Assembly (NCBI GenBank): GCA_017466865.1
Contig: JAFTTI010000014.1
Location: forward strand, 1 to 64,000
From: Oscillospiraceae bacterium
Lineage (GTDB): Bacteria; Bacillota; Clostridia; Oscillospirales; Ruminococcaceae
Length of the DNA stretch: 64,000 nt
Direction of reading: 5' to 3'
Part shown: positions 1-64,000 of the stretch, piece by piece
Numbering within the stretch: position 1 is the first letter of the stretch
Layout: every line of letters begins with the position of its first letter
Made by a program: the position numbers and the translations under genes
Notes under the pieces: model-generated
Database searches by the model: none
The model's input: only the letters and a program-made list of their open reading frames with translations
Told to the model about the DNA's origin: nothing

Positions 1-1029
1 GAGTTCTCCGCTTCAACGCTTCCTTGCAGCTTCAAGGATACAGCAAACGCTATTGAGAAGAAAGGATATATTCTGAAAGATACGCTGAATGTTGTTGACG
101 ACTATCACCCTGCAATGACATCAAGGGAGCGTCAGACAATGGATACAATTATGCAGTCTCTTTCCCGTGGCTACGGCGACAGAAAGGGGCGTGACCGAAT
201 GAACCCGGATATTTCTCTGCGTGAAAGCTCTGCTCCAAGAGGAAATGTTATTATCACGGGAGAGGATATTCCTGATATCGGACAGTCCGGTATTGCAAGA
301 AATTTTATTATTGAGCTTATGCCTGATGATGTTCCGCTGAGTGAATATCTCAGCCGTTCGCAGCAATATGCTCAGGACGGTTATTACAAACAGTTTATGC
401 GCGAATATATCAGCTGGCTTATTCCTCAGACAGAACAATTACCACAGAAACTGAAATCACGCTTTCTGTATTATCGTGACAGGGCGATTGAAGAAAATTC
501 CGCAGGCTTCGGAAGAACAGGCGGAGCGATTGCGTGGATGATGACAGGCTTTGAATATTTCCTTGCTTTCCTCCAGAACAGTCATATGATAAACGAGGAA
601 CAAATGAAAATCATGATTGACAATGCGTGGAAGGTTTTCACAAGACTTGCCGCAGCTCAGCTTGATAAATCGGCGGAAGAAACTCCGACAAAAATGTTCC
701 TTGAAGCTGTTGCGGATTTGATTGAAACAAAGAAAATCCATTTACAGACTGTGGGAGGATTTCCTGAGAATAACGGGGAGTTCACAGGCTATCGTGACGA
801 GAATAATTATTATTTTATTCCGTCGAAAATCTATGCCGAGGTCGAAAAATTATTTCAGCAGCAGAGTATGTCGTTCCCGCTTTCGAAGAACAGAATTATC
901 CGTCAGCTTGCAGTTGAGAGGATAAGTATTACAAACGGAAACAAAAACACTTACTCGAAGCGTATCGGTAAAAACACGGGAAAGTATTTATGTATCCCGA
1001 AGAATTTTATTGATGAAATTGCGGCGTAA
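1..1029 (+). CDS. Primase/helicase-type AAA+ ATPase of a mobile element, C-terminal part (5' end outside window)
   Basis: The frame is open from base 1, so this is the last 342 residues of a longer protein. A hydrophobic strand followed by two acidic residues (LNVVDDYHP, near residue 34) looks like a Walker B motif, and STGED-like sequence (VIITGEDIP, near residue 85) resembles the sensor region of the DUF927/primase-associated ATPases carried by Firmicutes mobile elements. The last ~100 residues contain no motif I recognise and may be a winged-helix DNA-binding tail. Its place just upstream of mobilization genes supports a role in element replication. The ATPase assignment is moderately sure; the substrate is unknown. 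Confidence 0.55.
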   Translation, partial: EFSASTLPCSFKDTANAIEKKGYILKDTLNVVDDYHPAMTSRERQTMDTIMQSLSRGYGDRKGRDRMNPDISLRESSAPRGNVIITGEDIPDIGQSGIARNFIIELMPDDVPLSEYLSRSQQYAQDGYYKQFMREYISWLIPQTEQLPQKLKSRFLYYRDRAIEENSAGFGRTGGAIAWMMTGFEYFLAFLQNSHMINEEQMKIMIDNAWKVFTRLAAAQLDKSAEETPTKMFLEAVADLIETKKIHLQTVGGFPENNGEFTGYRDENNYYFIPSKIYAEVEKLFQQQSMSFPLSKNRIIRQLAVERISITNGNKNTYSKRIGKNTGKYLCIPKNFIDEIAA

Positions 1030-1065
1030 TTTAATCAGAATTCTTGAAAAAGCAAATCAGTCATT

Positions 1066-1143
1066 TTCGGGGAAGGGAGTATAGCAAGCACTGAATATGG
1101 GTACACACTCTCCCATATTCGCTTGTCGGTGATACTCCCCGAA
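1066..1143. other. Nested inverted repeats, candidate oriT
   Basis: Four inverted-repeat pairs nest around one centre: TTCGGGG 1066-1072 with CCCCGAA 1137-1143; GGGAGTAT 1075-1082 with ATACTCCC 1132-1139; CAAGC 1085-1089 with GCTTG 1121-1125; GAATATGGG 1093-1101 with CCCATATTC 1112-1120. It lies in the 181-bp gap directly upstream of mobC and the relaxase, the usual place for an origin of transfer. The nic position cannot be read from sequence alone. Confidence 0.55.
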
Positions 1144-1210
1144 CCCCGAAGCAATCGACAATTCTGTCTCGGAAAAATTTTATTTTTATGAAAGGAACGG
1201 TGAAAAAATT

Positions 1211-1540
1211 ATGGCAGAAAGACTCCGACCCGTGCAGATGAAATTCTATGTAACCGAGGAGGAGAAGAACTTTATTTACAAGAAAATGTCGCTTATCGGT
1301 GTTAAGAATTTATCTGCGTATCTGAGAAAAATGGCAATCGACGGACAGCTTGTCCGCATAGAAACCACAGACCTTGATGAGATATGCAGGCAGATAAGCG
1401 GCATAGCAAAGAATATCAATCAGATTGCCAAACGTATAAATGCAACGGATAATATTTTCTTGGAAGATATCCGTGAAATGAAAAAGAAAGTTGAGGAAGT
1501 ATGGCAGTTACTGAAATCCACGCTATCCGCACTACTCTGA
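1211..1540 (+). CDS. mobC: MobC-like relaxosome accessory protein
   Basis: A 109-residue protein with the layout of the bacterial mobilization protein MobC family: an N-terminal beta strand and ribbon-helix-helix-like segment (VQMKFYVTEEE, then helices ending near NLSAYLRKMAIDG) and a C-terminal helix containing the typical N-Q-I-A-K-R-I-N stretch. MobC proteins bind oriT and help the relaxase nick. It sits just after the nested repeats that may be oriT, and its end overlaps the relaxase start by 40 bp, so the two are translationally linked. The nearest purine-rich site (AAAGGAACGG) is further from the ATG than usual. Confidence 0.8.
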   Translation: MAERLRPVQMKFYVTEEEKNFIYKKMSLIGVKNLSAYLRKMAIDGQLVRIETTDLDEICRQISGIAKNINQIAKRINATDNIFLEDIREMKKKVEEVWQLLKSTLSALL

Positions 1541-2835
1541 ATAAGGCTCTCGACTATATTATGAATCCGAAGAAAACGGATAATACACTTCTGGTTGACG
1601 GCTTCGGATGTTCACCTGAAACGGCAGCTTTGCAGTTTGAGCTTGTAAAGAGAAATAATTTCAAGACAGGCGGCAAGCTCGGCTTTCACGTTATACAATC
1701 CTTTTCTCCGGGAGAGGTGAATTACGAAACTGCTCACAGAATCGGAATGGAGCTTGCAGATAAAATCTTTGAGGGACGTTTTCAGTATGTCTGTGCTACA
1801 CACATCGACAGAGGGCACGTTCACAATCACATTATTGCAAACTCCGTCAGTTTTATTGACGGTAAAAAGTTCTACGACCAGAAAAAGACTATGTACAAAA
1901 TCAGAGAGTTCAGCGATGAGCTTTGCAGAGAAAACGGACTGTCTGTTATAGCAGAGCCGAAGGAAAAAGGCAGAAGTCAGTATGAGCATAGTCTTGATAA
2001 AAAGGGCAAGAGCTGGAAATCGCTTCTCAGAAAAAATATTGATGAGGCTATTCTGAAAACGCAGTCGTGGGATGAATTTCTTTTGTATATGCAGAATTTG
2101 AAATATGAAATAAAGCAAGGAAAATATATTTCATTCAGAGCTGAGGGTCAGGAGCGTTTCATCCGTTCAAAAACACTCGGGACTGATTATACCGAAGAAA
2201 GACTCCGTGAAAGAATTTCGGGAGCAAGAACAAATCCGACTGTTTCACTTATCATCGACATTGAAAACTGCTTCAAGGAGAAACAGCGAAATCCCGAAGC
2301 GTTCAGACAGTGGGCTACTGTACAGAATCTTAAAACTATGGCAAACACAGTGAACTATCTGACGGAGAGAAATATGCTGAGCTATTCGGCACTTTCGGAA
2401 AAGTATACGGCTTTGAAAGAAAAGTACAACGCTGACCGAACTCGTATCAAGGAAGTCGAACAAAGGCTCAAGGTTATTGCCGAGGATATAAAAAACATCG
2501 ACAATTATCGTAAGCACAAGCCTGTTGCTGACAAGCTTGAAACGGTTGTTTTCAAGGAAAAGTTCAGGCGTGAGCACGAGAGCGAGCTGATTATTTTTAC
2601 TGCCGCCGAGAAGTATCTGAAGAAAAGGTTTGACGGCGAGAAAGCTCCACTAATTAAGGAACTTCGTGCTGAACAAAAGAGGCTTTATGCCGAGAAGGAC
2701 AGGCTGTATAACTCTTATAACAGTGCAAAATCTGAAATCAAGGAGCTTGATATGGTGATGAAAAATGTGGATATGATTCTCGGGAAGGACAAGGAAAAAT
2801 CTGTACAGAAACAAAGGACAAACGAGCTGGAATAA
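1501..2835 (+). CDS. Relaxase/mobilization nuclease (VirD2/MobA-like, MOBP type)
   Basis: A 444-residue relaxase. The metal-binding histidine motif is visible as HIDRGHVHNH (near residues 101-110), and the conserved N-terminal start (AVTEIHAIRTTLNKALDYI) carries the expected region for strand nicking, although the catalytic Tyr is not obvious and should be assigned by alignment. The C-terminal third (from about residue 300) is charged and heptad-rich, likely coiled coil. A GAGGAA ribosome site sits directly before the ATG, inside the mobC end. It would nick oriT and pilot the strand; no coupling or type IV secretion genes are visible here, so transfer would need a helper or genes left of the window. 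Confidence 0.88.
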   Translation: MAVTEIHAIRTTLNKALDYIMNPKKTDNTLLVDGFGCSPETAALQFELVKRNNFKTGGKLGFHVIQSFSPGEVNYETAHRIGMELADKIFEGRFQYVCATHIDRGHVHNHIIANSVSFIDGKKFYDQKKTMYKIREFSDELCRENGLSVIAEPKEKGRSQYEHSLDKKGKSWKSLLRKNIDEAILKTQSWDEFLLYMQNLKYEIKQGKYISFRAEGQERFIRSKTLGTDYTEERLRERISGARTNPTVSLIIDIENCFKEKQRNPEAFRQWATVQNLKTMANTVNYLTERNMLSYSALSEKYTALKEKYNADRTRIKEVEQRLKVIAEDIKNIDNYRKHKPVADKLETVVFKEKFRREHESELIIFTAAEKYLKKRFDGEKAPLIKELRAEQKRLYAEKDRLYNSYNSAKSEIKELDMVMKNVDMILGKDKEKSVQKQRTNELE

Positions 2836-2873
2836 AAACTTTTGCATATGACCGAAAAATTTCTCCCAGGTAC

Positions 2874-2902
2874 TTGACAAACGCATAACAAATCTGTATA
2901 AT
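2874..2902 (+). promoter_or_regulatory. Sigma-A promoter for tnpV-int
   Basis: TTGACA (2874-2879) and TATAAT (2897-2902) are both perfect consensus with 17-bp spacing. It precedes tnpV by about 70 bp and separates the integration module from the mobilization genes. The sequence ACGCATAA occurs at 2881 and again at 2941 and could be a binding repeat. Confidence 0.85.
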
Positions 2903-2970
2903 CGCTTTAAAGTGCTAAATCAACTTGTAGGATAGTCTTTACGCATAAACCAAAAACGGAGGAAAATGTT

Positions 2971-3354
2971 ATGAAAAAAGAGTTTACAGAGATTGTCGGT
3001 GGAACAGAAATCCGCTATGTTCTTGATGAAGCGACGGGGACTTATCTTCCCGACTGGGAATTGCCAAAGCAGCGTGAGCTTGGTCGCTACGGAAGAATGA
3101 GAGCTGAGTTTCTGAAAGGAAATCACAAGGGTCTGTACCAAGCAATGCTTATAAAAGGAACGCTGAACGAGCATTGTGCCAAGGTTGAGGATACAGCTTA
3201 CGAGAGACTTGACCGAATGGTAAAAGCTATGGCTAAGGCTGACGGGCTTAACGAAGAGATGAAGAATACAGACTCTTTGCATAGGGTTGGTATGATGAAC
3301 AATTACAGAAACTGTGCAGAGGAAATTATTTTTGACGAGATAATCTATGGGTAA
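2971..3354 (+). CDS. tnpV: TnpV family transposon-encoded protein
   Basis: A 127-residue protein matching the TnpV family of Firmicutes mobile elements: the LPDWELP motif near residue 27, a central GRYGRMRAEFLKGNHKGLY stretch, and the C-terminal MNNYRNCAEEII signature. TnpV members sit next to integrases in mobilizable transposons; their biochemical role is not established. The gene lies between a consensus promoter and the integrase, which begins 11 bp downstream, so both are probably one transcript. Ribosome site GGAGGA precedes the ATG. Confidence 0.85.
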   Translation: MKKEFTEIVGGTEIRYVLDEATGTYLPDWELPKQRELGRYGRMRAEFLKGNHKGLYQAMLIKGTLNEHCAKVEDTAYERLDRMVKAMAKADGLNEEMKNTDSLHRVGMMNNYRNCAEEIIFDEIIYG

Positions 3355-3365
3355 GGAGGAAAGCA

Positions 3366-4796
3366 ATGGCGGCAATCGAAGAACGAAAAAATAAAAAAGG
3401 CGAAGTTGTCAGTTATCGGTTTCGTGTTTCTCTGGGATATGATGTTCACGGAAAGCAAGTAACGAAGCAAAAGACGTGGAAACCTCTCCCGAATATGACG
3501 AAAACGCAAATTAAGAAAGAGCTAAATAAACAAGCGCAGCTCTTTGAAATGGAGTGTATGCAAGGACAGTGCGTAGATGATAATATTACTTTTAAACAGC
3601 TTTATGAAATGTGGTGGAATGAATATGCTACTGTAAATCTGAAGAAAACCACACTAAAAAGCTACAAGGGTATGATGCCGAATGTCCTTGATGCTATCGG
3701 ACATCTTAAGCTTTGTAAAATTCAACCGCATCACCTTAACGAGTTCTATGCTTCGCTTATGGGCAGAGATGTAAAGTCTAATGAAGCTGTCACACCTGCC
3801 GTTGATTTCAGAGAATATATCCTCGTTCACGATGGTAAGAAATGTAACCACCCCCGTATGAAGCAGAAAGACCTTGCGGAAAAATCAGGAGTATCTCTCA
3901 CAACTCTGAAAGTATTGATGAAAGGAAATCCTATCAGCGTTAAATGTGCTCAAAGAATTGCGGAGGCGCTTGGGCTTGATTATAAAAAGGTATTCAAGGA
4001 TGTAAAACGTAAGCAAGTGTCGGCGGTAACTGTAAAACGCTACAATGCGATGATTTCAGGAATTTTCCGCCACGCAGTCATACAGAATATAATACCTGTC
4101 AATCCGTGTACAAGAATAAGAACGCCAAAAAGCGTAAAAAAAGAAGCTTCATATCTTGACGAAAATGAAGCATTGCGTCTTTTCAGCGAGCTTGAAACAG
4201 CTCCTGAGCCATACAGAACAGCAACAAGATTGTGCATGTTTCTCGGATTACGCCGTGGTGAGCTTTGCGGACTCAGTTGGGACGATGTGGATTTTGAGCG
4301 TTCTCTGATTTCTGTAAGGAGAAATGTACTATATAATTCAGATGATGGATTATATGAGGATACACCTAAGACTTACAGCTCAATTCGTGATATAAAGGTG
4401 TCTGACAGTATTATGGATATGCTCAAAGAATACAAAAAGGGACAGGAAGCATACAGTGAAGAGCTTGGCGATAAATGGGAGGAAAGCAACAAGATTTTTA
4501 CTAATCCAATGGGAGGTTGGCTTCGTCCCGATAGCTTTTCAAAGTGGTTTTCTAAGTTCTGTAAAGAGAAAGGATTTGAAAATACACACGCACATACACT
4601 CAGGCATACGTCGGCAACGCTGATGATTATGAACGGAGTACCTCTGAGGGTCGTTTCGCAGCGACTCGGACATAACAGCACCACGGTAACAAATGATATT
4701 TACACGCATGTTATTCAGCGAGCTGATGAAATGGCGGCAACGGCACTTGACAAGGTTTTGTTCAGCCAAAACAACAGTAGTGAAAGCATTGCGTAA
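3366..4796 (+). CDS. int: Tyrosine integrase with an inserted Cro/CI-type helix-turn-helix
   Basis: A 476-residue Tn916-type site-specific recombinase. The N-terminal arm-binding domain spans roughly residues 1-60, the SAM-like core-binding region begins near 73, and the catalytic domain runs from about 260. The active site is complete: R296 (GLRRGEL), H410-T-L-R413, H436 (LGH) and nucleophile Y446. Unusually, residues about 163-210 look like an XRE-type helix-turn-helix (QKDLAEKSGVSLTTLK ... AQRIAEALGL) inserted inside the core-binding domain. A rho-independent terminator and then a tRNA-Thr gene follow, fitting insertion at a tRNA. Confidence 0.92.
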   Translation: MAAIEERKNKKGEVVSYRFRVSLGYDVHGKQVTKQKTWKPLPNMTKTQIKKELNKQAQLFEMECMQGQCVDDNITFKQLYEMWWNEYATVNLKKTTLKSYKGMMPNVLDAIGHLKLCKIQPHHLNEFYASLMGRDVKSNEAVTPAVDFREYILVHDGKKCNHPRMKQKDLAEKSGVSLTTLKVLMKGNPISVKCAQRIAEALGLDYKKVFKDVKRKQVSAVTVKRYNAMISGIFRHAVIQNIIPVNPCTRIRTPKSVKKEASYLDENEALRLFSELETAPEPYRTATRLCMFLGLRRGELCGLSWDDVDFERSLISVRRNVLYNSDDGLYEDTPKTYSSIRDIKVSDSIMDMLKEYKKGQEAYSEELGDKWEESNKIFTNPMGGWLRPDSFSKWFSKFCKEKGFENTHAHTLRHTSATLMIMNGVPLRVVSQRLGHNSTTVTNDIYTHVIQRADEMAATALDKVLFSQNNSSESIA

Positions 4797-4813
4797 ATCA
4801 TAAAGAAATATTT

Positions 4814-4847
4814 AATCGGTTGGGGAAAATCCTGACCGATTTTTTTG
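4814..4847 (+). terminator. Terminator after the integrase
   Basis: AATCGGT (4814-4820) pairs with ACCGATT (4835-4841), followed by a run of T. It lies 18 bp past the integrase stop codon. Confidence 0.75.
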
Positions 4848-4985
4848 ATATAATTCCCATAATACCCTCGTAAATCCCTGATAAAGCCCTGACGACTGTT
4901 TGGCAATCGGGAAAGAAAACAAAATCTGTCGGATTTTCAGGGATTTACATAAATCCCACGGTACAGATTATAATAGAAAAACAAT

Positions 4986-5013
4986 AACCACGCAGTCCTA
5001 AACCTGCGTGGTT
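4986..5013 (-). terminator. Terminator of the tRNA-Thr gene
   Basis: AACCACGCAG (4986-4995) pairs perfectly with CTGCGTGGTT (5004-5013). Read on the minus strand it follows the tRNA and runs into ATTGTTTTTCT. Confidence 0.75.
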
Positions 5014-5023
5014 AAGCTATTTG

Positions 5024-5098
5024 TGGAGCTGGTGACGGGATTTGAACCTGCGACCTGCGCATTACGAATGCGCTGCACTACCACTGTGCTACACCAGC
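5024..5098 (-). tRNA. tRNA-Thr(CGT), CCA encoded
   Basis: On the minus strand a full cloverleaf is present: acceptor GCTGGTG/CACCAGC, D stem GCAC/GTGC, anticodon stem GCGCA/TGCGC with loop TTCGTAA (anticodon CGT), T loop TTCAAAT, and encoded CCA at 5026-5024. The T stem GCAGG/CCCGT has one A-C mismatch. The D stem GCAC/GTGC differs from the GCTC/GAGC in the nearby broken copy by a compensatory pair change. It is the attachment gene or a rebuilt version of it; function is likely but the mismatch is a caution. Confidence 0.8.
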
Positions 5099-5126
5099 AA
5101 ATATTAAATTTTAAGGGGACGGGCGT

Positions 5127-5168
5127 GACATTACGAATGAGCTGCACTACCAGCTGTGCTACACAAGC
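5127..5168 (-). pseudogene. Degenerate tRNA-Thr 5' half
   Basis: Minus-strand sequence from 5168 matches the 5' half of tRNA-Thr (GCTTGTGTAGCACAG, then CATTCGTAATG), but the anticodon stem is broken and nothing resembling a T arm follows. It is most like the intact copy at 5024-5098. Interpreted as an old attachment-site remnant. Confidence 0.65.
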
Positions 5169-5193
5169 GTTTTTATTAAATTAGTTATTTTTT

Positions 5194-5211
5194 GTCGCAG
5201 GTCCCTGCGAC
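5194..5211. repeat. Perfect inverted repeat near tRNA fragments
   Basis: GTCGCAGG (5194-5201) and CCTGCGAC (5204-5211) form a perfect palindrome with a 2-bp centre. The same CCTGCGACCTGC sequence occurs in the T-arm/variable region of the intact tRNA-Thr (5047-5058), suggesting that this is another tRNA-derived fragment. Confidence 0.5.
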
Positions 5212-5324
5212 CTGCCACTGATAGAAAAATAGTCGTCTTCCTCTGCTGTCCGCTGTCGGAATACTCCTTATTTCTATCCCTCGCCGTTTCCTTTCATCTC
5301 ACACAGTGAGCAGTCAACGGCTCG

Positions 5325-5365
<41 letters not shown>

Positions 5366-5442
5366 ATTCTGACACTACATTATTATACACTCAGAAGCCT
5401 GTAATGTCAACAATGAGGGTTTAAAATATTTGTCGATAGGTG

Positions 5443-5471
5443 TTTACATTTGGGGATATGTGTGGTATAAT
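5443..5471 (+). promoter_or_regulatory. Promoter of the signal-peptidase-like gene
   Basis: TTTACA (5443-5448), 17 bp, TATAAT (5466-5471). It lies about 50 bp before the ATG at 5520. Confidence 0.8.
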
Positions 5472-5519
5472 GCTATATGTATTATTGTATCATCTTTTCT
5501 TATTCAAGGAGGAACAATT

Positions 5520-6842
5520 ATGGCTAAGGCTTTACACGGATTTGACGAAGAAAAGCGTCGTAATCCGCTTACTATAGTAGAAATTATCATCATAGTAGTG
5601 TGCGCACTGCTTATTATTTCAATGCTCTGTTGCTATTTCCTTTTCTCGAAAACAGGCTCTGCGCCCAATATTTTCGGAAAGATGATTTATGTTACAGAAG
5701 CTACTAATATGGAACCTAACATTCCCGCAGGTTCAGCGGTTTTCGCAAGTAGCGATAATTTAAGTTTTCTCAAAACGGGCGATGTTGTTCTTTTCAGAAC
5801 AGCGGGTGCCGATAACGAACAGATAACAGGTGTTCTTCGTATCCAGGGCGTTGAAACCGACGATGCAGGAAAAGTTTACTACACCCTCCGCGGTGACGCG
5901 AACGCACCCACAGAAACAATAAAACTTCCCAAAGAAAATATACTCGGTCAGTGTAAGACCTATGACGAAGTTCTCGGCGCGGTTATCAGTTTTGCAACAT
6001 CAACAATGGGACTTCTGACAGTAGTTATCATTCCCTGCGTTCTTCTCATTGTTTTCCAGATTATAAGAATTGTCAGAATAAAGAGCGATTATGAATACGC
6101 TAACGATAAAGACGATGACGACGATGACGACAGTTTCATGTATGCCGATGAAGATGACGATGATTATATCTTCAATTTCGATATAAAGAAAAAACCCGTC
6201 GCTGAAACTCAGCCCGTAGTCAACGAAACTCCCGCACCCGCGGTTACAGATTTCGCTCAGGCATCATCAGTAGAAACTGTTGAAGAAAAAATCGGAACTC
6301 CCGCAGCTCAGGCATACACAGAACCTGAACCCGTTGAAAGACCTGTAAACAAGGCTTATGTTGATAATGACGGCGCGGGACAGTATCATAAAAACCCCGC
6401 CCCCACAGCGACAACAGAAGATTTCAGAAGAAGCGTCAGAAACGATGCTGCATCTGAAATTCCGAGTTTCAGAAAACGCACAACAAGAACAGCCCAGACA
6501 AGACCTACAAATAATTTCACAGCGGATGATTTACTCGCTTCTGTTGAAGCTTCACAGAGAAGCATAAATAATTCAATGACTCAGACACCCGCAGAAGAAC
6601 CTGTTAAACCTGCAAGACAGCAGAGCTATGAGATACCAAAACTCAACGAACCTGCGGTTTCTCCTTTCAGTGTTTATCAGAAAGAAGAAGAGGTTGTTCC
6701 TCCTCCTGCAGTTGAAAAGCCCGTTGATATAACAATCCCCGTTAATGCGGCAATCCCTGAAGAAACCATAGCACCTCCTCCGAAGAAGAGTACAAACAAA
6801 ACGGTTGAGGAACTTATGCGAATGATTGACGAAGCTAACTAA
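5520..6842 (+). CDS. Signal peptidase I-like membrane protein lacking the catalytic Ser, with acidic and Pro-rich tail
   Basis: A 440-residue protein. The start at 5520 is chosen because AAGGAGG lies just upstream; an earlier in-frame ATG overlaps the promoter. A TM helix (about 18-42) is followed by an S26 peptidase-like fold with box-B-type sequence ATNMEPNIPAGS (62-72) and LRGDANAP (123-130), then a second TM helix (about 160-184). In active type I signal peptidases the residue before the M-x-P is the nucleophile Ser; here it is Asn63. The cytoplasmic part begins with Asp runs (198-204), then a long Pro/Glu/Thr-rich linker ending in a short helix. Catalysis is therefore doubtful; it may be a scaffold. 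Confidence 0.75.
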   Translation: MAKALHGFDEEKRRNPLTIVEIIIIVVCALLIISMLCCYFLFSKTGSAPNIFGKMIYVTEATNMEPNIPAGSAVFASSDNLSFLKTGDVVLFRTAGADNEQITGVLRIQGVETDDAGKVYYTLRGDANAPTETIKLPKENILGQCKTYDEVLGAVISFATSTMGLLTVVIIPCVLLIVFQIIRIVRIKSDYEYANDKDDDDDDDSFMYADEDDDDYIFNFDIKKKPVAETQPVVNETPAPAVTDFAQASSVETVEEKIGTPAAQAYTEPEPVERPVNKAYVDNDGAGQYHKNPAPTATTEDFRRSVRNDAASEIPSFRKRTTRTAQTRPTNNFTADDLLASVEASQRSINNSMTQTPAEEPVKPARQQSYEIPKLNEPAVSPFSVYQKEEEVVPPPAVEKPVDITIPVNAAIPEETIAPPPKKSTNKTVEELMRMIDEAN

Positions 6843-6885
6843 TAGCACAAAAATCTTACACTACCCGTATAGTTAAACAAAAATC

Positions 6886-6921
6886 CCCGACTTATTTCTT
6901 TCTGTAATAAGTCGGGTTTTT
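6886..6921 (+). terminator. Terminator
   Basis: CCCGACTTATT (6886-6896) pairs with AATAAGTCGGG (6906-6916), followed by TTTTT. Confidence 0.85.
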
Positions 6922-6939
6922 ATTATCTTTATATATTCC

Positions 6940-6968
6940 TTGCAATATGATGTTTACGGTGTTATAAT
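6940..6968 (+). promoter_or_regulatory. galT promoter
   Basis: TTGCAA (6940-6945), 17 bp, TATAAT (6963-6968), 35 bp before the galT ATG. Confidence 0.8.
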
Positions 6969-7003
6969 GAAAAAAAGATATTTCAGAATGGGGATGAATA
7001 TCA

Positions 7004-8494
7004 ATGATTTATGGGGCAATAGATAAAATCATCGATTATGCTTTAAAAAAGAAACTCATATCAGAATATGACATCTATGTTGTCAGAAATTATTTTATTG
7101 ATGCACTCTGCCTTGATGAATACAAGAATACCGATTCTCGCTATAACGGTGAATCTGTTGATGAACTTCTTTCTCCTCTGATAGAATATGCCTGTGAAAA
7201 CGGCATTATTGATGATACCTCAAATTCACGCGATTTGTTCGATACAAAACTTATGGGCATATTAACCCCTATGCCGAGAGAGGTAGCAAGAGTATTTGAG
7301 GACCTTCGTAATGAAAATCCCCGAAAAGCAACAGAATGGTATTATTCTTTAAGTAAAGAACTTAACTATGTCAGAGAGGGAAGAATAGCCAGAAACCTCA
7401 CCTGGCAATACGAATGTGAATATGGAAATTTAGATATAACAATAAATCGTTCAAAACCCGAGATAGACCCTCGTGATATTGAAAAACAGAATAAAGAAAA
7501 AATATCGGATTATCCTTTATGCCCGTTATGTCCTGAAAACGCAGGATATAAAGGCGATATAAAACATCAGGCAAGACAGAATCTGCGTCCCTTGCCGATA
7601 AATGTAAACGGCGAAAAATGGCAACTTCAGTATTCGCCTTATGGCTATTACAACGAACATTGTATTGCCTTTAATGAAAAACATGTTCCTATGATTGTGG
7701 ATGAAAATATCTTTGATAAACTTATTGATATTGTCGATTATCTTCCACATTATTTCATAGGTTCAAATGCGGATTTGGCAATTGTAGGCGGTTCGATTCT
7801 CAATCACGAGCATTTTCAGGGCGGAAATTATAGTTTCACAATAGAAGAAGCAGGTTTTGAAACAGAGTTTGAAATCAAAGGTTACTCCGATGTTAAGGCG
7901 GGAATCTTAAACTGGCCTGTATCCGTTATAAGACTTATTTCAAAAAACAGAAAAAGCCTTTCAGAATGTTCTTCACATATCTTTTCAAAGTGGAGAAAAT
8001 ACTCTGATGAAAACGCAGGAATAATCGCTGATACTAACGGCATACCTCATAATACAGTTACTCCCATTATGAGAAAAAACGGCGATTTTTATGAATGTGA
8101 TATTGCCCTCAGAAATAATATTACTACAACAGATAAACCTTTCGGAGTTTTTCATTCATCATCCTCACTTCATCATATAAAGAAAGAAAATATAGGTCTT
8201 ATCGAGGTTATGGGACTTGCAGTTTTACCCGCAAGACTTGAAAAGGAATTTTTCATCCTTGAAAAAGCAATGCTTTCGGGTGAAAATCTTTATGACATTC
8301 CCGAAATAAAAAATCACGCAGAATGGGGATATGATATTTTAAACCGCTATCCCGATTTTTCTGAAGAAAACGCCGATGAAATCTTAAAAACCGAAACAGG
8401 AAAAGCCTTTTTTATGATGCTTTGCGACTCGGCAGTTTTCAAAAAAAATGACGAAGGCAGAAAAGCTTTCAGAAGATTTATAGATACTTTATAA
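7004..8494 (+). CDS. galT: UDP-glucose-hexose-1-phosphate uridylyltransferase (class 2 GalT)
   Basis: A 496-residue cytosolic enzyme of the Firmicutes GalT class, exchanging UMP between UDP-glucose and galactose 1-phosphate in the Leloir pathway. Recognisable stretches are CPLCPENAGYKGDIKHQAR (near 173-191) and ILNHEHFQGG (near 264-273), which holds the active-site histidines of this class. Length is as expected. Ribosome site GGGGAT lies before the ATG and the gene has its own promoter. No galK is adjacent; an aldose epimerase family gene lies about 1 kb downstream on the other strand. Confidence 0.93.
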   Translation: MIYGAIDKIIDYALKKKLISEYDIYVVRNYFIDALCLDEYKNTDSRYNGESVDELLSPLIEYACENGIIDDTSNSRDLFDTKLMGILTPMPREVARVFEDLRNENPRKATEWYYSLSKELNYVREGRIARNLTWQYECEYGNLDITINRSKPEIDPRDIEKQNKEKISDYPLCPLCPENAGYKGDIKHQARQNLRPLPINVNGEKWQLQYSPYGYYNEHCIAFNEKHVPMIVDENIFDKLIDIVDYLPHYFIGSNADLAIVGGSILNHEHFQGGNYSFTIEEAGFETEFEIKGYSDVKAGILNWPVSVIRLISKNRKSLSECSSHIFSKWRKYSDENAGIIADTNGIPHNTVTPIMRKNGDFYECDIALRNNITTTDKPFGVFHSSSSLHHIKKENIGLIEVMGLAVLPARLEKEFFILEKAMLSGENLYDIPEIKNHAEWGYDILNRYPDFSEENADEILKTETGKAFFMMLCDSAVFKKNDEGRKAFRRFIDTL

Positions 8495-8500
8495 TAAAAA

Positions 8501-8530
8501 AACCATCCATATCAATGGATGGTTTTTTAT
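8501..8530. terminator. Bidirectional terminator between galT and the SPFH gene
   Basis: AACCATCCAT (8501-8510) pairs with ATGGATGGTT (8515-8524), flanked by A-run and T-run, so it serves both convergent genes. Confidence 0.88.
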
Positions 8531-8531
8531 T

Positions 8532-9425
8532 TTATTCTTCCGTATTTTCTTCTGTTGTTTCGGGAACATATATAGGAGTTTGAGCCTTATTCTTTTCTGC
8601 TTCTTCGAGAAGTTTAGAAAGGTCAAGCATCATTGTTCCGCTGTCACCTGAAACTACTGTCGGGAGTTCGCCGTCCCATTTTTCTATGTATTTGCTCATA
8701 AGAATTTCGGGCGTGAGTTCCTGAGATTTAAGCTTGTAAGCTTCAGCTTCAGCCTGTGCCTGAACGATTTTCTGTTCAGCTTCAACCTTTATTCTCTGAA
8801 GGTCCTGTTCTGCTTTGAGGGCGTTCTGCTGTGCTGTCTGCTTTGCTTCGATAGCGGCGTTGTATTCCGCTGTGAAATCAAATGTTGTTATGTTGAAAAT
8901 CTGAATTTCAATTCCGTAAGCACTTACTTTATTCTTTAAAAGTTCCATCATCTGATCGCCTATTGACTGACGGTTTGTGATGAGTTCTTCTGCTGTGAAT
9001 TTTGCAGTAACTGCCTTAACACATTCCTGAATAGCGGGGGTGATGATTATCGCTTCATAGTCAAGGCCGATGTTTTTATAAACACTTGCCGAATAAGAAT
9101 TAAGCACCTTATAGTTTACTGCAACAGTCGAAGAAACAGTCTGTAAGTCCTTTGATGCCGCAGAGCATACCGCCTCTGCCTTCTGAACTCTGTTGTCAAC
9201 GAGAACTATATTCTGCGCAAATGGTATCTTGAAATGTAAGCCTTCTGACAAAACTCTTTCAGAAACCTCTCCGAAAGTAACTATAACTCCCGAATGACCT
9301 GCTCTTACTGTTGTGAATGAGTTTGAAAGAATGATAATCGCTACAAGCGCTATAATAACGCCTATTACTATATTCTTTACAGTTTTAGCCTTTGGGTTTA
9401 CAACCTTTATATCCTGAACTGCCAT
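8532..9425 (-). CDS. SPFH/prohibitin family membrane protein
   Basis: A 297-residue protein with one N-terminal TM helix (about residues 18-36), then an SPFH domain (GHSGVIVTFGEVSERVL, LHFKIPFAQNI, VDNRVQK) and a long Ala/Glu/Lys-rich coiled coil (about 195-240, EAEAEAYKLKSQ) typical of prohibitin/HflK-like scaffolds that oligomerize on membranes. The tail is acidic. The gene is followed on the same strand's upstream side by an aldose epimerase gene 26 bp away and may share its transcript. The precise client is unknown. Confidence 0.85.
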   Translation of the reverse strand: MAVQDIKVVNPKAKTVKNIVIGVIIALVAIIILSNSFTTVRAGHSGVIVTFGEVSERVLSEGLHFKIPFAQNIVLVDNRVQKAEAVCSAASKDLQTVSSTVAVNYKVLNSYSASVYKNIGLDYEAIIITPAIQECVKAVTAKFTAEELITNRQSIGDQMMELLKNKVSAYGIEIQIFNITTFDFTAEYNAAIEAKQTAQQNALKAEQDLQRIKVEAEQKIVQAQAEAEAYKLKSQELTPEILMSKYIEKWDGELPTVVSGDSGTMMLDLSKLLEEAEKNKAQTPIYVPETTEENTEE

Positions 9426-9451
9426 CTATAAAACCACCTTTTTAAAAAGAT

Positions 9452-10465
9452 TTAGCCTTTTGTGAAAATTCTCTGATAAGCGGTAACAAAATTCTTGGGT
9501 TCGATTTCTCTGTATCCTGTAACTTCATCGGGAAGTTCCATATTAGGAGCGTCAATTAACCAAGACATAGGTTCGGGACAGAAAAATCCCTTGTTTCCTC
9601 TGTTGTTCCAGAAAATCCAGAAAGGATATTCCTCGCCTGTTTCATAACAGATTGACTTTCCGCTTTCTGTGTCTTCAATTACAAGGCCGTGGAACTGTAA
9701 TCCGTCAAGGTCGCCATATTCCGCTGTATAGAATTCGTTGTCGATAAATTCTGTTGCGGGATTTACATCGCCTGAAAGATATCTCTTGTCGTGGTCGCCG
9801 AGAGGAAGCATTCTTCCTGTGGGGATGCATCTTCTTGTGATTTCAATGCGCTTGCCTATCGGTGCATAGATTCTTATGTTGTCGGGTGAACCGCCGTCAA
9901 CAAAGGGAGCTTTGATTGCTGTATGAGAACCTACTCCGAAAGGAAGCATCTTATCTGACATATTGAATATTGTATAGAACTGCTCAAGTCCCTTGACGCC
10001 TAATGTGTAAACGATTTCAAGTCTGAAAGGAAGGGGAAAATACTGGAACATTTCATCGTTGTCATCATAGATATATTCAAACTTGGCGGCAGCGATGTCG
10101 CCTTCTGTTGAAAGTCTTACAAGATTATATTCTCTCTTGTGTAAGAAGCCGTGAAGACAGTTGAAGAAGGGGAATCCTTCGTTGCAGGGGAGTTCGTATT
10201 CGCCGTCTGATGTCTTGAGTTTTCCGTGGCTGAGTCTGTTAGGGAAGTAGAGTGTAGGGAAACCGTAAACTTCGGGTGAGTTCTTGTAAGTTTCCATAGG
10301 CTCATTTTCATCGAAACGGAAAATTTCCATTCCTCTCGCGTTATCCCTCAGTCTTAAAACATTTGCGCCCATAGCGGGACAGATGAGTGCGTAGAAGTTT
10401 CCTGCCGAGAGTTCAACGCATCTTTCACCTTTGTAATCGATTTCTTTTGCGAAAAAATCTGCCAT
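9452..10465 (-). CDS. Aldose 1-epimerase family protein (GalM-like)
   Basis: A 337-residue protein of the aldose epimerase/galactose mutarotase fold. The N-terminal strand with FYALICPAMGANVLRLR is the usual opening; NRLSHGK (near 85) and the later HGFLHKREYN and VGSHTAI segments supply the conserved His positions expected in the active site, and a Glu-containing EYPFWIFW segment follows. It could interconvert sugar anomers, in keeping with galT nearby, but the family also includes hexose-6-phosphate mutarotase-like members. The start has GGAGGA eight bases upstream. Confidence 0.8.
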   Translation of the reverse strand: MADFFAKEIDYKGERCVELSAGNFYALICPAMGANVLRLRDNARGMEIFRFDENEPMETYKNSPEVYGFPTLYFPNRLSHGKLKTSDGEYELPCNEGFPFFNCLHGFLHKREYNLVRLSTEGDIAAAKFEYIYDDNDEMFQYFPLPFRLEIVYTLGVKGLEQFYTIFNMSDKMLPFGVGSHTAIKAPFVDGGSPDNIRIYAPIGKRIEITRRCIPTGRMLPLGDHDKRYLSGDVNPATEFIDNEFYTAEYGDLDGLQFHGLVIEDTESGKSICYETGEEYPFWIFWNNRGNKGFFCPEPMSWLIDAPNMELPDEVTGYREIEPKNFVTAYQRIFTKG

Positions 10466-10559
10466 ATATATATTCCTCCGAGAAAAAAGTGTGTTAATAC
10501 CAATACAAATTCAAGTATACCCGATTTTATTATCAAAATCAATAGTATTCAAAAAAAGT

Positions 10560-11231
10560 TTACCATATAAAAGGGAAAATTCTGTATTTAACCTTTTCTT
10601 TGTATTCCTTATAGCCCGAAAGCCCCTCTGTAAGCACTTTTTCTTCGTTTTTTATCCTCAAAGCGATGGTTATGGGGTAGATGAGGAAGATGAAAAACGA
10701 AAAGAGTGAGCCTAAAATAAAGGGAACTGATAAAAACATAAGTATTGTCGCAAGATACATAGGGTGTCTTACAACACCATAAAGCCCCGTGTCAACTACT
10801 TTCTGGTCTTCCTGAATCTCAACTGTTCTCGAAAGATAGGCGTTTTCACGCATAACCTCTGCATAAAGGACATAAGAGAGAAGAAATACAACCGATGCGA
10901 CGATAGTTATCCATTTTGGAAGAACAAGCCACGAAAAACGATAGTCAAGCCCTGCTACAACAAATCCTGCCATAAACATAAAAAGGCTTAAAACAACGAC
11001 AAATTTCTGTTCGTTTTCTTTTTCCTTTGAGTTAAGACGCTTTTTTAAAAGTTCGGGATTTTTTATCATAAGAACAATTCCTATAATACTTGCGGGAACA
11101 AAAAGGAGTATGATAAAAAGCCATCCGCCGAAAAATTTTATATCCCCTGCGGGAAGGAAAATAAGAAGAAGTATCATAATAAATCCCATAAGGAGCTTTA
11201 AAAGTGCCGATAATGCAAGTCTGAGTTTCAT
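10560..11231 (-). CDS. Isoprenylcysteine carboxyl methyltransferase/PEMT-like membrane methyltransferase
   Basis: A 223-residue protein starting at 11231, where GGGAGG precedes the ATG. About five TM segments are visible. The C-terminal half carries the family signature: GLYGVVRHPMYLATIL (near 150-165) and the late NEEKVLTEGL plus YKEYKEKVKYRIFPFI segment, which form the SAM and membrane substrate site in this family. In bacteria such proteins methylate lipids or small hydrophobic thiols or phenols; the substrate here is unknown. Confidence 0.82.
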   Translation of the reverse strand: MKLRLALSALLKLLMGFIMILLLIFLPAGDIKFFGGWLFIILLFVPASIIGIVLMIKNPELLKKRLNSKEKENEQKFVVVLSLFMFMAGFVVAGLDYRFSWLVLPKWITIVASVVFLLSYVLYAEVMRENAYLSRTVEIQEDQKVVDTGLYGVVRHPMYLATILMFLSVPFILGSLFSFFIFLIYPITIALRIKNEEKVLTEGLSGYKEYKEKVKYRIFPFIW

Positions 11232-11267
11232 AATATCCACCGCCTCCCAATTGATTATAACATTCTC

Positions 11268-11296
11268 TTGAAAAAAGTTTATCAATAAAGTATTAT
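11268..11296 (+). promoter_or_regulatory. Promoter of the polysaccharide locus
   Basis: TTGAAA (11268-11273), 17 bp, TATTAT (11291-11296). It gives a leader of about 100 bases before the first gene at 11402. Confidence 0.65.
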
Positions 11297-11401
11297 ATAA
11301 ATATGTATTATTTTCTAAAGAAAAAAATTTTTCTGCCGATATATAGATTAAGTATTGTTATGTCAAAAGGCTTAAAATAAACTTTAAATCGGGGTGACGA
11401 T

Positions 11402-12742
11402 GTGAAAAAAGTTATTACATACGGAACATTTGACTTATTCCATGAAGGACATTACAAACTTCTTCAGAGGGCAAAAGCACTTGGTGATTATCTCATTGTC
11501 GGTGTTACATCGGAAGAGTTTGACCGTTCGAGAGGAAAACTCAATGTCGTTGACTCTCTTGTCAAGAGAATTGAGAATGTAAAGAAATCGGGATTTGCCG
11601 ATGAAATCATCGTTGAAGAAGTTCAGGGACAGAAATTCCGTGATATAAAGAAATACAATGTCGATATATTCACAGTGGGCTCGGATTGGACAGGCAAATT
11701 CGATTATTTAAGTGAATTCTGCGAAGTTGTTTATCTCGAAAGAACAAAGGATATATCAAGCACACAACTCAGAAACAGCTCACACCCCGTTCTGCGTATG
11801 GGTATTATAGGAACAGGCAGAATTGCGTCAAGATTTATCCCTGAATCACATCTTGTAAGTGGTATTTCGGTTACAAGTGTTTATAACCCTAAAAAAACAA
11901 GTGCAGATACTTTCGCTGAAAAGTGGGACCTTAACTCATACAGCGAAGAAAACGGTTTTGATGAATTTCTTTCCTGCGTTGACTGCGTTTATATAGCGAC
12001 ACCCCATCAGTTCCATTATGATTATGCGATGAAGGCGATGAAAGCAGGAAAACATGTTCTCTGTGAAAAGCCTATTACTCTTACCAAAAAAGAAACAGAA
12101 GAACTCTATGATTTTGCCGAAGAACATAATCTCGTTATTATGGAGGGTATAAAAACAGCGTTCTGTCCCGGATTCAACAAACTTATAAGCATTGCTTGTA
12201 GTGGTAAAATAGGAACTGTAAGAAATATAGAGGCTTGTTTTACAAAGCTTGAAAATCCCAATAGCCGTGAACTTACCGATACAGAATACGGCGGAAGTTT
12301 CACAGAACTTGCAAGTTATACTCTTCTTCCCATAATAAAACTTTTCGGAACGGATTATGAAGAGGTCCGTTTTGATTCAATAAAAAATGAAAAGGGCATA
12401 GATATTTTCACAAAAGCTTATTTCAGATATAAAAGCGGAATGGCAACAGCAACCTGCGGGCTCGGTGTAAAATCCGAAGGTCAGCTTATCATTTCGGGAA
12501 CAAACGGATATATCCTCGCTGAATCACCCTGGTGGAAGACATCATATTTTGAAGTAAGATACGAGGATCCCAACAATATCGAAAAATATTCCGAGGTATT
12601 CCTTAAATTCGGTCTGAGATACGAACTCAGCGACTTTGTTTCTGCGATAAACGGAAACAATAAGGATGATTTTAAACTCACAAAGAAAGAGTCCGTTGCG
12701 ATAGCGGGAATAATCGAAGAATTTCTTAAACAGAACAGATAA
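11402..12742 (+). CDS. Fusion of glycerol-3-phosphate cytidylyltransferase-like and Gfo/Idh/MocA oxidoreductase domains
   Basis: A 446-residue two-domain protein with a GTG start. Residues 1-130 are a TagD-type nucleotidyltransferase: TYGTFDLFHEGH with HxGH at 14-17 and the late ISSTQLR motif (near 122-128). From about 135 a Rossmann dinucleotide-binding fold begins (GIIGTGRIASRF) with the EKP signature (CEKPITLTKKE) of Gfo/Idh/MocA dehydrogenases. The fusion suggests reduction of a sugar or keto phosphate and its activation to a CDP-polyol in one protein, analogous in logic to the bifunctional CDP-ribitol enzymes. The product could feed the LicD protein next door. The substrate is inferred only. 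Confidence 0.82.
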   Translation: MKKVITYGTFDLFHEGHYKLLQRAKALGDYLIVGVTSEEFDRSRGKLNVVDSLVKRIENVKKSGFADEIIVEEVQGQKFRDIKKYNVDIFTVGSDWTGKFDYLSEFCEVVYLERTKDISSTQLRNSSHPVLRMGIIGTGRIASRFIPESHLVSGISVTSVYNPKKTSADTFAEKWDLNSYSEENGFDEFLSCVDCVYIATPHQFHYDYAMKAMKAGKHVLCEKPITLTKKETEELYDFAEEHNLVIMEGIKTAFCPGFNKLISIACSGKIGTVRNIEACFTKLENPNSRELTDTEYGGSFTELASYTLLPIIKLFGTDYEEVRFDSIKNEKGIDIFTKAYFRYKSGMATATCGLGVKSEGQLIISGTNGYILAESPWWKTSYFEVRYEDPNNIEKYSEVFLKFGLRYELSDFVSAINGNNKDDFKLTKKESVAIAGIIEEFLKQNR

Positions 12743-12761
12743 CACGAAAGGCATTTTATAA

Positions 12762-13571
12762 ATGATATATCTTGATGATGATATGCTCCGCAGACTTCAG
12801 ATGTTACAGGTTGAACTTCTCTGTGAGGTTCGCCGTATATGTGAAAAAAACGGAATAAAATACAACATAATAGCGGGGACACTTTTGGGTTCTGTGCGTC
12901 ACGGCGGATATATTCCCTGGGATGATGATGCCGATGTTGCATTTCTTCGCCCCGAATACGAAAAATTCCGTAAAGCCTGTGAAAAAGACCTTGACACAGA
13001 AAGATTTGTTTTTCAGGATCACAGAAACACCGAAGGCTATCGTTGGGGCTATGGAAAACTCAGAATGAAAGATACTCTCTTTCTCCGTGAACATCAGGAA
13101 CATATGCCCTATTTTCAGGGCGTTTTTATAGATATTTTCCCTCTTGATAATGTTCCCGATAATTATTATGTAAGATGTCTGCATAATTTTTCTTGTTTCT
13201 GTATAAGAAAAACGCTCTGGTCAGAAGTCGGAAAATATGCCGATAAATCAGCGCTTAAAAGAATAGTATATTCTTTTTTGAGTAGAATTCCTTTAGAAGA
13301 AGTTTTCGGAATTTACGAAAAACTCGTTTCTTTAAGCAATATAAAGAAGACAAGAATGGTAAGAATTCTCACATTCCCCGCACCTAACGACCAATATGGA
13401 TACTTAAGAAAATGGTATGAAAAAAGCGCGGATTATGTTTTCGAGGGCGAAACTTTCAAGGGTATAAAAGATTACGATAATTATCTCAGTTTCAAATTCG
13501 GTGATTACATGGAACTTCCTCCCGAAGAAAAGAGAAAGGTGCATCCTGTAACAGAAATAAAGCTGATTTGA
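12762..13571 (+). CDS. LicD family phosphotransferase
   Basis: A 269-residue LicD-type protein. The family core is clear: ICEKNGIKYNIIAGTLLGSVRH (read in two parts: KYNIIAGTLLGSVRH then GGYIPWDDDADVAF), whose Asp cluster binds metal, and IDIFPLDNVPD near residue 125. LicD enzymes move phosphocholine or other CDP-linked phospho-alcohols onto cell-surface glycans. Placed 19 bp after the cytidylyltransferase fusion, it is the likely user of the CDP-linked product. The enzyme is probably cytosolic and membrane-associated. Confidence 0.87.
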   Translation: MIYLDDDMLRRLQMLQVELLCEVRRICEKNGIKYNIIAGTLLGSVRHGGYIPWDDDADVAFLRPEYEKFRKACEKDLDTERFVFQDHRNTEGYRWGYGKLRMKDTLFLREHQEHMPYFQGVFIDIFPLDNVPDNYYVRCLHNFSCFCIRKTLWSEVGKYADKSALKRIVYSFLSRIPLEEVFGIYEKLVSLSNIKKTRMVRILTFPAPNDQYGYLRKWYEKSADYVFEGETFKGIKDYDNYLSFKFGDYMELPPEEKRKVHPVTEIKLI

Positions 13572-13590
13572 AAAATCAAGGAGAAGCAAT

Positions 13591-14703
13591 ATGGAAAAGG
13601 TAAAGGTTTTTCAGTTTCCGATACGCAACAGTAATGGCGGGATTACTCATTATGCCGTAAACAACTGGCGGTATATGGATAAAAATAAATTTGAATGTGA
13701 TTTCGGAACAGTCAGCAAACATATTGATTTTGAAGATGAAATTTTTTCTCTCGGTGCAGGACTGAAATATGTTTCTTGTTATGCAGAAGAAAACGAACAG
13801 CGTTTTATTGAGGATATACGCAGAATTCTCATTGATGGCAGATATGATGCTATCCATCTTCATACATCTTTCTGGAAAAGCTTTCTGGTTGAACAGATAG
13901 CGCTTGATTGTAAAATTCCCAAAATAATCGTTCATTCTCACAGCACAAAAGTAGATGTTCAGGATGATGCACAGCGCATTGATGCCGAAAAGATACATAA
14001 CATAAGAAAAGCAGAATTCAACATATCTCTTGCGACGGATTTATGCGCTTGTTCTAAAGATGCGGCAGACTGGCTTTTCGGTGAACAGATACCGAGAGAA
14101 CGTATAAAGATAATGAATAACGCCATTGATGTTGACAGATTTATTTATGATGATGATATACGAAACAGATACCGAAAAGAATTAGGTATCGAAGATTGTT
14201 TCGTTATCGGCCATGTAGGAAGAATGGCATATCAGAAAAATCATGAATTTTTGCTTGATGTTTTTGCGAATGCTGAAAAGAGAATACCCAATGCCCGACT
14301 TTTATTGATAGGCGATGGGCCGTTGAAAGATGACATAGTAAAACAGGCTGAAATCCTTGGAATAACTGATAAAATCATTTTTGCAGGTCATAGAAATGAT
14401 GTCAATAATATTATGCAGGTAATGGATGTTTTCTGTCTTCCTTCAAGATTTGAAGGACTTGGAATAGTTCTTGTAGAAGCATTGTCAGCAGGACTTAAAT
14501 GCATAGCAAGTGATGTTGTTCCGAGAGAAATAGACATATCTGATAATATCAGTTTTCTTCCGTTTGATAAAAAGAAATGGTCTGATATGATTGTCGATTT
14601 TTCTAAGGGATATAGTCGCCTTGATATGTATGACATCATAACCGAAGCAGGTTATAACATCAAATATCAGATTAAAGAAGTTGAGAAACTTTATTTGGAG
14701 TGA
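13591..14703 (+). CDS. Glycosyltransferase family 4 (GT-B), exopolysaccharide type
   Basis: A 370-residue GT-B enzyme similar in layout to EpsF-like glycosyltransferases. The N-terminal acceptor domain opens with QFPIRNSNGGITHYA and contains IHLHTSFWKS. The C-terminal donor domain has GHVGRMAYQKNHEFLLD, LLIGDGPLKDD and the EX7E motif in RFEGLGIVLVEALSAG (near 285-300). It uses a nucleotide-sugar donor; the sugar is not readable. GGAGAA ribosome site upstream. Confidence 0.9.
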   Translation: MEKVKVFQFPIRNSNGGITHYAVNNWRYMDKNKFECDFGTVSKHIDFEDEIFSLGAGLKYVSCYAEENEQRFIEDIRRILIDGRYDAIHLHTSFWKSFLVEQIALDCKIPKIIVHSHSTKVDVQDDAQRIDAEKIHNIRKAEFNISLATDLCACSKDAADWLFGEQIPRERIKIMNNAIDVDRFIYDDDIRNRYRKELGIEDCFVIGHVGRMAYQKNHEFLLDVFANAEKRIPNARLLLIGDGPLKDDIVKQAEILGITDKIIFAGHRNDVNNIMQVMDVFCLPSRFEGLGIVLVEALSAGLKCIASDVVPREIDISDNISFLPFDKKKWSDMIVDFSKGYSRLDMYDIITEAGYNIKYQIKEVEKLYLE

Positions 14704-14744
14704 TAACACAAAGATTTATAAAACAGTAAGGAGAGTTATATTTT

Positions 14745-15917
14745 ATGCCAAAGCTGTCAGTTGTAATACCTGTATATAATGTAGAAAAATATCTTTCCAA
14801 ATGCATTGACAGTGTTATAAATCAGACACTCAATGATATAGAAATCATACTTGTAAATGATGGTTCGAAAGATTCATCGGGAGAAATATGTGAACGGTAT
14901 GCAGAACTTGACAGCAGAGTAAAATATATCTGTAAAGAAAACGGCGGAGTTGTATCTGCAAGAAAAGCAGGAACTAATCAGGCAACATCTGAATATATAA
15001 CCTTTATTGATTCTGATGACTGGGTGAGTGAATCTTTTTTTGAAGAATTATACAACAATATTTCTGGATATGACCTTTTGATATCAAATCATTATATGGT
15101 CAAACCCGAGGTTGTAACCTATAAGAATGAATTGGCTGTCGGGGTATATGATACTTCTGAAAAAATGAAATATCTGATAGATAATATGGTATATGCAACC
15201 GCTCCGGAATTTACTAAAGATATGGCGTTTTTTACTTCTATATGTAGTAAATTATATAAAACAGATATGGTAAAAGATACTTTCAAAGAATCAGACCCGA
15301 ACATTTTTTATCACGAAGATAACGAATTCTTGTATAAGTATATTTTGAAATGCAAATCAGTAATCTGCACAGATATATGCGGATATTATTATCTTGACAG
15401 AGATGATTCGTGTCTGCATTCTGTTCATAACGATTATCTCCTTAATCTGAATAATTTTTATAATTCTTTACTTAAAACTTTCAGACAAAGCGAACATTCA
15501 GAATCTCTTATAAAACAGTTACAAATGTTACTTGTCTATCGTGGCACGACCAACATTCCGAGAACGATGGGATTTCATCCCGATTGTATGATAATCAGAT
15601 ATATCAATCCGTATCTCAATAGGCTTAACGGAAAAAAAGTGGCTTTATATGGTGCTGGTCTTGTCGGAAAAGATTATTATTTTCAGATGAAAAAATCAAA
15701 ATCGGGCGCACCTGTTTTATGGGTTGATAAAAATTATGACCGTTATAGTGGCCATCTTCCTGTATATCCTGTTGAAAATCTCAGAAATGCCGATTTTGAT
15801 TATATTACCATAGCTGTTGAAAATGAAGAACTAGCGAACAAGATTAAAAACAACCTTGTCGGAATGGGAATTACGGAGAATAAAATTCTCTGGGAAGAGC
15901 CAATAAGACTTTATTGA
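14745..15917 (+). CDS. GT2 glycosyltransferase with C-terminal Rossmann-like module
   Basis: A 390-residue protein. Residues 1-220 are a GT-A family 2 domain (SVVIPVYNVEKYLSKC, LVNDGSKDSSG, and the DSDD metal motif in ITFIDSDDW). From about residue 300 a separate alpha/beta module begins with KVALYGAGLVGKDYY and ends with MGITENKILWEEPI. The same module, recognisable by GAG/YG-xxGK, a VDK strand end and the MGI-x-KI ending, opens the next gene and recurs in four other proteins of the window. The GT is active-looking; the module's ligand is unknown. Confidence 0.88.
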   Translation: MPKLSVVIPVYNVEKYLSKCIDSVINQTLNDIEIILVNDGSKDSSGEICERYAELDSRVKYICKENGGVVSARKAGTNQATSEYITFIDSDDWVSESFFEELYNNISGYDLLISNHYMVKPEVVTYKNELAVGVYDTSEKMKYLIDNMVYATAPEFTKDMAFFTSICSKLYKTDMVKDTFKESDPNIFYHEDNEFLYKYILKCKSVICTDICGYYYLDRDDSCLHSVHNDYLLNLNNFYNSLLKTFRQSEHSESLIKQLQMLLVYRGTTNIPRTMGFHPDCMIIRYINPYLNRLNGKKVALYGAGLVGKDYYFQMKKSKSGAPVLWVDKNYDRYSGHLPVYPVENLRNADFDYITIAVENEELANKIKNNLVGMGITENKILWEEPIRLY

Positions 15918-16011
15918 TTTATGAGAATCATCCAATTGTAGAATGTAATAATAAATTTGTTTTACTTCATTAAAAAGGAGAGGTATATTTTTAAAATATA
16001 CAAGAATAAAT

Positions 16012-17883
16012 ATGTTTTTATTTCCGTTTAAAGATATTAAAGAAAATTCCAAAGTTGTAATATATGCGTATGGAGTTGTCGGAAAGATATATGTTGAACA
16101 AATTCTGAAAACCGGATATTGTGAAATTGCTGCGGTAGTCGATAAGAAATATGCCGATAACATAAATACAGATATTGTTATGATAGGAATTGATAGACTT
16201 AAAGAAGTAACTTTTGATAAAATTATTATAGCTTTAAAAAAAGACGGAGAAAGAAAAGCAGTAAAAAAGCAGTTGATTTCAATGGGAATTGAAAATGATA
16301 AGATATATTCAGAAGATCCGATAGGCTATTCTTCTGTTTGTCATTATAAGCTTGATGAAAATCTGGAATCTTTATCAGATATAGTTTATGATATATCTAC
16401 TAACTGGGATATGGATATCAGATATTGTGAACCTGTTATATCAGATATAAAAAGATATAATGAATCGATAGATATGATGGCAAGATTCAAACGATACATA
16501 AGAGAAGAAAAAAATCCCGAGAGAAACGTAATAATATTCAGATTATTATATGAAGTAGGCGTTTTTGATAAAGAACTCATGCAGCTGTATATGGAAAACA
16601 TTCTGGGATTGACTGATATAAATAACATGTATCATCATTTTTTGGGGAGTACAAATGATATTTTTTATTATCCCGAATATCTGTATTCTGATTTTTATAT
16701 TGACAGAAGAAAGATAGTTGATAAACTCTGCAAGGGATACAAACTTAAAGTAAATAGAAAGAATCAGAGAAAGGATAAACTGAGAGTTGCGTTTATCTTT
16801 GGAATGCTTTTGAATCCTGATATAGGAAGAGAAGCGGTTATAGTTGAATATGCAAATCAACTTTGTTCAGCAGACTGTGAAGTAGGCATTTTTTTGGATA
16901 ATGCGATAGCCAGAGTTTTTGGAAACAAAGATGCTGCAGGATTCAATAGCCGTTCTTATGAAAAAGCACACAAAAACGCTTTTGACAGCAGAGTAGAAAT
17001 TCATTACAACGATGAACTGACCATTAAGCAGAAATTACAGTATCCGCTTGACCTTATATCAGAATATGATCCTGATGTTATCATTGATTTTACAGATGAA
17101 TCAAGTGTTCTGACAGGGGTTTTATACGGCAAATATCCGATAATGTGTGTCGGAATTCGCGGTTCATCATCAAGCACATATTTTGATAGCTTTTTTACAA
17201 GATGCAAAGAAACTGCTATTCTGCAGGACAAAGAATATCGTTCGGTTGATGAGCATAAATTCATCGGCGAATGGCTGGATATTCCTCCGATTCCTGAAAA
17301 TATTGAGTTGATGAACAGAAAAGAAAACAATCTTTCAGAAGATGATTTCGTTCTCGTAACAGTCGGAATGCGACTTGATGTTGATATCGATAATAATTTT
17401 ATAGACCACATGTATGTTCTTATGGAAAAATATGATAAAATAAAGTGGATTACTGTTAGTTACAATTCAAGCGAATACCTTCTTGAAAAATGCGATGAAG
17501 CTATTAAACGCGGTCAAATGATACTATGGGGCTATGAAAAAAATCTTGCGGGATTTTATAATCTCTGTGATTTATATGTAAATCCCAACCGTAAGGGCGG
17601 TGGAATTTCTATAAGACATGCAATGGAAATGGGTGTCCCTGTTCTGATGAATAAATTTATTTCAGATGGTCTTATGAGTATAGGCGTTGAAAATGCTGTC
17701 GGAGATAATTATGATGAACTTTTTGATTATATCGAAAAACTTTATAATAACAGAGAGTTATATGAAGAACGAAAAAGAATGACAAAGGAGTTTATCGATA
17801 AAAATCACGAAAAAACGACATCGCAGAAAATAATCTCTGCGTTAGAAAAGACTATTGACCTATTTGAAAAGAGTGGATTTTAA
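16012..17883 (+). CDS. Rossmann-like module fused to a GT-B glycosyltransferase
   Basis: A 623-residue protein. The N-terminal ~100 residues (VVIYAYGVVGKIYVEQ, VVDKKYAD, MGIENDKIYSEDPIG) are the module that ends the previous protein. The middle (about 115-250) is helical and unassigned. From about 255 (LRVAFIFGMLL) a GT-B fold follows, with VTVGMRLDVD and a donor-site region YVNPNRKGGGISIRHAMEMGVP read in two parts (VNPNRKGGG, ISIRHAMEMGVPV). The nearest good ribosome site, AGGAGAGG at about 15975, is some 30 bases before this ATG with no in-frame start between, so start choice is uncertain. Confidence 0.75.
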   Translation: MFLFPFKDIKENSKVVIYAYGVVGKIYVEQILKTGYCEIAAVVDKKYADNINTDIVMIGIDRLKEVTFDKIIIALKKDGERKAVKKQLISMGIENDKIYSEDPIGYSSVCHYKLDENLESLSDIVYDISTNWDMDIRYCEPVISDIKRYNESIDMMARFKRYIREEKNPERNVIIFRLLYEVGVFDKELMQLYMENILGLTDINNMYHHFLGSTNDIFYYPEYLYSDFYIDRRKIVDKLCKGYKLKVNRKNQRKDKLRVAFIFGMLLNPDIGREAVIVEYANQLCSADCEVGIFLDNAIARVFGNKDAAGFNSRSYEKAHKNAFDSRVEIHYNDELTIKQKLQYPLDLISEYDPDVIIDFTDESSVLTGVLYGKYPIMCVGIRGSSSSTYFDSFFTRCKETAILQDKEYRSVDEHKFIGEWLDIPPIPENIELMNRKENNLSEDDFVLVTVGMRLDVDIDNNFIDHMYVLMEKYDKIKWITVSYNSSEYLLEKCDEAIKRGQMILWGYEKNLAGFYNLCDLYVNPNRKGGGISIRHAMEMGVPVLMNKFISDGLMSIGVENAVGDNYDELFDYIEKLYNNRELYEERKRMTKEFIDKNHEKTTSQKIISALEKTIDLFEKSGF

Positions 17884-17885
17884 AG

Positions 17886-18539
17886 ATGAAGAAATATATA
17901 TACGGAACGACAGAATTAGGTGAAATACTTTTTAATTGTCTGAAAGAATGTAATATTGAAATCGATGGATTTACAGTTGATAAAGAGTATATTACCGATA
18001 ATTTTCTGATGTCATATCCTGTTGTGCCATATGATGAACTGAAATCATCAGCAGAAAACGGAGAAGAAATCGGTATATATGTATGCATCGGATATAAGGC
18101 TATGAATGAAAACCGCAGAAGAGCATTCAAAAGAATAAAAGCGGACGGAATGAAGATAGAATCATTTATCCATCCATCAGCGATTGTGAAATCGGATAGT
18201 ATAGGCGAGGGGTGCCTGATATTTGAACAGGCATATATCGGGCCATACACTACTATCGGCGACGGAAATATATTTTTTCCGAAATCAATGCTGAGTCATC
18301 ATTCGAATGCTGGGAATTTTAATTTCTTTTCAGTCGGATGTTCGGTAGCAGGGAATGTAAAAATAGGTGATAATTGTTTTTTGGGGAATAATTCAACCAC
18401 AAAAGATGCCGTTAATATCGGTAGTTATACCTTGTTAGGAGCGGGTTGCTATGCGTCATGTGACACTAATGAATATGATGTTATAGTTCCTGCAAGAGGT
18501 CAGATACTTGAAAATAAAAGAAGCATTGATTTTATTTAA
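17886..18539 (+). CDS. NeuD/PglD-type sugar O- or N-acyltransferase
   Basis: A 217-residue protein with a short Rossmann-like N-terminal domain (MKKYIYGTTELGEILF) followed by a left-handed beta helix with imperfect hexapeptide repeats from about residue 95 (IHPSAIV, IGEGCLIFEQAYIGPYTTIGDG, read as repeats of I-G-x-x). A catalytic-type His pair occurs in LSHHSNAGNF (near 137). This is the architecture of PglD/NeuD/PerB enzymes that acylate an amino sugar or sialic acid. With RmlA, RmlB and a WecE-like transaminase in the operon, a dTDP-4-amino sugar is a plausible acceptor. It starts 2 bp after the previous stop. Confidence 0.82.
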   Translation: MKKYIYGTTELGEILFNCLKECNIEIDGFTVDKEYITDNFLMSYPVVPYDELKSSAENGEEIGIYVCIGYKAMNENRRRAFKRIKADGMKIESFIHPSAIVKSDSIGEGCLIFEQAYIGPYTTIGDGNIFFPKSMLSHHSNAGNFNFFSVGCSVAGNVKIGDNCFLGNNSTTKDAVNIGSYTLLGAGCYASCDTNEYDVIVPARGQILENKRSIDFI

Positions 18540-18556
18540 TCAAAGAGGAAAAAAGA

Positions 18557-19759
18557 ATGAAAAAGATATTGATGTTAGGCGGATCGTCATATTTGATTCC
18601 TGTAATAAAAGAAGCAAAAAAGAATGGATACTATGTAATCACATGCGATTATTTGCCGGATAATGATGCTCATAAATATTCGGATGAATATCATAATCTG
18701 AGTGTAGTTGATAAGGAGGCTGTTTTAAAGTTTGCACAGGAAAGAAAAATTGATGGCATAATCTCTTATGCTTGTGATGCCGGAGTAGTGACAGCAGCTT
18801 ATGTAGCTGAAACTATGGGCTTGAATTTTCAATGTTCATATAATTCTGCGAGAATATTACAAGATAAAGGTTTGTTCAGAAAATTTCTGAGTGATAATAA
18901 TTTTAATTGTCCTAAAGCTAAAAGCTATAACGATATAAAACAGGCAATAGATGATATTTCTTCATTTAATTTTCCTGTAATAGTTAAACCTGTTGATTCT
19001 GCGGGAAGCAAGGGGGTTTCAAGGGCAGATGATAAGTATATGCTCCAATGTTCTATAAAAAAAGCTATAGAAAATTCTAAAAGCGGGTATTTTATCGTTG
19101 AAGAATTTATTGAATTCAAGGGGTATCATTCATCTGCAGATGTCTTTACAATTGATGGAGAATTGGCATTTTGTACTTATTCAGATCAATTGTTTGATTG
19201 CGAGTCGATTAACCCATATGCGCCAACGTTAATTATTTGGCCGTCTACAATGGATAAATCTGACCAAGAGTATTTAACATCAGAAACACAACGTCTTATG
19301 AAGCTTTTATGTATGAAAACAGGCATTTATAATATTGAGACATGTGTGGGTAGCGATGGAAAGCCTTATATTATGGAAGTTTCACCTCGTGGCGGTGGCT
19401 GTAAAATAGCAGAAATTCAAAACTTGGCAACGGGTATAGATTTAATTAAAGCAGAAGTGAGAAATGCAGTCGGAGATAGTATTGGTGAATTCAATAGCTA
19501 TACTTTCGACGGACATTGGTGCGAGTATGTTGTTCATGTAACAGGAGAAAAAAAGGGGAGGTTTAAGAATTTAGCTATTAGCGATAAATTGATTAATAAT
19601 ATAAAATTAATAGATTTAAATGTTAATGAGGGAGACGTAATAGAATCTTTTAGTGGAGGTAATAAATCATTAGGAGATGTGTTTTTGAGATTTGACAGTA
19701 GAGAAGCTATAGACTTAAATATATTAGAACAATCAAATATAAAAATTGAATTTAAATAA
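18557..19759 (+). CDS. ATP-grasp carboxylate-amine/thiol ligase
   Basis: A 400-residue ATP-grasp enzyme. The N-terminal pre-ATP fold starts KKILMLGGSSYLIPVI; the ATP-binding lid contains FPVIVKPVDSAGSKGV (near 140-155), FIVEEFIE follows, and the metal-binding end is YIMEVSPRGGG (near 273-283). Such enzymes join a carboxylate to an amine through an acyl phosphate. In this operon it could attach an amino acid or other acid to the amino sugar produced by the WecE-like enzyme. The region is more AT-rich in codon use than the genes on either side, possibly a sign of cassette exchange. Confidence 0.85.
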   Translation: MKKILMLGGSSYLIPVIKEAKKNGYYVITCDYLPDNDAHKYSDEYHNLSVVDKEAVLKFAQERKIDGIISYACDAGVVTAAYVAETMGLNFQCSYNSARILQDKGLFRKFLSDNNFNCPKAKSYNDIKQAIDDISSFNFPVIVKPVDSAGSKGVSRADDKYMLQCSIKKAIENSKSGYFIVEEFIEFKGYHSSADVFTIDGELAFCTYSDQLFDCESINPYAPTLIIWPSTMDKSDQEYLTSETQRLMKLLCMKTGIYNIETCVGSDGKPYIMEVSPRGGGCKIAEIQNLATGIDLIKAEVRNAVGDSIGEFNSYTFDGHWCEYVVHVTGEKKGRFKNLAISDKLINNIKLIDLNVNEGDVIESFSGGNKSLGDVFLRFDSREAIDLNILEQSNIKIEFK

Positions 19760-19781
19760 CCATTTTGAAAGGATTTTGTAT

Positions 19782-20741
19782 ATGTATTATGAAATAAACA
19801 GTGAACTTGAAAAAAAGTTTAAAATGACAGATTTTCCTTTGAATATTTCTGTAGAAGTTACCAATCATTGTAACCTCAATTGCATTATGTGTAATAACGA
19901 TAAAATGAAGCGCCCCAAGGGGAATATGTCTATGGGTTTATATAAAAAAATAATAGACGAAGTTGCTTTAGAAAATCCTGCAACAAGAATATGGCTTGAT
20001 TTTTATGGTGAAGCTATGATTGTGGGCTATAAGCTTTATTATATGGTTGATTATGCAAAGAAAAAAGGATTAACAAATGTTTGCATAAATACAAACGCAA
20101 CTCTGATGAAGCCTGATTATGCTGAAATGTTACTTGATTCGGGTGTGGATTATATTTCTATAGATTGCGATGGCTTTTCAAAAGAAGTATATGAATCAAT
20201 AAGAGTAAATGCAGACAGAGACGTTTTTTATAAAAATGTTGAATACCTTCTTGAATATAAAAAGAAAATAAATTCTGATACTGTAATTGATGTTAAAATA
20301 ATAGAGATGGAACAGAACAAATATGAAGTGGAAAAAGTTGTGGAATATTGGAGAAACAGAGGGGCATGGACCGCAGTCAGAAGATGTGCCGAATGGGTGA
20401 CAGAAAATGATAACCCTGTAAATGATGATATAAATATAGACAGAATAGCATGTGGCATTGCTGTGGGAACAGCTGTTATATCCTGGGATGGTATGGTTGG
20501 AGGCTGCGCATGGGATTATGATTGTACCATGAAATGCGGCGACATCAATAAAGAATCAATAAAAGAGATATGGATGAGAAGAAACGATCAGTTCTTGAAA
20601 CTTCATTTTGAACACAGATGGAATGAACTTCCTAAAATGTGTCAGAACTGCACTGACTGGCGTGTAATCGGAGAAGAACGATTTGACGAAAACGGAAACC
20701 CTGTGAATAAAAGTTATAAAACCGAAGAGAAAATGTTCTGA
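19782..20741 (+). CDS. Radical SAM/SPASM domain enzyme
   Basis: A 319-residue protein. The start at 19782 is preferred because AAAGGA lies 8 bases before it; an in-frame ATG at 19746 overlaps the previous gene. The radical SAM cluster motif is CNLNCIMC (CxxxCxxC), near residue 32. The C-terminal SPASM-like region has Cys-rich segments (GGCAWDYDC, MKCGDI, MCQNCTDW), able to hold one or two auxiliary clusters. It could modify a sugar or a sugar-linked group in polysaccharide assembly; no peptide precursor is visible nearby. Confidence 0.85.
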   Translation: MYYEINSELEKKFKMTDFPLNISVEVTNHCNLNCIMCNNDKMKRPKGNMSMGLYKKIIDEVALENPATRIWLDFYGEAMIVGYKLYYMVDYAKKKGLTNVCINTNATLMKPDYAEMLLDSGVDYISIDCDGFSKEVYESIRVNADRDVFYKNVEYLLEYKKKINSDTVIDVKIIEMEQNKYEVEKVVEYWRNRGAWTAVRRCAEWVTENDNPVNDDINIDRIACGIAVGTAVISWDGMVGGCAWDYDCTMKCGDINKESIKEIWMRRNDQFLKLHFEHRWNELPKMCQNCTDWRVIGEERFDENGNPVNKSYKTEEKMF

Positions 20742-20765
20742 TATAAAAATAAAAGGTTGATAAAA

Positions 20766-21890
20766 ATGATACCATTTAACAAACCGCCTTATATAGGCAA
20801 AGAAAATGAATATATCGCAAAAGCGATATCCAACGGCAAAATCTGTGGCGATGGCGAGTTTACAAAAAAGTGCAGCAGTTGGTTTGAAGACAGGACAGGT
20901 GCTGAAAAAGTCCTGCTTACAACATCATGCACACACGCACTTGAAATGACCGCTATGCTATGCGATATACAGCCCGATGACGAAGTTATTATGCCTTCTT
21001 ATACATTCGTTTCAACGGCGAACGCTTTTGTCAGAATGGGAGCTAAGATTGTTTTTGTTGACATTAGTCCTGATACAATGAATATTGATGAAAAACTCAT
21101 CGAAAAGGCTATTACACCAAAAACAAAAGCGATTGTTCCCGTTCATTATGCAGGGGTTTCCTGCGAAATGGATACAATAATGTATATATCCCGTAAGCAC
21201 AATCTTTTTGTGATAGAAGATGCTGCACAGGGAATGATGTGTACATATAAAGGCAAAGCACTCGGAACAATAGGTGATTTTGGCTGTTATAGCTTTCACG
21301 AAACGAAAAATTACAGTATGGGCGAGGGCGGAGCGTTATTTATCAACGATAGAGCATATACCGAACAAGCCGAAATCATAAGAGAAAAGGGAACAAATCG
21401 TTCGAGATTTCTTCGCGGTCAGGTAGATAAATATACCTGGGTAGAAAAAGGCTCGTCATATCTTCCGAGTGAACTGAACGCAGCGTATCTGTATCCTCAG
21501 CTTGAAGAAGCAGAAACTATCAATAATTTCAGACTATATGTATGGCAGAAATATTATGACGATCTTGAATGTCTTGGTGACAGAATAGAACTTCCTTATG
21601 TGCCAGCTGAATGTAAACATAACGCTCATATGTTCTATATAAAGGTAAAGGATTTATCCGAACGCACTGAACTTATTGCGTATTTAAAAGAAAGAGGGAT
21701 ATCATCACCGTTTCATTATGTTCCGCTTCATAGTGCACCCGGTGGCATTAAATATGGAAGGTTTTCGGGTGAAGATAAATATACAACAAGAGAGAGTGAA
21801 CGTTTACTTCGTCTTCCCTTGTATTATGGAATTTCAGATGAAGATGTTGAAAAAGTAATCAAAGAAGTCAGATCTTTTTTTGAGGGGTGA
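20766..21890 (+). CDS. wecE: dTDP-4-amino-4,6-dideoxyhexose transaminase (WecE-like, DegT/DnrJ/EryC1 family)
   Basis: A 374-residue PLP enzyme. The opening MIPFNKPPYIGKE, KICGDGEFTKKC, and EVIMPSYTFVSTANAFV strongly resemble WecE/RffA; the PLP Lys lies in SFHETKNYS (near residue 178), and IEDAAQG supplies the ring-stacking Asp region. It would transaminate dTDP-4-keto-6-deoxy-glucose to dTDP-4-amino-4,6-dideoxygalactose. The ATG at 20766 has AAAAGG nine bases upstream; an upstream TTG in frame is less likely. RmlA and RmlB, which make its substrate, follow in the same operon. Confidence 0.87.
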   Translation: MIPFNKPPYIGKENEYIAKAISNGKICGDGEFTKKCSSWFEDRTGAEKVLLTTSCTHALEMTAMLCDIQPDDEVIMPSYTFVSTANAFVRMGAKIVFVDISPDTMNIDEKLIEKAITPKTKAIVPVHYAGVSCEMDTIMYISRKHNLFVIEDAAQGMMCTYKGKALGTIGDFGCYSFHETKNYSMGEGGALFINDRAYTEQAEIIREKGTNRSRFLRGQVDKYTWVEKGSSYLPSELNAAYLYPQLEEAETINNFRLYVWQKYYDDLECLGDRIELPYVPAECKHNAHMFYIKVKDLSERTELIAYLKERGISSPFHYVPLHSAPGGIKYGRFSGEDKYTTRESERLLRLPLYYGISDEDVEKVIKEVRSFFEG

Positions 21891-21897
21891 TTTATAG

Positions 21898-22776
21898 ATG
21901 AAAGGAATAATTCTTGCAGGCGGAAACGGAACAAGGCTGTATCCTATTACAAAAGCTGTATCAAAACAGTTATTGCCTATATATGATAAGCCGATGATAT
22001 ATTATCCGCTTTCTGTACTTCTTCTTGCAGGGATAAAAGATATACTCATTATTTCTACACCTCAGGCGATAGATGATTACAAAAACCTTTTAGGTGATGG
22101 AACAAGGCTTGGAATAAGCATTGATTATAAAATTCAGAAAGAGCCTAAAGGTATTGCCGAAGCATTTATCATCGGAGAGGATTTTATCGGCAACGACAAT
22201 GTATGTCTTATACTCGGCGATAATGTTTTTTATGGACAGAACCTTACTGCTGTTCTTAACAATGCAATAAAAAACAATGAAGGAGCTACCGTTTTCGGCT
22301 ATCCTGTAAAAGACCCAAAAGCTTTCGGTGTTGTAGAATTTGATGATAACCGAAAGGTAATATCTATCGAAGAAAAACCACAGAATCCTAAATCAAGATA
22401 TGCTGTTCCCGGGTTGTATTTTTATGATAATAATGTTATTGATATAGCTAAGTCGATTGCTCCTTCGGAAAGAGGAGAACTTGAAATTACTGCTGTAAAC
22501 AATGTTTATCTTGAAAAAGGAAAACTCAATGTAAAATTATTCGGCCGTGGTATAGCCTGGCTTGATACAGGAACTCCCTCAGGAATGCTTAAAGCGAGCG
22601 AATATGTTGAGGCCGTTCAGACAAGACAGGGATTTTACATTTCCTGTATAGAAGAAATAGCGTGGCGCAGAGGCTTTATATCCGATGAGCAGCTTCTTGG
22701 CATAGGAAATGAGCTTAAAATTACTGAATATGGGCAGTACATTATTGATTTGATAGAGAATAATTATAAGGAATGA
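21898..22776 (+). CDS. rmlA: Glucose-1-phosphate thymidylyltransferase
   Basis: A 292-residue RmlA/RfbA enzyme forming dTDP-glucose from dTTP and glucose 1-phosphate. The signature [16 protein letters not shown] (3-18) binds the nucleotide; [10 protein letters not shown] supplies the metal Asp, and [11 protein letters not shown] and [11 protein letters not shown] are typical. Length and order are standard. It begins 8 bp after the transaminase stop and its end overlaps the next gene by four bases. Confidence 0.95.
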
Positions 22777-23975
22777 TTGATATGAATATGAAAACATATA
22801 AAAAAGTTGAAGGTTACACATTAAAGAGTTTACATAATATAGATAAAAACGTGTTTAATAGTATTAAAGATAAGTCTGAAATGCTTGATTCTGAAGTAGA
22901 ATTTTTGTGTGGTTTGATAAGAGATAATAAACCTAAAAAGATTGTTGAGGTTGGAGTTTCTGCAGGTGGTACAACAGCGGTGATTTTGCATTGCCTTAGT
23001 GAGCTTGATTATCAATGTGAAATGTATTCTGTTGATTTGTCAGAAAAATACTATAGAGATATTAATAAAAATAGTGGATACATTGCTGAAGACTATAAGT
23101 TGGCAACTAATTATAAAGGCAATCATAAATTACTGCTCGGTAAAGTTTTGCCGGAACAATTGGAACAAATAGGTGGAGATATTGATTTTATTATAATAGA
23201 TACGGTACATTCACTACCGGGTGAAGTTATTGACTTTTTAGCAGCATTTCCATACTTGTCTGAAAATGCTGTTGTTGTATTACATGATACTTTTTTACAT
23301 TACAAATGTCATGCACGCTCGTCATATGCCACAAGTATTTTATATCAATCGGTAACTGCCGATAAATATTTGAATAATCAGAGTGAATATCCAAATATAG
23401 CAGCTTTTACTATAAATCAGGACACTGAAAAATATATACTTGATGTTTTTAATTCGCTTATTATTACATGGTCTTTTGTAATTGATGATGATATGTTTAT
23501 TAAGTATAGAAACCTGTATGCAAAATATTATGGTGCAGAAGCTGTAAGGTTATTTGAGCAAGCATTCGAAGCTGCTAAAAAGTTCCATAGTGAAGAAAAA
23601 GACATAAGAAATAGCAACGCTGCTGAAGTTAAAAAAGCTCTTGAATATATTATTGATAAATATAAGCATGAAAATATTCTTTTATATGGAGCAGGTGAAT
23701 ATGGTAAAAGTTTACTCAAATTTATGAGTAAATTTGGAGTTAAGGTCTCAGGATTTGTTGTATCTGAAGGACATGCTACCAATAAAAGTTATTGTGGATT
23801 ACCTGTTTATTCAATTAATGAACTTACATCTGAATTTTCTGATTGTATTATTTTCAAGGCAGCAAGCAGTAATATAATTGATACAACACTTAAATCATTG
23901 TCTTATAAAAGTGTTGTGCTTCCTAATAATTTTTTAATGAGTATAAATAGTTACATAAAGTCAATAGATGAATAA
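22773..23975 (+). CDS. Class I methyltransferase with C-terminal Rossmann-like module
   Basis: A 400-residue protein. The N-terminal 200 residues look like a Methyltransf_24/cephalosporin-hydroxylase-type SAM domain: [16 protein letters not shown] (near 57-72), [10 protein letters not shown], and [15 protein letters not shown]. The C-terminal ~95 residues ([20 protein letters not shown] onward) are the recurrent alpha/beta module of this locus. Three ATGs lie close together at 22773, 22782 and 22788; AAGGA fits 22782 best, while 22773 overlaps the rmlA stop. The methyl acceptor is not known. Confidence 0.75.
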
Positions 23976-24017
23976 TGAATTTTGACTTAATATCAATTAT
24001 GAAATGGAGTAATTGTT

Positions 24018-24998
24018 GTGAAAATATTGGTTACAGGTGGAGCAGGTTTTATTGGCTCAAACTTTATTTTTTATTTAATAAAAAAGTATCCTGAATACAA
24101 AATAATATGTGTTGATAAACTTACTTATTCAGGTAACATTTTAACATTGAAGCCTGTAATGGATAAAGCGACATTTAAATTTATTAAAGCAGATATTTGC
24201 AGTAGAAATGATATATATAATATATTTGAAAATGAAAAACCTGATGTAGTTGTAAATTTTGCGGCAGAAAGTCATGTTGACCGTTCTATTGATAATCCTG
24301 AAATCTTTTTGAAAACCAATATTTTAGGAACACAGGTTCTGATGGATGCTTGTCTGAAATATAATGTAGGGCGTTATCATCAGGTATCTACCGATGAGGT
24401 GTATGGCGATTTACCGCTTGACAGACCTGATTTGTTTTTCACAGAAGAAACACCCATACATGCTTCAAGCCCTTATTCTGCATCAAAAGCAAGTGCTGAT
24501 TTATTGGTTCAGGCATATAACAGAACATACGGATTACCCGCTACAATTTCTCGTTGTTCAAATAATTACGGGCCTTATCATTATCCCGAAAAATTGATAC
24601 CGCTTATGATAATCAAAGCTCTTAATAACGATAGCCTTCCTGTTTATGGTGACGGATTGAATGTCCGTGACTGGTTATATGTAGAAGACCATTGTCGTGC
24701 GATAGATATGATTATACATAACGGCAAAATCGGGGAAGTTTATAATGTGGGCGGACATAACGAAAAGGGGAATATTGAGGTTGTAAAACTGATACTTGAT
24801 ATTCTTGGAAAACCACATAGCCTGATTTCATATGTAGAAGACAGAAAAGGCCATGACAGAAGATATGCTATTGATCCTAAAAAGATAAATAACGAATTAG
24901 GCTGGTCGCCCGATACCTCTTTTGAAACAGGAATTGAAAAAACGGTAAAATGGTATCTCGATAACGAAAAATGGTGGAAAGAAATATCAGAAAAATAA
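24018..24998 (+). CDS. rmlB: dTDP-glucose 4,6-dehydratase
   Basis: A 326-residue short-chain dehydrogenase with a GTG start. ILVTGGAGFIGSNFI (3-17) binds NAD, FAAESHVDRSI (near 81) is the dTDP-glucose dehydratase signature, STDEVYGDL (near 124) carries the catalytic T-D-E, and SPYSASKASAD the YxxxK. It makes dTDP-4-keto-6-deoxyglucose, the shared precursor for rhamnose and 4-amino sugars. With no rmlC or rmlD here, the WecE-like route is favoured. Confidence 0.95.
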   Translation: MKILVTGGAGFIGSNFIFYLIKKYPEYKIICVDKLTYSGNILTLKPVMDKATFKFIKADICSRNDIYNIFENEKPDVVVNFAAESHVDRSIDNPEIFLKTNILGTQVLMDACLKYNVGRYHQVSTDEVYGDLPLDRPDLFFTEETPIHASSPYSASKASADLLVQAYNRTYGLPATISRCSNNYGPYHYPEKLIPLMIIKALNNDSLPVYGDGLNVRDWLYVEDHCRAIDMIIHNGKIGEVYNVGGHNEKGNIEVVKLILDILGKPHSLISYVEDRKGHDRRYAIDPKKINNELGWSPDTSFETGIEKTVKWYLDNEKWWKEISEK

Positions 24999-25066
24999 AT
25001 ATCGATTGTATCATAAATATGCTTTATGAGCAAATATTTATTGATTCAAAAAAATCGGAGGATATT

Positions 25067-26173
25067 ATGGAAAATATTATCAAAAACAAAGACCTTGTTT
25101 TATCCTGGCTTGAGGATGATGAATCAAGATTTATTTTTGAAAGAAGATATAAATATACCATAGATTCATTGAAAAATAATAAATGGTGGCAGGTAAGCAA
25201 TTGCTCATCAGAAAAATTAAACGATTTTGACTATATGTTTGAAATGATTAAATCTTATCTTCTTAAATATGACGAAACAAAAAAGATGTTGGATAAATCA
25301 AATATGTACATATATGGCGCAGGTCAAAGGTGGAAAATATTCAGGAAAGCCATTGGGTTTATTCCAAGCATAGATATTAAAGGAATAATTGATGGTTCAC
25401 CTGAAAAAATCGGAACTGTTGATGAATATCTTGGTATTAAAATAAGTTCTCCTTCTGAAGTTGATTTCAGCAAAATTGATTGTCTTGTAATAACTGTAAA
25501 ATCAGAAAAGATGATAAAAGAAATCAAAGAAAAAATCATCTCGCTTGGCGTGAAAGAAGAAAATATTATTATTTTATCAGAATTGATTGACAATTATCAA
25601 TATTTTGATGAAGTGATAAATTTCGAAGAAGAGGAAACATTTATTGATGTTGGTGTTTTTGACCTGACCACTACACTTAAATTTTTTGACTATTGCAATA
25701 AAAACAATGTCAGAAAAGCAAAATCAATAGCATTCGAACCTGATAACATCGCATATGAAAATTGCCAAAAAATAAAATCAGAACACCCTGATTATGATAT
25801 AGAACTTTTAAAATATGGTTTATACAGCGAAAATACAACATTGAAATTTGTTGAAACAGCAAATTCAGCCTCTTTTATATCTGAAAAAGACGGAACGGTT
25901 TCTATTGATGTTGTTGCTTTGGATAACGCAGTTGACGAAAAGGTTACATTTATAAAAATGGATGTTGAAGGAGCAGAACTTGAAGCATTGAAGGGTGCTG
26001 CCGAAACGATAAAGAAATACAGACCAAAACTCGCTATATCCGTATATCACAAGCCCGAAGATATAATAGAAATTCCTATGTATATCAAATCACTTGTTTC
26101 TGAATATAAACTGTATATGAGACATTACAGCTGGGGCGAACATGAAACAGTATTATACGCTTTACCTTATTGA
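25067..26173 (+). CDS. FkbM family methyltransferase with N-terminal Rossmann-like module
   Basis: A 368-residue protein starting at 25067, where CGGAGG lies 6 bases upstream; longer in-frame versions lack a ribosome site. Residues about 75-180 form the module seen elsewhere in the locus (SNMYIYGAGQRWKIFR, LGVKEENIIILSE). From about 195 an FkbM methyltransferase follows (EETFIDVGVFDLTTTLKF, IAFEPDNIAYENC, TFIKMDVEGAELEALKGA). FkbM enzymes O-methylate sugars, which would cap or decorate the glycan. Last gene of the locus, with a strong terminator after it. Confidence 0.83.
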   Translation: MENIIKNKDLVLSWLEDDESRFIFERRYKYTIDSLKNNKWWQVSNCSSEKLNDFDYMFEMIKSYLLKYDETKKMLDKSNMYIYGAGQRWKIFRKAIGFIPSIDIKGIIDGSPEKIGTVDEYLGIKISSPSEVDFSKIDCLVITVKSEKMIKEIKEKIISLGVKEENIIILSELIDNYQYFDEVINFEEEETFIDVGVFDLTTTLKFFDYCNKNNVRKAKSIAFEPDNIAYENCQKIKSEHPDYDIELLKYGLYSENTTLKFVETANSASFISEKDGTVSIDVVALDNAVDEKVTFIKMDVEGAELEALKGAAETIKKYRPKLAISVYHKPEDIIEIPMYIKSLVSEYKLYMRHYSWGEHETVLYALPY

Positions 26174-26184
26174 TTAAAACAAAA

Positions 26185-26220
26185 ATTCCCTGCAACCAAA
26201 TAGGTTGCAGGGAGTTTTTT
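26185..26220. terminator. Bidirectional terminator ending the polysaccharide locus
   Basis: CCCTGCAACC (26188-26197) pairs perfectly with GGTTGCAGGG (26203-26212), with A and T runs on either side, shared by the convergent diguanylate cyclase gene. Confidence 0.88.
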
Positions 26221-28138
26221 ATTCCTTATTTTCTCTTTGCTTTTTCTTACGTTCGGTTTTGTTTTTATACATTTCTTCATCGGCAATCTTGAAAAGATCC
26301 TGATACTCTGAATCTTCTTTTGCAATAGCATAACCGAGTGAAAATCTCAGCGGAACTGTAAGTCCTTTTTCGAGAGTTGCCTTGCTATTACTTTGGATAT
26401 ACTGAAGCGTTTCGATAGCCTTCATAAGCTCTTCTTCGCTGTCATATCCATAAAGGAAGAGAACAAACTCATCTCCGCCCTGTCTTGATGCGATACTGCT
26501 TTTTATGCCGAAATTGTTTATGATATCTGCTATCTTTTTAAGATAGATATCACCCTTTTCGTGACCATAGGTATCGTTTATCTGTTTAAGACCATCAGCG
26601 TCTATCATAATAACGGCGTTCTGACCTAAATCTTCTCTGTCTTTGAAAAGTTCATCGAGTTTTTCTGTGAGTCCTCTTCTGTTATAAAGACCTGTAAGAT
26701 CATCAACATCTCTTTCGTGTTCTATATTTTTAAGTTTCTGTATCTCATCGGTAACATCAATGACGATTCCGAAAACAACGCCTTCGTTTTCGGTTTCTTC
26801 AATGCGGATATATTTTTCACCCATTTGATAAATCCCCGTTTCGTTTTTAACAGGGTTTGTTTTTATACCCTCAATGAACGATGAGAATTTTCCCTTATCA
26901 GAAGAAAGTGCTCCCATTGATTTTTCGTCTTTTCCAAAAATTACAGGGATATGTTCGGTGTATCTAACCTTATTCATTTTTCCGCCGAATTCGTATGTTC
27001 CGATATGAAGATTTGTTTTGCTTAAAATATAAGACATACGCTCGTTGTTAGCTAGAAGGCTTTTTACCATTTCGTTGATATAGGAACTGAGTTCAGAAAA
27101 CTCCTTACTGTTTTTAACATCAACCGTTTCTTCAAGATTGCCCTCTGAAATAGATTGTAATTTTTCGTTTACGTCGTGTATTCCCTTAACGACGCATTTG
27201 TCCATATACTTAATCATCGCATTCGCAAGTATTACAGAAAGGACTATAAGGGCAAGTGTTATCCAGAAAACAGTCATCGGTGCTCTGCGGTAAAGGGTAT
27301 CTGCGTTGACAACGCGTCCGATATGATAATTTTCACCGACTTGTTCGAATACACAGAAACAAAGCGTTCCGTTTATTTCGTTATGGAAACCATCCGGGTC
27401 GGTTTCTATTCTTTCCATATTAAAACCCACATCTGAGGCTTTTTTGCCGACCATATCAGTTTCGCTTGAACCTACGATTTCTTCGGTTTCGCAGTTGATG
27501 GCATAATAGTTGGCATCGGGACTTACTCTGAAAAGTGAGAAGATATATGAAAGTTCATTCTTTTCGGTAACTTTCATAACATTGACAGGTTCCATTCCTA
27601 TCTGAACGATGAACTTTCCTTTTTCACCCCATACTGCAGAATACTGCATAGGTTTGCTTTCGGCAGTGTTAGGGGTTATTTCCTGAACAAGTTTTAACGA
27701 CTTATCGCTGAGCATCGGTTTGAAGAAAGATATCTGTTTGCCCGAATCGAATGTAAGACCATAGTATTTCGGGTGCGTTCCTGCATAGATTTTTCCTGTT
27801 TCATCAAAAATATGTATTTCGTCTATCTCAACTGATTTTGCGATTCTTTTGAGTTCATACATATTATTTATCGCATCAGGATCGCTTTCAAGAATTCTCG
27901 CAACGAGTTCTGCGTTGTTAAAACAGGTCTGATAATATTCTTCTTCGATCTTTTTCAGTTCTTTCTGATTTTCATCGATAAGTTGAGTCATCTGCTGTAA
28001 GGTTACATGTGCATCATCAACTGCACGAAGCTGTTCTGTAAAAAGCTGAACCAGAAACAGCATCAGAACTATCAGAAAAACAAGTATAGCGGTTATTCTA
28101 TACATATACCTGCTGATTATTTTATTAAGTGGTTTCAT
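26219..28138 (-). CDS. Membrane-bound diguanylate cyclase (sensor-HAMP-PAS-GGDEF)
   Basis: A 639-residue protein; start at 28138 because GGAGAA lies 6 bases before it. TM1 (about 10-33) and TM2 (about 288-308) bracket a ~250-residue extracellular dCACHE/PAS-like sensor domain. A HAMP-like segment follows (about 315-365), then a PAS-like region, then the GGDEF domain beginning VDDLTGLYNRRGL with an intact RQGGDEF motif. It should make cyclic di-GMP in response to an outside signal. The nearest likely cyclic di-GMP target is the PgaC/PgaD synthase encoded 5.5 kb away. No EAL domain is present. Confidence 0.9.
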   Translation of the reverse strand: MKPLNKIISRYMYRITAILVFLIVLMLFLVQLFTEQLRAVDDAHVTLQQMTQLIDENQKELKKIEEEYYQTCFNNAELVARILESDPDAINNMYELKRIAKSVEIDEIHIFDETGKIYAGTHPKYYGLTFDSGKQISFFKPMLSDKSLKLVQEITPNTAESKPMQYSAVWGEKGKFIVQIGMEPVNVMKVTEKNELSYIFSLFRVSPDANYYAINCETEEIVGSSETDMVGKKASDVGFNMERIETDPDGFHNEINGTLCFCVFEQVGENYHIGRVVNADTLYRRAPMTVFWITLALIVLSVILANAMIKYMDKCVVKGIHDVNEKLQSISEGNLEETVDVKNSKEFSELSSYINEMVKSLLANNERMSYILSKTNLHIGTYEFGGKMNKVRYTEHIPVIFGKDEKSMGALSSDKGKFSSFIEGIKTNPVKNETGIYQMGEKYIRIEETENEGVVFGIVIDVTDEIQKLKNIEHERDVDDLTGLYNRRGLTEKLDELFKDREDLGQNAVIMIDADGLKQINDTYGHEKGDIYLKKIADIINNFGIKSSIASRQGGDEFVLFLYGYDSEEELMKAIETLQYIQSNSKATLEKGLTVPLRFSLGYAIAKEDSEYQDLFKIADEEMYKNKTERKKKQRENKE

Positions 28139-28176
28139 ATACATTTCTCCAAAAAAATATATAGTAATACAAAACA

Positions 28177-28205
28177 ATTATACCACAATAAAAAATCTGT
28201 TACAA
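28177..28205 (-). promoter_or_regulatory. Promoter of the diguanylate cyclase gene
   Basis: On the minus strand TTGTAA (28205-28200), 17 bp, TATAAT (28182-28177). Confidence 0.75.
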
Positions 28206-28263
28206 TATTGAGAAAGGGATATTTTTCAGATAAAATATGTCGATTTTGAAAAATTTTTTACAG

Positions 28264-28297
28264 ATAAAAAGGGTATCGTGATTTTCGCGATACCCTT
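28264..28297 (-). terminator. Terminator of the carrier-protein operon
   Basis: AAGGGTATCG (28269-28278) pairs with CGATACCCTT (28288-28297); on the minus strand it is followed by TTTTT. It ends the six-gene operon running from 33459. Confidence 0.82.
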
Positions 28298-28302
28298 ATA
28301 GT

Positions 28303-28869
28303 TTATTCACTTTCACAGACGGATATAAACAGACCTTCTTTTTCTTCTGTAAAGAATTCTGCTTTCGTTGTATCCGCTTCTTTAAGACCGTGAGAAAACC
28401 CTTCGCCCGTCATCTTTATGAAACTTTCCTTCATTGTCCAGATTTTTGTGAATTCCCTCGCTTTATCGGGAGAATTTTCTATCTTTAAAAGTTCGTTTTC
28501 AGAGCATACCTTTTCAGCAAGTCTTTGCGAAAAAGGTTTTATTTCTTCTGCGTCAACGCCGATTTCTTTATCTGAAATAACGCATACACAGCATCTTTTT
28601 GAATGACTTATACTAAAGAAAATATCGTTTCTGTCTTTAAGATAAGGCTTTCCTTGGCTTGAAAATAAAAGCTCAAAACTACTGATGCCATAGTCGTTTT
28701 CAAGAGCGGTTTTCAGAAGATTATAACAGAGAAAAGACTTTTTTCTGTCCTCCTCTTTTTTATATCTTCCTGCCCTTTCTTTAACGGATAATGGCATAGA
28801 CTCTATAATTTCAGAAAGATTTTCGTCAGAAAGTTTTTCAAAGTCAGAATAAAAGTAGAGTTTAAACAT
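28303..28869 (-). CDS. Sfp-type 4'-phosphopantetheinyl transferase
   Basis: A 188-residue Sfp/AcpT-like enzyme that moves phosphopantetheine from CoA to the Ser of a carrier protein. Motifs are IGVDAEEIKPF (near 98-108, with the metal Asp) and WTMKESFIKMTGEGF (near 145-160, with E and K of the active site). It is the last gene of an operon that also encodes a carrier protein at 30820-31047, its likely client. Its ATG overlaps the stop of the SCP2 gene by one base. Confidence 0.92.
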   Translation of the reverse strand: MFKLYFYSDFEKLSDENLSEIIESMPLSVKERAGRYKKEEDRKKSFLCYNLLKTALENDYGISSFELLFSSQGKPYLKDRNDIFFSISHSKRCCVCVISDKEIGVDAEEIKPFSQRLAEKVCSENELLKIENSPDKAREFTKIWTMKESFIKMTGEGFSHGLKEADTTKAEFFTEEKEGLFISVCESE

Positions 28870-29243
28870 TATGCTTTTTTCTTTGAAGCCTTTTTCTTTG
28901 CGGGCTTTTCTTCTTTCTTTATTGTGTCAACAATATTCTTGAATTCAAGTGCCTTTTCGATGCTTCCTTCGATTTTGAGTTTTCCTACTGTATAGGCAAA
29001 AACGGGATCGAGTTCACCACCGATAAGATTGAGGAAATCTTCTGCACCCATAATGAATTTACAATCTCTGTCGTAGTATTCATAAGGTTCACAGAAAACC
29101 TGTCTGTCCTTGAGTTCGATATAGAAAGCACCTTCGCCTTCGCCTTCGATATTTACCTGAACAGCAAGATGTCCGCCCATATTGCTTACATCGCTCTTCA
29201 TAACGATTTCTTTTGTCTTATTGAAAATTTCTATATATGTCAT
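28869..29243 (-). CDS. SCP2 sterol-transfer-domain protein
   Basis: A 124-residue protein resembling the SCP2 lipid-binding fold: HLAVQVNIEGEGEGAFYIELKD, read as AVQVNIEGEGEGAF, and FIMGAEDFLNLIGGELDP (typical of the hydrophobic pocket end), then KLKIEGSIEKAL. The last 15 residues are Lys/Ala-rich. SCP2-like proteins bind acyl chains; here it could hold or present the acyl substrate or product of the adjacent AMP ligase and carrier protein. GGAG ribosome site; 11 bp after the ligase. Confidence 0.82.
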   Translation of the reverse strand: MTYIEIFNKTKEIVMKSDVSNMGGHLAVQVNIEGEGEGAFYIELKDRQVFCEPYEYYDRDCKFIMGAEDFLNLIGGELDPVFAYTVGKLKIEGSIEKALEFKNIVDTIKKEEKPAKKKASKKKA

Positions 29244-29254
29244 AAAATTTCTCC

Positions 29255-30799
29255 TTATATCAGGTCGCCCTGTTTAGTCTGCTGACGCTTGATCTTTTTA
29301 GAAGTAGTCTTGTCAAATTCTTCGTTTCTTATGCGGATTTTTCTGATTGTCTTTGCGGATGTAACTGTTGTGTTGATAACTTTGATAAGTTCAGAAATTT
29401 CTGCATTTATTTCGTCAGTTGATTTATCCTTGAAATATTCGGCATTCGGGAAGATTTCCGCTGTGATAAAGCCTTCTTCGGCATAAACCATAACTTCGGC
29501 AACCATATCTTTTCCTGCAAACTTGTTTTCGATTTCTTCGGGAGAAACATTTTCACCGTTGCTTAAAATGATAAGGTTTTTCTTTCTTCCTGTGATGAAA
29601 ACATGATTGTTTTCAACATAACCGAGGTCACCTGTGTGAAGCCAGCCGTCAGCTGTAAGAACTTCCGCGGTAGCGTCGGGATCTTTATAGTATCCCTTCA
29701 TAACAGAGGGACTCTTGACAACGATTTCGCCGTCTTCGATTTTAACTTCACAGCCCTTTACGATTGTTCCTACATCGCCGAAGCTTTCATCTGTAAAGAG
29801 AGATGATGTTATACGGGGTGAACATTCTGTCATTCCGTAACCCTGTGACATAGGAATACCGAGTTCCTTATATCCGTTCTGAATTTCAGGTGCGAGATAA
29901 GCACCGCCACTGTAGATACCTTTAAGTCTTCCGCCGAAAACAGCCTGTGCTATCATCTGTGGGGGAATTTCAGGCTTCGCAGCAGATGCCACTTTAATCT
30001 GCTTTAAGATAGTTTCTGCAATCATAGGAACGAGAAGAATGATTGTAGGCTGGAAAAGTTTAAGGTTCATCGCAATTCTCATAATAGAGTCGTTAACGCA
30101 TATAGTTGTTCCATAGCGAAGACCTAAAAGAATATCACAAGTAAAGCAGTAAACATGGTGAATAGGAAGAACAGTCATTGTTGTTTCTTCGGGAGTACTT
30201 TCGTTGTCACAGCACATTGTGTTGTCGATAAGGTTGCCGTGAGTGAGCATAACGCCCTTGCTCTTTCCTGTTGTTCCTGATGTGTAAACAATAGCCGCGA
30301 GGTTATCTTCCTTGATTTCGGGGAGCGTTTCAGCCTCACTATATTCAGAAACAATCTTTTCTGTTGAGACAGAGCCTTCTGTTTCCTGAAGGGGAATATA
30401 GTATTTTACATCGGGACAGTTTGCCTTTATAGCGTCAATCATAGGAGCGTATTTTGTATCATAGAAGAATACAGAAATATCAGCTCTCTGTAAAAGTTCG
30501 CAAAGGTCGGGGCAGGGAAGCTGTGCATCAAGAGGAACTATTGGATTTCCTGTTGAAACAGAGCCGAAATAGCTCACAAGATAAGCATAACTTGTAGGGC
30601 CTATAACTGCCGCATGGAACTTTTCACCGATTTCTGTCAGAAGATAATTTGCGAGTTTATGACAATCCGATTTAAAATCGTTGAATGTTTTTTCAACAAT
30701 ATCCTTGCCACATTTTTCTTTGAGAAAAATTCCTTCGCCATAAAGGGCAGCAGCGCGTTCGTAAAGGTCACGAAGAGTCTTGACTGTTGTCTTGTTCAT
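29255..30799 (-). CDS. AMP-dependent acyl/aryl ligase (acyl-CoA synthetase or carrier-protein loading enzyme)
   Basis: A 514-residue ANL-superfamily enzyme. The P-loop-like AMP motif is IVYTSGTTGKSKGV (near 172-185); QGYGMTECSP, DGWLHTGDLGY and the C-terminal lysine region DKTTSKKIKR complete the core motifs. It adenylates a carboxylic acid and passes it to CoA or, given the free-standing carrier protein encoded just upstream, to a phosphopantetheine arm. The specificity code cannot be assigned by eye. GGAG site before the ATG. Confidence 0.9.
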   Translation of the reverse strand: MNKTTVKTLRDLYERAAALYGEGIFLKEKCGKDIVEKTFNDFKSDCHKLANYLLTEIGEKFHAAVIGPTSYAYLVSYFGSVSTGNPIVPLDAQLPCPDLCELLQRADISVFFYDTKYAPMIDAIKANCPDVKYYIPLQETEGSVSTEKIVSEYSEAETLPEIKEDNLAAIVYTSGTTGKSKGVMLTHGNLIDNTMCCDNESTPEETTMTVLPIHHVYCFTCDILLGLRYGTTICVNDSIMRIAMNLKLFQPTIILLVPMIAETILKQIKVASAAKPEIPPQMIAQAVFGGRLKGIYSGGAYLAPEIQNGYKELGIPMSQGYGMTECSPRITSSLFTDESFGDVGTIVKGCEVKIEDGEIVVKSPSVMKGYYKDPDATAEVLTADGWLHTGDLGYVENNHVFITGRKKNLIILSNGENVSPEEIENKFAGKDMVAEVMVYAEEGFITAEIFPNAEYFKDKSTDEINAEISELIKVINTTVTSAKTIRKIRIRNEEFDKTTSKKIKRQQTKQGDLI

Positions 30800-30819
30800 A
30801 AAAATTCTCCTTTAAGAAA

Positions 30820-31047
30820 TTAAGCCTTGATTGATGCGATATATCTCATAGCATCGCCTACTGTCTGAAGATTTGTAACCTGTGATTCGTCAACAACAAT
30901 CTCGAATTCCTGTTCGATTTCGCCTAAAAAACTCATAAAGTCGTATGAGTTGAATCCGAGGTCTTCAATAAATCTTGAATCTTCTGTAACTTCTTCAGGG
31001 AGAACGTCAACATAGTTTGTGATGATTTCTGTAAATTTTTCGAACAT
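30820..31047 (-). CDS. Acyl/peptidyl carrier protein
   Basis: A 75-residue acidic helical protein with the phosphopantetheine site in EDLGFNSYDFMSF, Ser34. The GFNS sequence replaces the more common GxDS. It lies between the condensation protein and the AMP ligase, so it is the probable shuttle between them. It is short but full-length for this family. Confidence 0.92.
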   Translation of the reverse strand: MFEKFTEIITNYVDVLPEEVTEDSRFIEDLGFNSYDFMSFLGEIEQEFEIVVDESQVTNLQTVGDAMRYIASIKA

Positions 31048-31074
31048 AATAATAACTCCTTTTTTATCTTTCTC

Positions 31075-32481
31075 TTATATCATTTCAAGTATTTCGCCTA
31101 CTGTGCGCTGTGGGTCTTCAATTCCTCTGAAAAGCGCACGGCAGATGTAATAATAAAGATATTCCATTTCGTATTCGGTAACGGCATCTTTTCTGTATTC
31201 AAAGTTGAAATCAAGACCGTTATCTTCGGCTCTGTGCATAACAGTAAGGTAAAGGGGCTGTCCCGCAACACCGTTTGTATACCACATTGTCTTATAGTTT
31301 ATATCAGGCATTTCATTTTCTTTACGCTGTAAAGTCATAGGCTGATATGTAAGACTTAAACTTTCATAACTTGTTCCGGGAGCGTTTTTCCAATGTCTTG
31401 CTCTTCTTATTGTATAATCAATCGGGTCAAAGTTTGCGTGTCTGAAAAGTTTATTCTGTTCTGCCTGAATAATTCCTAAAGCATCAAGGAAAGTTGTTTC
31501 AGGCTCTATGTATGTTCTTACGGGGAAGAAATGAATTCTTGTTCCGCCTGATTTCTTTTCGAGGAGTGTTCCTCTTCTTGCAACGCAACTCTTTACTGAA
31601 ACGTCCTTTTCATCGCCGTTGAACTTTGAAAGGATTGTTCTAAGTCCCATAAGAAGAAGTGTCGCCATAGGAATTTTATTGTCAAGACAGAACTGCATAA
31701 GTCTTTCAGAAGGTTCTTTTTCGAGATGATAAACAGCAATAGCCGCTTCGGGATTTCTGCTGACAACCATAGCATATCTCTGGTCGGGATTGTTGTTTTC
31801 TCTTCTCTGAGTAATAAGTCTTCCCATTCCGTTGAAGTCGGTATACATAGGTTCAGACTTTGTGATTTCGTTCATCCAGAATTCTTCGTCTTTCTTATAA
31901 GCTACGGAACCTGCCTCGTATTCAAGGTCTTTTTCGACAGCCTTTAAATATCTCATCATAGGCTTCGGCATTTCTGTATTGTAAACAAGATGACAATATG
32001 CCTTTAAAACATATTCATCGAACATAATAAGCGAGCTTGAATCCATGGTCATGTGGTCAACTTTTAAGTATGTTCCGTTGTATCCGTTGGGGAGCTTTAT
32101 GATAGCGATATAGTTCATAGGCGAATTATATCTTTCAAACGGAACAGCTGTCCATCTTCTCATTTCGTTGTGAGCATCATCTTCGTTCCAGTTTGAAAAA
32201 TCGAAAACGGGGATATCTCTGTCATCGTTAGGAACGATATACTGATATACTGTATCGTCTTCGTCTTTTAAGAATCTTATTCTCATCGAGTCAAATTCTT
32301 GATAAGCCATCTTGATTGCTTTTTTGAGAGCATCAATGTCAAAATCGTTCTGAACATAAAATCCCGAACCGATATTCAAAACCTGATGTGCCGAGAACTT
32401 TATGGTGTAGTTGTGTATTCTCTGCGCCGCGGTTAATGGATAGCATTTTAAAACCGCACCGTTTACTTCAAATTCCTTCAT
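31075..32481 (-). CDS. Stand-alone condensation-domain protein (NRPS type)
   Basis: A 468-residue protein with the size and order of an NRPS condensation domain or acyltransferase of that fold. The active-site motif reads VDHMTMDSSS, a variant of HHxxxDG with His143 and Asp147 retained. The opening YPLTAAQRIHNY (near 14-25) matches the C1 core. It could join the acyl group on the carrier protein to an amine or alcohol. No adenylation domain for an amino acid is fused, so the acceptor is likely free or provided by another protein. Confidence 0.85.
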   Translation of the reverse strand: MKEFEVNGAVLKCYPLTAAQRIHNYTIKFSAHQVLNIGSGFYVQNDFDIDALKKAIKMAYQEFDSMRIRFLKDEDDTVYQYIVPNDDRDIPVFDFSNWNEDDAHNEMRRWTAVPFERYNSPMNYIAIIKLPNGYNGTYLKVDHMTMDSSSLIMFDEYVLKAYCHLVYNTEMPKPMMRYLKAVEKDLEYEAGSVAYKKDEEFWMNEITKSEPMYTDFNGMGRLITQRRENNNPDQRYAMVVSRNPEAAIAVYHLEKEPSERLMQFCLDNKIPMATLLLMGLRTILSKFNGDEKDVSVKSCVARRGTLLEKKSGGTRIHFFPVRTYIEPETTFLDALGIIQAEQNKLFRHANFDPIDYTIRRARHWKNAPGTSYESLSLTYQPMTLQRKENEMPDINYKTMWYTNGVAGQPLYLTVMHRAEDNGLDFNFEYRKDAVTEYEMEYLYYYICRALFRGIEDPQRTVGEILEMI

Positions 32482-32496
32482 ATTCTGCCTCCTTCA

Positions 32497-33459
32497 TTAA
32501 AGAGTGAAAAATCTTCCGATAAAGTCCTTTACCTTTTCTTCGTAAAGCGCAGGGTTTTCGTAATAACTTGCGCCGTGTCCCGCGTTTTCAACATATAAAA
32601 GTTCTTTTTCTGAATTACAAGCGTTGAAGTTTCTTTCTGTCATATAAACAGGAACGAAATCATCTTCTTTTCCGTGAATGAAGAGGATAGGAATATCAGT
32701 TTTGACAACAGCGTCAAGTGTTGAATAATCCTTGAAGCCATATCCTGCTTTCTTGTTGCAGATTCTGTTGTTCATATTCATAACAGGGAACTGCGAAAGT
32801 TTGTAATCTCTTTTGAGGATATGTGAGAAAACATCATAGGGTGATGTGAATGCACAATCCGAAACGACAGCCTTTACTGACTTTGAAATATCATCAAAAC
32901 CTGTTGCCATAACAGCTGTTGATGCGCCCATTGAAACACCATAGAGAAGAATATTTTTCTTTCCTTCAAATCTTTCGTCAACATAATTTATCCATGACAT
33001 ACAATCGTATCTGTCGAGAATACCGAATCCGATATAAGCACCTTCGCTTTCGCCATGCGAACGGCTGTCTACCAAAAGACAATCAAATCCGAGTTTATGC
33101 ATAAATGCAGCGAAAGAACAGTTGCTCATCTTCTGGCTTGTGTATCCGTGAAAACAGATAACGAGGTTGTCAGAAGGATTTTCTGCGGGATAATAATCAC
33201 CGATGAGAGTAAGATCATCCCTTGATTTTATTTCAATTCTTTCTTTGGGAAGAGAGAGCATAAATTCCTTATTAGGCTCAATTATCTTCATATATTCCTG
33301 CCACTTCTGTGCGTCTGCCATTTCGTCCATATCAACCTTTACGCCATCCTGACGGGGAATAACTTTTTTGAAGAGAACATTTGCAGTGAGTGCTGAACCT
33401 GCGGTTAAAAGAGCCGCCGCACTGACAGCTATGCCTGCTGCGATAAATCCTGCGTTCAT
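32497..33459 (-). CDS. Alpha/beta hydrolase, membrane-anchored
   Basis: A 320-residue protein with an N-terminal hydrophobic helix (about 4-28) and a serine hydrolase fold: oxyanion strand NLVICFHGYTSQK (near 98), nucleophile elbow YGVSMGAS (near 171), then an Asp in FIHGKEDDFVP and His in ENAGHGASY. It is first in the six-gene carrier-protein operon, behind its own promoter, and could release or trim the product outside or at the membrane. Substrate is unknown. Confidence 0.87.
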   Translation of the reverse strand: MNAGFIAAGIAVSAAALLTAGSALTANVLFKKVIPRQDGVKVDMDEMADAQKWQEYMKIIEPNKEFMLSLPKERIEIKSRDDLTLIGDYYPAENPSDNLVICFHGYTSQKMSNCSFAAFMHKLGFDCLLVDSRSHGESEGAYIGFGILDRYDCMSWINYVDERFEGKKNILLYGVSMGASTAVMATGFDDISKSVKAVVSDCAFTSPYDVFSHILKRDYKLSQFPVMNMNNRICNKKAGYGFKDYSTLDAVVKTDIPILFIHGKEDDFVPVYMTERNFNACNSEKELLYVENAGHGASYYENPALYEEKVKDFIGRFFTL

Positions 33460-33493
33460 AAAATCACCTTTCCTTAAAAATATACTGCTTAAA

Positions 33494-33522
33494 ATTATAC
33501 CATATTTTTTGTGTTCTGTAAA
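33494..33522 (-). promoter_or_regulatory. Promoter of the carrier-protein operon
   Basis: On the minus strand TTTACA (33522-33517), 17 bp, TATAAT (33499-33494), about 35 bp before the hydrolase ATG at 33459. Confidence 0.8.
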
Positions 33523-33550
33523 GAAATTAAATATGTATAAAAAATAAAAA

Positions 33551-33596
33551 ATCCCAAGGAGATTATTAGGCTGTCCTCACAATAATCACCCTGGGA
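33551..33596 (-). terminator. Terminator after the PgaD-like gene
   Basis: Interrupted stem: TCCCA/TGGGA (33552-33556, 33592-33596), GATTATT/AATAATC (33561-33567, 33581-33587), with a T-run following on the minus strand. It separates pgaCD from the carrier-protein operon. Confidence 0.7.
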
Positions 33597-33601
33597 AAAT
33601 A

Positions 33602-34165
33602 TTATTTCTGTTTTTTCTGTTTTTTTCTTTTTTTCTTTTCTTCTTTTTCCTGTTTATCGTCTTTTCCGCCTATTCCTCGGTCTTCGGGAACAATGTTTGT
33701 AGGAAGAAGAATATATCTTTCGTTATGGAATTTGTCAACTGTCATTTTATCGACCTCAAAAAATTCCATAAGTTCTTCATCCGAAACATCAGGACGGAAA
33801 GTTCTTCTGTGAAGTTTTCCGAAACGGAGATAGTTGTAGTTTTTCCAAAAAATCAGAAAGAGAACAACTACAAGTGCTGCTATGAAAAGAATGAAGAAAT
33901 ATCTTTTTATTTCAAGAATCATTCCTCTTGTAAAGAAGAGAAATTCGGGAAGATACCAACCAAATTGAACAGCAAGCATACCGTAAGCAAGATATAAAAC
34001 GTAGACAAGCATAATTATCCAGCCAAGTACAGTAAGTATCCATTCGATGACCTTTTTCCATTTTTTCTGTTTACCCGAGATAACATGGTCATCAAAGTCA
34101 TAGTCGACTTTCTGTCCGTGTGGTCTTGAACGGGCATCAACAAAACGGTCTTCGTTATCTTTCAT
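33602..34165 (-). CDS. PgaD-like membrane subunit
   Basis: A 187-residue protein with two TM helices (about 42-66 and 88-108) and a conserved-looking segment after the second (NYNYLRFGK, then VSDEELMEFFEVD) as in PgaD proteins, which partner PgaC in poly-beta-1,6-N-acetylglucosamine synthesis. The tail is Lys-rich. It lies 22 bp downstream of the PgaC-like gene. In E. coli PgaC and PgaD together bind cyclic di-GMP; whether that holds here is inference. Confidence 0.7.
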   Translation of the reverse strand: MKDNEDRFVDARSRPHGQKVDYDFDDHVISGKQKKWKKVIEWILTVLGWIIMLVYVLYLAYGMLAVQFGWYLPEFLFFTRGMILEIKRYFFILFIAALVVVLFLIFWKNYNYLRFGKLHRRTFRPDVSDEELMEFFEVDKMTVDKFHNERYILLPTNIVPEDRGIGGKDDKQEKEEKKKRKKQKKQK

Positions 34166-34187
34166 AAAAGGCTCCCTCCTTTTCCGT

Positions 34188-35408
34188 CTATTGAAGTCCT
34201 CTGTCGGGACTGTCCCAGGTTGCGAGTTTCTTCTTTTTTCCTAAAAGAAGCGGCAATGAGCATATAACAACTATCGCATTGATATACCAGTAACAGAAAG
34301 GATACCATATTGCCGCAATCGCATTTTTCATAAGCTTTTCATCGTATTTTCTGTCAAGTGCCATAGCAACAAAGAACTGGATAAGACAAACGAGTGACAG
34401 GAATAAACTTTTCCATATGTAAGGCAGAGCATCCCATGTTCCGTTGAAGATAAGACCGATAACTAAAATTATCGTAAGAATAAGCCAACATATCGCCCAG
34501 AGGATTGTAAGCAACTGTTCGATGTAAATAGTAAACATTCTTCTTGTTTTCCAGCTTTTGAAGATGTTTCCGTGTCGGCGTAAAATTTCCATTCCGCCCT
34601 TTGTCCAGCGCTTTCGCTGATTATAAAGCCCTTTTATAGTTTCGGGAACAAGCATCATACAAAGTGCACGGGGTTCGTATCTTACATCCCAGAAATTCTT
34701 TTCGAGTTTCCAGGTAACACCGATGTCTTCTGTAATCATATCTCTGTCCCAGAGGCGACAGTCCATCAGTGCGCGTTTTCTGAATGCAACAACAACGCCC
34801 GAAACTGTCATAACCTTGCCCCATATTCTTTGTGTTCTTTTTATGAGGCTTATGATACTTGCGTATTCGCAAAGCTGAAGCTTGGCGAGAAGTGAGTTTC
34901 TGTTCCTTACTCTCGGGTTTCCTGTTACAGCGCCTACTCTTTCACTGTTGAAAGGAGTTGTGAAGTGGGGAACCATATAATTGAGAGCATCGGGAGTAAG
35001 GTAAGAGTCAGAATCAACCCCTACAAGAATTTCGCCCTTTGATGCTAAAAGCCCTAAATAAAGAGCGTTTGCTTTTCCGTTGTTTTCTTTAAGGTCGATA
35101 AATCTTAAATTATGATATTTCGGCAGAAGACTTAAAACTATCTCTGATGTGTTATCTGAACTTCCATCGTTTATCGCGATAATTTCATAATTAGGATATC
35201 TTATCTTTGAAAGCTCTTCTACCGTTTTTTCAATTGTTTCCGCTTCGTTGAAACAGGGAACAAGTATCGAAACCATAGGCGTTTCATACAAAGGAATAGG
35301 TTTTTTCTTTTCGTTTGTCAGGTAAAACATAATTCCGCCTACCATCCACATAACAGACATTATGGCAGGATACCAGAAAACGAAAATTTCCATAAGTCGC
35401 AAAAGCAC
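34188..35408 (-). CDS. pgaC: PgaC-like processive GT2 glycosyltransferase (poly-N-acetylglucosamine synthase type)
   Basis: A 406-residue membrane glycosyltransferase. GTG at 35408 is chosen as start because AAGGAGGG lies 5 bases before it; an in-frame ATG at 35444 has no such site. An N-terminal TM helix precedes a GT-A domain with ILVPCFNEAETIEKT, AINDGSSDNT, the DxD in GVDSDSYL, the TED of the catalytic base in MITEDIGV, and the product-binding QRKRW motif; three or four TM helices follow. This is the PgaC/IcaA arrangement. Confidence 0.87.
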   Translation of the reverse strand: MLLRLMEIFVFWYPAIMSVMWMVGGIMFYLTNEKKKPIPLYETPMVSILVPCFNEAETIEKTVEELSKIRYPNYEIIAINDGSSDNTSEIVLSLLPKYHNLRFIDLKENNGKANALYLGLLASKGEILVGVDSDSYLTPDALNYMVPHFTTPFNSERVGAVTGNPRVRNRNSLLAKLQLCEYASIISLIKRTQRIWGKVMTVSGVVVAFRKRALMDCRLWDRDMITEDIGVTWKLEKNFWDVRYEPRALCMMLVPETIKGLYNQRKRWTKGGMEILRRHGNIFKSWKTRRMFTIYIEQLLTILWAICWLILTIILVIGLIFNGTWDALPYIWKSLFLSLVCLIQFFVAMALDRKYDEKLMKNAIAAIWYPFCYWYINAIVVICSLPLLLGKKKKLATWDSPDRGLQ

Positions 35409-35458
35409 AAAATCCCTCCTTGTTTTTTCTGCATAATGCGTCATGATCCGTCATAATC

Positions 35459-35487
35459 ATTGTAACATTTTGTTAACACTTTTTCAA
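35459..35487 (-). promoter_or_regulatory. Promoter of pgaC-pgaD
   Basis: On the minus strand TTGAAA (35487-35482), 17 bp, TACAAT (35464-35459). Confidence 0.75.
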
Positions 35488-35749
35488 GCAAAACAATGGT
35501 GTAATAATAGCCAAAAATATCGCAATTTCGGGACTCAAATATGGTTAATTGTCGTTTACAACAAATTTTTAACGATTTTTTGCGTCATAGATGTCGTATA
35601 CAATCATATCAGTGTATTACTACGCTAAATTATGCAGAATGACGATTTTATGACTTTAAACCGATGGAGTATCGTCTGCATTTGTCGTAGAATAGGGAAA
35701 AACAGATAAGACGGCTTGAAAAAAATAGTAAAAAAGTGTAAAAAAACTA

Positions 35750-35778
35750 TTGAAAAACGATTTGAGATGTGATAAAAT
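35750..35778 (+). promoter_or_regulatory. Promoter of the CofE-like gene
   Basis: TTGAAA (35750-35755), 17 bp, TAAAAT (35773-35778). The rest of the gap between the divergent genes (35488-35749) shows no gene. Confidence 0.7.
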
Positions 35779-35835
35779 GATACTCGTGATTGAAAAATTC
35801 AATCGAAATCTTTAAAATTAAGGAAGTGCTTAATT

Positions 35836-37029
35836 GTGAGCCGTACAGTTGGAACAATATCAAGAGGAGTAAGAGCGCCTATCATCAGACAGGGCGACGA
35901 CATCGTTGAAATCGTTACAAATTCTATTCTCGAAGCATCAAAGGAAGATGGCTTTGAAATCCGCGACAGAGATATCGTTGCGATGACAGAAGCTATCGTT
36001 GCAAGAGCACAGGGTAACTACGCAACAGTTGATGATATCGCAAATGATGTAAAGGCAAAATTCGGCGGTGAAACAGTCGGCGTTATTTTCCCCATTCTCA
36101 GCCGTAACCGTTTTGCTATCTGCCTCAGAGGTATCGCTAAGGGCGCAAAGAAAATCGTTCTTATGCTTTCATACCCTTCAGACGAAGTAGGTAATCACCT
36201 CGTAAGCCTTGACGCACTCGATGAAAAGGGCGTAAATCCTTATACAGATGTTCTTACTCTTGAAAAATACCGTGAACTTTTCGGCTATGAAAAGCATACA
36301 TTCACAAATGTTGACTATGTTGAATACTATGAAAGCATTATCCGTGAATGTGGTGCTGAATGTGAAATCATTTTCGCAAACAATCCCAAGGCAGTTCTTT
36401 CATATACAAAGAATGTTCTCTGCTGTGATATTCATACAAGAGCGAGAACAAAGCGTATCCTCAAAGCTTCAGGCGCTGAAATAGTGTTCGGTCTTGATGA
36501 AATCCTCAACAAGTCAGTAAACGGAAGCGGATACAACGAAAACTATGGTCTTTTAGGCTCAAATAAAGCCGATGAAGACAGAGTAAAGCTCTTCCCCCGT
36601 GAATGTCAGCCCGTTGTTGACGCTATCGCTGAAAAGCTCAAGGCTGCAACAGGAAAGAATGTTGAAGTTATGGTTTATGGCGACGGCGCTTTCAAGGATC
36701 CCGTAGGAAAGATATGGGAACTTGCTGACCCTGTTGTTTCACCCGCTTACACAAAGGGACTTGAAGGAACACCCAACGAACTCAAACTCAAATACCTTGC
36801 CGATAACGATTTTTCAGACCTTTCAGGTGATGAACTCAAAAACGCTATCAAGGGCAAGATTCAGGAAAAGGATGATAACCTCGTAGGTCAGATGGTTTCA
36901 GAAGGAACAACTCCACGCCGTCTTACAGACCTTATCGGTTCTCTCTGTGACCTTACATCAGGCTCAGGCGATAAGGGAACACCCATCGTATTCATCCAGG
37001 GTTATTTCGATAACTACACAACAGAATAA
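35836..37029 (+). CDS. Coenzyme F420-0:L-glutamate ligase-like (CofE family) protein
   Basis: A 397-residue protein with a GTG start and AAGGA upstream. N-terminal features match CofE-type ligases: TISRGVRAPIIRQGDDI, the RDRDIVAMTEAIVARAQGN segment (read in two parts) and the late SPAYTKGLEGTPNELKL region. CofE adds glutamate to F420-0, but no other F420 genes are visible and F420 is not expected in most Clostridia. It is longer than CofE (about 250 residues). A gamma-glutamyl or other amide ligase on another substrate is likely. Codon use is very regular, suggesting good expression. Confidence 0.75.
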   Translation: MSRTVGTISRGVRAPIIRQGDDIVEIVTNSILEASKEDGFEIRDRDIVAMTEAIVARAQGNYATVDDIANDVKAKFGGETVGVIFPILSRNRFAICLRGIAKGAKKIVLMLSYPSDEVGNHLVSLDALDEKGVNPYTDVLTLEKYRELFGYEKHTFTNVDYVEYYESIIRECGAECEIIFANNPKAVLSYTKNVLCCDIHTRARTKRILKASGAEIVFGLDEILNKSVNGSGYNENYGLLGSNKADEDRVKLFPRECQPVVDAIAEKLKAATGKNVEVMVYGDGAFKDPVGKIWELADPVVSPAYTKGLEGTPNELKLKYLADNDFSDLSGDELKNAIKGKIQEKDDNLVGQMVSEGTTPRRLTDLIGSLCDLTSGSGDKGTPIVFIQGYFDNYTTE

Positions 37030-37044
37030 TTGAAGTTTAAAAAA

Positions 37045-37079
37045 CCGCCGTCTCATTATAATCTGACGGCAGTTTTTAT
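37045..37079 (+). terminator. Terminator
   Basis: GCCGTC (37047-37052) pairs with GACGGC (37065-37070), followed by a T-rich run. Confidence 0.75.
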
Positions 37080-37107
37080 TCCATAACAAAAATAAAGGAG
37101 AATCAAT

Positions 37108-38370
37108 ATGAAAACAGCTTTTAATCCCGCGGATATACTTCTTCCCAAGAATACCGATATGAATAAATGGACAGTAGTAGCCTGTGACCAGTATACAAGT
37201 GAACCCGAATACTGGGATGAGGTTTATAGCGAAGTAGGCGATTGCCCTTCAACTTTAAAACTCATTCTTCCCGAACTTTATCTCGAAGAACCCGATGTAG
37301 CACAGCGTATCGACAAAATCCACGCTGAAATGAACAAATATATGGCAGACGATATTTTCGAAGAATATAAGGACGCTATGATTTATGTTGAAAGAGTTCA
37401 GAGTAACGGCATTGTTCGCGCAGGAATCATAGGTGGAATTGACCTCGAAGAATATTCATTTGAAAAGGGAAGCACATCACAGGTAAGAGCAACAGAAGCA
37501 ACGGTTATAGAAAGAATTCCCCCCAGAATAAAGGTAAGAGAAAATGCACCACTCGAACTTCCTCATATAATGATTCTTATCGATGATGAAAAGAATACAG
37601 TTATAGAACCTCTTTCGGAATGTAAATCACAGATGAAGAAACTCTATGATTTCAATCTTATGCAGGGCGGCGGAAGCATCAGCGGTTATCTTATAGATAA
37701 GGCTATGCAGGAAAAGGTTATGTCAGCCCTTGAAACACTTGGCGATAAGGATGAATTCAATAAGAAATATAACCTTTCTGATACACCCGTTCTTCTTTAC
37801 GCTATGGGCGACGGTAACCATTCTCTCGCAACAGCAAAGACATTCTATGAAAACTTAAAGAAGGAAAATCCCGATAAGGATTTTTCAGATCATCCCGCAA
37901 GATATGCACTCGCTGAAATCGTAAACCTTCATAGCAAAGCGCTTGAATTTGAAGCAATCCACAGAATTGTCAAGAACCTTGACATCGAAAAGCTCATCTC
38001 TGCTATGAATGAAGAACTCGGTCTTACAGACGAAAAGACGGAACAGTCATTTACATATTACTACAATGGTGTTGAAAAGACAGTGTTTATAAAGAACACA
38101 TCTTCAAACCTCACAGTAGGTTCATTACAGATTTTCCTTGATAAATATCTCAAGGAAAACGGCGGAGAAATCGACTATATCCACGGTACAGACGCGGTTA
38201 AGAAACTCGCTGACAAACATAACGGAATAGGATTTATCCTTCCTGATATGAACAAGAGTGAACTTTTCCCAACAGTTATCAAGGATGGCGCTTTACCGAG
38301 AAAAACCTTCTCAATGGGACACGCCGCAGACAAGAGATTCTATATCGAAAGCAGAAAAATCACAAAGTAA
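37108..38370 (+). CDS. DUF1015 family protein
   Basis: A 420-residue cytosolic protein of the DUF1015 family, recognisable from WTVVACDQYTSEPEYW (near 23-38), YVERVQSNGI and the central MGDGNHSLATAKTFYE (near 230-245). No biochemical role is established that I can state. GGAG ribosome site upstream. It follows the CofE-like gene with a terminator between, so it may be transcribed separately. Confidence 0.8.
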   Translation: MKTAFNPADILLPKNTDMNKWTVVACDQYTSEPEYWDEVYSEVGDCPSTLKLILPELYLEEPDVAQRIDKIHAEMNKYMADDIFEEYKDAMIYVERVQSNGIVRAGIIGGIDLEEYSFEKGSTSQVRATEATVIERIPPRIKVRENAPLELPHIMILIDDEKNTVIEPLSECKSQMKKLYDFNLMQGGGSISGYLIDKAMQEKVMSALETLGDKDEFNKKYNLSDTPVLLYAMGDGNHSLATAKTFYENLKKENPDKDFSDHPARYALAEIVNLHSKALEFEAIHRIVKNLDIEKLISAMNEELGLTDEKTEQSFTYYYNGVEKTVFIKNTSSNLTVGSLQIFLDKYLKENGGEIDYIHGTDAVKKLADKHNGIGFILPDMNKSELFPTVIKDGALPRKTFSMGHAADKRFYIESRKITK

Positions 38371-38376
38371 AAAATC

Positions 38377-38413
38377 ATCCCCGTTGTCTTTAAAGGCAAC
38401 GGGGATTTGTTTT
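38377..38413. terminator. Bidirectional terminator (copy 1 of a repeated terminator)
   Basis: ATCCCCGTTG (38377-38386) pairs with CAACGGGGAT (38397-38406). Sequence and flanks are nearly the same as at 41237-41270. Confidence 0.85.
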
Positions 38414-38437
38414 ACTCTATGTCGAGTGCTTTTTTCA

Positions 38438-38743
38438 TCAGAGTCTCTCCATTCCGAAAATAACGTCATTAAGGCTGAGTATTTTTTCAAGTGGAACATT
38501 ATTTTCAACAAGTTCATCAACTATATCGTTGAAGTAATAACTGCTTGCAACAACTATCACATCAGGGAGTTCGACTTTATCAATGTCAGAGTATCCCATA
38601 ACAGAAATCCCCATATATTCTCCATCAGGAAAATTCTTGTGATTCTTGTCAAAGATATATTCTATTTCTATATCTGTGTCTTTCACAAGTTTTATAAAAA
38701 CTTTACAGAAACGACTCATTCCGTAAACTGCAATTTTTTCCAT
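38438..38743 (-). CDS. Orphan Rossmann-like module protein
   Basis: A 101-residue protein consisting only of the alpha/beta module seen in the polysaccharide enzymes: KIAVYGMSRFCKVFIKL, a YIFDKNHK strand end, VIVVASSYYFNDIVDEL and VPLEKILSLNDVI. No catalytic domain is attached. It may be a free module, or the remnant of a decayed glycosyltransferase. Its start overlaps a small upstream frame by 28 bp. GGCATTTCGGATGG before the ATG is only a weak ribosome site. Confidence 0.6.
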   Translation of the reverse strand: MEKIAVYGMSRFCKVFIKLVKDTDIEIEYIFDKNHKNFPDGEYMGISVMGYSDIDKVELPDVIVVASSYYFNDIVDELVENNVPLEKILSLNDVIFGMERL

Positions 38744-38859
38744 CCGAAATGCCTGAAAAATGCGCTTATATCTTCTCCATTAAGGATAATATCAAGAAAC
38801 CTTATAGCAATAGGATGATCTATTGCGTTTCTTATATTTGTGTCTATTATGCGTCCCAT
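38716..38859 (-). CDS. Small 47-residue protein upstream of the orphan module
   Basis: A short frame beginning MGRIIDTNIRNAIDHP and ending in KKLQFTE, overlapping the next gene. It has a GG/CAGGA-type weak ribosome site. No family is recognised. It could be a real small protein coupled to the module gene, or the upstream part of one ancestral gene now out of frame. Confidence 0.4.
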   Translation of the reverse strand: MGRIIDTNIRNAIDHPIAIRFLDIILNGEDISAFFRHFGWKKLQFTE

Positions 38860-38999
38860 TATAAACATCCTGTTTTTTTATAATTCACCATTATAGTATA
38901 TTGGCTGAAATTTTTAAAAGTTTACTCGTTTGTATAAAATAGATAAATCAGAAAGAGAAAAAATGTATAATAATACCTTGTGCAATTTGCCAAAAATTG

Positions 39000-39028
39000 T
39001 TGAAAACTATTTTAGAATATGTTACAAT
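39000..39028 (+). promoter_or_regulatory. Promoter of the flavodoxin-like gene at 39133
   Basis: TTGAAA (39000-39005), 17 bp, TACAAT (39023-39028), about 100 bases before the ATG. The gap 38860-39132 shows nothing else. Confidence 0.7.
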
Positions 39029-39132
39029 AACGATAATGTTTTGAAAAAAAGAGCTATTACAAAATAAGGCTCTTTTTAAAAAAATATAGTTAATGTAAAC
39101 GATTGCATAGTTTTATGTAAAGGAGAGATAAG

Positions 39133-40518
39133 ATGAAGATTTTAGTGCTGAGTTGCAGTCCTAAAAGAGAAACGAGCCTTACCCTGCATAATCTCAAATT
39201 CATCGAAAAAATGTTCCCTGATGATACATTTTCAGTTCATTATACAACAAACGGAACTTTTTCAGATGACCTTAAAGAAGAATTTTCACAGAGCGACCTT
39301 GTTCTTATGATTTCTTCGATTTTCCATTTTTCAGTTCATTCGGCGATGTTGCCACTTCTTATTGATATGAAGAAAAAAATGGGTGATGAAATTGTCGTAA
39401 AACCCTTTACATACCTCACAACATCGGGCAAGAACGGGGAATATAATGCCCATGATTTAGTCCGCCGTTTCGCACAGAATAACGGAATGAAATGGATAAC
39501 TTCGCTTAGTCTTGATGATGTCAGCGCACTCTCTCCTGAGGGAAGAGAAGAGATGTTCTGCTGGTTCGGATTTGTTAAGGAAACCGTAGAAAACGATGGC
39601 AAACCTGCTAAACTCAAAGACAAGGCAGGAGTTGTTATTCTCGATACATTTGAAACCGAAACAGAGCGTAGCAAAGAAATAAACAACAGACTTCTCAAGT
39701 ATTACGAAAACGCAGGTGCTGATGTAAAAGTTCTTGCTTTAAGAGATTATAAAATCAATCCCTGTTCGGCTTGTTGCAGCTGTTATACAACGAGAAAATG
39801 CGTAATTCAGGACGATTTTGAAAGTCTTACAGATGCTACTCAGCTTGGAATTGATATAATAGTTTATACAGGAACTCCCGCTTACGGAACCTATGGCCCT
39901 ATGTTCAAACGCTTTACAGAACGCCACATGCAATACGGCAGAGCGGGTGAGATAACAGGCGTTATTTCAGCGTTTGTATGCGATGTAAATGACCTTCCCG
40001 CACCTGATGATATGGCATATTTTGAAAAGCATCAGAGTTGTGTTGAATCTTTGGCACACGGCTTTTTAACGGGATTTTATGCTGTTAAGGAAGCGGATGA
40101 AAAACTCGATTATATAGCTGAACTTACTGTCCACGCTTATAATAAGGACGCTTATCCTCAGAACAGCGGTCTTGCGGTAGGACTTGATATGCAGTTTGCA
40201 AAACTTTCAGAGAGAATACGCGCATTACAACCTGCCGATTATGAAGATTACAGAAAGCGTGGTTTCTATGAACCTACTAAGATAGAAGAAAAAGCAAGGG
40301 CTTGTTTTAACGCAGAAGATGCGGCAAAATCAAGAAAGGGAAGAACAATTCCCTTTAATATGATGCTTATAGATTTTAACGGAAAGGTTAAAGTTACTGA
40401 AAGAAGACCGTTAAAATCAGACCCATTCACAGCCCGTCGTCAGAGAGAGGCAAGTGAAGTTATAGAAGGCAATAAAAAACCTGAAAAGCGTGGCCTTTTC
40501 GGAATGAAAAAGAAATAA
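39133..40518 (+). CDS. Double-domain NAD(P)H-dependent FMN reductase/flavodoxin-like protein
   Basis: A 461-residue protein with two flavodoxin-like folds in tandem. The first opens with KILVLSCSPKRETSLT (2-17), the flavin phosphate loop of NADPH-dependent FMN reductases; the second starts near residue 164 (AGVVILDTFETETERS) and has the Cys-rich INPCSACCSCYTTRKC (near 209-224) typical of iron-sulfur flavoproteins. The tail is basic and charged. It is a paralogue of the protein at 49863-51212. A redox role is likely; partners are unknown. The membrane protein at 40537 follows in the same transcript. Confidence 0.8.
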   Translation: MKILVLSCSPKRETSLTLHNLKFIEKMFPDDTFSVHYTTNGTFSDDLKEEFSQSDLVLMISSIFHFSVHSAMLPLLIDMKKKMGDEIVVKPFTYLTTSGKNGEYNAHDLVRRFAQNNGMKWITSLSLDDVSALSPEGREEMFCWFGFVKETVENDGKPAKLKDKAGVVILDTFETETERSKEINNRLLKYYENAGADVKVLALRDYKINPCSACCSCYTTRKCVIQDDFESLTDATQLGIDIIVYTGTPAYGTYGPMFKRFTERHMQYGRAGEITGVISAFVCDVNDLPAPDDMAYFEKHQSCVESLAHGFLTGFYAVKEADEKLDYIAELTVHAYNKDAYPQNSGLAVGLDMQFAKLSERIRALQPADYEDYRKRGFYEPTKIEEKARACFNAEDAAKSRKGRTIPFNMMLIDFNGKVKVTERRPLKSDPFTARRQREASEVIEGNKKPEKRGLFGMKKK

Positions 40519-40536
40519 TTTTAAGGAGTTTTTGTT

Positions 40537-41217
40537 ATGAAGAAGATTAGTTTTACAATGAGCATTTTTATGGGACTTATGATGAGTTTCGCACTTTCAC
40601 TTACAGGAAATCTCTTATCGGGACATTTTGCACTTCCTATGTTTCTTATGAGTTTTGCAGGAAGCTTCATTCTTTCACTTATCATAGGTCTTATTATTCC
40701 TATGAAACCCTTATCAGATAAAGTATGCGGAAAATTGGGTGCTGAACAGGGAACAATAAAGGCAAGAATCATCTCATCACTTCTTTCAACAGTTATCTAT
40801 ACACCCGTTCTGACAACAGTTATGGTTCTTATGATGACAGTTATGGCAGGAAAGAACCTTGATATGCAGATTGCAGAAAAGAAAACAGAACTCCAGAATC
40901 TTACTCAGCAGTGTCAGACACTTGAAGCAGAATCACAGAGCCTTGAAGAACAACTTGCATCTATCCCCGCAGATGCTCCTCAGCGTAAGGGAATGGAAGA
41001 AGGTCTTAACGAACAGAAAACAGCTATCGGCGAAATGAAGAAGGGTATGGGCGAACTTAGTGGCGCTATCGAAGGAATGACAGCAGGAAAGCCTGTGTTC
41101 ATTAAAGTATGGCCACGTTCACTCGCAGTAAGTCTTCTTGTTGGCTTTATTCTCAGTTTCATCTTCCAGCCAATGATTTTAAAGGCAGTAATGAAAAAGA
41201 ATGGAATTGAAATTTAA
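40537..41217 (+). CDS. DUF2798-like membrane protein with central coiled coil
   Basis: A 226-residue protein with TM helices near residues 8-30, 36-56, 88-110 and 190-212 and, between the last two, a heptad-rich soluble stretch (ESQSLEEQLASIP and neighbours) likely to be a coiled coil. The N-terminal FTMSIFMGLMMSFALSL resembles the DUF2798 family. No function is known. It begins 18 bp after the flavodoxin-like gene. Confidence 0.6.
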   Translation: MKKISFTMSIFMGLMMSFALSLTGNLLSGHFALPMFLMSFAGSFILSLIIGLIIPMKPLSDKVCGKLGAEQGTIKARIISSLLSTVIYTPVLTTVMVLMMTVMAGKNLDMQIAEKKTELQNLTQQCQTLEAESQSLEEQLASIPADAPQRKGMEEGLNEQKTAIGEMKKGMGELSGAIEGMTAGKPVFIKVWPRSLAVSLLVGFILSFIFQPMILKAVMKKNGIEI

Positions 41218-41236
41218 GATAACTACATAAAAAATC

Positions 41237-41270
41237 ATCCCCGTTGTCATAAAGGCAACGGGGATTTTGT
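41237..41270. terminator. Bidirectional terminator (copy 2 of a repeated terminator)
   Basis: ATCCCCGTTG (41237-41246) pairs with CAACGGGGAT (41256-41265); near-identical to 38377-38413. Confidence 0.85.
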
Positions 41271-41280
41271 TTTTAAAATT

Positions 41281-44200
41281 TTACCAGGTCCAATCGGACA
41301 TAAATCTGCTGAGTTTTGTTTCTTCGCCTGTTTTGAGCTGTTGTTTTTTCATTTCATTTGCAAGTCCCATAGCGATGAGAATTACACCCGCAAGAGCGAG
41401 GTAGATAAGCCACGCTATGCTGTCTTTCTGACCGAAACTGAGAAGTATTCCCGAAATGACCATTGAACTTACCGAAAGAACGAACCAACGCTTTTTCTTT
41501 ATAATGAATGAAACAATAAGCATTATGAAAAGAAGAATTCCTATAAACACAGCATCGAAACTGTTGCCCGATATAAACGACGCTATAAAGAGGATAACGA
41601 GCGATACAATCGCTGAAATGAACGCGAAGGTATCTGTTGCTTTGGGATAATCTTTCCATATAAACTTTATGAGAACACAATAGAATAATACAGGGAGAAG
41701 TGCAAACTGAACGCTTATCAGTTCGGGAATTTCCACAAAAGGCTGGAACCAGACAAGCGGGAAGATGAAAAGTCCCGAAACGGTTATGAGTATCTTGTTT
41801 GAGATAGGACTATGTTCTTTTCTGATAAGGTTTAAGATAAGAAGTGCTAAAACCAGAATTCCGATCCAGCCCATCATATCGTTGGGTTCACTGAAAAAGA
41901 ACACGATAACGGGTAAAAATGCACCTATCGAGAAAATATCTGAATTTACATTATCGAAAAGCTTTTCTCTGAAAAGTAAGCGCCCTGCGAGAACGAGCAT
42001 TATGAGAGGAATGATAAGCATTTCAGGTTCACATAAAACAGATACCACAATCGGAAGTATGATAACGGGAGGAATGAGGTTTAATGTATTCTTTCCGAAA
42101 AACGATACAAATCCTGCGCAGATTAAAAGAACAGTTCCGAAAACAACGATCAATAATTCATCTTCCGCACATCCAGAAATCATAAGTACAGAACTCATAA
42201 CAGGAAGAGAGTACCATAAGAATTTCTGGATAGGTCTGTTTACATTCGGGAATGCCTTGTGCATTGCTGAAAGTATTGAAAAAGCGAACATAACCATCAT
42301 CACGATAGCAGGTAAACAGAATATAAATGCGACGCCGTCGAGGAATTCAATTCCCATTACAAGCGATGTTAAAAGAACAGCACCGTTTATGAGGTTGACA
42401 TCGCTGTATTTACCATTCGGGAGAGAGTGTTTTATAAATAAAACAATTGTGTATCCGATAACGAAAATAAGTGGAATGAAACTTGCATCCTTACATAACA
42501 GGAAGGAAATAAAGAATATCGGTATTACCGCAAGAAGTGAAAAACCATAAGAAACTGCGTAATCCTTTGCTTTGGGAATAAAGAGGAAAGCAGATGCCAT
42601 TATGCAGAAAAGAACCAATACTATTGATATTCCGAGGTTTGAAACATCTATATCATAAGAGAACGATGTAAGTGTGAAGATAGGTAATGCAAGTTGGAAA
42701 GTGAATATCGGACAGAATACAACTGCGATTTTTCCTCTGTTGCAGATAATCATAGATATTGCTGATACTATGAGAATTGCTATTGAAATAAATCTTGATG
42801 CAGTAGAGTCTGTTGATGCTATGAATGAGGATATAAGCGAGAACACTCCGAAAATAATGTCGTTTGCATATTCTGATCTTAAAACATTTTTAAGAGGAGT
42901 AATGCTTGAGAGGAAATAATAAGCTAAAACTACAATAAACGGAATGATAATGGTGCCTATAAAGTTAAGTTCAAAAAGAAGTATAAAGCTTACTATAAAC
43001 CATATAAAAGAAACGAATGTAAGTGCTTTAAGAGTGTTTGTTTTATGGCGGACAGAAAGTATAAGCATTTCTGCTGTTATCATAAATGAAGAAATGACAG
43101 TTGTGAGTGATGGGGTTTCTTCTCCCGCAAGGCAGATTATGACATCGATAACCGCAAGAATTCCTGCTGTCGAGGCAACGAAAATTCCGAAATATTTAAG
43201 TATCTTTTGCATTTCTTCGGGGAATATTCCCATAAACGAAAGAACACCATAGATAACTGCAGTTGTTGTTATTATAAGTATTACCGATGAGAAAGTGTCG
43301 GGGTCAAATCCTGTAAAGAGTGATATTGTTATGAATATTGCAAAGAGAGAAACAGATAACATTCCGTTCTTTTCAAAGACTGTCTTTGTAAGGAAGGTTA
43401 TAGCATAAATTGCGAATGCTATAAGTGTTACAATGCTCATTGTTTCTTCAATGAATATAAAGTTTGAAAGAAGAGAAAGAATAGTAACGCTTATTATTGT
43501 GAAATAACTGTATATCGCCGAGAATACATTTCCTTCGCCGAAAATTTTATCATATAACTTTTTGATTAAGGGTTCTGTAATTATTACAGCGAACGAATAT
43601 ACTGCGTTTACAAGTATAGCAACATCTGCCCTTGGAATGAAATGTAAAAGCAGAAGAAAAACCGTTATCGAAAAACTGTAATGTGAAACCGAGGCAAAAA
43701 TCTTGCTCTTATAATCGTGTGCACCTTTAAAGAAAGGAATGCAGAAACTGAATGTCGTTATCGCCGTCATAAGCAGACATCCGTCGCCCGAGAATGACAG
43801 ATATTCACCGAAAACACCGAGTATTCCAGCCGCAACAAACGCCGCAGGCAAGAAGAAACTTCCGATTATGTAGAAAATACGGCCTGTCTGAACGAGTTTG
43901 AGTTTTCTCTCTGTGAATGAATGCATACCGAAGAAGAATATCGAGAACGAAAGAAGAACAACAGTCTTGAAAAATGTGTTCATAACGCCCCATGTTGCCG
44001 CTGCAAAGATAAATCCGGAAAGGCAGAGGAAAAGTGCACCGAGGATTAAAATAATACTCATAGCACTTGTTTTCTTTTTGGGAACAGCCTGTTCTGTTTT
44101 AACAACAGTTTTCTGTTCGGGAACAACTTTTTCAGGCATAGGTGCAGGAATATTCTGTTCTGTTGTTACCTTTACAGTTTCGGGAACGGGTTTGTTCTGT

Positions 44201-44499
44201 TCTGTAACAACTGTTTCGGGTTTGTCATTTTTATAAAGATTGTTATACTGAGGAATAGGCCTTGGAGCAGGCTCGGGAACAGGCTTCGTTTCTGAAACGA
44301 CAGGCATAATGTCGCTTTTATCAGGAATATGTTCCCCTGTACTTATTTTTGAAATTTTCAAACGAAGTTCGTTTATCTGTTGGTTAAGAAAAGAAACTTC
44401 CTTTTTGAGAGCAGATTTTTCATTAAGCGCAACAACGTAAAGAATTGTAAGCACGATGGGTGCTATAAGCCACGCCAGAATTAAAAATAGCCAGAACAT
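41281..44499 (-). CDS. Very large polytopic membrane protein (DUF2157/DUF2339-like layout)
   Basis: A 1072-residue protein. An N-terminal TM helix (about 2-24) is followed by a coiled coil (KKEVSFLNQQINELRLKI), a Pro/Glu/Val-rich linker with repeating PVPE and TEQN units (about 62-140), and then around 30 hydrophobic segments to near residue 1050. This is the layout of DUF2157/DUF2339-type integral membrane proteins. No enzymatic motif is visible. Long opposite-strand frames over this gene are shadows of its low-stop, hydrophobic coding. Confidence 0.75.
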   Translation of the reverse strand: MFWLFLILAWLIAPIVLTILYVVALNEKSALKKEVSFLNQQINELRLKISKISTGEHIPDKSDIMPVVSETKPVPEPAPRPIPQYNNLYKNDKPETVVTEQNKPVPETVKVTTEQNIPAPMPEKVVPEQKTVVKTEQAVPKKKTSAMSIILILGALFLCLSGFIFAAATWGVMNTFFKTVVLLSFSIFFFGMHSFTERKLKLVQTGRIFYIIGSFFLPAAFVAAGILGVFGEYLSFSGDGCLLMTAITTFSFCIPFFKGAHDYKSKIFASVSHYSFSITVFLLLLHFIPRADVAILVNAVYSFAVIITEPLIKKLYDKIFGEGNVFSAIYSYFTIISVTILSLLSNFIFIEETMSIVTLIAFAIYAITFLTKTVFEKNGMLSVSLFAIFITISLFTGFDPDTFSSVILIITTTAVIYGVLSFMGIFPEEMQKILKYFGIFVASTAGILAVIDVIICLAGEETPSLTTVISSFMITAEMLILSVRHKTNTLKALTFVSFIWFIVSFILLFELNFIGTIIIPFIVVLAYYFLSSITPLKNVLRSEYANDIIFGVFSLISSFIASTDSTASRFISIAILIVSAISMIICNRGKIAVVFCPIFTFQLALPIFTLTSFSYDIDVSNLGISIVLVLFCIMASAFLFIPKAKDYAVSYGFSLLAVIPIFFISFLLCKDASFIPLIFVIGYTIVLFIKHSLPNGKYSDVNLINGAVLLTSLVMGIEFLDGVAFIFCLPAIVMMVMFAFSILSAMHKAFPNVNRPIQKFLWYSLPVMSSVLMISGCAEDELLIVVFGTVLLICAGFVSFFGKNTLNLIPPVIILPIVVSVLCEPEMLIIPLIMLVLAGRLLFREKLFDNVNSDIFSIGAFLPVIVFFFSEPNDMMGWIGILVLALLILNLIRKEHSPISNKILITVSGLFIFPLVWFQPFVEIPELISVQFALLPVLFYCVLIKFIWKDYPKATDTFAFISAIVSLVILFIASFISGNSFDAVFIGILLFIMLIVSFIIKKKRWFVLSVSSMVISGILLSFGQKDSIAWLIYLALAGVILIAMGLANEMKKQQLKTGEETKLSRFMSDWTW

Positions 44500-44571
44500 A
44501 GTTTTCCCCCTTGTTTTTTTAATAAAGTACCCGTTTCTATTATACTATACAAGAAAAAAATGTCAATAAAA

Positions 44572-44608
44572 AGAAAAACCTCAACTACGCAGATTGCGTG
44601 TTGAGGTT
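44572..44608 (-). terminator. Terminator of tRNA-Pro
   Basis: AACCTCAAC (44577-44585) pairs with GTTGAGGTT (44600-44608); T-run follows on the minus strand. Confidence 0.75.
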
Positions 44609-44617
44609 TTCGAGTGG

Positions 44618-44691
<74 letters not shown>

Positions 44692-44760
44692 TTATCTTTG
44701 CGGAAAAAATATCCGCAAAGAGTATTATATCATAACTGAATTTTTTTGTAAAGTCTGAAA

Positions 44761-45684
44761 TTACTCTTCGGCAGAGGTTTCTTCGGGTGTTTCTGTCGAA
44801 AAATCCTTCATTTCGGGGAGAGAGTTTACTTTCTGTGCGAAAGATGTTACAAATTCTTCGATAAGCCTTGCGGTAGGTCTTTCGAAACAAGAACTGTCGA
44901 TATAGATTACCCTTCCGCTTTTAACGGCGTTAAGTTCTGAAATTTCAGCGTCAAAACCATCTATTGTTATTCCTTCTGAAAGAACAACAGTTTCGGGTTG
45001 TTTTTCTATAAGTTCTTCGGGAGAGATGTTGTATTTTTCATAGTCAGCGGCAACATTCTCTCCGAAATAGGAAAGAATTTCACCTGCTAAGGTATCGCCT
45101 GTTGCTGTGCCGTAATCATAGGTCATAAGATAAGCGAATGTTCCGTCGCCCTTTATGTTTGAAAGTCTTACAGCAAGGGAGTTCATACATTCATCTGCTT
45201 TTGTATCGGCAGTTAAATTTCCGCCTAAAATCGCCGCAATATCACGGTAACAGTTGTAAAGTTCCTCAAAATTATGTGGAGTTTCAAAAATTACTATCTT
45301 CACTCCCGCTTCTTCGATTTTATCCCTGTCGGTTTTAGCTATGGGACTCTGTGTTATCAGAACATCGGGTTTTATGTTTATAATCATTTCAACCGATGGC
45401 TTTACAGAACTTCCTATGCTTGTTCTTTTTGTAACAACTTCGGGATAGTCGCAGTATTTGCTTCTTGCAACGAGTTTGTCACCATAACCCAAAGCGAAAA
45501 TCATTTCTGTTATCGCAGGGGATAAAGAAGCAACAGACATAGGTTCTTCTTTAAAAACAGTTTCGCCTATAACAACAGGATAAGCCTTAGGCGTTTCTGT
45601 CGGTATATTATATTCAATTTCACTCGTACATCCGCTCATTAAAAACATAACGGATACGATAAGAAACGCTAAAAATCTTTTCAA
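44761..45684 (-). CDS. BtuF/FepB-like ABC transporter substrate-binding lipoprotein
   Basis: A 307-residue secreted lipoprotein: a Lys/Arg start, hydrophobic core and lipobox FLMSGC (Cys19). The two-lobed metal-chelate binding fold is seen in SVASLSPAITEMIFALG (near 50-66), PDVLITQSP and a long connecting helix. This family carries cobalamin, haem or siderophores to an ABC permease, but no permease or ATPase gene is adjacent, so it is an orphan or uses a distant transporter. The cobalamin uptake genes at 59.7-60.7 kb make cobalamin one possibility. Confidence 0.83.
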   Translation of the reverse strand: MKRFLAFLIVSVMFLMSGCTSEIEYNIPTETPKAYPVVIGETVFKEEPMSVASLSPAITEMIFALGYGDKLVARSKYCDYPEVVTKRTSIGSSVKPSVEMIINIKPDVLITQSPIAKTDRDKIEEAGVKIVIFETPHNFEELYNCYRDIAAILGGNLTADTKADECMNSLAVRLSNIKGDGTFAYLMTYDYGTATGDTLAGEILSYFGENVAADYEKYNISPEELIEKQPETVVLSEGITIDGFDAEISELNAVKSGRVIYIDSSCFERPTARLIEEFVTSFAQKVNSLPEMKDFSTETPEETSAEE

Positions 45685-45715
45685 GCCAAATCCTCCTAAA
45701 AAATCTCATAATGAT

Positions 45716-45744
45716 ATTATACACTTTTTTGTCGTATTTTGCAA
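45716..45744 (-). promoter_or_regulatory. Promoter of the BtuF-like gene
   Basis: On the minus strand TTGCAA (45744-45739), 17 bp, TATAAT (45721-45716). Confidence 0.75.
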
Positions 45745-45761
45745 ACATAAAATATATTCCA

Positions 45762-45790
45762 TTGACTAAACACCCTTTTCATTATATAAT
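45762..45790 (+). promoter_or_regulatory. Promoter of ilvB-ilvN
   Basis: TTGACT (45762-45767), 17 bp, TATAAT (45785-45790); the leader is only about 35 bases, too short for a T-box. Confidence 0.8.
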
Positions 45791-45830
45791 ATATGTAACT
45801 ATGACTATCTTAAAAAAGGAGAACTACGCT

Positions 45831-47390
45831 ATGAAAGCAGCAGAGGCAGTAGCAAAATGTCTTAAAAAAGAGAATATAACTACCGTTTTCGGATATCCGG
45901 GGGCGGCTGTCTGTGCTGTCTATGAAGCTATCGAAAAAGAGGGAATAAGACATATCCTTGTAAGACACGAACAGAACGCAGGACACGCCGCAAACGGCTA
46001 TGCAAGAGTAAATAATACCCCTGCCGTTTGTATAGCAACATCGGGCCCCGGCGCTACAAACCTTCTTACAGCGATAGCAACCGCTTATATGGATAGCATC
46101 CCCGTTGTTTTCATAACAGGTCAGGTTTCAAGCGATTCAATAGGCCGTGATGTTTTTCAGGAAGCTGACATAACGGGCGCATCAGAGCCTTTTATAAAGC
46201 ATAGCTTTCTTGTTAAAGAGGCTGCGTCTATTCCTAAAATTTTCAAAGAGGCGTTTATCCTTGCGGGAACAGGCAGAAAAGGCCCTGTTTTAATAGATAT
46301 CCCTGAAGATATTGCCGAGGAAGAAATTGATTTTAAATATCCCGAAAAACTTTCTATAAGAGGATATAAACCCACAACAAAGGGTAATAAACTTCAATTA
46401 AAGCGCTGTGCTGAGGCAATAGCGGAGTCAGAAAGACCGCTTATCTGTGCAGGCGGAGGAGTTCTTCTTTCAGGCGCTACCGAAGAACTTTATGCTCTTT
46501 CTGAAAAAATTTCAGCACCCATAGTTACAACTATGATGGGAATAGGCTCTTTGCCGACAGAAGACGAAAGAAATCTTGGAATGATAGGAAGATTCGGAAA
46601 AGAAGAAGCCAACATCGCTGTCAATAAATGCGACCTTATTCTTCTTATCGGTGCGAGAGTAGGGGACAGAGCAGTAAAATCCCCGACCTTTATCGAAAAG
46701 ACAACAAAGATTATACATATAGATATAGATCCCGCTGAAATCGGGAAGAATCTGACTGCCGACATTCCCGTTGTAGGCGATGTAAAGAATATTCTTTCAG
46801 CGCTTTTAGATGTTGTTTCAGAAAGAGATGTTCCTTTATGGACAACCAAAAAGGAAGATAACAAAGAGAAAACCCTTGCTGAAAAACTCGTTAAAAGAGT
46901 TTCAGAAAGACTTTCTGATGGCGGAATTTTTGTTTCTGATGTAGGAAACCATCTTATAACTGCCGCTAACAATGTTTCTCTCAAAAAGGGTGCAAGATTT
47001 TTCACATCTGGCGGAATGGGAACTATGGGTTACGCACTCCCTGCGTCGATAGGCGCTTATCTTGCATCGGGAAAAGATACGGTTGCTTTTATAGGCGACG
47101 GTGCTTTTCAGATGTCCTTGCAGGAACTTGCAACAGTTAAACAGCATAATATCCCCGTTAAGATAATTATTGCAGATAACTCATCACTCGGAATGGTAAG
47201 GGATTATCAGAAAGCAAAGAATTTAAAGGAATTTGCCGTTTCTCTCGACGGAAGCCCGGATTATCTCAAACTTGCCGATGCTTATGGAATAAAATCGGCG
47301 CTTGTTGATGAAGAAAGCGATATAGATGAAATGCTTGACAATTTTCTTTCTGCTAAAGAACCTTTTATAATTCTTTGCAGAACGGAGTAA
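45831..47390 (+). CDS. ilvB: Acetolactate synthase large subunit
   Basis: A 519-residue ThDP enzyme condensing two pyruvates, or pyruvate and 2-oxobutyrate, in branched-chain amino-acid synthesis. The start at 45831 has AAAGGAGAA nearby. The catalytic Glu lies in VRHEQNAGHAANGYAR (near 46-61), and the ThDP/Mg site in GDGAFQMSLQELAT ... IADN (near 422-450). It is somewhat shorter than the usual 550-570 residues, with a compact C-terminus. The regulatory subunit gene follows after 9 bp. Confidence 0.93.
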   Translation: MKAAEAVAKCLKKENITTVFGYPGAAVCAVYEAIEKEGIRHILVRHEQNAGHAANGYARVNNTPAVCIATSGPGATNLLTAIATAYMDSIPVVFITGQVSSDSIGRDVFQEADITGASEPFIKHSFLVKEAASIPKIFKEAFILAGTGRKGPVLIDIPEDIAEEEIDFKYPEKLSIRGYKPTTKGNKLQLKRCAEAIAESERPLICAGGGVLLSGATEELYALSEKISAPIVTTMMGIGSLPTEDERNLGMIGRFGKEEANIAVNKCDLILLIGARVGDRAVKSPTFIEKTTKIIHIDIDPAEIGKNLTADIPVVGDVKNILSALLDVVSERDVPLWTTKKEDNKEKTLAEKLVKRVSERLSDGGIFVSDVGNHLITAANNVSLKKGARFFTSGGMGTMGYALPASIGAYLASGKDTVAFIGDGAFQMSLQELATVKQHNIPVKIIIADNSSLGMVRDYQKAKNLKEFAVSLDGSPDYLKLADAYGIKSALVDEESDIDEMLDNFLSAKEPFIILCRTE

Positions 47391-47399
47391 GGAGAATTT

Positions 47400-47894
47400 A
47401 TGAAACATACAATTTCTGTTCTCGTTGAGAATACGGCGGGTGTTCTTTCAAGAATAACAGGCCTTTTCTCAAGACGAGGATTCAATATCGACAGCCTTGC
47501 CGTTGGAATAACCGATAACCCCGATATTTCGAGAGTTACTATTGTTGCCGACGGAAACGAACACGATGTCGAACAACTTGCAAAACAGCTTAATAAACTT
47601 GTTGATGTAATAAAAGTTCAGTCGCTCGATCAGGAACAACTTATTTCAAGAGAATTATGGCTTGTCAAGATTTCCTGCACCCCCGATAAACTTTCTGAAC
47701 TCAAAAACATAACCGAGGTTACGGGTGCAAAGATTATCGATGTTACACCTGAAACGGTAACGCTTGAAATTTCCGACTGGGGCGCAAAACTTATGAATTT
47801 CAAAGCGCTTATAGAACCTTTCGGAATTCTTGAAATGGTAAGAACGGGCGTTGTTGCTATTGAAAGAGGTGCGGGCGGAATAGGAAGAAAATAA
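47400..47894 (+). CDS. ilvN: Acetolactate synthase small (regulatory) subunit
   Basis: A 164-residue protein with an N-terminal ACT domain (ISVLVENTAGVLSRITGLFSRRGFNI, seen as NTAGVLSRITGLFSRRG) and the small-subunit C-terminal domain (RELWLVKISC ... GAKIIDVTPETVTLEI in parts). It binds valine and activates and feedback-regulates IlvB. Start follows AAGGAG, 9 bp after ilvB. Confidence 0.94.
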   Translation: MKHTISVLVENTAGVLSRITGLFSRRGFNIDSLAVGITDNPDISRVTIVADGNEHDVEQLAKQLNKLVDVIKVQSLDQEQLISRELWLVKISCTPDKLSELKNITEVTGAKIIDVTPETVTLEISDWGAKLMNFKALIEPFGILEMVRTGVVAIERGAGGIGRK

Positions 47895-47984
47895 ACTGAT
47901 TTGCCTAAACTGTCTAATTTATCGACACAAATTTTACCTTACTATGTGCCTTTATACAAATTTGATTTTTTTAATAAAATCCTT

Positions 47985-48013
47985 TTGATTTTTGATAAAA
48001 AATCAGTTATACT
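47985..48013 (+). promoter_or_regulatory. Promoter of the Na/Pi cotransporter gene
   Basis: TTGATT (47985-47990), 17 bp, TATACT (48008-48013). Confidence 0.7.
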
Positions 48014-48057
48014 TTACTTGTAAGTAAAGAAACAGTAAAGAAAAAGAGGAAAAAGAT

Positions 48058-49821
48058 ATGGATATTTTTTCTATTATAAGTCTTTTGGGCGGACTTGCGA
48101 TGTTCCTTTTCGGAATGAAGTATATGGGCGAAAAACTCGAAAAACTCGCAGGCGGAAGACTTGAAAAGATGTTTGAAAAACTCACATCCAACAGATTTTT
48201 AGGACTTGCACTCGGTGCATTCGTAACAGCGGTTGTTCAGTCATCATCAGCGACAACGGTTATGCTTGTCGGTTTTGTAAACTCAGGTCTTATGCGACTC
48301 GCGCAGACAATCCCCGTAATTATGGGCGCCAATATCGGAACGACAATTACAACATGGCTTCTCAGCCTTGTCGGTATCGAAGGCGACAGCATATTTATAA
48401 AGCTTTTAAAACCAACATCATTCTCTCCTATTATAGCACTCATAGGTGTTATTCTTATTATGTGTGCAAAATCGGGAAAGAAAAGAGATGTCGGAGGAAT
48501 ACTCATAGGTTTCGCAATCCTTATGTTCGGTATGACAACAATGGGCGATGCGGTTGAACCTCTTTCAACAAACGAACAGTTTGCCGAAATCTTCGTAATG
48601 TTCAGTAATCCTTTCTTCGGTGTTTTAGCGGGTGCAATACTCACAGCGATTATCCAGTCATCAGCAGCATCAATCGGTATGCTTCAGATGTTGTCATTAA
48701 AGGGAATGGTAACATTCGGTTCAGCGCTTCCTATCATTCTCGGTCAGAATATAGGAACATGTATTACTGCCATCCTTTCAAGTATCGGTGCTAACAAAAA
48801 CGCAAAGCGTGTTGCGGTTGTTCACCTTGTATTCAATGTTATAGGAACAGTTCTTTTCCTCGTTGTTTTCTATACACTTGACGCGTTCATCCATTTCTCA
48901 TTCGTTGATGAATCGGTAACAACATTCAATATCGCACTTGTACATACAATCTTTAACCTTTCAACAACTCTTGTTCTTATTCCTTTTACAAATCTTCTCG
49001 AAAAACTTGCTTATAAAATTATCAGAGATAAGGAAGACGAAACAGAAAAGATTCAGCTTCTCGACGAAAGACTTCTCAGCACTCCCGGTGTGGCTATAGA
49101 ACACTGCCGTAACCTCACAATAAAGATGGGTCAGCTTTCAGAAGAAACAATAAAGATGGCTTTAGAACTTCTTTCTGATGATGAATATGATGAAGAAAAA
49201 GAAAAACTCGTTATTACAAACGAGGGTATCATAGACAGCTATGAAGACAAACTCGGAACATATCTCGTTAAACTTTCAAGCCGAAGCACAACAGTTCACG
49301 ATGGTAACACAGTTTCGATGCTTCTTCACGCCATAGGCGACTTTGAAAGAATTTCAGACCACGCAGTAAACCTTATCACAACAGCAACAGAACTCAGAGA
49401 AAAGAATATAGTATTCTCTGATAAAGCGGTTGAAGAACTTAAAGTTCTTTATTCTGCGGTTTCAGATATCCTTGAAATGACAGTAAAGGCGTTTGAAACA
49501 GAAAATCTCCATCTTGCTGAAAAGGTTGAACCGCTTGAAGAAGTTATTGACGGAATGAGAATAGAACTCAAAGCCCGTCATGTTGCAAGACTTCAGAAAA
49601 ATCAGTGTACACTCGAACTCGGCTTTATCTTCTCTGACCTTTTAACTAACCTCGAAAGAGTTGCCGACCATTGTTCAAATATTGCCGTTTGTATGATTCA
49701 GCTTAAAACAAACAGCCTCGAAAACCACGAATATCTCAATATGATAAGACAGTCGGACGAGTATTTCCAGAAGAAGTTCAAAACAAACTCAGAAAAATAC
49801 GCGCTTCCTTCTGCTGAATAA
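48058..49821 (+). CDS. Na/Pi cotransporter family protein with C-terminal PhoU domain
   Basis: A 587-residue membrane protein. The two inverted-repeat halves of the NptA/SLC34 fold are marked by AVVQSSSATTVMLVGF (near 60) and AIIQSSAASIGMLQM (near 198), the QSS phosphate/sodium motifs. About eight TM helices end near residue 320; the remaining ~250 residues form a PhoU-like helical domain (HAIGDFERISDHAVNL, LTNLERVADHCSNI). It takes up inorganic phosphate with sodium and may sense metals or phosphate through PhoU. Confidence 0.92.
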   Translation: MDIFSIISLLGGLAMFLFGMKYMGEKLEKLAGGRLEKMFEKLTSNRFLGLALGAFVTAVVQSSSATTVMLVGFVNSGLMRLAQTIPVIMGANIGTTITTWLLSLVGIEGDSIFIKLLKPTSFSPIIALIGVILIMCAKSGKKRDVGGILIGFAILMFGMTTMGDAVEPLSTNEQFAEIFVMFSNPFFGVLAGAILTAIIQSSAASIGMLQMLSLKGMVTFGSALPIILGQNIGTCITAILSSIGANKNAKRVAVVHLVFNVIGTVLFLVVFYTLDAFIHFSFVDESVTTFNIALVHTIFNLSTTLVLIPFTNLLEKLAYKIIRDKEDETEKIQLLDERLLSTPGVAIEHCRNLTIKMGQLSEETIKMALELLSDDEYDEEKEKLVITNEGIIDSYEDKLGTYLVKLSSRSTTVHDGNTVSMLLHAIGDFERISDHAVNLITTATELREKNIVFSDKAVEELKVLYSAVSDILEMTVKAFETENLHLAEKVEPLEEVIDGMRIELKARHVARLQKNQCTLELGFIFSDLLTNLERVADHCSNIAVCMIQLKTNSLENHEYLNMIRQSDEYFQKKFKTNSEKYALPSAE

Positions 49822-49827
49822 AAAAAC

Positions 49828-49865
49828 AACAGGATACCTTTCAAAGAAGGTATCCTGATTTTTTA
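49828..49865. terminator. Bidirectional terminator
   Basis: AGGATACCTT (49831-49840) pairs perfectly with AAGGTATCCT (49847-49856), with A-run before and T-run after. Confidence 0.88.
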
Positions 49866-51212
49866 TTTCTTATTCTGTCTGCGCTTGTCAATATCATCGA
49901 AAACTTTTTTATATGGCATAAGCATTCCCTCGGTCATTTTGCCGTTCATTTTTGCTTTGAGTTTCGGGTTTCGCATAACCTCGCCGACAAGGCACATTCC
50001 AAGCATTCTGCCTGTCTGTTTGTGCGGGAAATCGTAAACGCCGTGCTTTTTATAGAATTCGTGGTCGGCTTTCATAAGCCCACGCATAACCCAGATTAAA
50101 TCCCTGAAAATCTTCATTCCGCCGACACCATAGAAATTTCTCGGAAGAACGAGTTTATTCTCAATAGCATAATCAAGATTTTTGACCATATCGGAAAGTG
50201 TTTTAGGGGTGTGCCCCACACCTGCGAGGAAATTATGTCCTACCTCGCTTCTGCCTTCTATAACAGTTTTTAAATTTTCTTCGTTTTCATAATTGCCGTT
50301 TATTATGTATCCGAAAGGAGTTCCCTCGGTAACAGTTCTGTGTCCGTTACAGAACTGTCTGTCGTCATACATTTTAAAACGCCAGCCCATAGAATGATCT
50401 TCTATCGAAAAGGCATAGACTATTGCATCGGATGTCTGAATTTCATCACGAAGGAAACTGTCGAAACCATCTTTATAGATGCATTTTCCGTCGACGGCAC
50501 AGTTAAAACAACCAAGGCATCCGCCTGAAAAATCGAAATTTCTTATGTTGATTTCCTTTATTTCATAGGGACATTTTTCCTTGAAATCCTCTATCATCGA
50601 GATAAGCTTTTCGTCATTTTCTGAAACATCGCATACAAGGGCAACAGTTCCGCTTTTCACATCGGGATTTTCTGATTTTAAAGAAAGATATTCTGTTTCT
50701 TTATATTCCTTTTTATCAGGGATTTTTTCGTAAACATCGTTATTAACACACCATAAAGCGTGTTTCAAGAAAGCAACAGCCTCTTTCTGACCTTTTTTTG
50801 TAGTAAGGTCATCCATATCAGCCGAAAGCCCTTTTATTACTTTCATCCCCATATCAAAACAGTTTTCTTCAATATAGCGGTGTGCCGTTGTGTCATAAAA
50901 ATGTTTTGATGTTGAAATCTGTGTAACAAATTTTCCGCTGAAATCCTCACCACAGTTTTTCATAAGGTTTATGAAATGATGAAGCTGTGAGGGCGCGATG
51001 AATGTATAAACAGGGTATGAAAAGATGATAAGATCGGCATTTTTTATCATAGAAATTGCTTCTGCCATATTCTTTTCATAGTATTTTATTTTCTGACCTG
51101 CGTGGAGAAACGAGAATGTGTGTTTTAAAGCAAGTTTTTCAAGAAAAAGAGAAGTCTGTAAAGTGATACTGTTCTTTCCCTTAGGAGAGCCATTTATAAC
51201 AAGAATATTCAT
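49863..51212 (-). CDS. Double-domain NAD(P)H-dependent FMN reductase/flavodoxin-like protein (paralogue of 39133)
   Basis: A 449-residue protein with the same two-fold layout as the gene at 39133-40518: NILVINGSPKGKNSIT (2-17) and a second fold with FSGGCLGCFNCAVDGKC (near 228-244) carrying a Cys-rich iron-sulfur-flavoprotein-type motif. It ends in a basic tail. A glycosyltransferase gene lies 6 bp upstream on the same strand, so both share a transcript. Electron-transfer function is inferred from fold only. Confidence 0.8.
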   Translation of the reverse strand: MNILVINGSPKGKNSITLQTSLFLEKLALKHTFSFLHAGQKIKYYEKNMAEAISMIKNADLIIFSYPVYTFIAPSQLHHFINLMKNCGEDFSGKFVTQISTSKHFYDTTAHRYIEENCFDMGMKVIKGLSADMDDLTTKKGQKEAVAFLKHALWCVNNDVYEKIPDKKEYKETEYLSLKSENPDVKSGTVALVCDVSENDEKLISMIEDFKEKCPYEIKEINIRNFDFSGGCLGCFNCAVDGKCIYKDGFDSFLRDEIQTSDAIVYAFSIEDHSMGWRFKMYDDRQFCNGHRTVTEGTPFGYIINGNYENEENLKTVIEGRSEVGHNFLAGVGHTPKTLSDMVKNLDYAIENKLVLPRNFYGVGGMKIFRDLIWVMRGLMKADHEFYKKHGVYDFPHKQTGRMLGMCLVGEVMRNPKLKAKMNGKMTEGMLMPYKKVFDDIDKRRQNKK

Positions 51213-51217
51213 AAAAA

Positions 51218-51925
51218 CTATCCTTTCATTTTTTCCATAGCCTTTTTGACATAGGGGTTTTCCTTTATGGGATACCAGTCGCCGTTAAGGTCAAATCTTC
51301 TTGTTGAGCGCGAAAGACTCGAACACTGTAAAAGGGCGTATTTCTTTCCGACAGATTCGCCATAGACTTTAAGACGCTTTACAAAATCTGCAAAACAATC
51401 TTCTGTTAAAGTTTCGTTGAATCCGCCCATTTCGTTGAATACTTTTTTAAGACACCAGAATGACTGATAGAAAACAGGTGATTTCTTTCTCATCATTTCG
51501 GGAAGATTTATAACTGTTTCATAAACGGATGATGCTAAAATTCCCATAGATAATCTTTCAGGCTTTTCAAACATTCCTCCACCGATGTATTTTCTTGTTT
51601 TAAGCATCTGATGAATTTCAATAAGTGTATAATCGGATATTCTGCAATCGGGAGAAAGGATAAGAAGAATTTTTCCCGATGCAACGAGAACCCCCATATT
51701 TATGAGTGCTGAAAGTGTCATTTCGTTATTATTCTTAACAACAAGACAATCAAAATCCTTTGCGATTTCTTCTGTTCTGTCTGTGCAACGGTCTGCGATG
51801 ATAACTGTTTCAACCGAACCTTCGGGGAGTTTCATAGATGCTGTTCTTATCGAACAAAGGCATTTTGCAATCTGTTTTTCTTCGTTATGAGCAGGAATTA
51901 CTACCGAAATAAGTTTATCTGACAT
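51218..51925 (-). CDS. GT2 glycosyltransferase, short
   Basis: A 235-residue GT-A enzyme. Start at 51925 is supported by GGGAGGA upstream; longer in-frame starts have no site. Motifs: SVVIPAHNEEKQIAKC (near 7-22), IIADRCTDRTEE (near 50) and an acidic SPDCRISDY in place of the usual DxD. There is no TM helix. Acceptor and donor are unknown; it may modify a small lipid or glycan. Confidence 0.8.
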   Translation of the reverse strand: MSDKLISVVIPAHNEEKQIAKCLCSIRTASMKLPEGSVETVIIADRCTDRTEEIAKDFDCLVVKNNNEMTLSALINMGVLVASGKILLILSPDCRISDYTLIEIHQMLKTRKYIGGGMFEKPERLSMGILASSVYETVINLPEMMRKKSPVFYQSFWCLKKVFNEMGGFNETLTEDCFADFVKRLKVYGESVGKKYALLQCSSLSRSTRRFDLNGDWYPIKENPYVKKAMEKMKG

Positions 51926-52041
51926 TTTAAAAATCCTCCCTGAAAAAGAATACATCAAGAAAATTATACCATACAAAGCCTTTATTTTCAATAATTGATA
52001 GATAGAAGATTTCTTCCTGAATTTATGAAAAATGACACAAA

Positions 52042-52076
52042 GAGAAAGGGTATCGGAAAAACCGATACCCTTGATT
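52042..52076. terminator. Terminator of the hydrogenase-chemoreceptor gene
   Basis: AAGGGTATCGG (52046-52056) pairs with CCGATACCCTT (52062-52072). It lies in the gap 51926-52151, which otherwise holds no gene. Confidence 0.82.
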
Positions 52077-52151
52077 TGTTTATTGAAATACAGAAAATCT
52101 TCGTTACCGAGCCACAAAGCCCGTTACGATATGCTCTTTGCGACCACGCGG

Positions 52152-54020
52152 TTATGATTTTACAAGTTCTGCGGCAACTGCGTTGAGTTCTTCAATAACT
52201 GCTGTTATTTCAGAAACGCTGTCGCTTATGAGCTGTGAACTTGCGTTGAGAGCTTCAACTGCTCTGTCGGTGTTGGATACATTTTCCTTTGTATTTGTAA
52301 CTTCACCGATGATAGCATCTGAAGAGTTCTTGATTTCTGTAACGCTTGAAAGAATTTCATCTGTTCTTGCTTTTGCTTCAGCGAGAGTTTCAGCAGACTT
52401 GACTGCGAGAGTTCTTACTTCATCGGCAACAACCGCAAATCCCTTACCATACTGACCTGCTCTTGCAGCTTCGATTGAAGCATTGATAGCGAGGATATTT
52501 GTCTGATCTGAAATTCCTGAAATCTGACCTAAGATTTCTGTGTATTCGTTGATGCCTGTGCTTATCTTCTTAACGGCTTCAGCGATTCCACCTGCACGAT
52601 CGTAAACATTAGCAATATCTCTGTTGATAACAGCCATATCCGACTTGATGCTTTCGTTCTTAGCTGAGTTTCCGATTGCGTTTTCAGCAATAGGCTGAAT
52701 CTTTTCTGTGAGTGATTCGAGTGAATCGTGAATCTGTGTAACAGAATCCTGAAGCTTTCTGTGTCTTGCTTCAAGTCTTGCCTTCATATCCTGCATCTGC
52801 TGCTTTTCAAACATAATACAGTTGTTGGGTGTATTGTTTCCTGCAAAGACGCTCATAGCCATATGCTTACATGACTTATATCCACAAGCATGACAGTCGA
52901 TATGACGGTCTGATTCTGTAAACTTGCCCATGCTGTTGAATACAGGGTCGAGTTCGTGCATTGTAGGAAGTTTGTCTGTGCATCTGTTTTGATATGTTCT
53001 TATAAAGTCCTTGAGTTCAAGGTCTCTGAAAATCTTTGTGTGGAATCTTTCGTTCTTCTTGTTCTTTGCGGCAAATCCCTTGACCTTCATCATGATGTCA
53101 TATGAATTGAACATATCAAACTTCTCGATAGCGCCTGCGCCTGAGTTACAACCGAATTCACAAGAAAGAACGTCGTAAACTGTGGGGAGCTTTGAGGGGC
53201 TTGTTTCGAGGTATGTGTCAAGGTCTTCATAAATCTTCTGAACGCCTTCTGATGTTGTAACAGAAAGGTCGGGTGCGAAAACTTTAAGACATTCCTTAAG
53301 TCCACCGGGGATAGGATAGAAAGCACCGTCAAATCCTCTTGCCTTTGAAAATTCAAATGGGCTGTGTCCCTTTCCGAGAACAACGTTATGTTCTTCTATG
53401 TATTCCATAAGTCTTCTGAAAGTAACATTAAGGCTTATGTAACCTGTATTTGCGAATTCATCACCCTTTGCGATACAAGGTGTAAGACCTATGAGTGTAT
53501 CGTGGTTGCCAAGGTATTTCTTGACATATACTGCTGTGCAGAGAAGGGGAGAATGAACGGGTGAGAGTTTAGGGAGAAGCTCGGGCTTATGTTTTTCAGC
53601 ATAGTTTACAATTGCGGCACAAGGCTGTGAAATAATCTTTGCGTTGGGATTCTGCTTAACATATTCAAGATGGAGATATGTACAGATATCCGCACCGAAA
53701 GATGCATCGTAAACTTCATTTACGCCCATATCTTTGAGCCACTGAAGAACATGTCTCCATTTGCCGTCCATCGCTGTCTTGATAGCGGGGGCAACAACGA
53801 GAGAAACTTTCTTTGTCTTTATAAGTCTCATCATTTCTTCGAGACCGTCTGTATAATATCGTGCACCGTGCTGACAGTTCTTTACACATTCTCCGCAACG
53901 GATACATTTATCATCATTGACATGAACAACCTTACCGTCATAACGGTTTGCATTGGGAACAGGACATACTCTTATGCAGGCATTACAACCGATACATTTA
54001 TCTGCTATAACATTAATCAT
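52152..54020 (-). CDS. [FeFe]-hydrogenase-like sensor fused to a chemoreceptor signalling domain
   Basis: A 622-residue soluble protein with four parts. Residues 1-55 hold two [4Fe-4S] ferredoxin motifs ([22 protein letters not shown]). Residues 60-345 are a hydrogenase large-subunit-like domain: P1-like SQPCAAIV (Cys134), P2-like TPCIAK (Cys182), P3-like CEFGCNSG (Cys287, Cys291), as in sensory rather than catalytic enzymes. A further Fe-S motif CHACGYKSC (376-384) follows. From about 450 to the end is a methyl-accepting signalling domain with the hairpin tip [18 protein letters not shown]. No TM helix. It is a plausible redox or H2 sensor that controls chemotaxis or a CheA-type kinase. Confidence 0.87.
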
Positions 54021-54058
54021 AAAAAGAACTCCTTTTCAAGATAGATTTATACAATATA

Positions 54059-54087
54059 ATTTTATCACTTTGTTACATTTTAGTCAA
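54059..54087 (-). promoter_or_regulatory. Promoter of the hydrogenase-chemoreceptor gene
   Basis: On the minus strand TTGACT (54087-54082), 17 bp, TAAAAT (54064-54059). The remainder of the divergent gap to 54295 shows no gene. Confidence 0.78.
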
Positions 54088-54295
54088 TTAAACAGAGTAA
54101 ATTTAAAATAAAATAGGGAATTTGCACAATATATTATATTAAAAATTTATGAATACAATAATCAAATTGGAATAATTTTACAAAAACGCTTTTCTTATGC
54201 CGTAATTACGCAGTTCGGGTTAACAGGAATTAACAAAAACAATATTGCCACTTACCCCGAAAAGATATATAATTGAACCAAAGGAAGTGAATTTT

Positions 54296-55072
54296 ATGAA
54301 AATAACATCTTTGGTTGAAAATATATCAAAAAGTGAAAATATAGGCGCTGAACACGGTCTTTCTCTTTTTATAGAAACAGAAAAACATAATATTCTTTTT
54401 GATATGGGGCAGACAGACCTTTTTTCAGAAAACGCAGAAAAACTTTCTGTCGACCTTTCATCCGTAGATACCGCCGTTTTATCACACGGTCATTACGATC
54501 ACGGTGGTGGGCTTTCAAAGTTTCTTTCGCTTAATGATAAAGCGAAAATCTATATAAATAAAAACGCATTCGGCGATTATTATAACGGAACGGAAAAATA
54601 CATAGGTCTTGATAAATCGCTTATGGAAAGCAATCGTATCGTTTTAACGGATGATTTCTGTGAAATCGAAAAAGGTCTTTTACTTTATTCCTGCAATGAC
54701 AGAGAGAAGAAATATAACTTAGGCAGTTTCGGTCTTAAAAAGAAAAAGGGAGATAGATTTCTCTCCGATGATTTTATCCACGAGCATTATCTTTTAATTG
54801 AAGAAAACAAGAAAAAAGTTCTTATAAGCGGATGTTCGCATAAGGGAATTTTAAATATCGCAGAGTGGTTTTCGCCCGATGTTTTAATAGGCGGATTTCA
54901 TTTTTCAAAACTCCCTCTTGATGAAAAATTAAGAGAATATGCTGAGATATTGTCATCATATGAAACAACCTTCCACACCTGCCACTGCACAGGAGAAGAG
55001 CAATACAACTTTATGAAAAAATATATGAATAATCTTTTCTATCTCTCATCGGGTGAGAGCGTTATAATATAA
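54296..55072 (+). CDS. Metallo-beta-lactamase-fold hydrolase (COG1237 type)
   Basis: A 258-residue protein; start 54296 has AAGGAAG 8 bases upstream. The metal motif HGHYDHGGG (near 78-86) replaces the usual HxHxDH, GCSHKGILN (near 180) carries a further ligand and a terminal HTCHCTGE segment another. This resembles the COG1237 group annotated as dihydropterin-aminobenzene phosphate synthases in archaea; its role in bacteria is not established. A rubredoxin gene converges from the other side. Confidence 0.75.
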   Translation: MKITSLVENISKSENIGAEHGLSLFIETEKHNILFDMGQTDLFSENAEKLSVDLSSVDTAVLSHGHYDHGGGLSKFLSLNDKAKIYINKNAFGDYYNGTEKYIGLDKSLMESNRIVLTDDFCEIEKGLLLYSCNDREKKYNLGSFGLKKKKGDRFLSDDFIHEHYLLIEENKKKVLISGCSHKGILNIAEWFSPDVLIGGFHFSKLPLDEKLREYAEILSSYETTFHTCHCTGEEQYNFMKKYMNNLFYLSSGESVII

Positions 55073-55110
55073 AAATTCCCCGTAGCCATTATGACTACGG
55101 GGTTATTTTT
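55073..55110. terminator. Bidirectional terminator
   Basis: CCCCGTAG (55078-55085) pairs with CTACGGGG (55095-55102), between convergent MBL-fold and rubredoxin genes. Confidence 0.82.
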
Positions 55111-55267
55111 ATTCTTCAGAGAACATATCTTTTCCGACACCGCAGAGAGGACATTCAAAGTCATCGGGTAAATCCTCGAATTTTGTTCCGGGTGCAATTC
55201 CTAAATCGGGAGCACCGAGTTCTTCGTCATAAACCCATCCGCAAGCGTCGCATACATACTTTTTCAT
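55109..55267 (-). CDS. Rubredoxin
   Basis: A 52-residue electron carrier. The Fe(SCys)4 site is [12 protein letters not shown] (Cys6, Cys9) and [11 protein letters not shown] (Cys39, Cys42), with the conserved aromatic positions between. It is full length for rubredoxin. GGAGG lies before the ATG. It sits 25 bp downstream of the flavodiiron gene and probably shares its transcript, supplying electrons to that oxygen- or nitric-oxide-reducing enzyme, which also carries its own rubredoxin domain. Confidence 0.95.
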
Positions 55268-55292
55268 AAATAATACCTCCGTTTAGTTAAGT

Positions 55293-57083
55293 TTATTTTA
55301 TTTCTTCAAAATCTGCAACTCCGTGTTTACAGAGAGGACAGATGAAGTCATCGGGGAGATTTTCGCCTTCATAGACATATCCGCAGATTTTGCAGACATA
55401 TCCCTTTTTGCCTTCTGTCATCGGCTTCGGCTTAACATTTTCCTGATAATAGGTATATGTCATTGTTTCCTTGTCAGAGATAACTCTCGCTTCGGTCACC
55501 TTGCATATAAACATTCCGTGTGTGTCAAGGTCGATATACTGTTCGACTTCAAGAGAAAGGAATGAATTTATATGGCGTGGGAGGAAAACAAGTCCGTTAT
55601 CAGAACGAAGCGGTGTGCAACCTTCAAACTTATCTGTATTTCTTCCACTAACAAAACCGAACTTTTCAAAAACAGCAAAAGGTGCATCGGTTGAAAGACA
55701 GTTTATGTTCATCTTTCCCGTCTGCTTTATAACATGGTGAGAATAGTTTTCTTTATTTATAGTGACAGCAATTCTGTTCGGTGTATTTGTAACCTGAGTT
55801 ACTGTATTTACTATAAGTCCGTTATCCTTCTTGCCATCGTTTGATGTTACAACATAAAGACCGTAACCTATGTTGAAAAGTGCTGAAAGGTTATTCTTGT
55901 CGACATCTTCGCCTTTCTGTGCAAGGTATTCCATACAGAGTTCGTCCGAAAGCGCTGAAAGCGATGCTGAACTTTCTTCCGAAAGTGCCGAAAGAATTTT
56001 AACTGTGTTTTCTGTAAAGGTTATATTCTTTGATTTTTCAAACATTGATTTCATAACCTTAGCGGCCACAGGTGCCCAACTTCCGTTTTCGATAAGGGCA
56101 ACTGTTCTGTTTGAGAAATTTCTTTCTGTGAGATGATTTATAAATTCTCTCATAAAGGGGAAGATTTCTGCGTTATATGTTGTTGTTGCGAGAACGAGTT
56201 TGTTATAACGGAAAGCATCTGAAACCGCTTCAGACATATCACATCTTGCAAGGTCATAGAGAGCAACAGAAGGACATCCTTTTGCTTTAAGGTCGTCAAC
56301 AAGTTTTAAAACTGCCTTTCTTGTGTTTCCGTAAACGGATGTGTATGCTACACATATACCCTCTTTTTCAGGCTGATATGATGCCCATGTAGAGTAAAGA
56401 CCGATATAATATCCTAAATTTTCTTTGAGAACAGGGCCATGAAGGGGACAAATCGTCTGAATATCAAGCCCTGTTGCTTTTTTGAGAAGAGCATTTACTT
56501 GCGCACCGTATTTTCCTACAATACCGATATAGTATCTTCTTGCTTCGTCCGCCCAGTCTTCGTTTTCATCGGGAACGCCGAATTTTCCGAAACCATCCGC
56601 CGAGAAAAGAACTTTATCATAAGAATCATAAGTAACAATTACTTCGGGCCAATGCACCATAGGCGCAGTAACAAAAGTTAAAGTGTGCTTTCCGAGAGAA
56701 AGAGTATCTCCCTCGCCGACAGTGATGTTCTTTTCTGCAAAATCCGTTCCGAAAAAGTTTTTCATCATAGCAAAAGCCTTCGCCGATGAAACGATTTTCG
56801 CATCGGGATATGCTTTTACAAAGTTCATTATGTTCGCGGAATGGTCGGGTTCCATATGCTGAACAATGAGATAATCGGGGTTTCTTCCGCCTAAGGTATC
56901 GCGGATGTTATCAAGCCATTCGTGAGTGAAGTTCATATCAACAGTATCCATAATTGCGATTTTTTCGTCGATAATCGCATAGGAATTGTATGAAATTCCG
57001 TTGGGAACTTTATACTGACCTTCGAAAAGGTCGATTTTCTTGTCGTTGACGCCGATATATCTTATATCATTTGTTATTGTCAT
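55293..57083 (-). CDS. Multidomain flavodiiron protein (MBL-flavodoxin-flavin reductase-rubredoxin)
   Basis: A 596-residue oxygen/nitric oxide reductase. Start 57083 follows AAAGGAGG. Order: diiron MBL domain with HMEPDHSANI (the HxExDH ligands, near 76-84); flavodoxin domain from about 250 (YTSVYGNTRKAV); flavin-reductase-like domain about 410-545 (ITKENYSHHVIK-type segment INKENYSHHVIK, then GFVSGRNTDKF); C-terminal rubredoxin (YVCKICGYVYEG, ICPLCKHG). Such composites let one chain take electrons from NAD(P)H to the diiron site. It protects an anaerobe from O2 or NO. Confidence 0.93.
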   Translation of the reverse strand: MTITNDIRYIGVNDKKIDLFEGQYKVPNGISYNSYAIIDEKIAIMDTVDMNFTHEWLDNIRDTLGGRNPDYLIVQHMEPDHSANIMNFVKAYPDAKIVSSAKAFAMMKNFFGTDFAEKNITVGEGDTLSLGKHTLTFVTAPMVHWPEVIVTYDSYDKVLFSADGFGKFGVPDENEDWADEARRYYIGIVGKYGAQVNALLKKATGLDIQTICPLHGPVLKENLGYYIGLYSTWASYQPEKEGICVAYTSVYGNTRKAVLKLVDDLKAKGCPSVALYDLARCDMSEAVSDAFRYNKLVLATTTYNAEIFPFMREFINHLTERNFSNRTVALIENGSWAPVAAKVMKSMFEKSKNITFTENTVKILSALSEESSASLSALSDELCMEYLAQKGEDVDKNNLSALFNIGYGLYVVTSNDGKKDNGLIVNTVTQVTNTPNRIAVTINKENYSHHVIKQTGKMNINCLSTDAPFAVFEKFGFVSGRNTDKFEGCTPLRSDNGLVFLPRHINSFLSLEVEQYIDLDTHGMFICKVTEARVISDKETMTYTYYQENVKPKPMTEGKKGYVCKICGYVYEGENLPDDFICPLCKHGVADFEEIK

Positions 57084-57120
57084 AGAATTATCCTCCTTTG
57101 AAAAATAATTTGTTAAAAGG

Positions 57121-57149
57121 ATTATATCATAAGATTTTTTAAAATTCAA
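57121..57149 (-). promoter_or_regulatory. Promoter of the flavodiiron-rubredoxin operon
   Basis: On the minus strand TTGAAT (57149-57144), 17 bp, TATAAT (57126-57121). Confidence 0.75.
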
Positions 57150-57191
57150 TATAAAAGAAAAAATTTACTTTTTCTTTGCGTGAGAATTATG

Positions 57192-57220
57192 TTGAAATAA
57201 ATGGGTTTTCGTGTTATAAT
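57192..57220 (+). promoter_or_regulatory. Promoter of the relQ-hydrolase pair
   Basis: TTGAAA (57192-57197), 17 bp, TATAAT (57215-57220), 40 bp before the ATG. Confidence 0.8.
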
Positions 57221-57260
57221 GTACGGGATAAGTATTCCCCCGAAAGAGAGGGTATAAACA

Positions 57261-57956
57261 ATGGAAGATAAAAAAATAAAATCCTATCGCAAAAACTGGA
57301 CAAGTTCGAGCCTTGCCCTTCTTGGCAACGAACTGCGTGAATATACCGCGCCTTTAAGAGAACTTATGGCGTATTTCCGCTGTGCTATTATGGAGGTTGA
57401 AACGAAATTCCGTGTTCTTAATGAAGAACTTTCGTTGGAATACGACCGTAACCCCATAGAGTCGATAAAGACAAGGCTCAAATCAATAGAAAGCATTGCC
57501 GAAAAGCTCGACAGAAAAGGCCTTCCTATGACTGTTGAGAGTATTGAGGAAAATATCCGTGATGTTGCGGGAGTAAGGGTAATCTGCGGATTTCCTTCGG
57601 ATATCTATATGCTCGCCGATGCGCTCTTGCGTCAGGATGATATAACACTAATAGAGAAAAAAGACTATATGACAAATCCCAAACCCAATGGTTACAGAAG
57701 TCTTCATCTCATAGTTGAGATCCCCATCTTTTTACACGATGAAAAGAAACCGATGAAGGTTGAAGTTCAGCTTAGAACCATATCTATGGATTGGTGGGCA
57801 AGTCTTGAACATAAAATCCGCTATAAAAAAGATATTCTCGTTACAGAATTTATCGAGAAAGAACTGCGTGAATGTGCCGAGGCGGCGGCAGAACTTGACA
57901 GAAGAATGGAAAATTTATCAGAAAGCATAATAAGAAACGAAGAAACGGAAGAATGA
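57261..57956 (+). CDS. relQ: Small alarmone synthetase, GTP pyrophosphokinase (RelQ/YjbM type)
   Basis: A 231-residue single-domain synthetase making (p)ppGpp. The RelA/SpoT synthetase motifs are present: RVLNEELSLEYDRNPIESIK-like opening, VAGVRVICGFPSDIY (near 97-111), NPKPNGYRSLHLIVE (near 143-157, the G-Y-R-S-L motif) and VEVQLRTISMDWWASLEHKI (seen in parts). There is no hydrolase or TGS domain. A start codon for the next gene overlaps its end by the sequence TGAGATG. Confidence 0.93.
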   Translation: MEDKKIKSYRKNWTSSSLALLGNELREYTAPLRELMAYFRCAIMEVETKFRVLNEELSLEYDRNPIESIKTRLKSIESIAEKLDRKGLPMTVESIEENIRDVAGVRVICGFPSDIYMLADALLRQDDITLIEKKDYMTNPKPNGYRSLHLIVEIPIFLHDEKKPMKVEVQLRTISMDWWASLEHKIRYKKDILVTEFIEKELRECAEAAAELDRRMENLSESIIRNEETEE

Positions 57957-57957
57957 G

Positions 57958-58902
57958 ATGTTTTTTAAAACACGAAATGTAGAACTGTATTACGAAAAAA
58001 CAGGCGAAGGCGAACCTCTCATACTTCTCCACGGAAACGGAGAAAGCCACGAAATATTCAACGAGGCGATAGAAGTTTTAAAAAGAAAATTCACAGTCTA
58101 CGCTATCGACACGAGAGGACACGGACAGAGCTCCCCTGTTTTAGAAATACATTATGATGATATTGCGCATGACATATATCGTTTTATAAAGAGATTTGAT
58201 ATTAAAAAACCCGTTGTCTATGGTTTCAGCGATGGCGGAATTGTAGCGCTTCTTCTCTGCATAAAACATCCCGACCTGCTTGAAAGGGCGATAGTCAGTG
58301 GCGTGAATATAAACCCTCAGGGGATAAAGACAAAGTGGTTACTTCTTTTCAAGATAATCTATTTTCTCACAAAATCAGAAAACTATAAGATGATGATTAC
58401 AGAACCCAACATCAGTTTTTCTGAACTTGAAAAGATAACAACGCCCGTCGATATTATCTGCGGAAGCCGTGATATGATAAAGAATTCGCATATGAAGGAA
58501 ATTTCAGACCATATACCGAATTCGACCTATACCGAACTTATCGACGAAACCCACGGAAGTTATGTTATTCATACAGATAAAATAGCAAGGGTTATAACCA
58601 AAAAGGTCGCAAGGGATATTATCGAAAGGGTTACCAATATGGAAGAACTTTTCGATATTCTTGTTGTGAAACTGCGAAACGACCCCGAAGAATTCTTTAC
58701 AGATGATAAAATTCAGGATTATTATAAAATAGTCCTCTCTTACTATGAAAACGGTCTGTGGCTTTCTGATTATGAGGCCGACCAGAAAGGCTTTTTGCCG
58801 AGAAGTTTAAAAAGAGGAATTTTATCGCAGGATGGTTTCTATAATTTCATAGCAGATGTTGTTTCAAAAGAAAAGGAACTTGACAGAAACAAGCAGGTGT
58901 GA
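57958..58902 (+). CDS. Alpha/beta hydrolase
   Basis: A 314-residue hydrolase: HGNGESHEIF oxyanion loop (near 22), IDTRGHGQSS, nucleophile elbow VYGFSDGG (near 86; Ser in G-F-S-D-G) and a His in DETHGSYVIH (near 193). The last ~100 residues beyond the usual fold (from NMEELFDILVVKLR) look like an extra helical domain. It directly follows relQ and is probably co-transcribed. Substrate unknown. Confidence 0.87.
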   Translation: MFFKTRNVELYYEKTGEGEPLILLHGNGESHEIFNEAIEVLKRKFTVYAIDTRGHGQSSPVLEIHYDDIAHDIYRFIKRFDIKKPVVYGFSDGGIVALLLCIKHPDLLERAIVSGVNINPQGIKTKWLLLFKIIYFLTKSENYKMMITEPNISFSELEKITTPVDIICGSRDMIKNSHMKEISDHIPNSTYTELIDETHGSYVIHTDKIARVITKKVARDIIERVTNMEELFDILVVKLRNDPEEFFTDDKIQDYYKIVLSYYENGLWLSDYEADQKGFLPRSLKRGILSQDGFYNFIADVVSKEKELDRNKQV

Positions 58903-58920
58903 TAATATAAATCGAAACTT

Positions 58921-59016
58921 AATATATGCTGCCACCGGGTAGCGAAGATGCAAAAAAGCATCCGTATATACATCGTTAGGTCTTTGAAGATGTATATGAC
59001 GGGTGCTTGATTTTTT
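58921..59016 (+). promoter_or_regulatory. Structured leader upstream of pnuC, possible riboswitch
   Basis: The 125-base gap before pnuC holds an RNA-like arrangement: GATGC/GCATC (58947-58951, 58958-58962), TATATACATC/GATGTATATG (58965-58974, 58989-58998), CACC/GGTG (58933-58936, 59002-59005) closing both, then TTGATTTTTT. An alternative hairpin GCTGCC/GGTAGC (58928-58933, 58938-58943) would compete with the closing stem. The T-run suggests a terminator-type switch. I cannot assign it to a named class. Confidence 0.5.
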
Positions 59017-59027
59017 AAGGAGAAATT

Positions 59028-59726
59028 ATGAAAAAACTGACGGAATATTTTTCTAAAACAGAAATCCTCTTGTGGTCTGTATCGGGGGTTATGATAATAT
59101 CATCTTTCTTTATTTTCGACAGAGAAAACTATATGACCCTTATAGCCTCTTTAATCGGAATAACATCACTTATTTTCGCGGCAAAAGGCAACCCCGTATC
59201 ACAGATACTCATGATAATTTTCAGCCTTATGTATGGTGCGATTTCTTTCACATTCTCATACTACGGCGAGATGATAACCTATCTCGGAATGACCTTACCT
59301 ATGTCTGTTACAGCGCTTGTTTCATGGCTTAAAAACCCCTATGAAAAGGGAAAGAAAGAGGTTAAGGTAAACACATCTTTCTCAAAAAAAGAAATTCTGT
59401 TTATGATTTTTTTAACACTTGCAGTAACACTCATTTTCTACTTTATTCTGAAAAACTTAGGAACATCAAATCTTATCCCCTCGACAATTTCTGTTGCGAC
59501 AAGTTTTGCCGCGGTTTATCTTACATTCAGACGAAGCCCCTATTTCGCACTTCTATATGCCATGAACGATATTGTTCTCATTATCCTCTGGATACTCGCA
59601 AGTATCCACGACACAAGTTATATCTCGGTAGTCGTATGCTTTATGGCATTTCTTGCAAACGACATATATGGCTTTATCAGCTGGCGCAGAATGGAAAAAA
59701 GACAGAAAAAAACGACTGTTAATTAA
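59028..59726 (+). CDS. pnuC: PnuC-type vitamin transporter (nicotinamide riboside family)
   Basis: A 232-residue protein with seven predicted TM helices. The family segment with LGMTLPMSVTALVSWLKNP (near 88-106) and the C-terminal ANDIYGFISWRRM (near 211-223, with the N-D-x-Y and W-x-x-M) are typical of PnuC/PnuT/PnuX proteins. Substrate within the family (nicotinamide riboside, thiamine, riboflavin) cannot be fixed by eye; the leader may reveal it. AAGGAG site; the end of the gene lies inside a shared terminator palindrome. Confidence 0.85.
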   Translation: MKKLTEYFSKTEILLWSVSGVMIISSFFIFDRENYMTLIASLIGITSLIFAAKGNPVSQILMIIFSLMYGAISFTFSYYGEMITYLGMTLPMSVTALVSWLKNPYEKGKKEVKVNTSFSKKEILFMIFLTLAVTLIFYFILKNLGTSNLIPSTISVATSFAAVYLTFRRSPYFALLYAMNDIVLIILWILASIHDTSYISVVVCFMAFLANDIYGFISWRRMEKRQKKTTVN

Positions 59727-59736
59727 CAGTCGTTTT
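59709..59736. terminator. Palindromic terminator overlapping both stop codons
   Basis: AAAACGACTGTT (59709-59720) pairs with AACAGTCGTTTT (59725-59736). It lies inside the ends of both convergent genes and encodes the same Thr-Thr-Val-Asn end on each strand. Confidence 0.88.
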
Positions 59737-60261
59737 TGTTTTGCTTACTTTTCTCATAATCTTCACAATCGGCGGAATCAAAAACCCGCAGATAAGATTA
59801 CTTACCCCGTGGATACAATCAAAAGGAAGACCCGAAACTATCCACGCGATAGTTCCTTTAAAGTCAAGACCGAACATAATCGCCTGCGCGGGCGCATATA
59901 AAGTCCCGTATAAAAATCCGTGTAAAGAACAGATTATTATGTAGATAATATATTTTTTGTTTTCGGATATTTTTTCGGGAACGATAAGAACGCCTATCCA
60001 CAACGGAAGCCATATATAGATATATGGTATCCACCAGTTATTGAAGCCATAGAAAAGCCCCGTTAAAAGAACGAAAACCATTATGGGATAAATCGCTTTT
60101 TTTCTGTAAACAGCAGAAAACGAAACTATAAAAACCGCGATAAGATGAATGTTGGGAAGCGCTTCGGTAATGAGTTTTGAAACGAAAATCAAAGCACCAA
60201 GCATCCCGAAGATTATGATTTCTTTTACCGTCGGTTTAAAATCATTCCGCCCTGAATTCAT
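59719..60261 (-). CDS. ECF transporter S component, probable cobalamin or related vitamin
   Basis: A 180-residue integral membrane protein with about six TM helices, typical of energy-coupling-factor substrate-binding subunits (ALIFVSKLITEALPNIHL, then GLFYGFNNWW and HGFLYGTLYAPAQAIMFG). Start 60261 is chosen as it overlaps the upstream DUF4430 gene end by 20 bp with GAGGGCGG nearby. It lies under a cobalamin riboswitch, so cobalamin or a precursor is the best guess. ECF ATPase and T subunits are elsewhere. Confidence 0.8.
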   Translation of the reverse strand: MNSGRNDFKPTVKEIIIFGMLGALIFVSKLITEALPNIHLIAVFIVSFSAVYRKKAIYPIMVFVLLTGLFYGFNNWWIPYIYIWLPLWIGVLIVPEKISENKKYIIYIIICSLHGFLYGTLYAPAQAIMFGLDFKGTIAWIVSGLPFDCIHGVSNLICGFLIPPIVKIMRKVSKTKTTVN

Positions 60262-60679
60262 ATAAACCGCCCTCTGTGATTTCTGTTGTGTCAACACCCG
60301 AAACGGCATACTCTCCGTTTATATAAAAAGCCCAGTATTTTCCGTCTGTGTCGAAGTCTAGAGTAACTCCGTTTACAGTCTTTACATAAAGTCCGTAATC
60401 GCTATCTTCACCCGAGATAAGACCTACTTTCATAAGCGCATCTCCAACTGTTTTTTCATCGGTGTAAACGGTGAAGATTGTGTTGTTTCCGTTACCGTCA
60501 TAAACGATGAAAGTGAATGATTTTTCGCCCTCGCCGATTTCCTGATAGTCATAAGAAACCATAGGTGCTTCGGGTTCTTCGACAGTTACTTTTTTACAGG
60601 CTGAAAGCGTAAAAGACATCGCCGTAATCAATGCCATAAGAAGAAAGTTTTTTGCAATTTTTTTAAAAAGATTTTTCAT
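60242..60679 (-). CDS. DUF4430 (transcobalamin-like) lipoprotein
   Basis: A 145-residue secreted lipoprotein: N-terminal helix then lipobox FTLSACK (Cys28), followed by a DUF4430 domain (VGDALMKVGLI, YGLYVKTVNGVTLDFD, YWAFYINGEYAVSGVDT), a fold related to the C-terminal domain of transcobalamins and known to bind corrinoids in some bacteria. It is the first gene under the cobalamin riboswitch and is translationally coupled to the ECF S component. Confidence 0.85.
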   Translation of the reverse strand: MKNLFKKIAKNFLLMALITAMSFTLSACKKVTVEEPEAPMVSYDYQEIGEGEKSFTFIVYDGNGNNTIFTVYTDEKTVGDALMKVGLISGEDSDYGLYVKTVNGVTLDFDTDGKYWAFYINGEYAVSGVDTTEITEGGLYEFRAE

Positions 60680-60714
60680 AGCAAAACTCCTTTTTGATTT
60701 TTTGAAAAGTTTTC

Positions 60715-60911
60715 CCGAACAGGCGCTCGCTGTTTTTATGGGATTTTTTTATCTGTCGGAAAGTATTTCGACTCGATGAGAAAATCATCCGCCTTCTCGG
60801 AATGATTCCAATGGCATTTGGGGGATTTACGGCATCCTTACAGAATGATTTTTTAAGTTCATCACACGGCAACGGGCTTGTGCAGGATTCTCACCTGCTT
60901 CCATTCCGACA
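60715..60911 (-). promoter_or_regulatory. Cobalamin riboswitch
   Basis: On the minus strand the leader shows the cobalamin riboswitch core: GGTGAGAATCCTGC (near 60896-60883), a GCCATTG core (near 60816), GAGAAGGC and a B12-box-like segment AGTCGAAATACTTTCCG (near 60773-60757) whose changes from the consensus keep pairing. The promoter TTGTAA-17-TATAAT lies at 60946-60918, giving a start near 60911. It should shut off expression of the DUF4430 gene and S component when cobalamin is plentiful. Confidence 0.87.
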
Positions 60912-60917
60912 ACAGAT

Positions 60918-60946
60918 ATTATAGCATAGGTTTAATGTGTTTACAA
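60918..60946 (-). promoter_or_regulatory. Promoter of the cobalamin-riboswitch operon
   Basis: On the minus strand TTGTAA (60946-60941), 17 bp, TATAAT (60923-60918). Confidence 0.8.
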
Positions 60947-60993
60947 GAAAAACAAAAAATAGTGCTATTGTCAGGATAATGACCATATAGAAG

Positions 60994-61065
60994 AAGGGTA
61001 CCGAGCGATAAACTCAGGTACCCTTGATTTTTATATTACGGATTGCCCGAAGGGGCTCCCTTCGG
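60994..61065. repeat. Two hairpin-forming inverted repeats in the gap before the PII-like gene
   Basis: AAGGGTACC (60994-61002) pairs with GGTACCCTT (61017-61025), and CCGAAGGG (61047-61054) with CCCTTCGG (61058-61065). Neither is followed by a clear T-run on the minus strand, so terminator function for the PII-like gene is uncertain. Confidence 0.5.
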
Positions 61066-61081
61066 AGTACCATTTTGTTTT

Positions 61082-61765
61082 TTACTGCGAAACCATATCT
61101 TCGATATTTCCTGTTTTCCCTGCAAGGCCTAAGGCTGTGTCAACGGGAAGAGAGAAGCAAATACCCTTATTCTCTGTCATTATCCCTGCTTCTTCCATAA
61201 TGTTTTTCATAACCTCGTCTCTGTCGTCTTTTCCGACAACGATGAAAACAACATCCTTTTCGGGCTGAATAGAAATGCCGAGGAATTTTGCGGCTTCTTC
61301 TCCGCCAAGACCCAAGCCGTGAAGAAGTGTTCCTCCGCGGGCGCCCGCGGATTTTGCAGCCTCTTTAACGGCCTCAAATCCGCCTCTGTTTACTATTGTT
61401 ACTATGAGTTCGTATTTTGCTTCTGACATCTCTTTTGTTCCCTCCTTGTCGGGCGAAGTTTTGTTGAGTTTGAATGCTGTTCCAGATGCGGCTGTTATGG
61501 GGATTGTGAATGCTATTCCTTTTCCTGCCTCTGTGAGAGAGAGTTTATTGTTGAAAATCTCATAGAGGTGCATAACCTTTTCGTCTGAAACGAATGAAAA
61601 CGCCGTTACTTTCTTGTTTTCGCCAAGACCCAAATAATCGAGCATTTCCGAGTCGGCAGAGCCGTATGCGTGCGTTAAAAAACGGCAGGGTATATTTTCT
61701 TCAATGAGAATGTTCTGAACAAGATGACCGCAACTGTAATCCGCTATTAAAATCATCGCTTTCAT
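61082..61765 (-). CDS. Tandem PII-like regulatory protein
   Basis: A 227-residue protein with two PII-like domains, of which the second (from about 115: YELIVTIVNRGGFEAVKEAAKSAGARGGT in parts, with GLGLGG) has the T-loop/beta layout of GlnB-like proteins. The first half is degenerate. It follows the DUF1538 gene after 3 bp, a pairing seen in Firmicutes, and likely controls that transporter in response to a nucleotide. The ligand is not readable. Confidence 0.75.
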   Translation of the reverse strand: MKAMILIADYSCGHLVQNILIEENIPCRFLTHAYGSADSEMLDYLGLGENKKVTAFSFVSDEKVMHLYEIFNNKLSLTEAGKGIAFTIPITAASGTAFKLNKTSPDKEGTKEMSEAKYELIVTIVNRGGFEAVKEAAKSAGARGGTLLHGLGLGGEEAAKFLGISIQPEKDVVFIVVGKDDRDEVMKNIMEEAGIMTENKGICFSLPVDTALGLAGKTGNIEDMVSQ

Positions 61766-61768
61766 TTT

Positions 61769-63316
61769 TTATACACCCTCCTTTTCAAGAACTATAATAT
61801 CGTCGCAATCGGCAGTGAGAGTAATGGGGAAAATCTGTCCCTCGTCCGAAACTGCTTTTGGTGAAGTCCTGAATTTGCTGATAAGACCTAAAATCTGTAT
61901 TGTGAGTAATGGAGTCATCGCAACCATAGCAACAATTCCGAATGCATCTGCGGCTATGTTTCCGCCTGCGGCGAAACTAGCTCCCATAGCGAGAGGGAGA
62001 AGGAATGTTGCTGTTAAAGGCCCTGATGCTACTCCGCCTGCGTCGAACGCAACAGATGTGAATATAGGTGGAACGATGAAACTTATAATAAGTGCAAGTG
62101 CATAACCGGGGATTAAAAACCAGAGAATAGAAATTCCCGTTATAACTCTTAACATAGCAATTCCGACAGAAGCCGAAACGCCGACAGCAAGGCTTATTCC
62201 TAAAGCCCTTGCAGAAATTCTGCCTTCGGTTATTGTTTCAACCTGTTGTTTCAAAACGTGAACAGCAGGCTCCGCCGAAACGATGAAGTAACCGATTATC
62301 ATTCCTATCGGGATGAGTATCCACGAAAATCCACTTCCCGCAAGGCTTTCACCGATATACTGACCTATGGGCATAAATCCTACATTAGCGCCTGTTAAGA
62401 AAAGAACAAGTCCTATATAGGTAAAGATAAGTCCGACAAAAATCTTTATGAGTGTTTTTTTATCAAGTTTGAGTGATATAAAATTGAAAATAAGGAAGAA
62501 TGCGATTATAGGTAATATAGCCATAGCGACTTCTTCCATATAATGAGGCAGAGAGTGTGAGAACTTTCTGAAAACTTCTGAAACGAAATCATAATCTCCT
62601 ATGGGTTCTATTGTCTGTTCTGGAATTTCCGTGCTATTAACAGCACCGAGAATAAGCACAGTGAGAATAGGCCCTATTGAACACATAGCAACAAGACCGA
62701 AACTGTCTTCTTCTGATGTCTTGTCACCACGGATTGATGAAAGACCAAGTCCCAAAGCCATTATAAAAGGAACTGTTATAGGCCCCGTTGTAACCCCGCC
62801 CGAGTCAAACGCTGTCGGGATAAAGTCGGGTGTTATGAGTGGTGAACAAGCGAATATGAAAACGAGTGCATAGAAAATTACAAAAAGATATGAAATCTTT
62901 ATCTGTAAAAAGATACGAAGGAATGCAATCGCAAGAAAAAGTCCAACGCCTATTCCTACCGACCATATCATAACCTGAGAGTCGGCTATGGGTGTCTGGT
63001 CGGCGAGAACTTTAAGGTCAGGCTCAGCGACAGTTACAAGAACGCCGATTATAAAGCATATCGGCAGAATAAGCCAGACTTTTTTGAGCCTTACGAGTTT
63101 AGCGCCAATTTCTTCACCTATGATAATCATCGAAGTGTCTGCGCCGAGTGTAAAAAGCCCTATGCCGACAACGAGAAGAACTGTTCCGACAAAGAACATA
63201 AAAAACATTTCTCCACTGACGGGAACTATCGAAATCATCAAAAGAAAAACGATAGCTGCAACAGGCAGAACAGAGCCTAATGATTCTTTTATTTTTTCCA
63301 AAAGATTTTTCTTCAC
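61769..63316 (-). CDS. DUF1538 tandem-repeat membrane protein (predicted transporter)
   Basis: A 515-residue integral membrane protein made of two homologous DUF1538 halves: FDSGGVTTGPITVPF (near 172-186) and FDAGGVASGPLTATF (near 421-435) are the repeated signature, and about twelve TM helices are visible. The inverted or tandem repeat suggests a transporter fold. It is followed by a PII-like gene 3 bp away, so gating by that regulator is likely. Transported substrate is unknown. Confidence 0.85.
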   Translation of the reverse strand: MKKNLLEKIKESLGSVLPVAAIVFLLMISIVPVSGEMFFMFFVGTVLLVVGIGLFTLGADTSMIIIGEEIGAKLVRLKKVWLILPICFIIGVLVTVAEPDLKVLADQTPIADSQVMIWSVGIGVGLFLAIAFLRIFLQIKISYLFVIFYALVFIFACSPLITPDFIPTAFDSGGVTTGPITVPFIMALGLGLSSIRGDKTSEEDSFGLVAMCSIGPILTVLILGAVNSTEIPEQTIEPIGDYDFVSEVFRKFSHSLPHYMEEVAMAILPIIAFFLIFNFISLKLDKKTLIKIFVGLIFTYIGLVLFLTGANVGFMPIGQYIGESLAGSGFSWILIPIGMIIGYFIVSAEPAVHVLKQQVETITEGRISARALGISLAVGVSASVGIAMLRVITGISILWFLIPGYALALIISFIVPPIFTSVAFDAGGVASGPLTATFLLPLAMGASFAAGGNIAADAFGIVAMVAMTPLLTIQILGLISKFRTSPKAVSDEGQIFPITLTADCDDIIVLEKEGV

Positions 63317-63353
63317 ATCTTCACCCCTTGATGTTCAAAGTGATATTTATTAC

Positions 63354-63382
63354 ATTATATCATATTTTAAAATTACGGGCAA
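63354..63382 (-). promoter_or_regulatory. Promoter of the DUF1538-PII-like operon
   Basis: On the minus strand TTGCCC (63382-63377), 17 bp, TATAAT (63359-63354). Confidence 0.6.
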
Positions 63383-63489
63383 GATTCATAATTTATCTTT
63401 ACTGTGTTTTAGGAAACATATATTATACCATATTAAGTGGGTAAAAAGATGGACATATATTATGATATAATGTAAAAGAGAGTATTTTA

Positions 63490-63518
63490 TTGATATATAT
63501 GGAAAGAAGTGTTATAAT
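63490..63518 (+). promoter_or_regulatory. Candidate cas9 promoter
   Basis: TTGATA (63490-63495), 17 bp, TATAAT (63513-63518), giving a start near 63525 and a ~180-base leader that spans the whole tracrRNA in antisense. A weaker alternative is TTGAAA (63658-63663) with CATAAA at 63681-63686. Confidence 0.6.
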
Positions 63519-63551
63519 GACAGATACAGGTTAGACCAATCCGAAAAAAAC

Positions 63552-63667
63552 AAAAAAGTCTGCTAAAAGCAGACTTTAAAGCACTACATGTGCAATCGGA
63601 AACCCGACGATTTGAATAAATTTTTATTTGAACTCGTAGTGTAATTTCATAGGGAACTTGAAACTAC
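63552..63667 (-). ncRNA. tracrRNA of a type II CRISPR-Cas system
   Basis: On the minus strand, just upstream of cas9. The anti-repeat-like part (CCCTATGAAATTACACTACG, about 63652-63633, then AGTTCAAAT) is followed by an A/T-rich nexus region, a TCGGGTTTCCGA hairpin, a GCAC/GTGC hairpin (63581-63593) and a perfect terminator stem AAAGTCTGCT/AGCAGACTTT (63555-63564, 63568-63577) with a T-run. Just before the anti-repeat, a repeat-like half (ATTTGAGTGTAGTTTCA) can pair with it. Promoter TTGACA-17-TATTAT lies at 63702-63674. Without the array the anti-repeat pairing cannot be verified. Confidence 0.78.
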
Positions 63668-63673
63668 ACTCAA

Positions 63674-63702
63674 ATAATAACATAAAAAACGGAGGTTGTC
63701 AA
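63674..63702 (-). promoter_or_regulatory. tracrRNA promoter overlapping the cas9 ribosome site
   Basis: On the minus strand TTGACA (63702-63697), 17 bp, TATTAT (63679-63674), predicted start near 63667. The cas9 Shine-Dalgarno GGAGG (63691-63695) lies within this promoter and the -35 hexamer ends 1 bp from the cas9 ATG. Confidence 0.78.
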
Positions 63703-63703
63703 T

Positions 63704-64000
63704 ATGTCAGAAGAAAAAATTTTTATAGGTCTTGATATCGGAACGGATTCGGTAGGGTATGCTGTTACGAATGAAAGATATATTCTTAAAAAATTTCACG
63801 GAAAAAACATGTGGGGAGTTACTCTTTTCGATGAGGCTGAACTGAATACAGGCAGAAGAGGATTCCGTTCTGCAAGAAGACGTCTTGACAGAAGACAACA
63901 GCGTGTAAAACTTATAGGAGAACTTTTTGCAGAAGAAATCGGAAAGAAAGATGCTGATTTCTTCAGAAGAATAAAAGAAAGTGCACTTTGCAGAGAAGAC
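63704..64000 (+). CDS. cas9: Cas9, N-terminal 99 residues (3' end outside window)
   Basis: The frame from ATG 63704 runs to the window edge. It opens with the RuvC-I motif FIGLDIGTDSVGYAV (residues 7-21; catalytic Asp at 11) followed by MWGVTLFDEAE and the Arg-rich bridge helix GRRGFRSARRRLDRRQQRV (residues 50-68). GGAGG lies 8 bases before the ATG. This is the RNA-guided nuclease of a type II CRISPR system; subtype cannot be settled from this fragment. cas1, cas2 and the array would lie beyond 64000. Confidence 0.96.
   Translation, partial: MSEEKIFIGLDIGTDSVGYAVTNERYILKKFHGKNMWGVTLFDEAELNTGRRGFRSARRRLDRRQQRVKLIGELFAEEIGKKDADFFRRIKESALCRED

Follow-up and report, generated by a model that had tools for sequence, protein, structure and literature searches.

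The window analysed here is a stretch of 64,000 nucleotides from an Oscillospiraceae bacterium, and a cas9 gene begins on the plus strand close to its end. The gene starts at 63704, leaves the window at 64000 and runs on to C15:67756 of the contig. Its product of 1350 amino acids matches TIGR01865 with 845.7 bits and contains the Pfam domains Cas9_REC, Cas9_PI, HNH_4, Cas9_RuvC and Cas9-BH. The start codon is backed by relatives that match from residue 1 (e.g. L039, L040, L041 and L043), and in the window cas9 is the sole plus-strand open reading frame of at least 60 amino acids beginning after 63490. The neighbouring gene lies on the minus strand at 61769-63316, and a cobalamin riboswitch is found on the same strand at 60741-60925 (Rfam RF00174, 49.7 bits). 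Upstream of cas9, and opposite to it, is the ordinary place for a tracrRNA gene. Here we predict a tracrRNA of about 112 nt on the minus strand (63555..63667), with its start near 63667 and its end at a terminator-like site with a 10-bp stem and a T-rich tail, found by pattern scan (63555..63577). The minus strand of 63548-63667 folds with a z-score of -5.1. It carries an anti-repeat (63626..63664), since the 19-nt core of the array repeat GTTTGAGAGTAGTGTAATTTCATAGGGAACTCAAAC occurs exactly at 63636, and the two are computed to pair. The same core is exact in eight repeats of the array and has one mismatch in the ninth. The array itself lies downstream of cas9, at about C15:68145-68757, and comprises nine full repeats of 36 nt and one truncated repeat; this last one (C15:68738-68757, L011:8739-8758) matches over some 20 nt and then becomes degenerate.

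With RuvC, HNH, REC and PAM-interacting domains in its Cas9, and a predicted tracrRNA that has a terminator and an anti-repeat for the system's own array, this is a type II CRISPR-Cas system. The II-A gene set (cas1, cas2 and csn2 beside cas9) is absent from the window's own locus. Beyond the window, at C15:67753-68010 (L011:7754-8011), lies a cas1 remnant of 85 amino acids, which covers positions 1-75 of the 278 of TIGR03639 when profile-scored over 84 amino acids. No Cas1 match above the threshold (E 0.001) was found elsewhere in the assembly, which is 75% complete, and no open reading frame of cas2 or csn2 size lies on the plus strand from cas9 to the array. The system is probably no longer able to acquire spacers. 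Downstream of cas9 in four relatives, L125, L126 and L128 have open reading frames sized and ordered like cas1, cas2 and csn2, and L127 has just a short cas1-like one; of these, the Csn2 of L125 and L126 and the Cas2 of L125 were scored, and all three lie above the cut-off. As neither cas2 nor csn2 is present in the window's copy, we base the II-A-like assignment on the relatives, given the Csn2 scores of L125 and L126.

The tracrRNA promoter and the cas9 ribosome-binding site

The -35 element of the predicted tracrRNA promoter, TTGACA at 63697..63702 on the minus strand, is read directly from the plus-strand letters TGTCAA. The -10 element is TATTAT at 63674..63679 (plus-strand ATAATA), with a TG in front that makes it an extended -10. 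The 17-bp spacer between them (63680-63696) encloses the Shine-Dalgarno sequence of cas9, GGAGG on the plus strand (63691..63695), and a single base, 63703, separates the -35 from the cas9 ATG. An earlier note on this DNA had described the promoter positions, the spacing, the overlap with the Shine-Dalgarno and the 1-bp gap to the ATG, and every coordinate proved exact on direct reading. In a pattern scan this promoter, TTGACA-17-TATTAT (63702-63674), scores 11 of 12 in addition to the TG before the -10. It is the joint best of the nine sites in 62000-64000, tied with a plus-strand site at 63490-63518; as 5.6 sites are expected from shuffles, this total would not by itself prove either promoter. 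Counting both strands of the window, TGTCAA stands 0-2 nt ahead of an ATG or GTG six times, two of the six with a Shine-Dalgarno-like stretch in front, and the junction of this motif with a start codon is by itself no great rarity. It is the conservation in relatives that lifts the promoter call above chance.

Relatives were collected by Cas9 protein searches in genomes drawn at five ranks, namely family, genus, order, class and phylum, and from three further families within the order. These gave matches in 23/297, 2/6, 30/394, 12/146, 2/20, 17/200, 29/391 and 8/398 genomes, in draws that overlap and among which the window's own genome counts as a match five times. We examined 70 loci in which the Cas9 match starts at query residue 1-7, omitting a few such matches without a locus (G441, G630 and G1063). 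After dropping loci without upstream DNA (L013, L022), a near-copy of L021 (L020) and divergent loci (L074, L116, L117), we used 64, that is, the window's own (L012) and 63 relatives; all locus counts include the window. Identity of Cas9 to that of the window, over the matched stretches, ranges from 34% (L108) to 58% (L115, over 38 residues only). Start codons were chosen by a Shine-Dalgarno/ATG rule, except in L017, L019 and L046, where we manually assigned the GTG that follows TGTCAA, a choice that favours overlap.

The earlier note had proposed comparing the junction in related cas9 loci, and there the -35 and -10 are conserved above shuffles. Within -90 to +6 of the cas9 start, the best minus-strand site scores 11.1 on average across the 64 loci, against 7.95 in dinucleotide shuffles, and it reaches at least 11 in 42 of them, against 0.5% of shuffles. 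A perfect TTGACA is present in 51/64 loci, and the TG of the extended -10 in 37/62, compared with 5% elsewhere in the same spacers. The loci fall into two classes. In class A (36/64) the gap between -35 and start codon is -1 to +2 nt and the Shine-Dalgarno is inside the spacer; three of these loci (L036, L098 and L107) lack a perfect TTGACA. In class B (26/64) the best site lies 10-39 nt from the start codon, and in the stretches inspected by eye the Shine-Dalgarno comes after the -35. Distances of 3-9 nt between -35 and start codon occur in none of the 64 loci. Seven of the 26 class B sites (L015, L052, L057, L099, L101, L103 and L108) score only 9.5, a value matched by at least 6 of 50 shuffles, and two loci, L055 and L084, score too low for a class. 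L084 does have TTGACA, but its -10, TATAAA, fails the scoring rule. The scan reached 90 nt upstream, so that L015 (counted among the 26) and L055 (among the low scorers) are misplaced in it; a wider search places their tracrRNA promoters beyond that range. TGTCAA is invariant among the 18 loci where a single base separates it from the start codon, although these loci were selected by that promoter.

The cas9 leader and the 5' end of tracrRNA

Where, then, would cas9 be transcribed from? In the window, 37 bp separate the predicted tracrRNA start from the cas9 ATG, and therefore cas9 transcription must begin further upstream. Across class A the predicted distance is 35-39 nt, which leaves too little space for another promoter whose transcript would begin ahead of the Shine-Dalgarno. 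A near-consensus plus-strand site, TTGATA-17-TATAAT with a TG (63490..63518), stands just beyond the tracrRNA terminator and is likely to be the cas9 promoter. A transcript predicted to start there, at about 63525, would have a leader of some 178 nt, antisense to the entire tracrRNA. The earlier note's argument that cas9 transcription must pass through the DNA of the tracrRNA promoter thus holds for the predicted cas9 promoter, which, seen from cas9, lies past the tracrRNA gene. The geometry is in fact stronger than was stated there, being conserved and leaving no space for a nearer cas9 promoter.

The relatives also support this placement. In 28 of the 56 loci scanned, a plus-strand site close to the tracrRNA 3' end or past it scores at least 10.5, compared with 3% of shuffles; the other 28 fall below this threshold, L093 and L119 having no site at all under the rule, and eight loci without an anchor (L024, L036, L037, L049, L055, L056, L082 and L108) were omitted. 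Within class A, promoter-like sites are enriched outside the tracrRNA gene: scores of at least 10 occur outside the tracrRNA stretch in 19/35 loci (4.4% of shuffles), and inside it in 0/35 (4.3% of shuffles). Given that there is no room for a nearer promoter and that a plus-strand site stands beyond the terminator, the tracrRNA gene is probably nested, antisense, within the cas9 leader. We also observed that the plus strand of 63626-63664, and so the predicted leader, contains a gapped near-copy of the CRISPR repeat with the 19-nt core exact. To the tracrRNA, a cas9 mRNA starting at 63525 would therefore resemble a pre-crRNA repeat.

The predicted tracrRNA has a further peculiarity at its 5' end, where a hairpin may form (63641..63667, minus strand). 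Its first 9-11 nt or so resemble the repeat and can fold back on the anti-repeat, with GUAGUUUCA pairing with UGAAAUUAC through one G-U; a start 2-3 nt earlier would add pairs. Among 33 non-redundant loci the mean hairpin score is 7.8, against 4.8 when the leader alone is shuffled, and 23/33 score at least 7, against 11% of shuffles. In all 33 the stem starts at -3 to +3 of the predicted tracrRNA start; since the search was confined to -3 to +4, this position is no independent proof of the start. Leaders pair better with their own anti-repeats than with swapped partners (mean 17.4 vs 14.7; own better in 708/1056 comparisons; 0/5000 permutations as good), which points to compensatory change. 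This comparison omitted 16/64 loci, nine of them (L085, L099-L105 and L119) for a stretch too short for the hairpin, and the hairpin is therefore not universal.

The two strands give mixed signals for this fold. Over 51/64 loci the hairpin has a mean fold z of -1.78 on the tracrRNA strand, compared with -0.30 for the cas9-leader strand. Yet these folds contain 32 G-U pairs when taken from the tracrRNA strand and 51 when taken from the cas9-leader strand, which runs against the preference suggested by z, and a symmetric count over the 33 non-redundant loci gives 26 G-U vs 22 A-C. RNAalifold on a MAFFT alignment of 27/33 loci (omitting L021, L042, L054, L093, L094 and L107) returned no consensus pair; we suspect that the leaders have diverged too far for an alignment. 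The array repeat is computed to bind the tracrRNA with -26.8 kcal/mol when the hairpin arm is present and with -28.2 kcal/mol without it, so crRNA could open the predicted hairpin.

Possible functions of the overlap

Our best explanation, which as a whole we consider reasonably probable, is that a single 30-bp stretch doubles as promoter on one strand and as Shine-Dalgarno and start-codon spacing on the other. This would be part of a type II-A-like control region in which a tracrRNA gene lies head-to-head inside the cas9 leader and the two transcription units limit each other. In such an arrangement cas9 would be transcribed from the promoter just beyond the tracrRNA terminator, and its transcripts would traverse the whole tracrRNA gene backwards and the tracrRNA promoter as well. 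A polymerase at the tracrRNA promoter could block or collide with the cas9 polymerase, and a passing cas9 polymerase could in turn displace the one at the tracrRNA promoter. Such mutual limitation might automatically balance Cas9 against its RNA cofactor, and pairing of tracrRNA with the complementary cas9 leader would possibly reinforce the balance. The positions of the elements, their conservation, the missing space for a nearer cas9 promoter and the excess of candidate promoters outside tracrRNA are read from the sequences, whereas direct interference of this kind can reasonably be inferred from the geometry; both promoters are likewise taken to be active as predicted, and the two units to limit each other.

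Alternatively, the overlap could be the result of neutral compaction, inherited and tolerated (undoing it would need an insertion) without any regulatory effect. We regard this as a serious rival, possible though rather unlikely. In its favour, the promoter classes cluster on a Cas9 tree of 59 rows, built by a quick method with SH-aLRT support: they need 7 changes, where shuffles average 19. Moreover, the distance from Shine-Dalgarno to start codon would alone keep a -35 in register once it had lodged there, and class B, L015 and L055 live without the overlap. The last two are sisters nested in a long-branched clade of 26 rows that contains the window (SH-aLRT 100) and in which the other 24 rows are class A. 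Their tracrRNA promoters look intact despite the lost overlap: TTGACA-17-TATAGT at 114 nt from the start codon in L015, and TTGACA-17-TATCCT at 237 nt in L055. Because these two lost the overlap and keep the promoter, the overlap is not indispensable; judging from the tree it is old but not obligatory, the promoter being kept with or without it. The space opened between tracrRNA promoter and cas9 contains a plus-strand TTGCAA-17-TATAAT in L015, and in L055 only weak plus-strand sites, scoring 9 at best. By eye, similar-looking palindromic intergenic stretches occur upstream of cas9 in L055, one of them between the tracrRNA promoter and cas9, and upstream of the tracrRNA terminator in L016. What speaks for a function is that the overlap is kept in 24/26 rows of a clade with long branches, and that the distance from -35 to start codon varies from 10 to 39 nt in class B, although both observations are compatible with neutrality too. 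Because the overlap has persisted across long branches, we give somewhat more weight to interference and antisense pairing taken together than to neutrality.

Antisense pairing could also act by itself, at the RNA level: tracrRNA would pair with the cas9 leader and RNase III would cut the duplex, so that free tracrRNA would reduce the cas9 mRNA, or the leader would titrate the tracrRNA. As the sole explanation we hold this to be doubtful. If cas9 starts near 63525, the whole tracrRNA is complementary to the leader (computed pairing -127.8 kcal/mol), and the plus strand bears the exact 19-nt repeat core. On the other hand, the folded 5' end of tracrRNA would slow pairing, and the Shine-Dalgarno would stay uncovered, tracrRNA ending about 24 nt short of it. 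In PMC4448216, an antisense RNA of about 100 nt over the tracrRNA 3' end of S. agalactiae is reported and suggested to modulate tracrRNA.

A more elaborate and rather speculative picture, which we consider improbable but worth stating, is a clade-wide feedback circuit in which tracrRNA would be transcribed out of the cas9 ribosome site, the leader would be its antisense and the 5' repeat mimic would hide the anti-repeat. If this were true, the anti-repeat would have three competing partners, namely itself, the crRNA repeats and the cas9 leader. The cell could then sense the ratio of Cas9, tracrRNA and crRNA without a separate regulator and without a tracr-L guide.

Could the tracrRNA itself guide Cas9 to the cas promoter? 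Workman et al. reportedly found in 2021 that tracr-L of Streptococcus pyogenes is a natural single-guide RNA, in which a repeat-like 5' part is folded back on the anti-repeat, and the predicted 5' part of the window's tracrRNA is likewise a repeat mimic folded onto the anti-repeat, much like a single guide. PMC11417352 describes tracr-L as carrying an extension that is complementary to Pcas beside a PAM. In the window, however, the mimic begins about 0-3 nt from the predicted +1 (searched from -3 to +4), which leaves no guide stretch before it, and no minus-strand promoter-like site was found in 63703-64000, the part of cas9 scanned; with the predicted start, autorepression of the S. pyogenes kind seems very unlikely here. 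Finally, that TGTCAA is conserved for translation rather than as a -35 seems hardly credible: it does stand at a near-fixed place beside the start codon in 36/64 loci, but the TG of the -10 is conserved along with it, and class B, L015 and L055 have such a promoter at a distance from the start codon.

Relation to known systems

The layout has partial counterparts elsewhere. In IS10 with its pIN/pOUT promoters, and in similar pairs, an outward-facing promoter sits where a gene begins and yields an RNA antisense to the gene's leader. In IS10 this RNA, RNA-OUT, covers the ribosome site, whereas the predicted tracrRNA spares it and has a separate role with Cas9. The type II-A system of S. agalactiae has P1cas, P2cas, Ptracr-S and Ptracr-L upstream of cas9, and P2cas, at the tracrRNA 3' end, drives cas transcription, according to PMC12216829. 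The window is alike in that its predicted promoters for tracrRNA and for cas9 both lie upstream of cas9 and in having a distal cas promoter, here a predicted one, so that P2cas is a precedent, by analogy, for half of the layout (a cas promoter beyond tracrRNA). In the same account, however, S. agalactiae has the nearer P1cas, unless deleted, for which the window has no room, and both a long and a short tracrRNA promoter, where the window shows one, within the cas9 ribosome-binding site. A further likeness is to the hairpins between leader and repeat by which II-A systems prevent extraneous crRNA (Liao et al. 2022, cited in PMC12080349). In both systems a 5' leader segment would hide repeat-related sequence by folding; in that account the leader of the CRISPR array hides a repeat, whereas here the predicted tracrRNA 5' end would hide the anti-repeat.

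No title or opening abstract that we found described a tracrRNA promoter inside a cas9 ribosome site, which is weak evidence that none has been described, most subscription journals being outside the search; nor did a guide-less repeat mimic at a tracrRNA start turn up in the same search. To our knowledge, little has been established outside the streptococci about the control of Cas9 levels. From the sequence comparison, many distant relatives share the packing, such that the cas9 and tracrRNA genes probably have to be read through each other. For many type II-A-like systems within this bacterial class, the layout predicts a coupling of cas9 and tracrRNA that needs no regulator, and a small DNA segment would suffice to test it. 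It also follows that cloning such a cas9 with its native ribosome site may bring along a tracrRNA promoter firing backwards.

A minor observation concerns L018, L019 and L025, in which the assembled cas9 has in-frame stops, yet the tracrRNA promoter is retained near the start codon.
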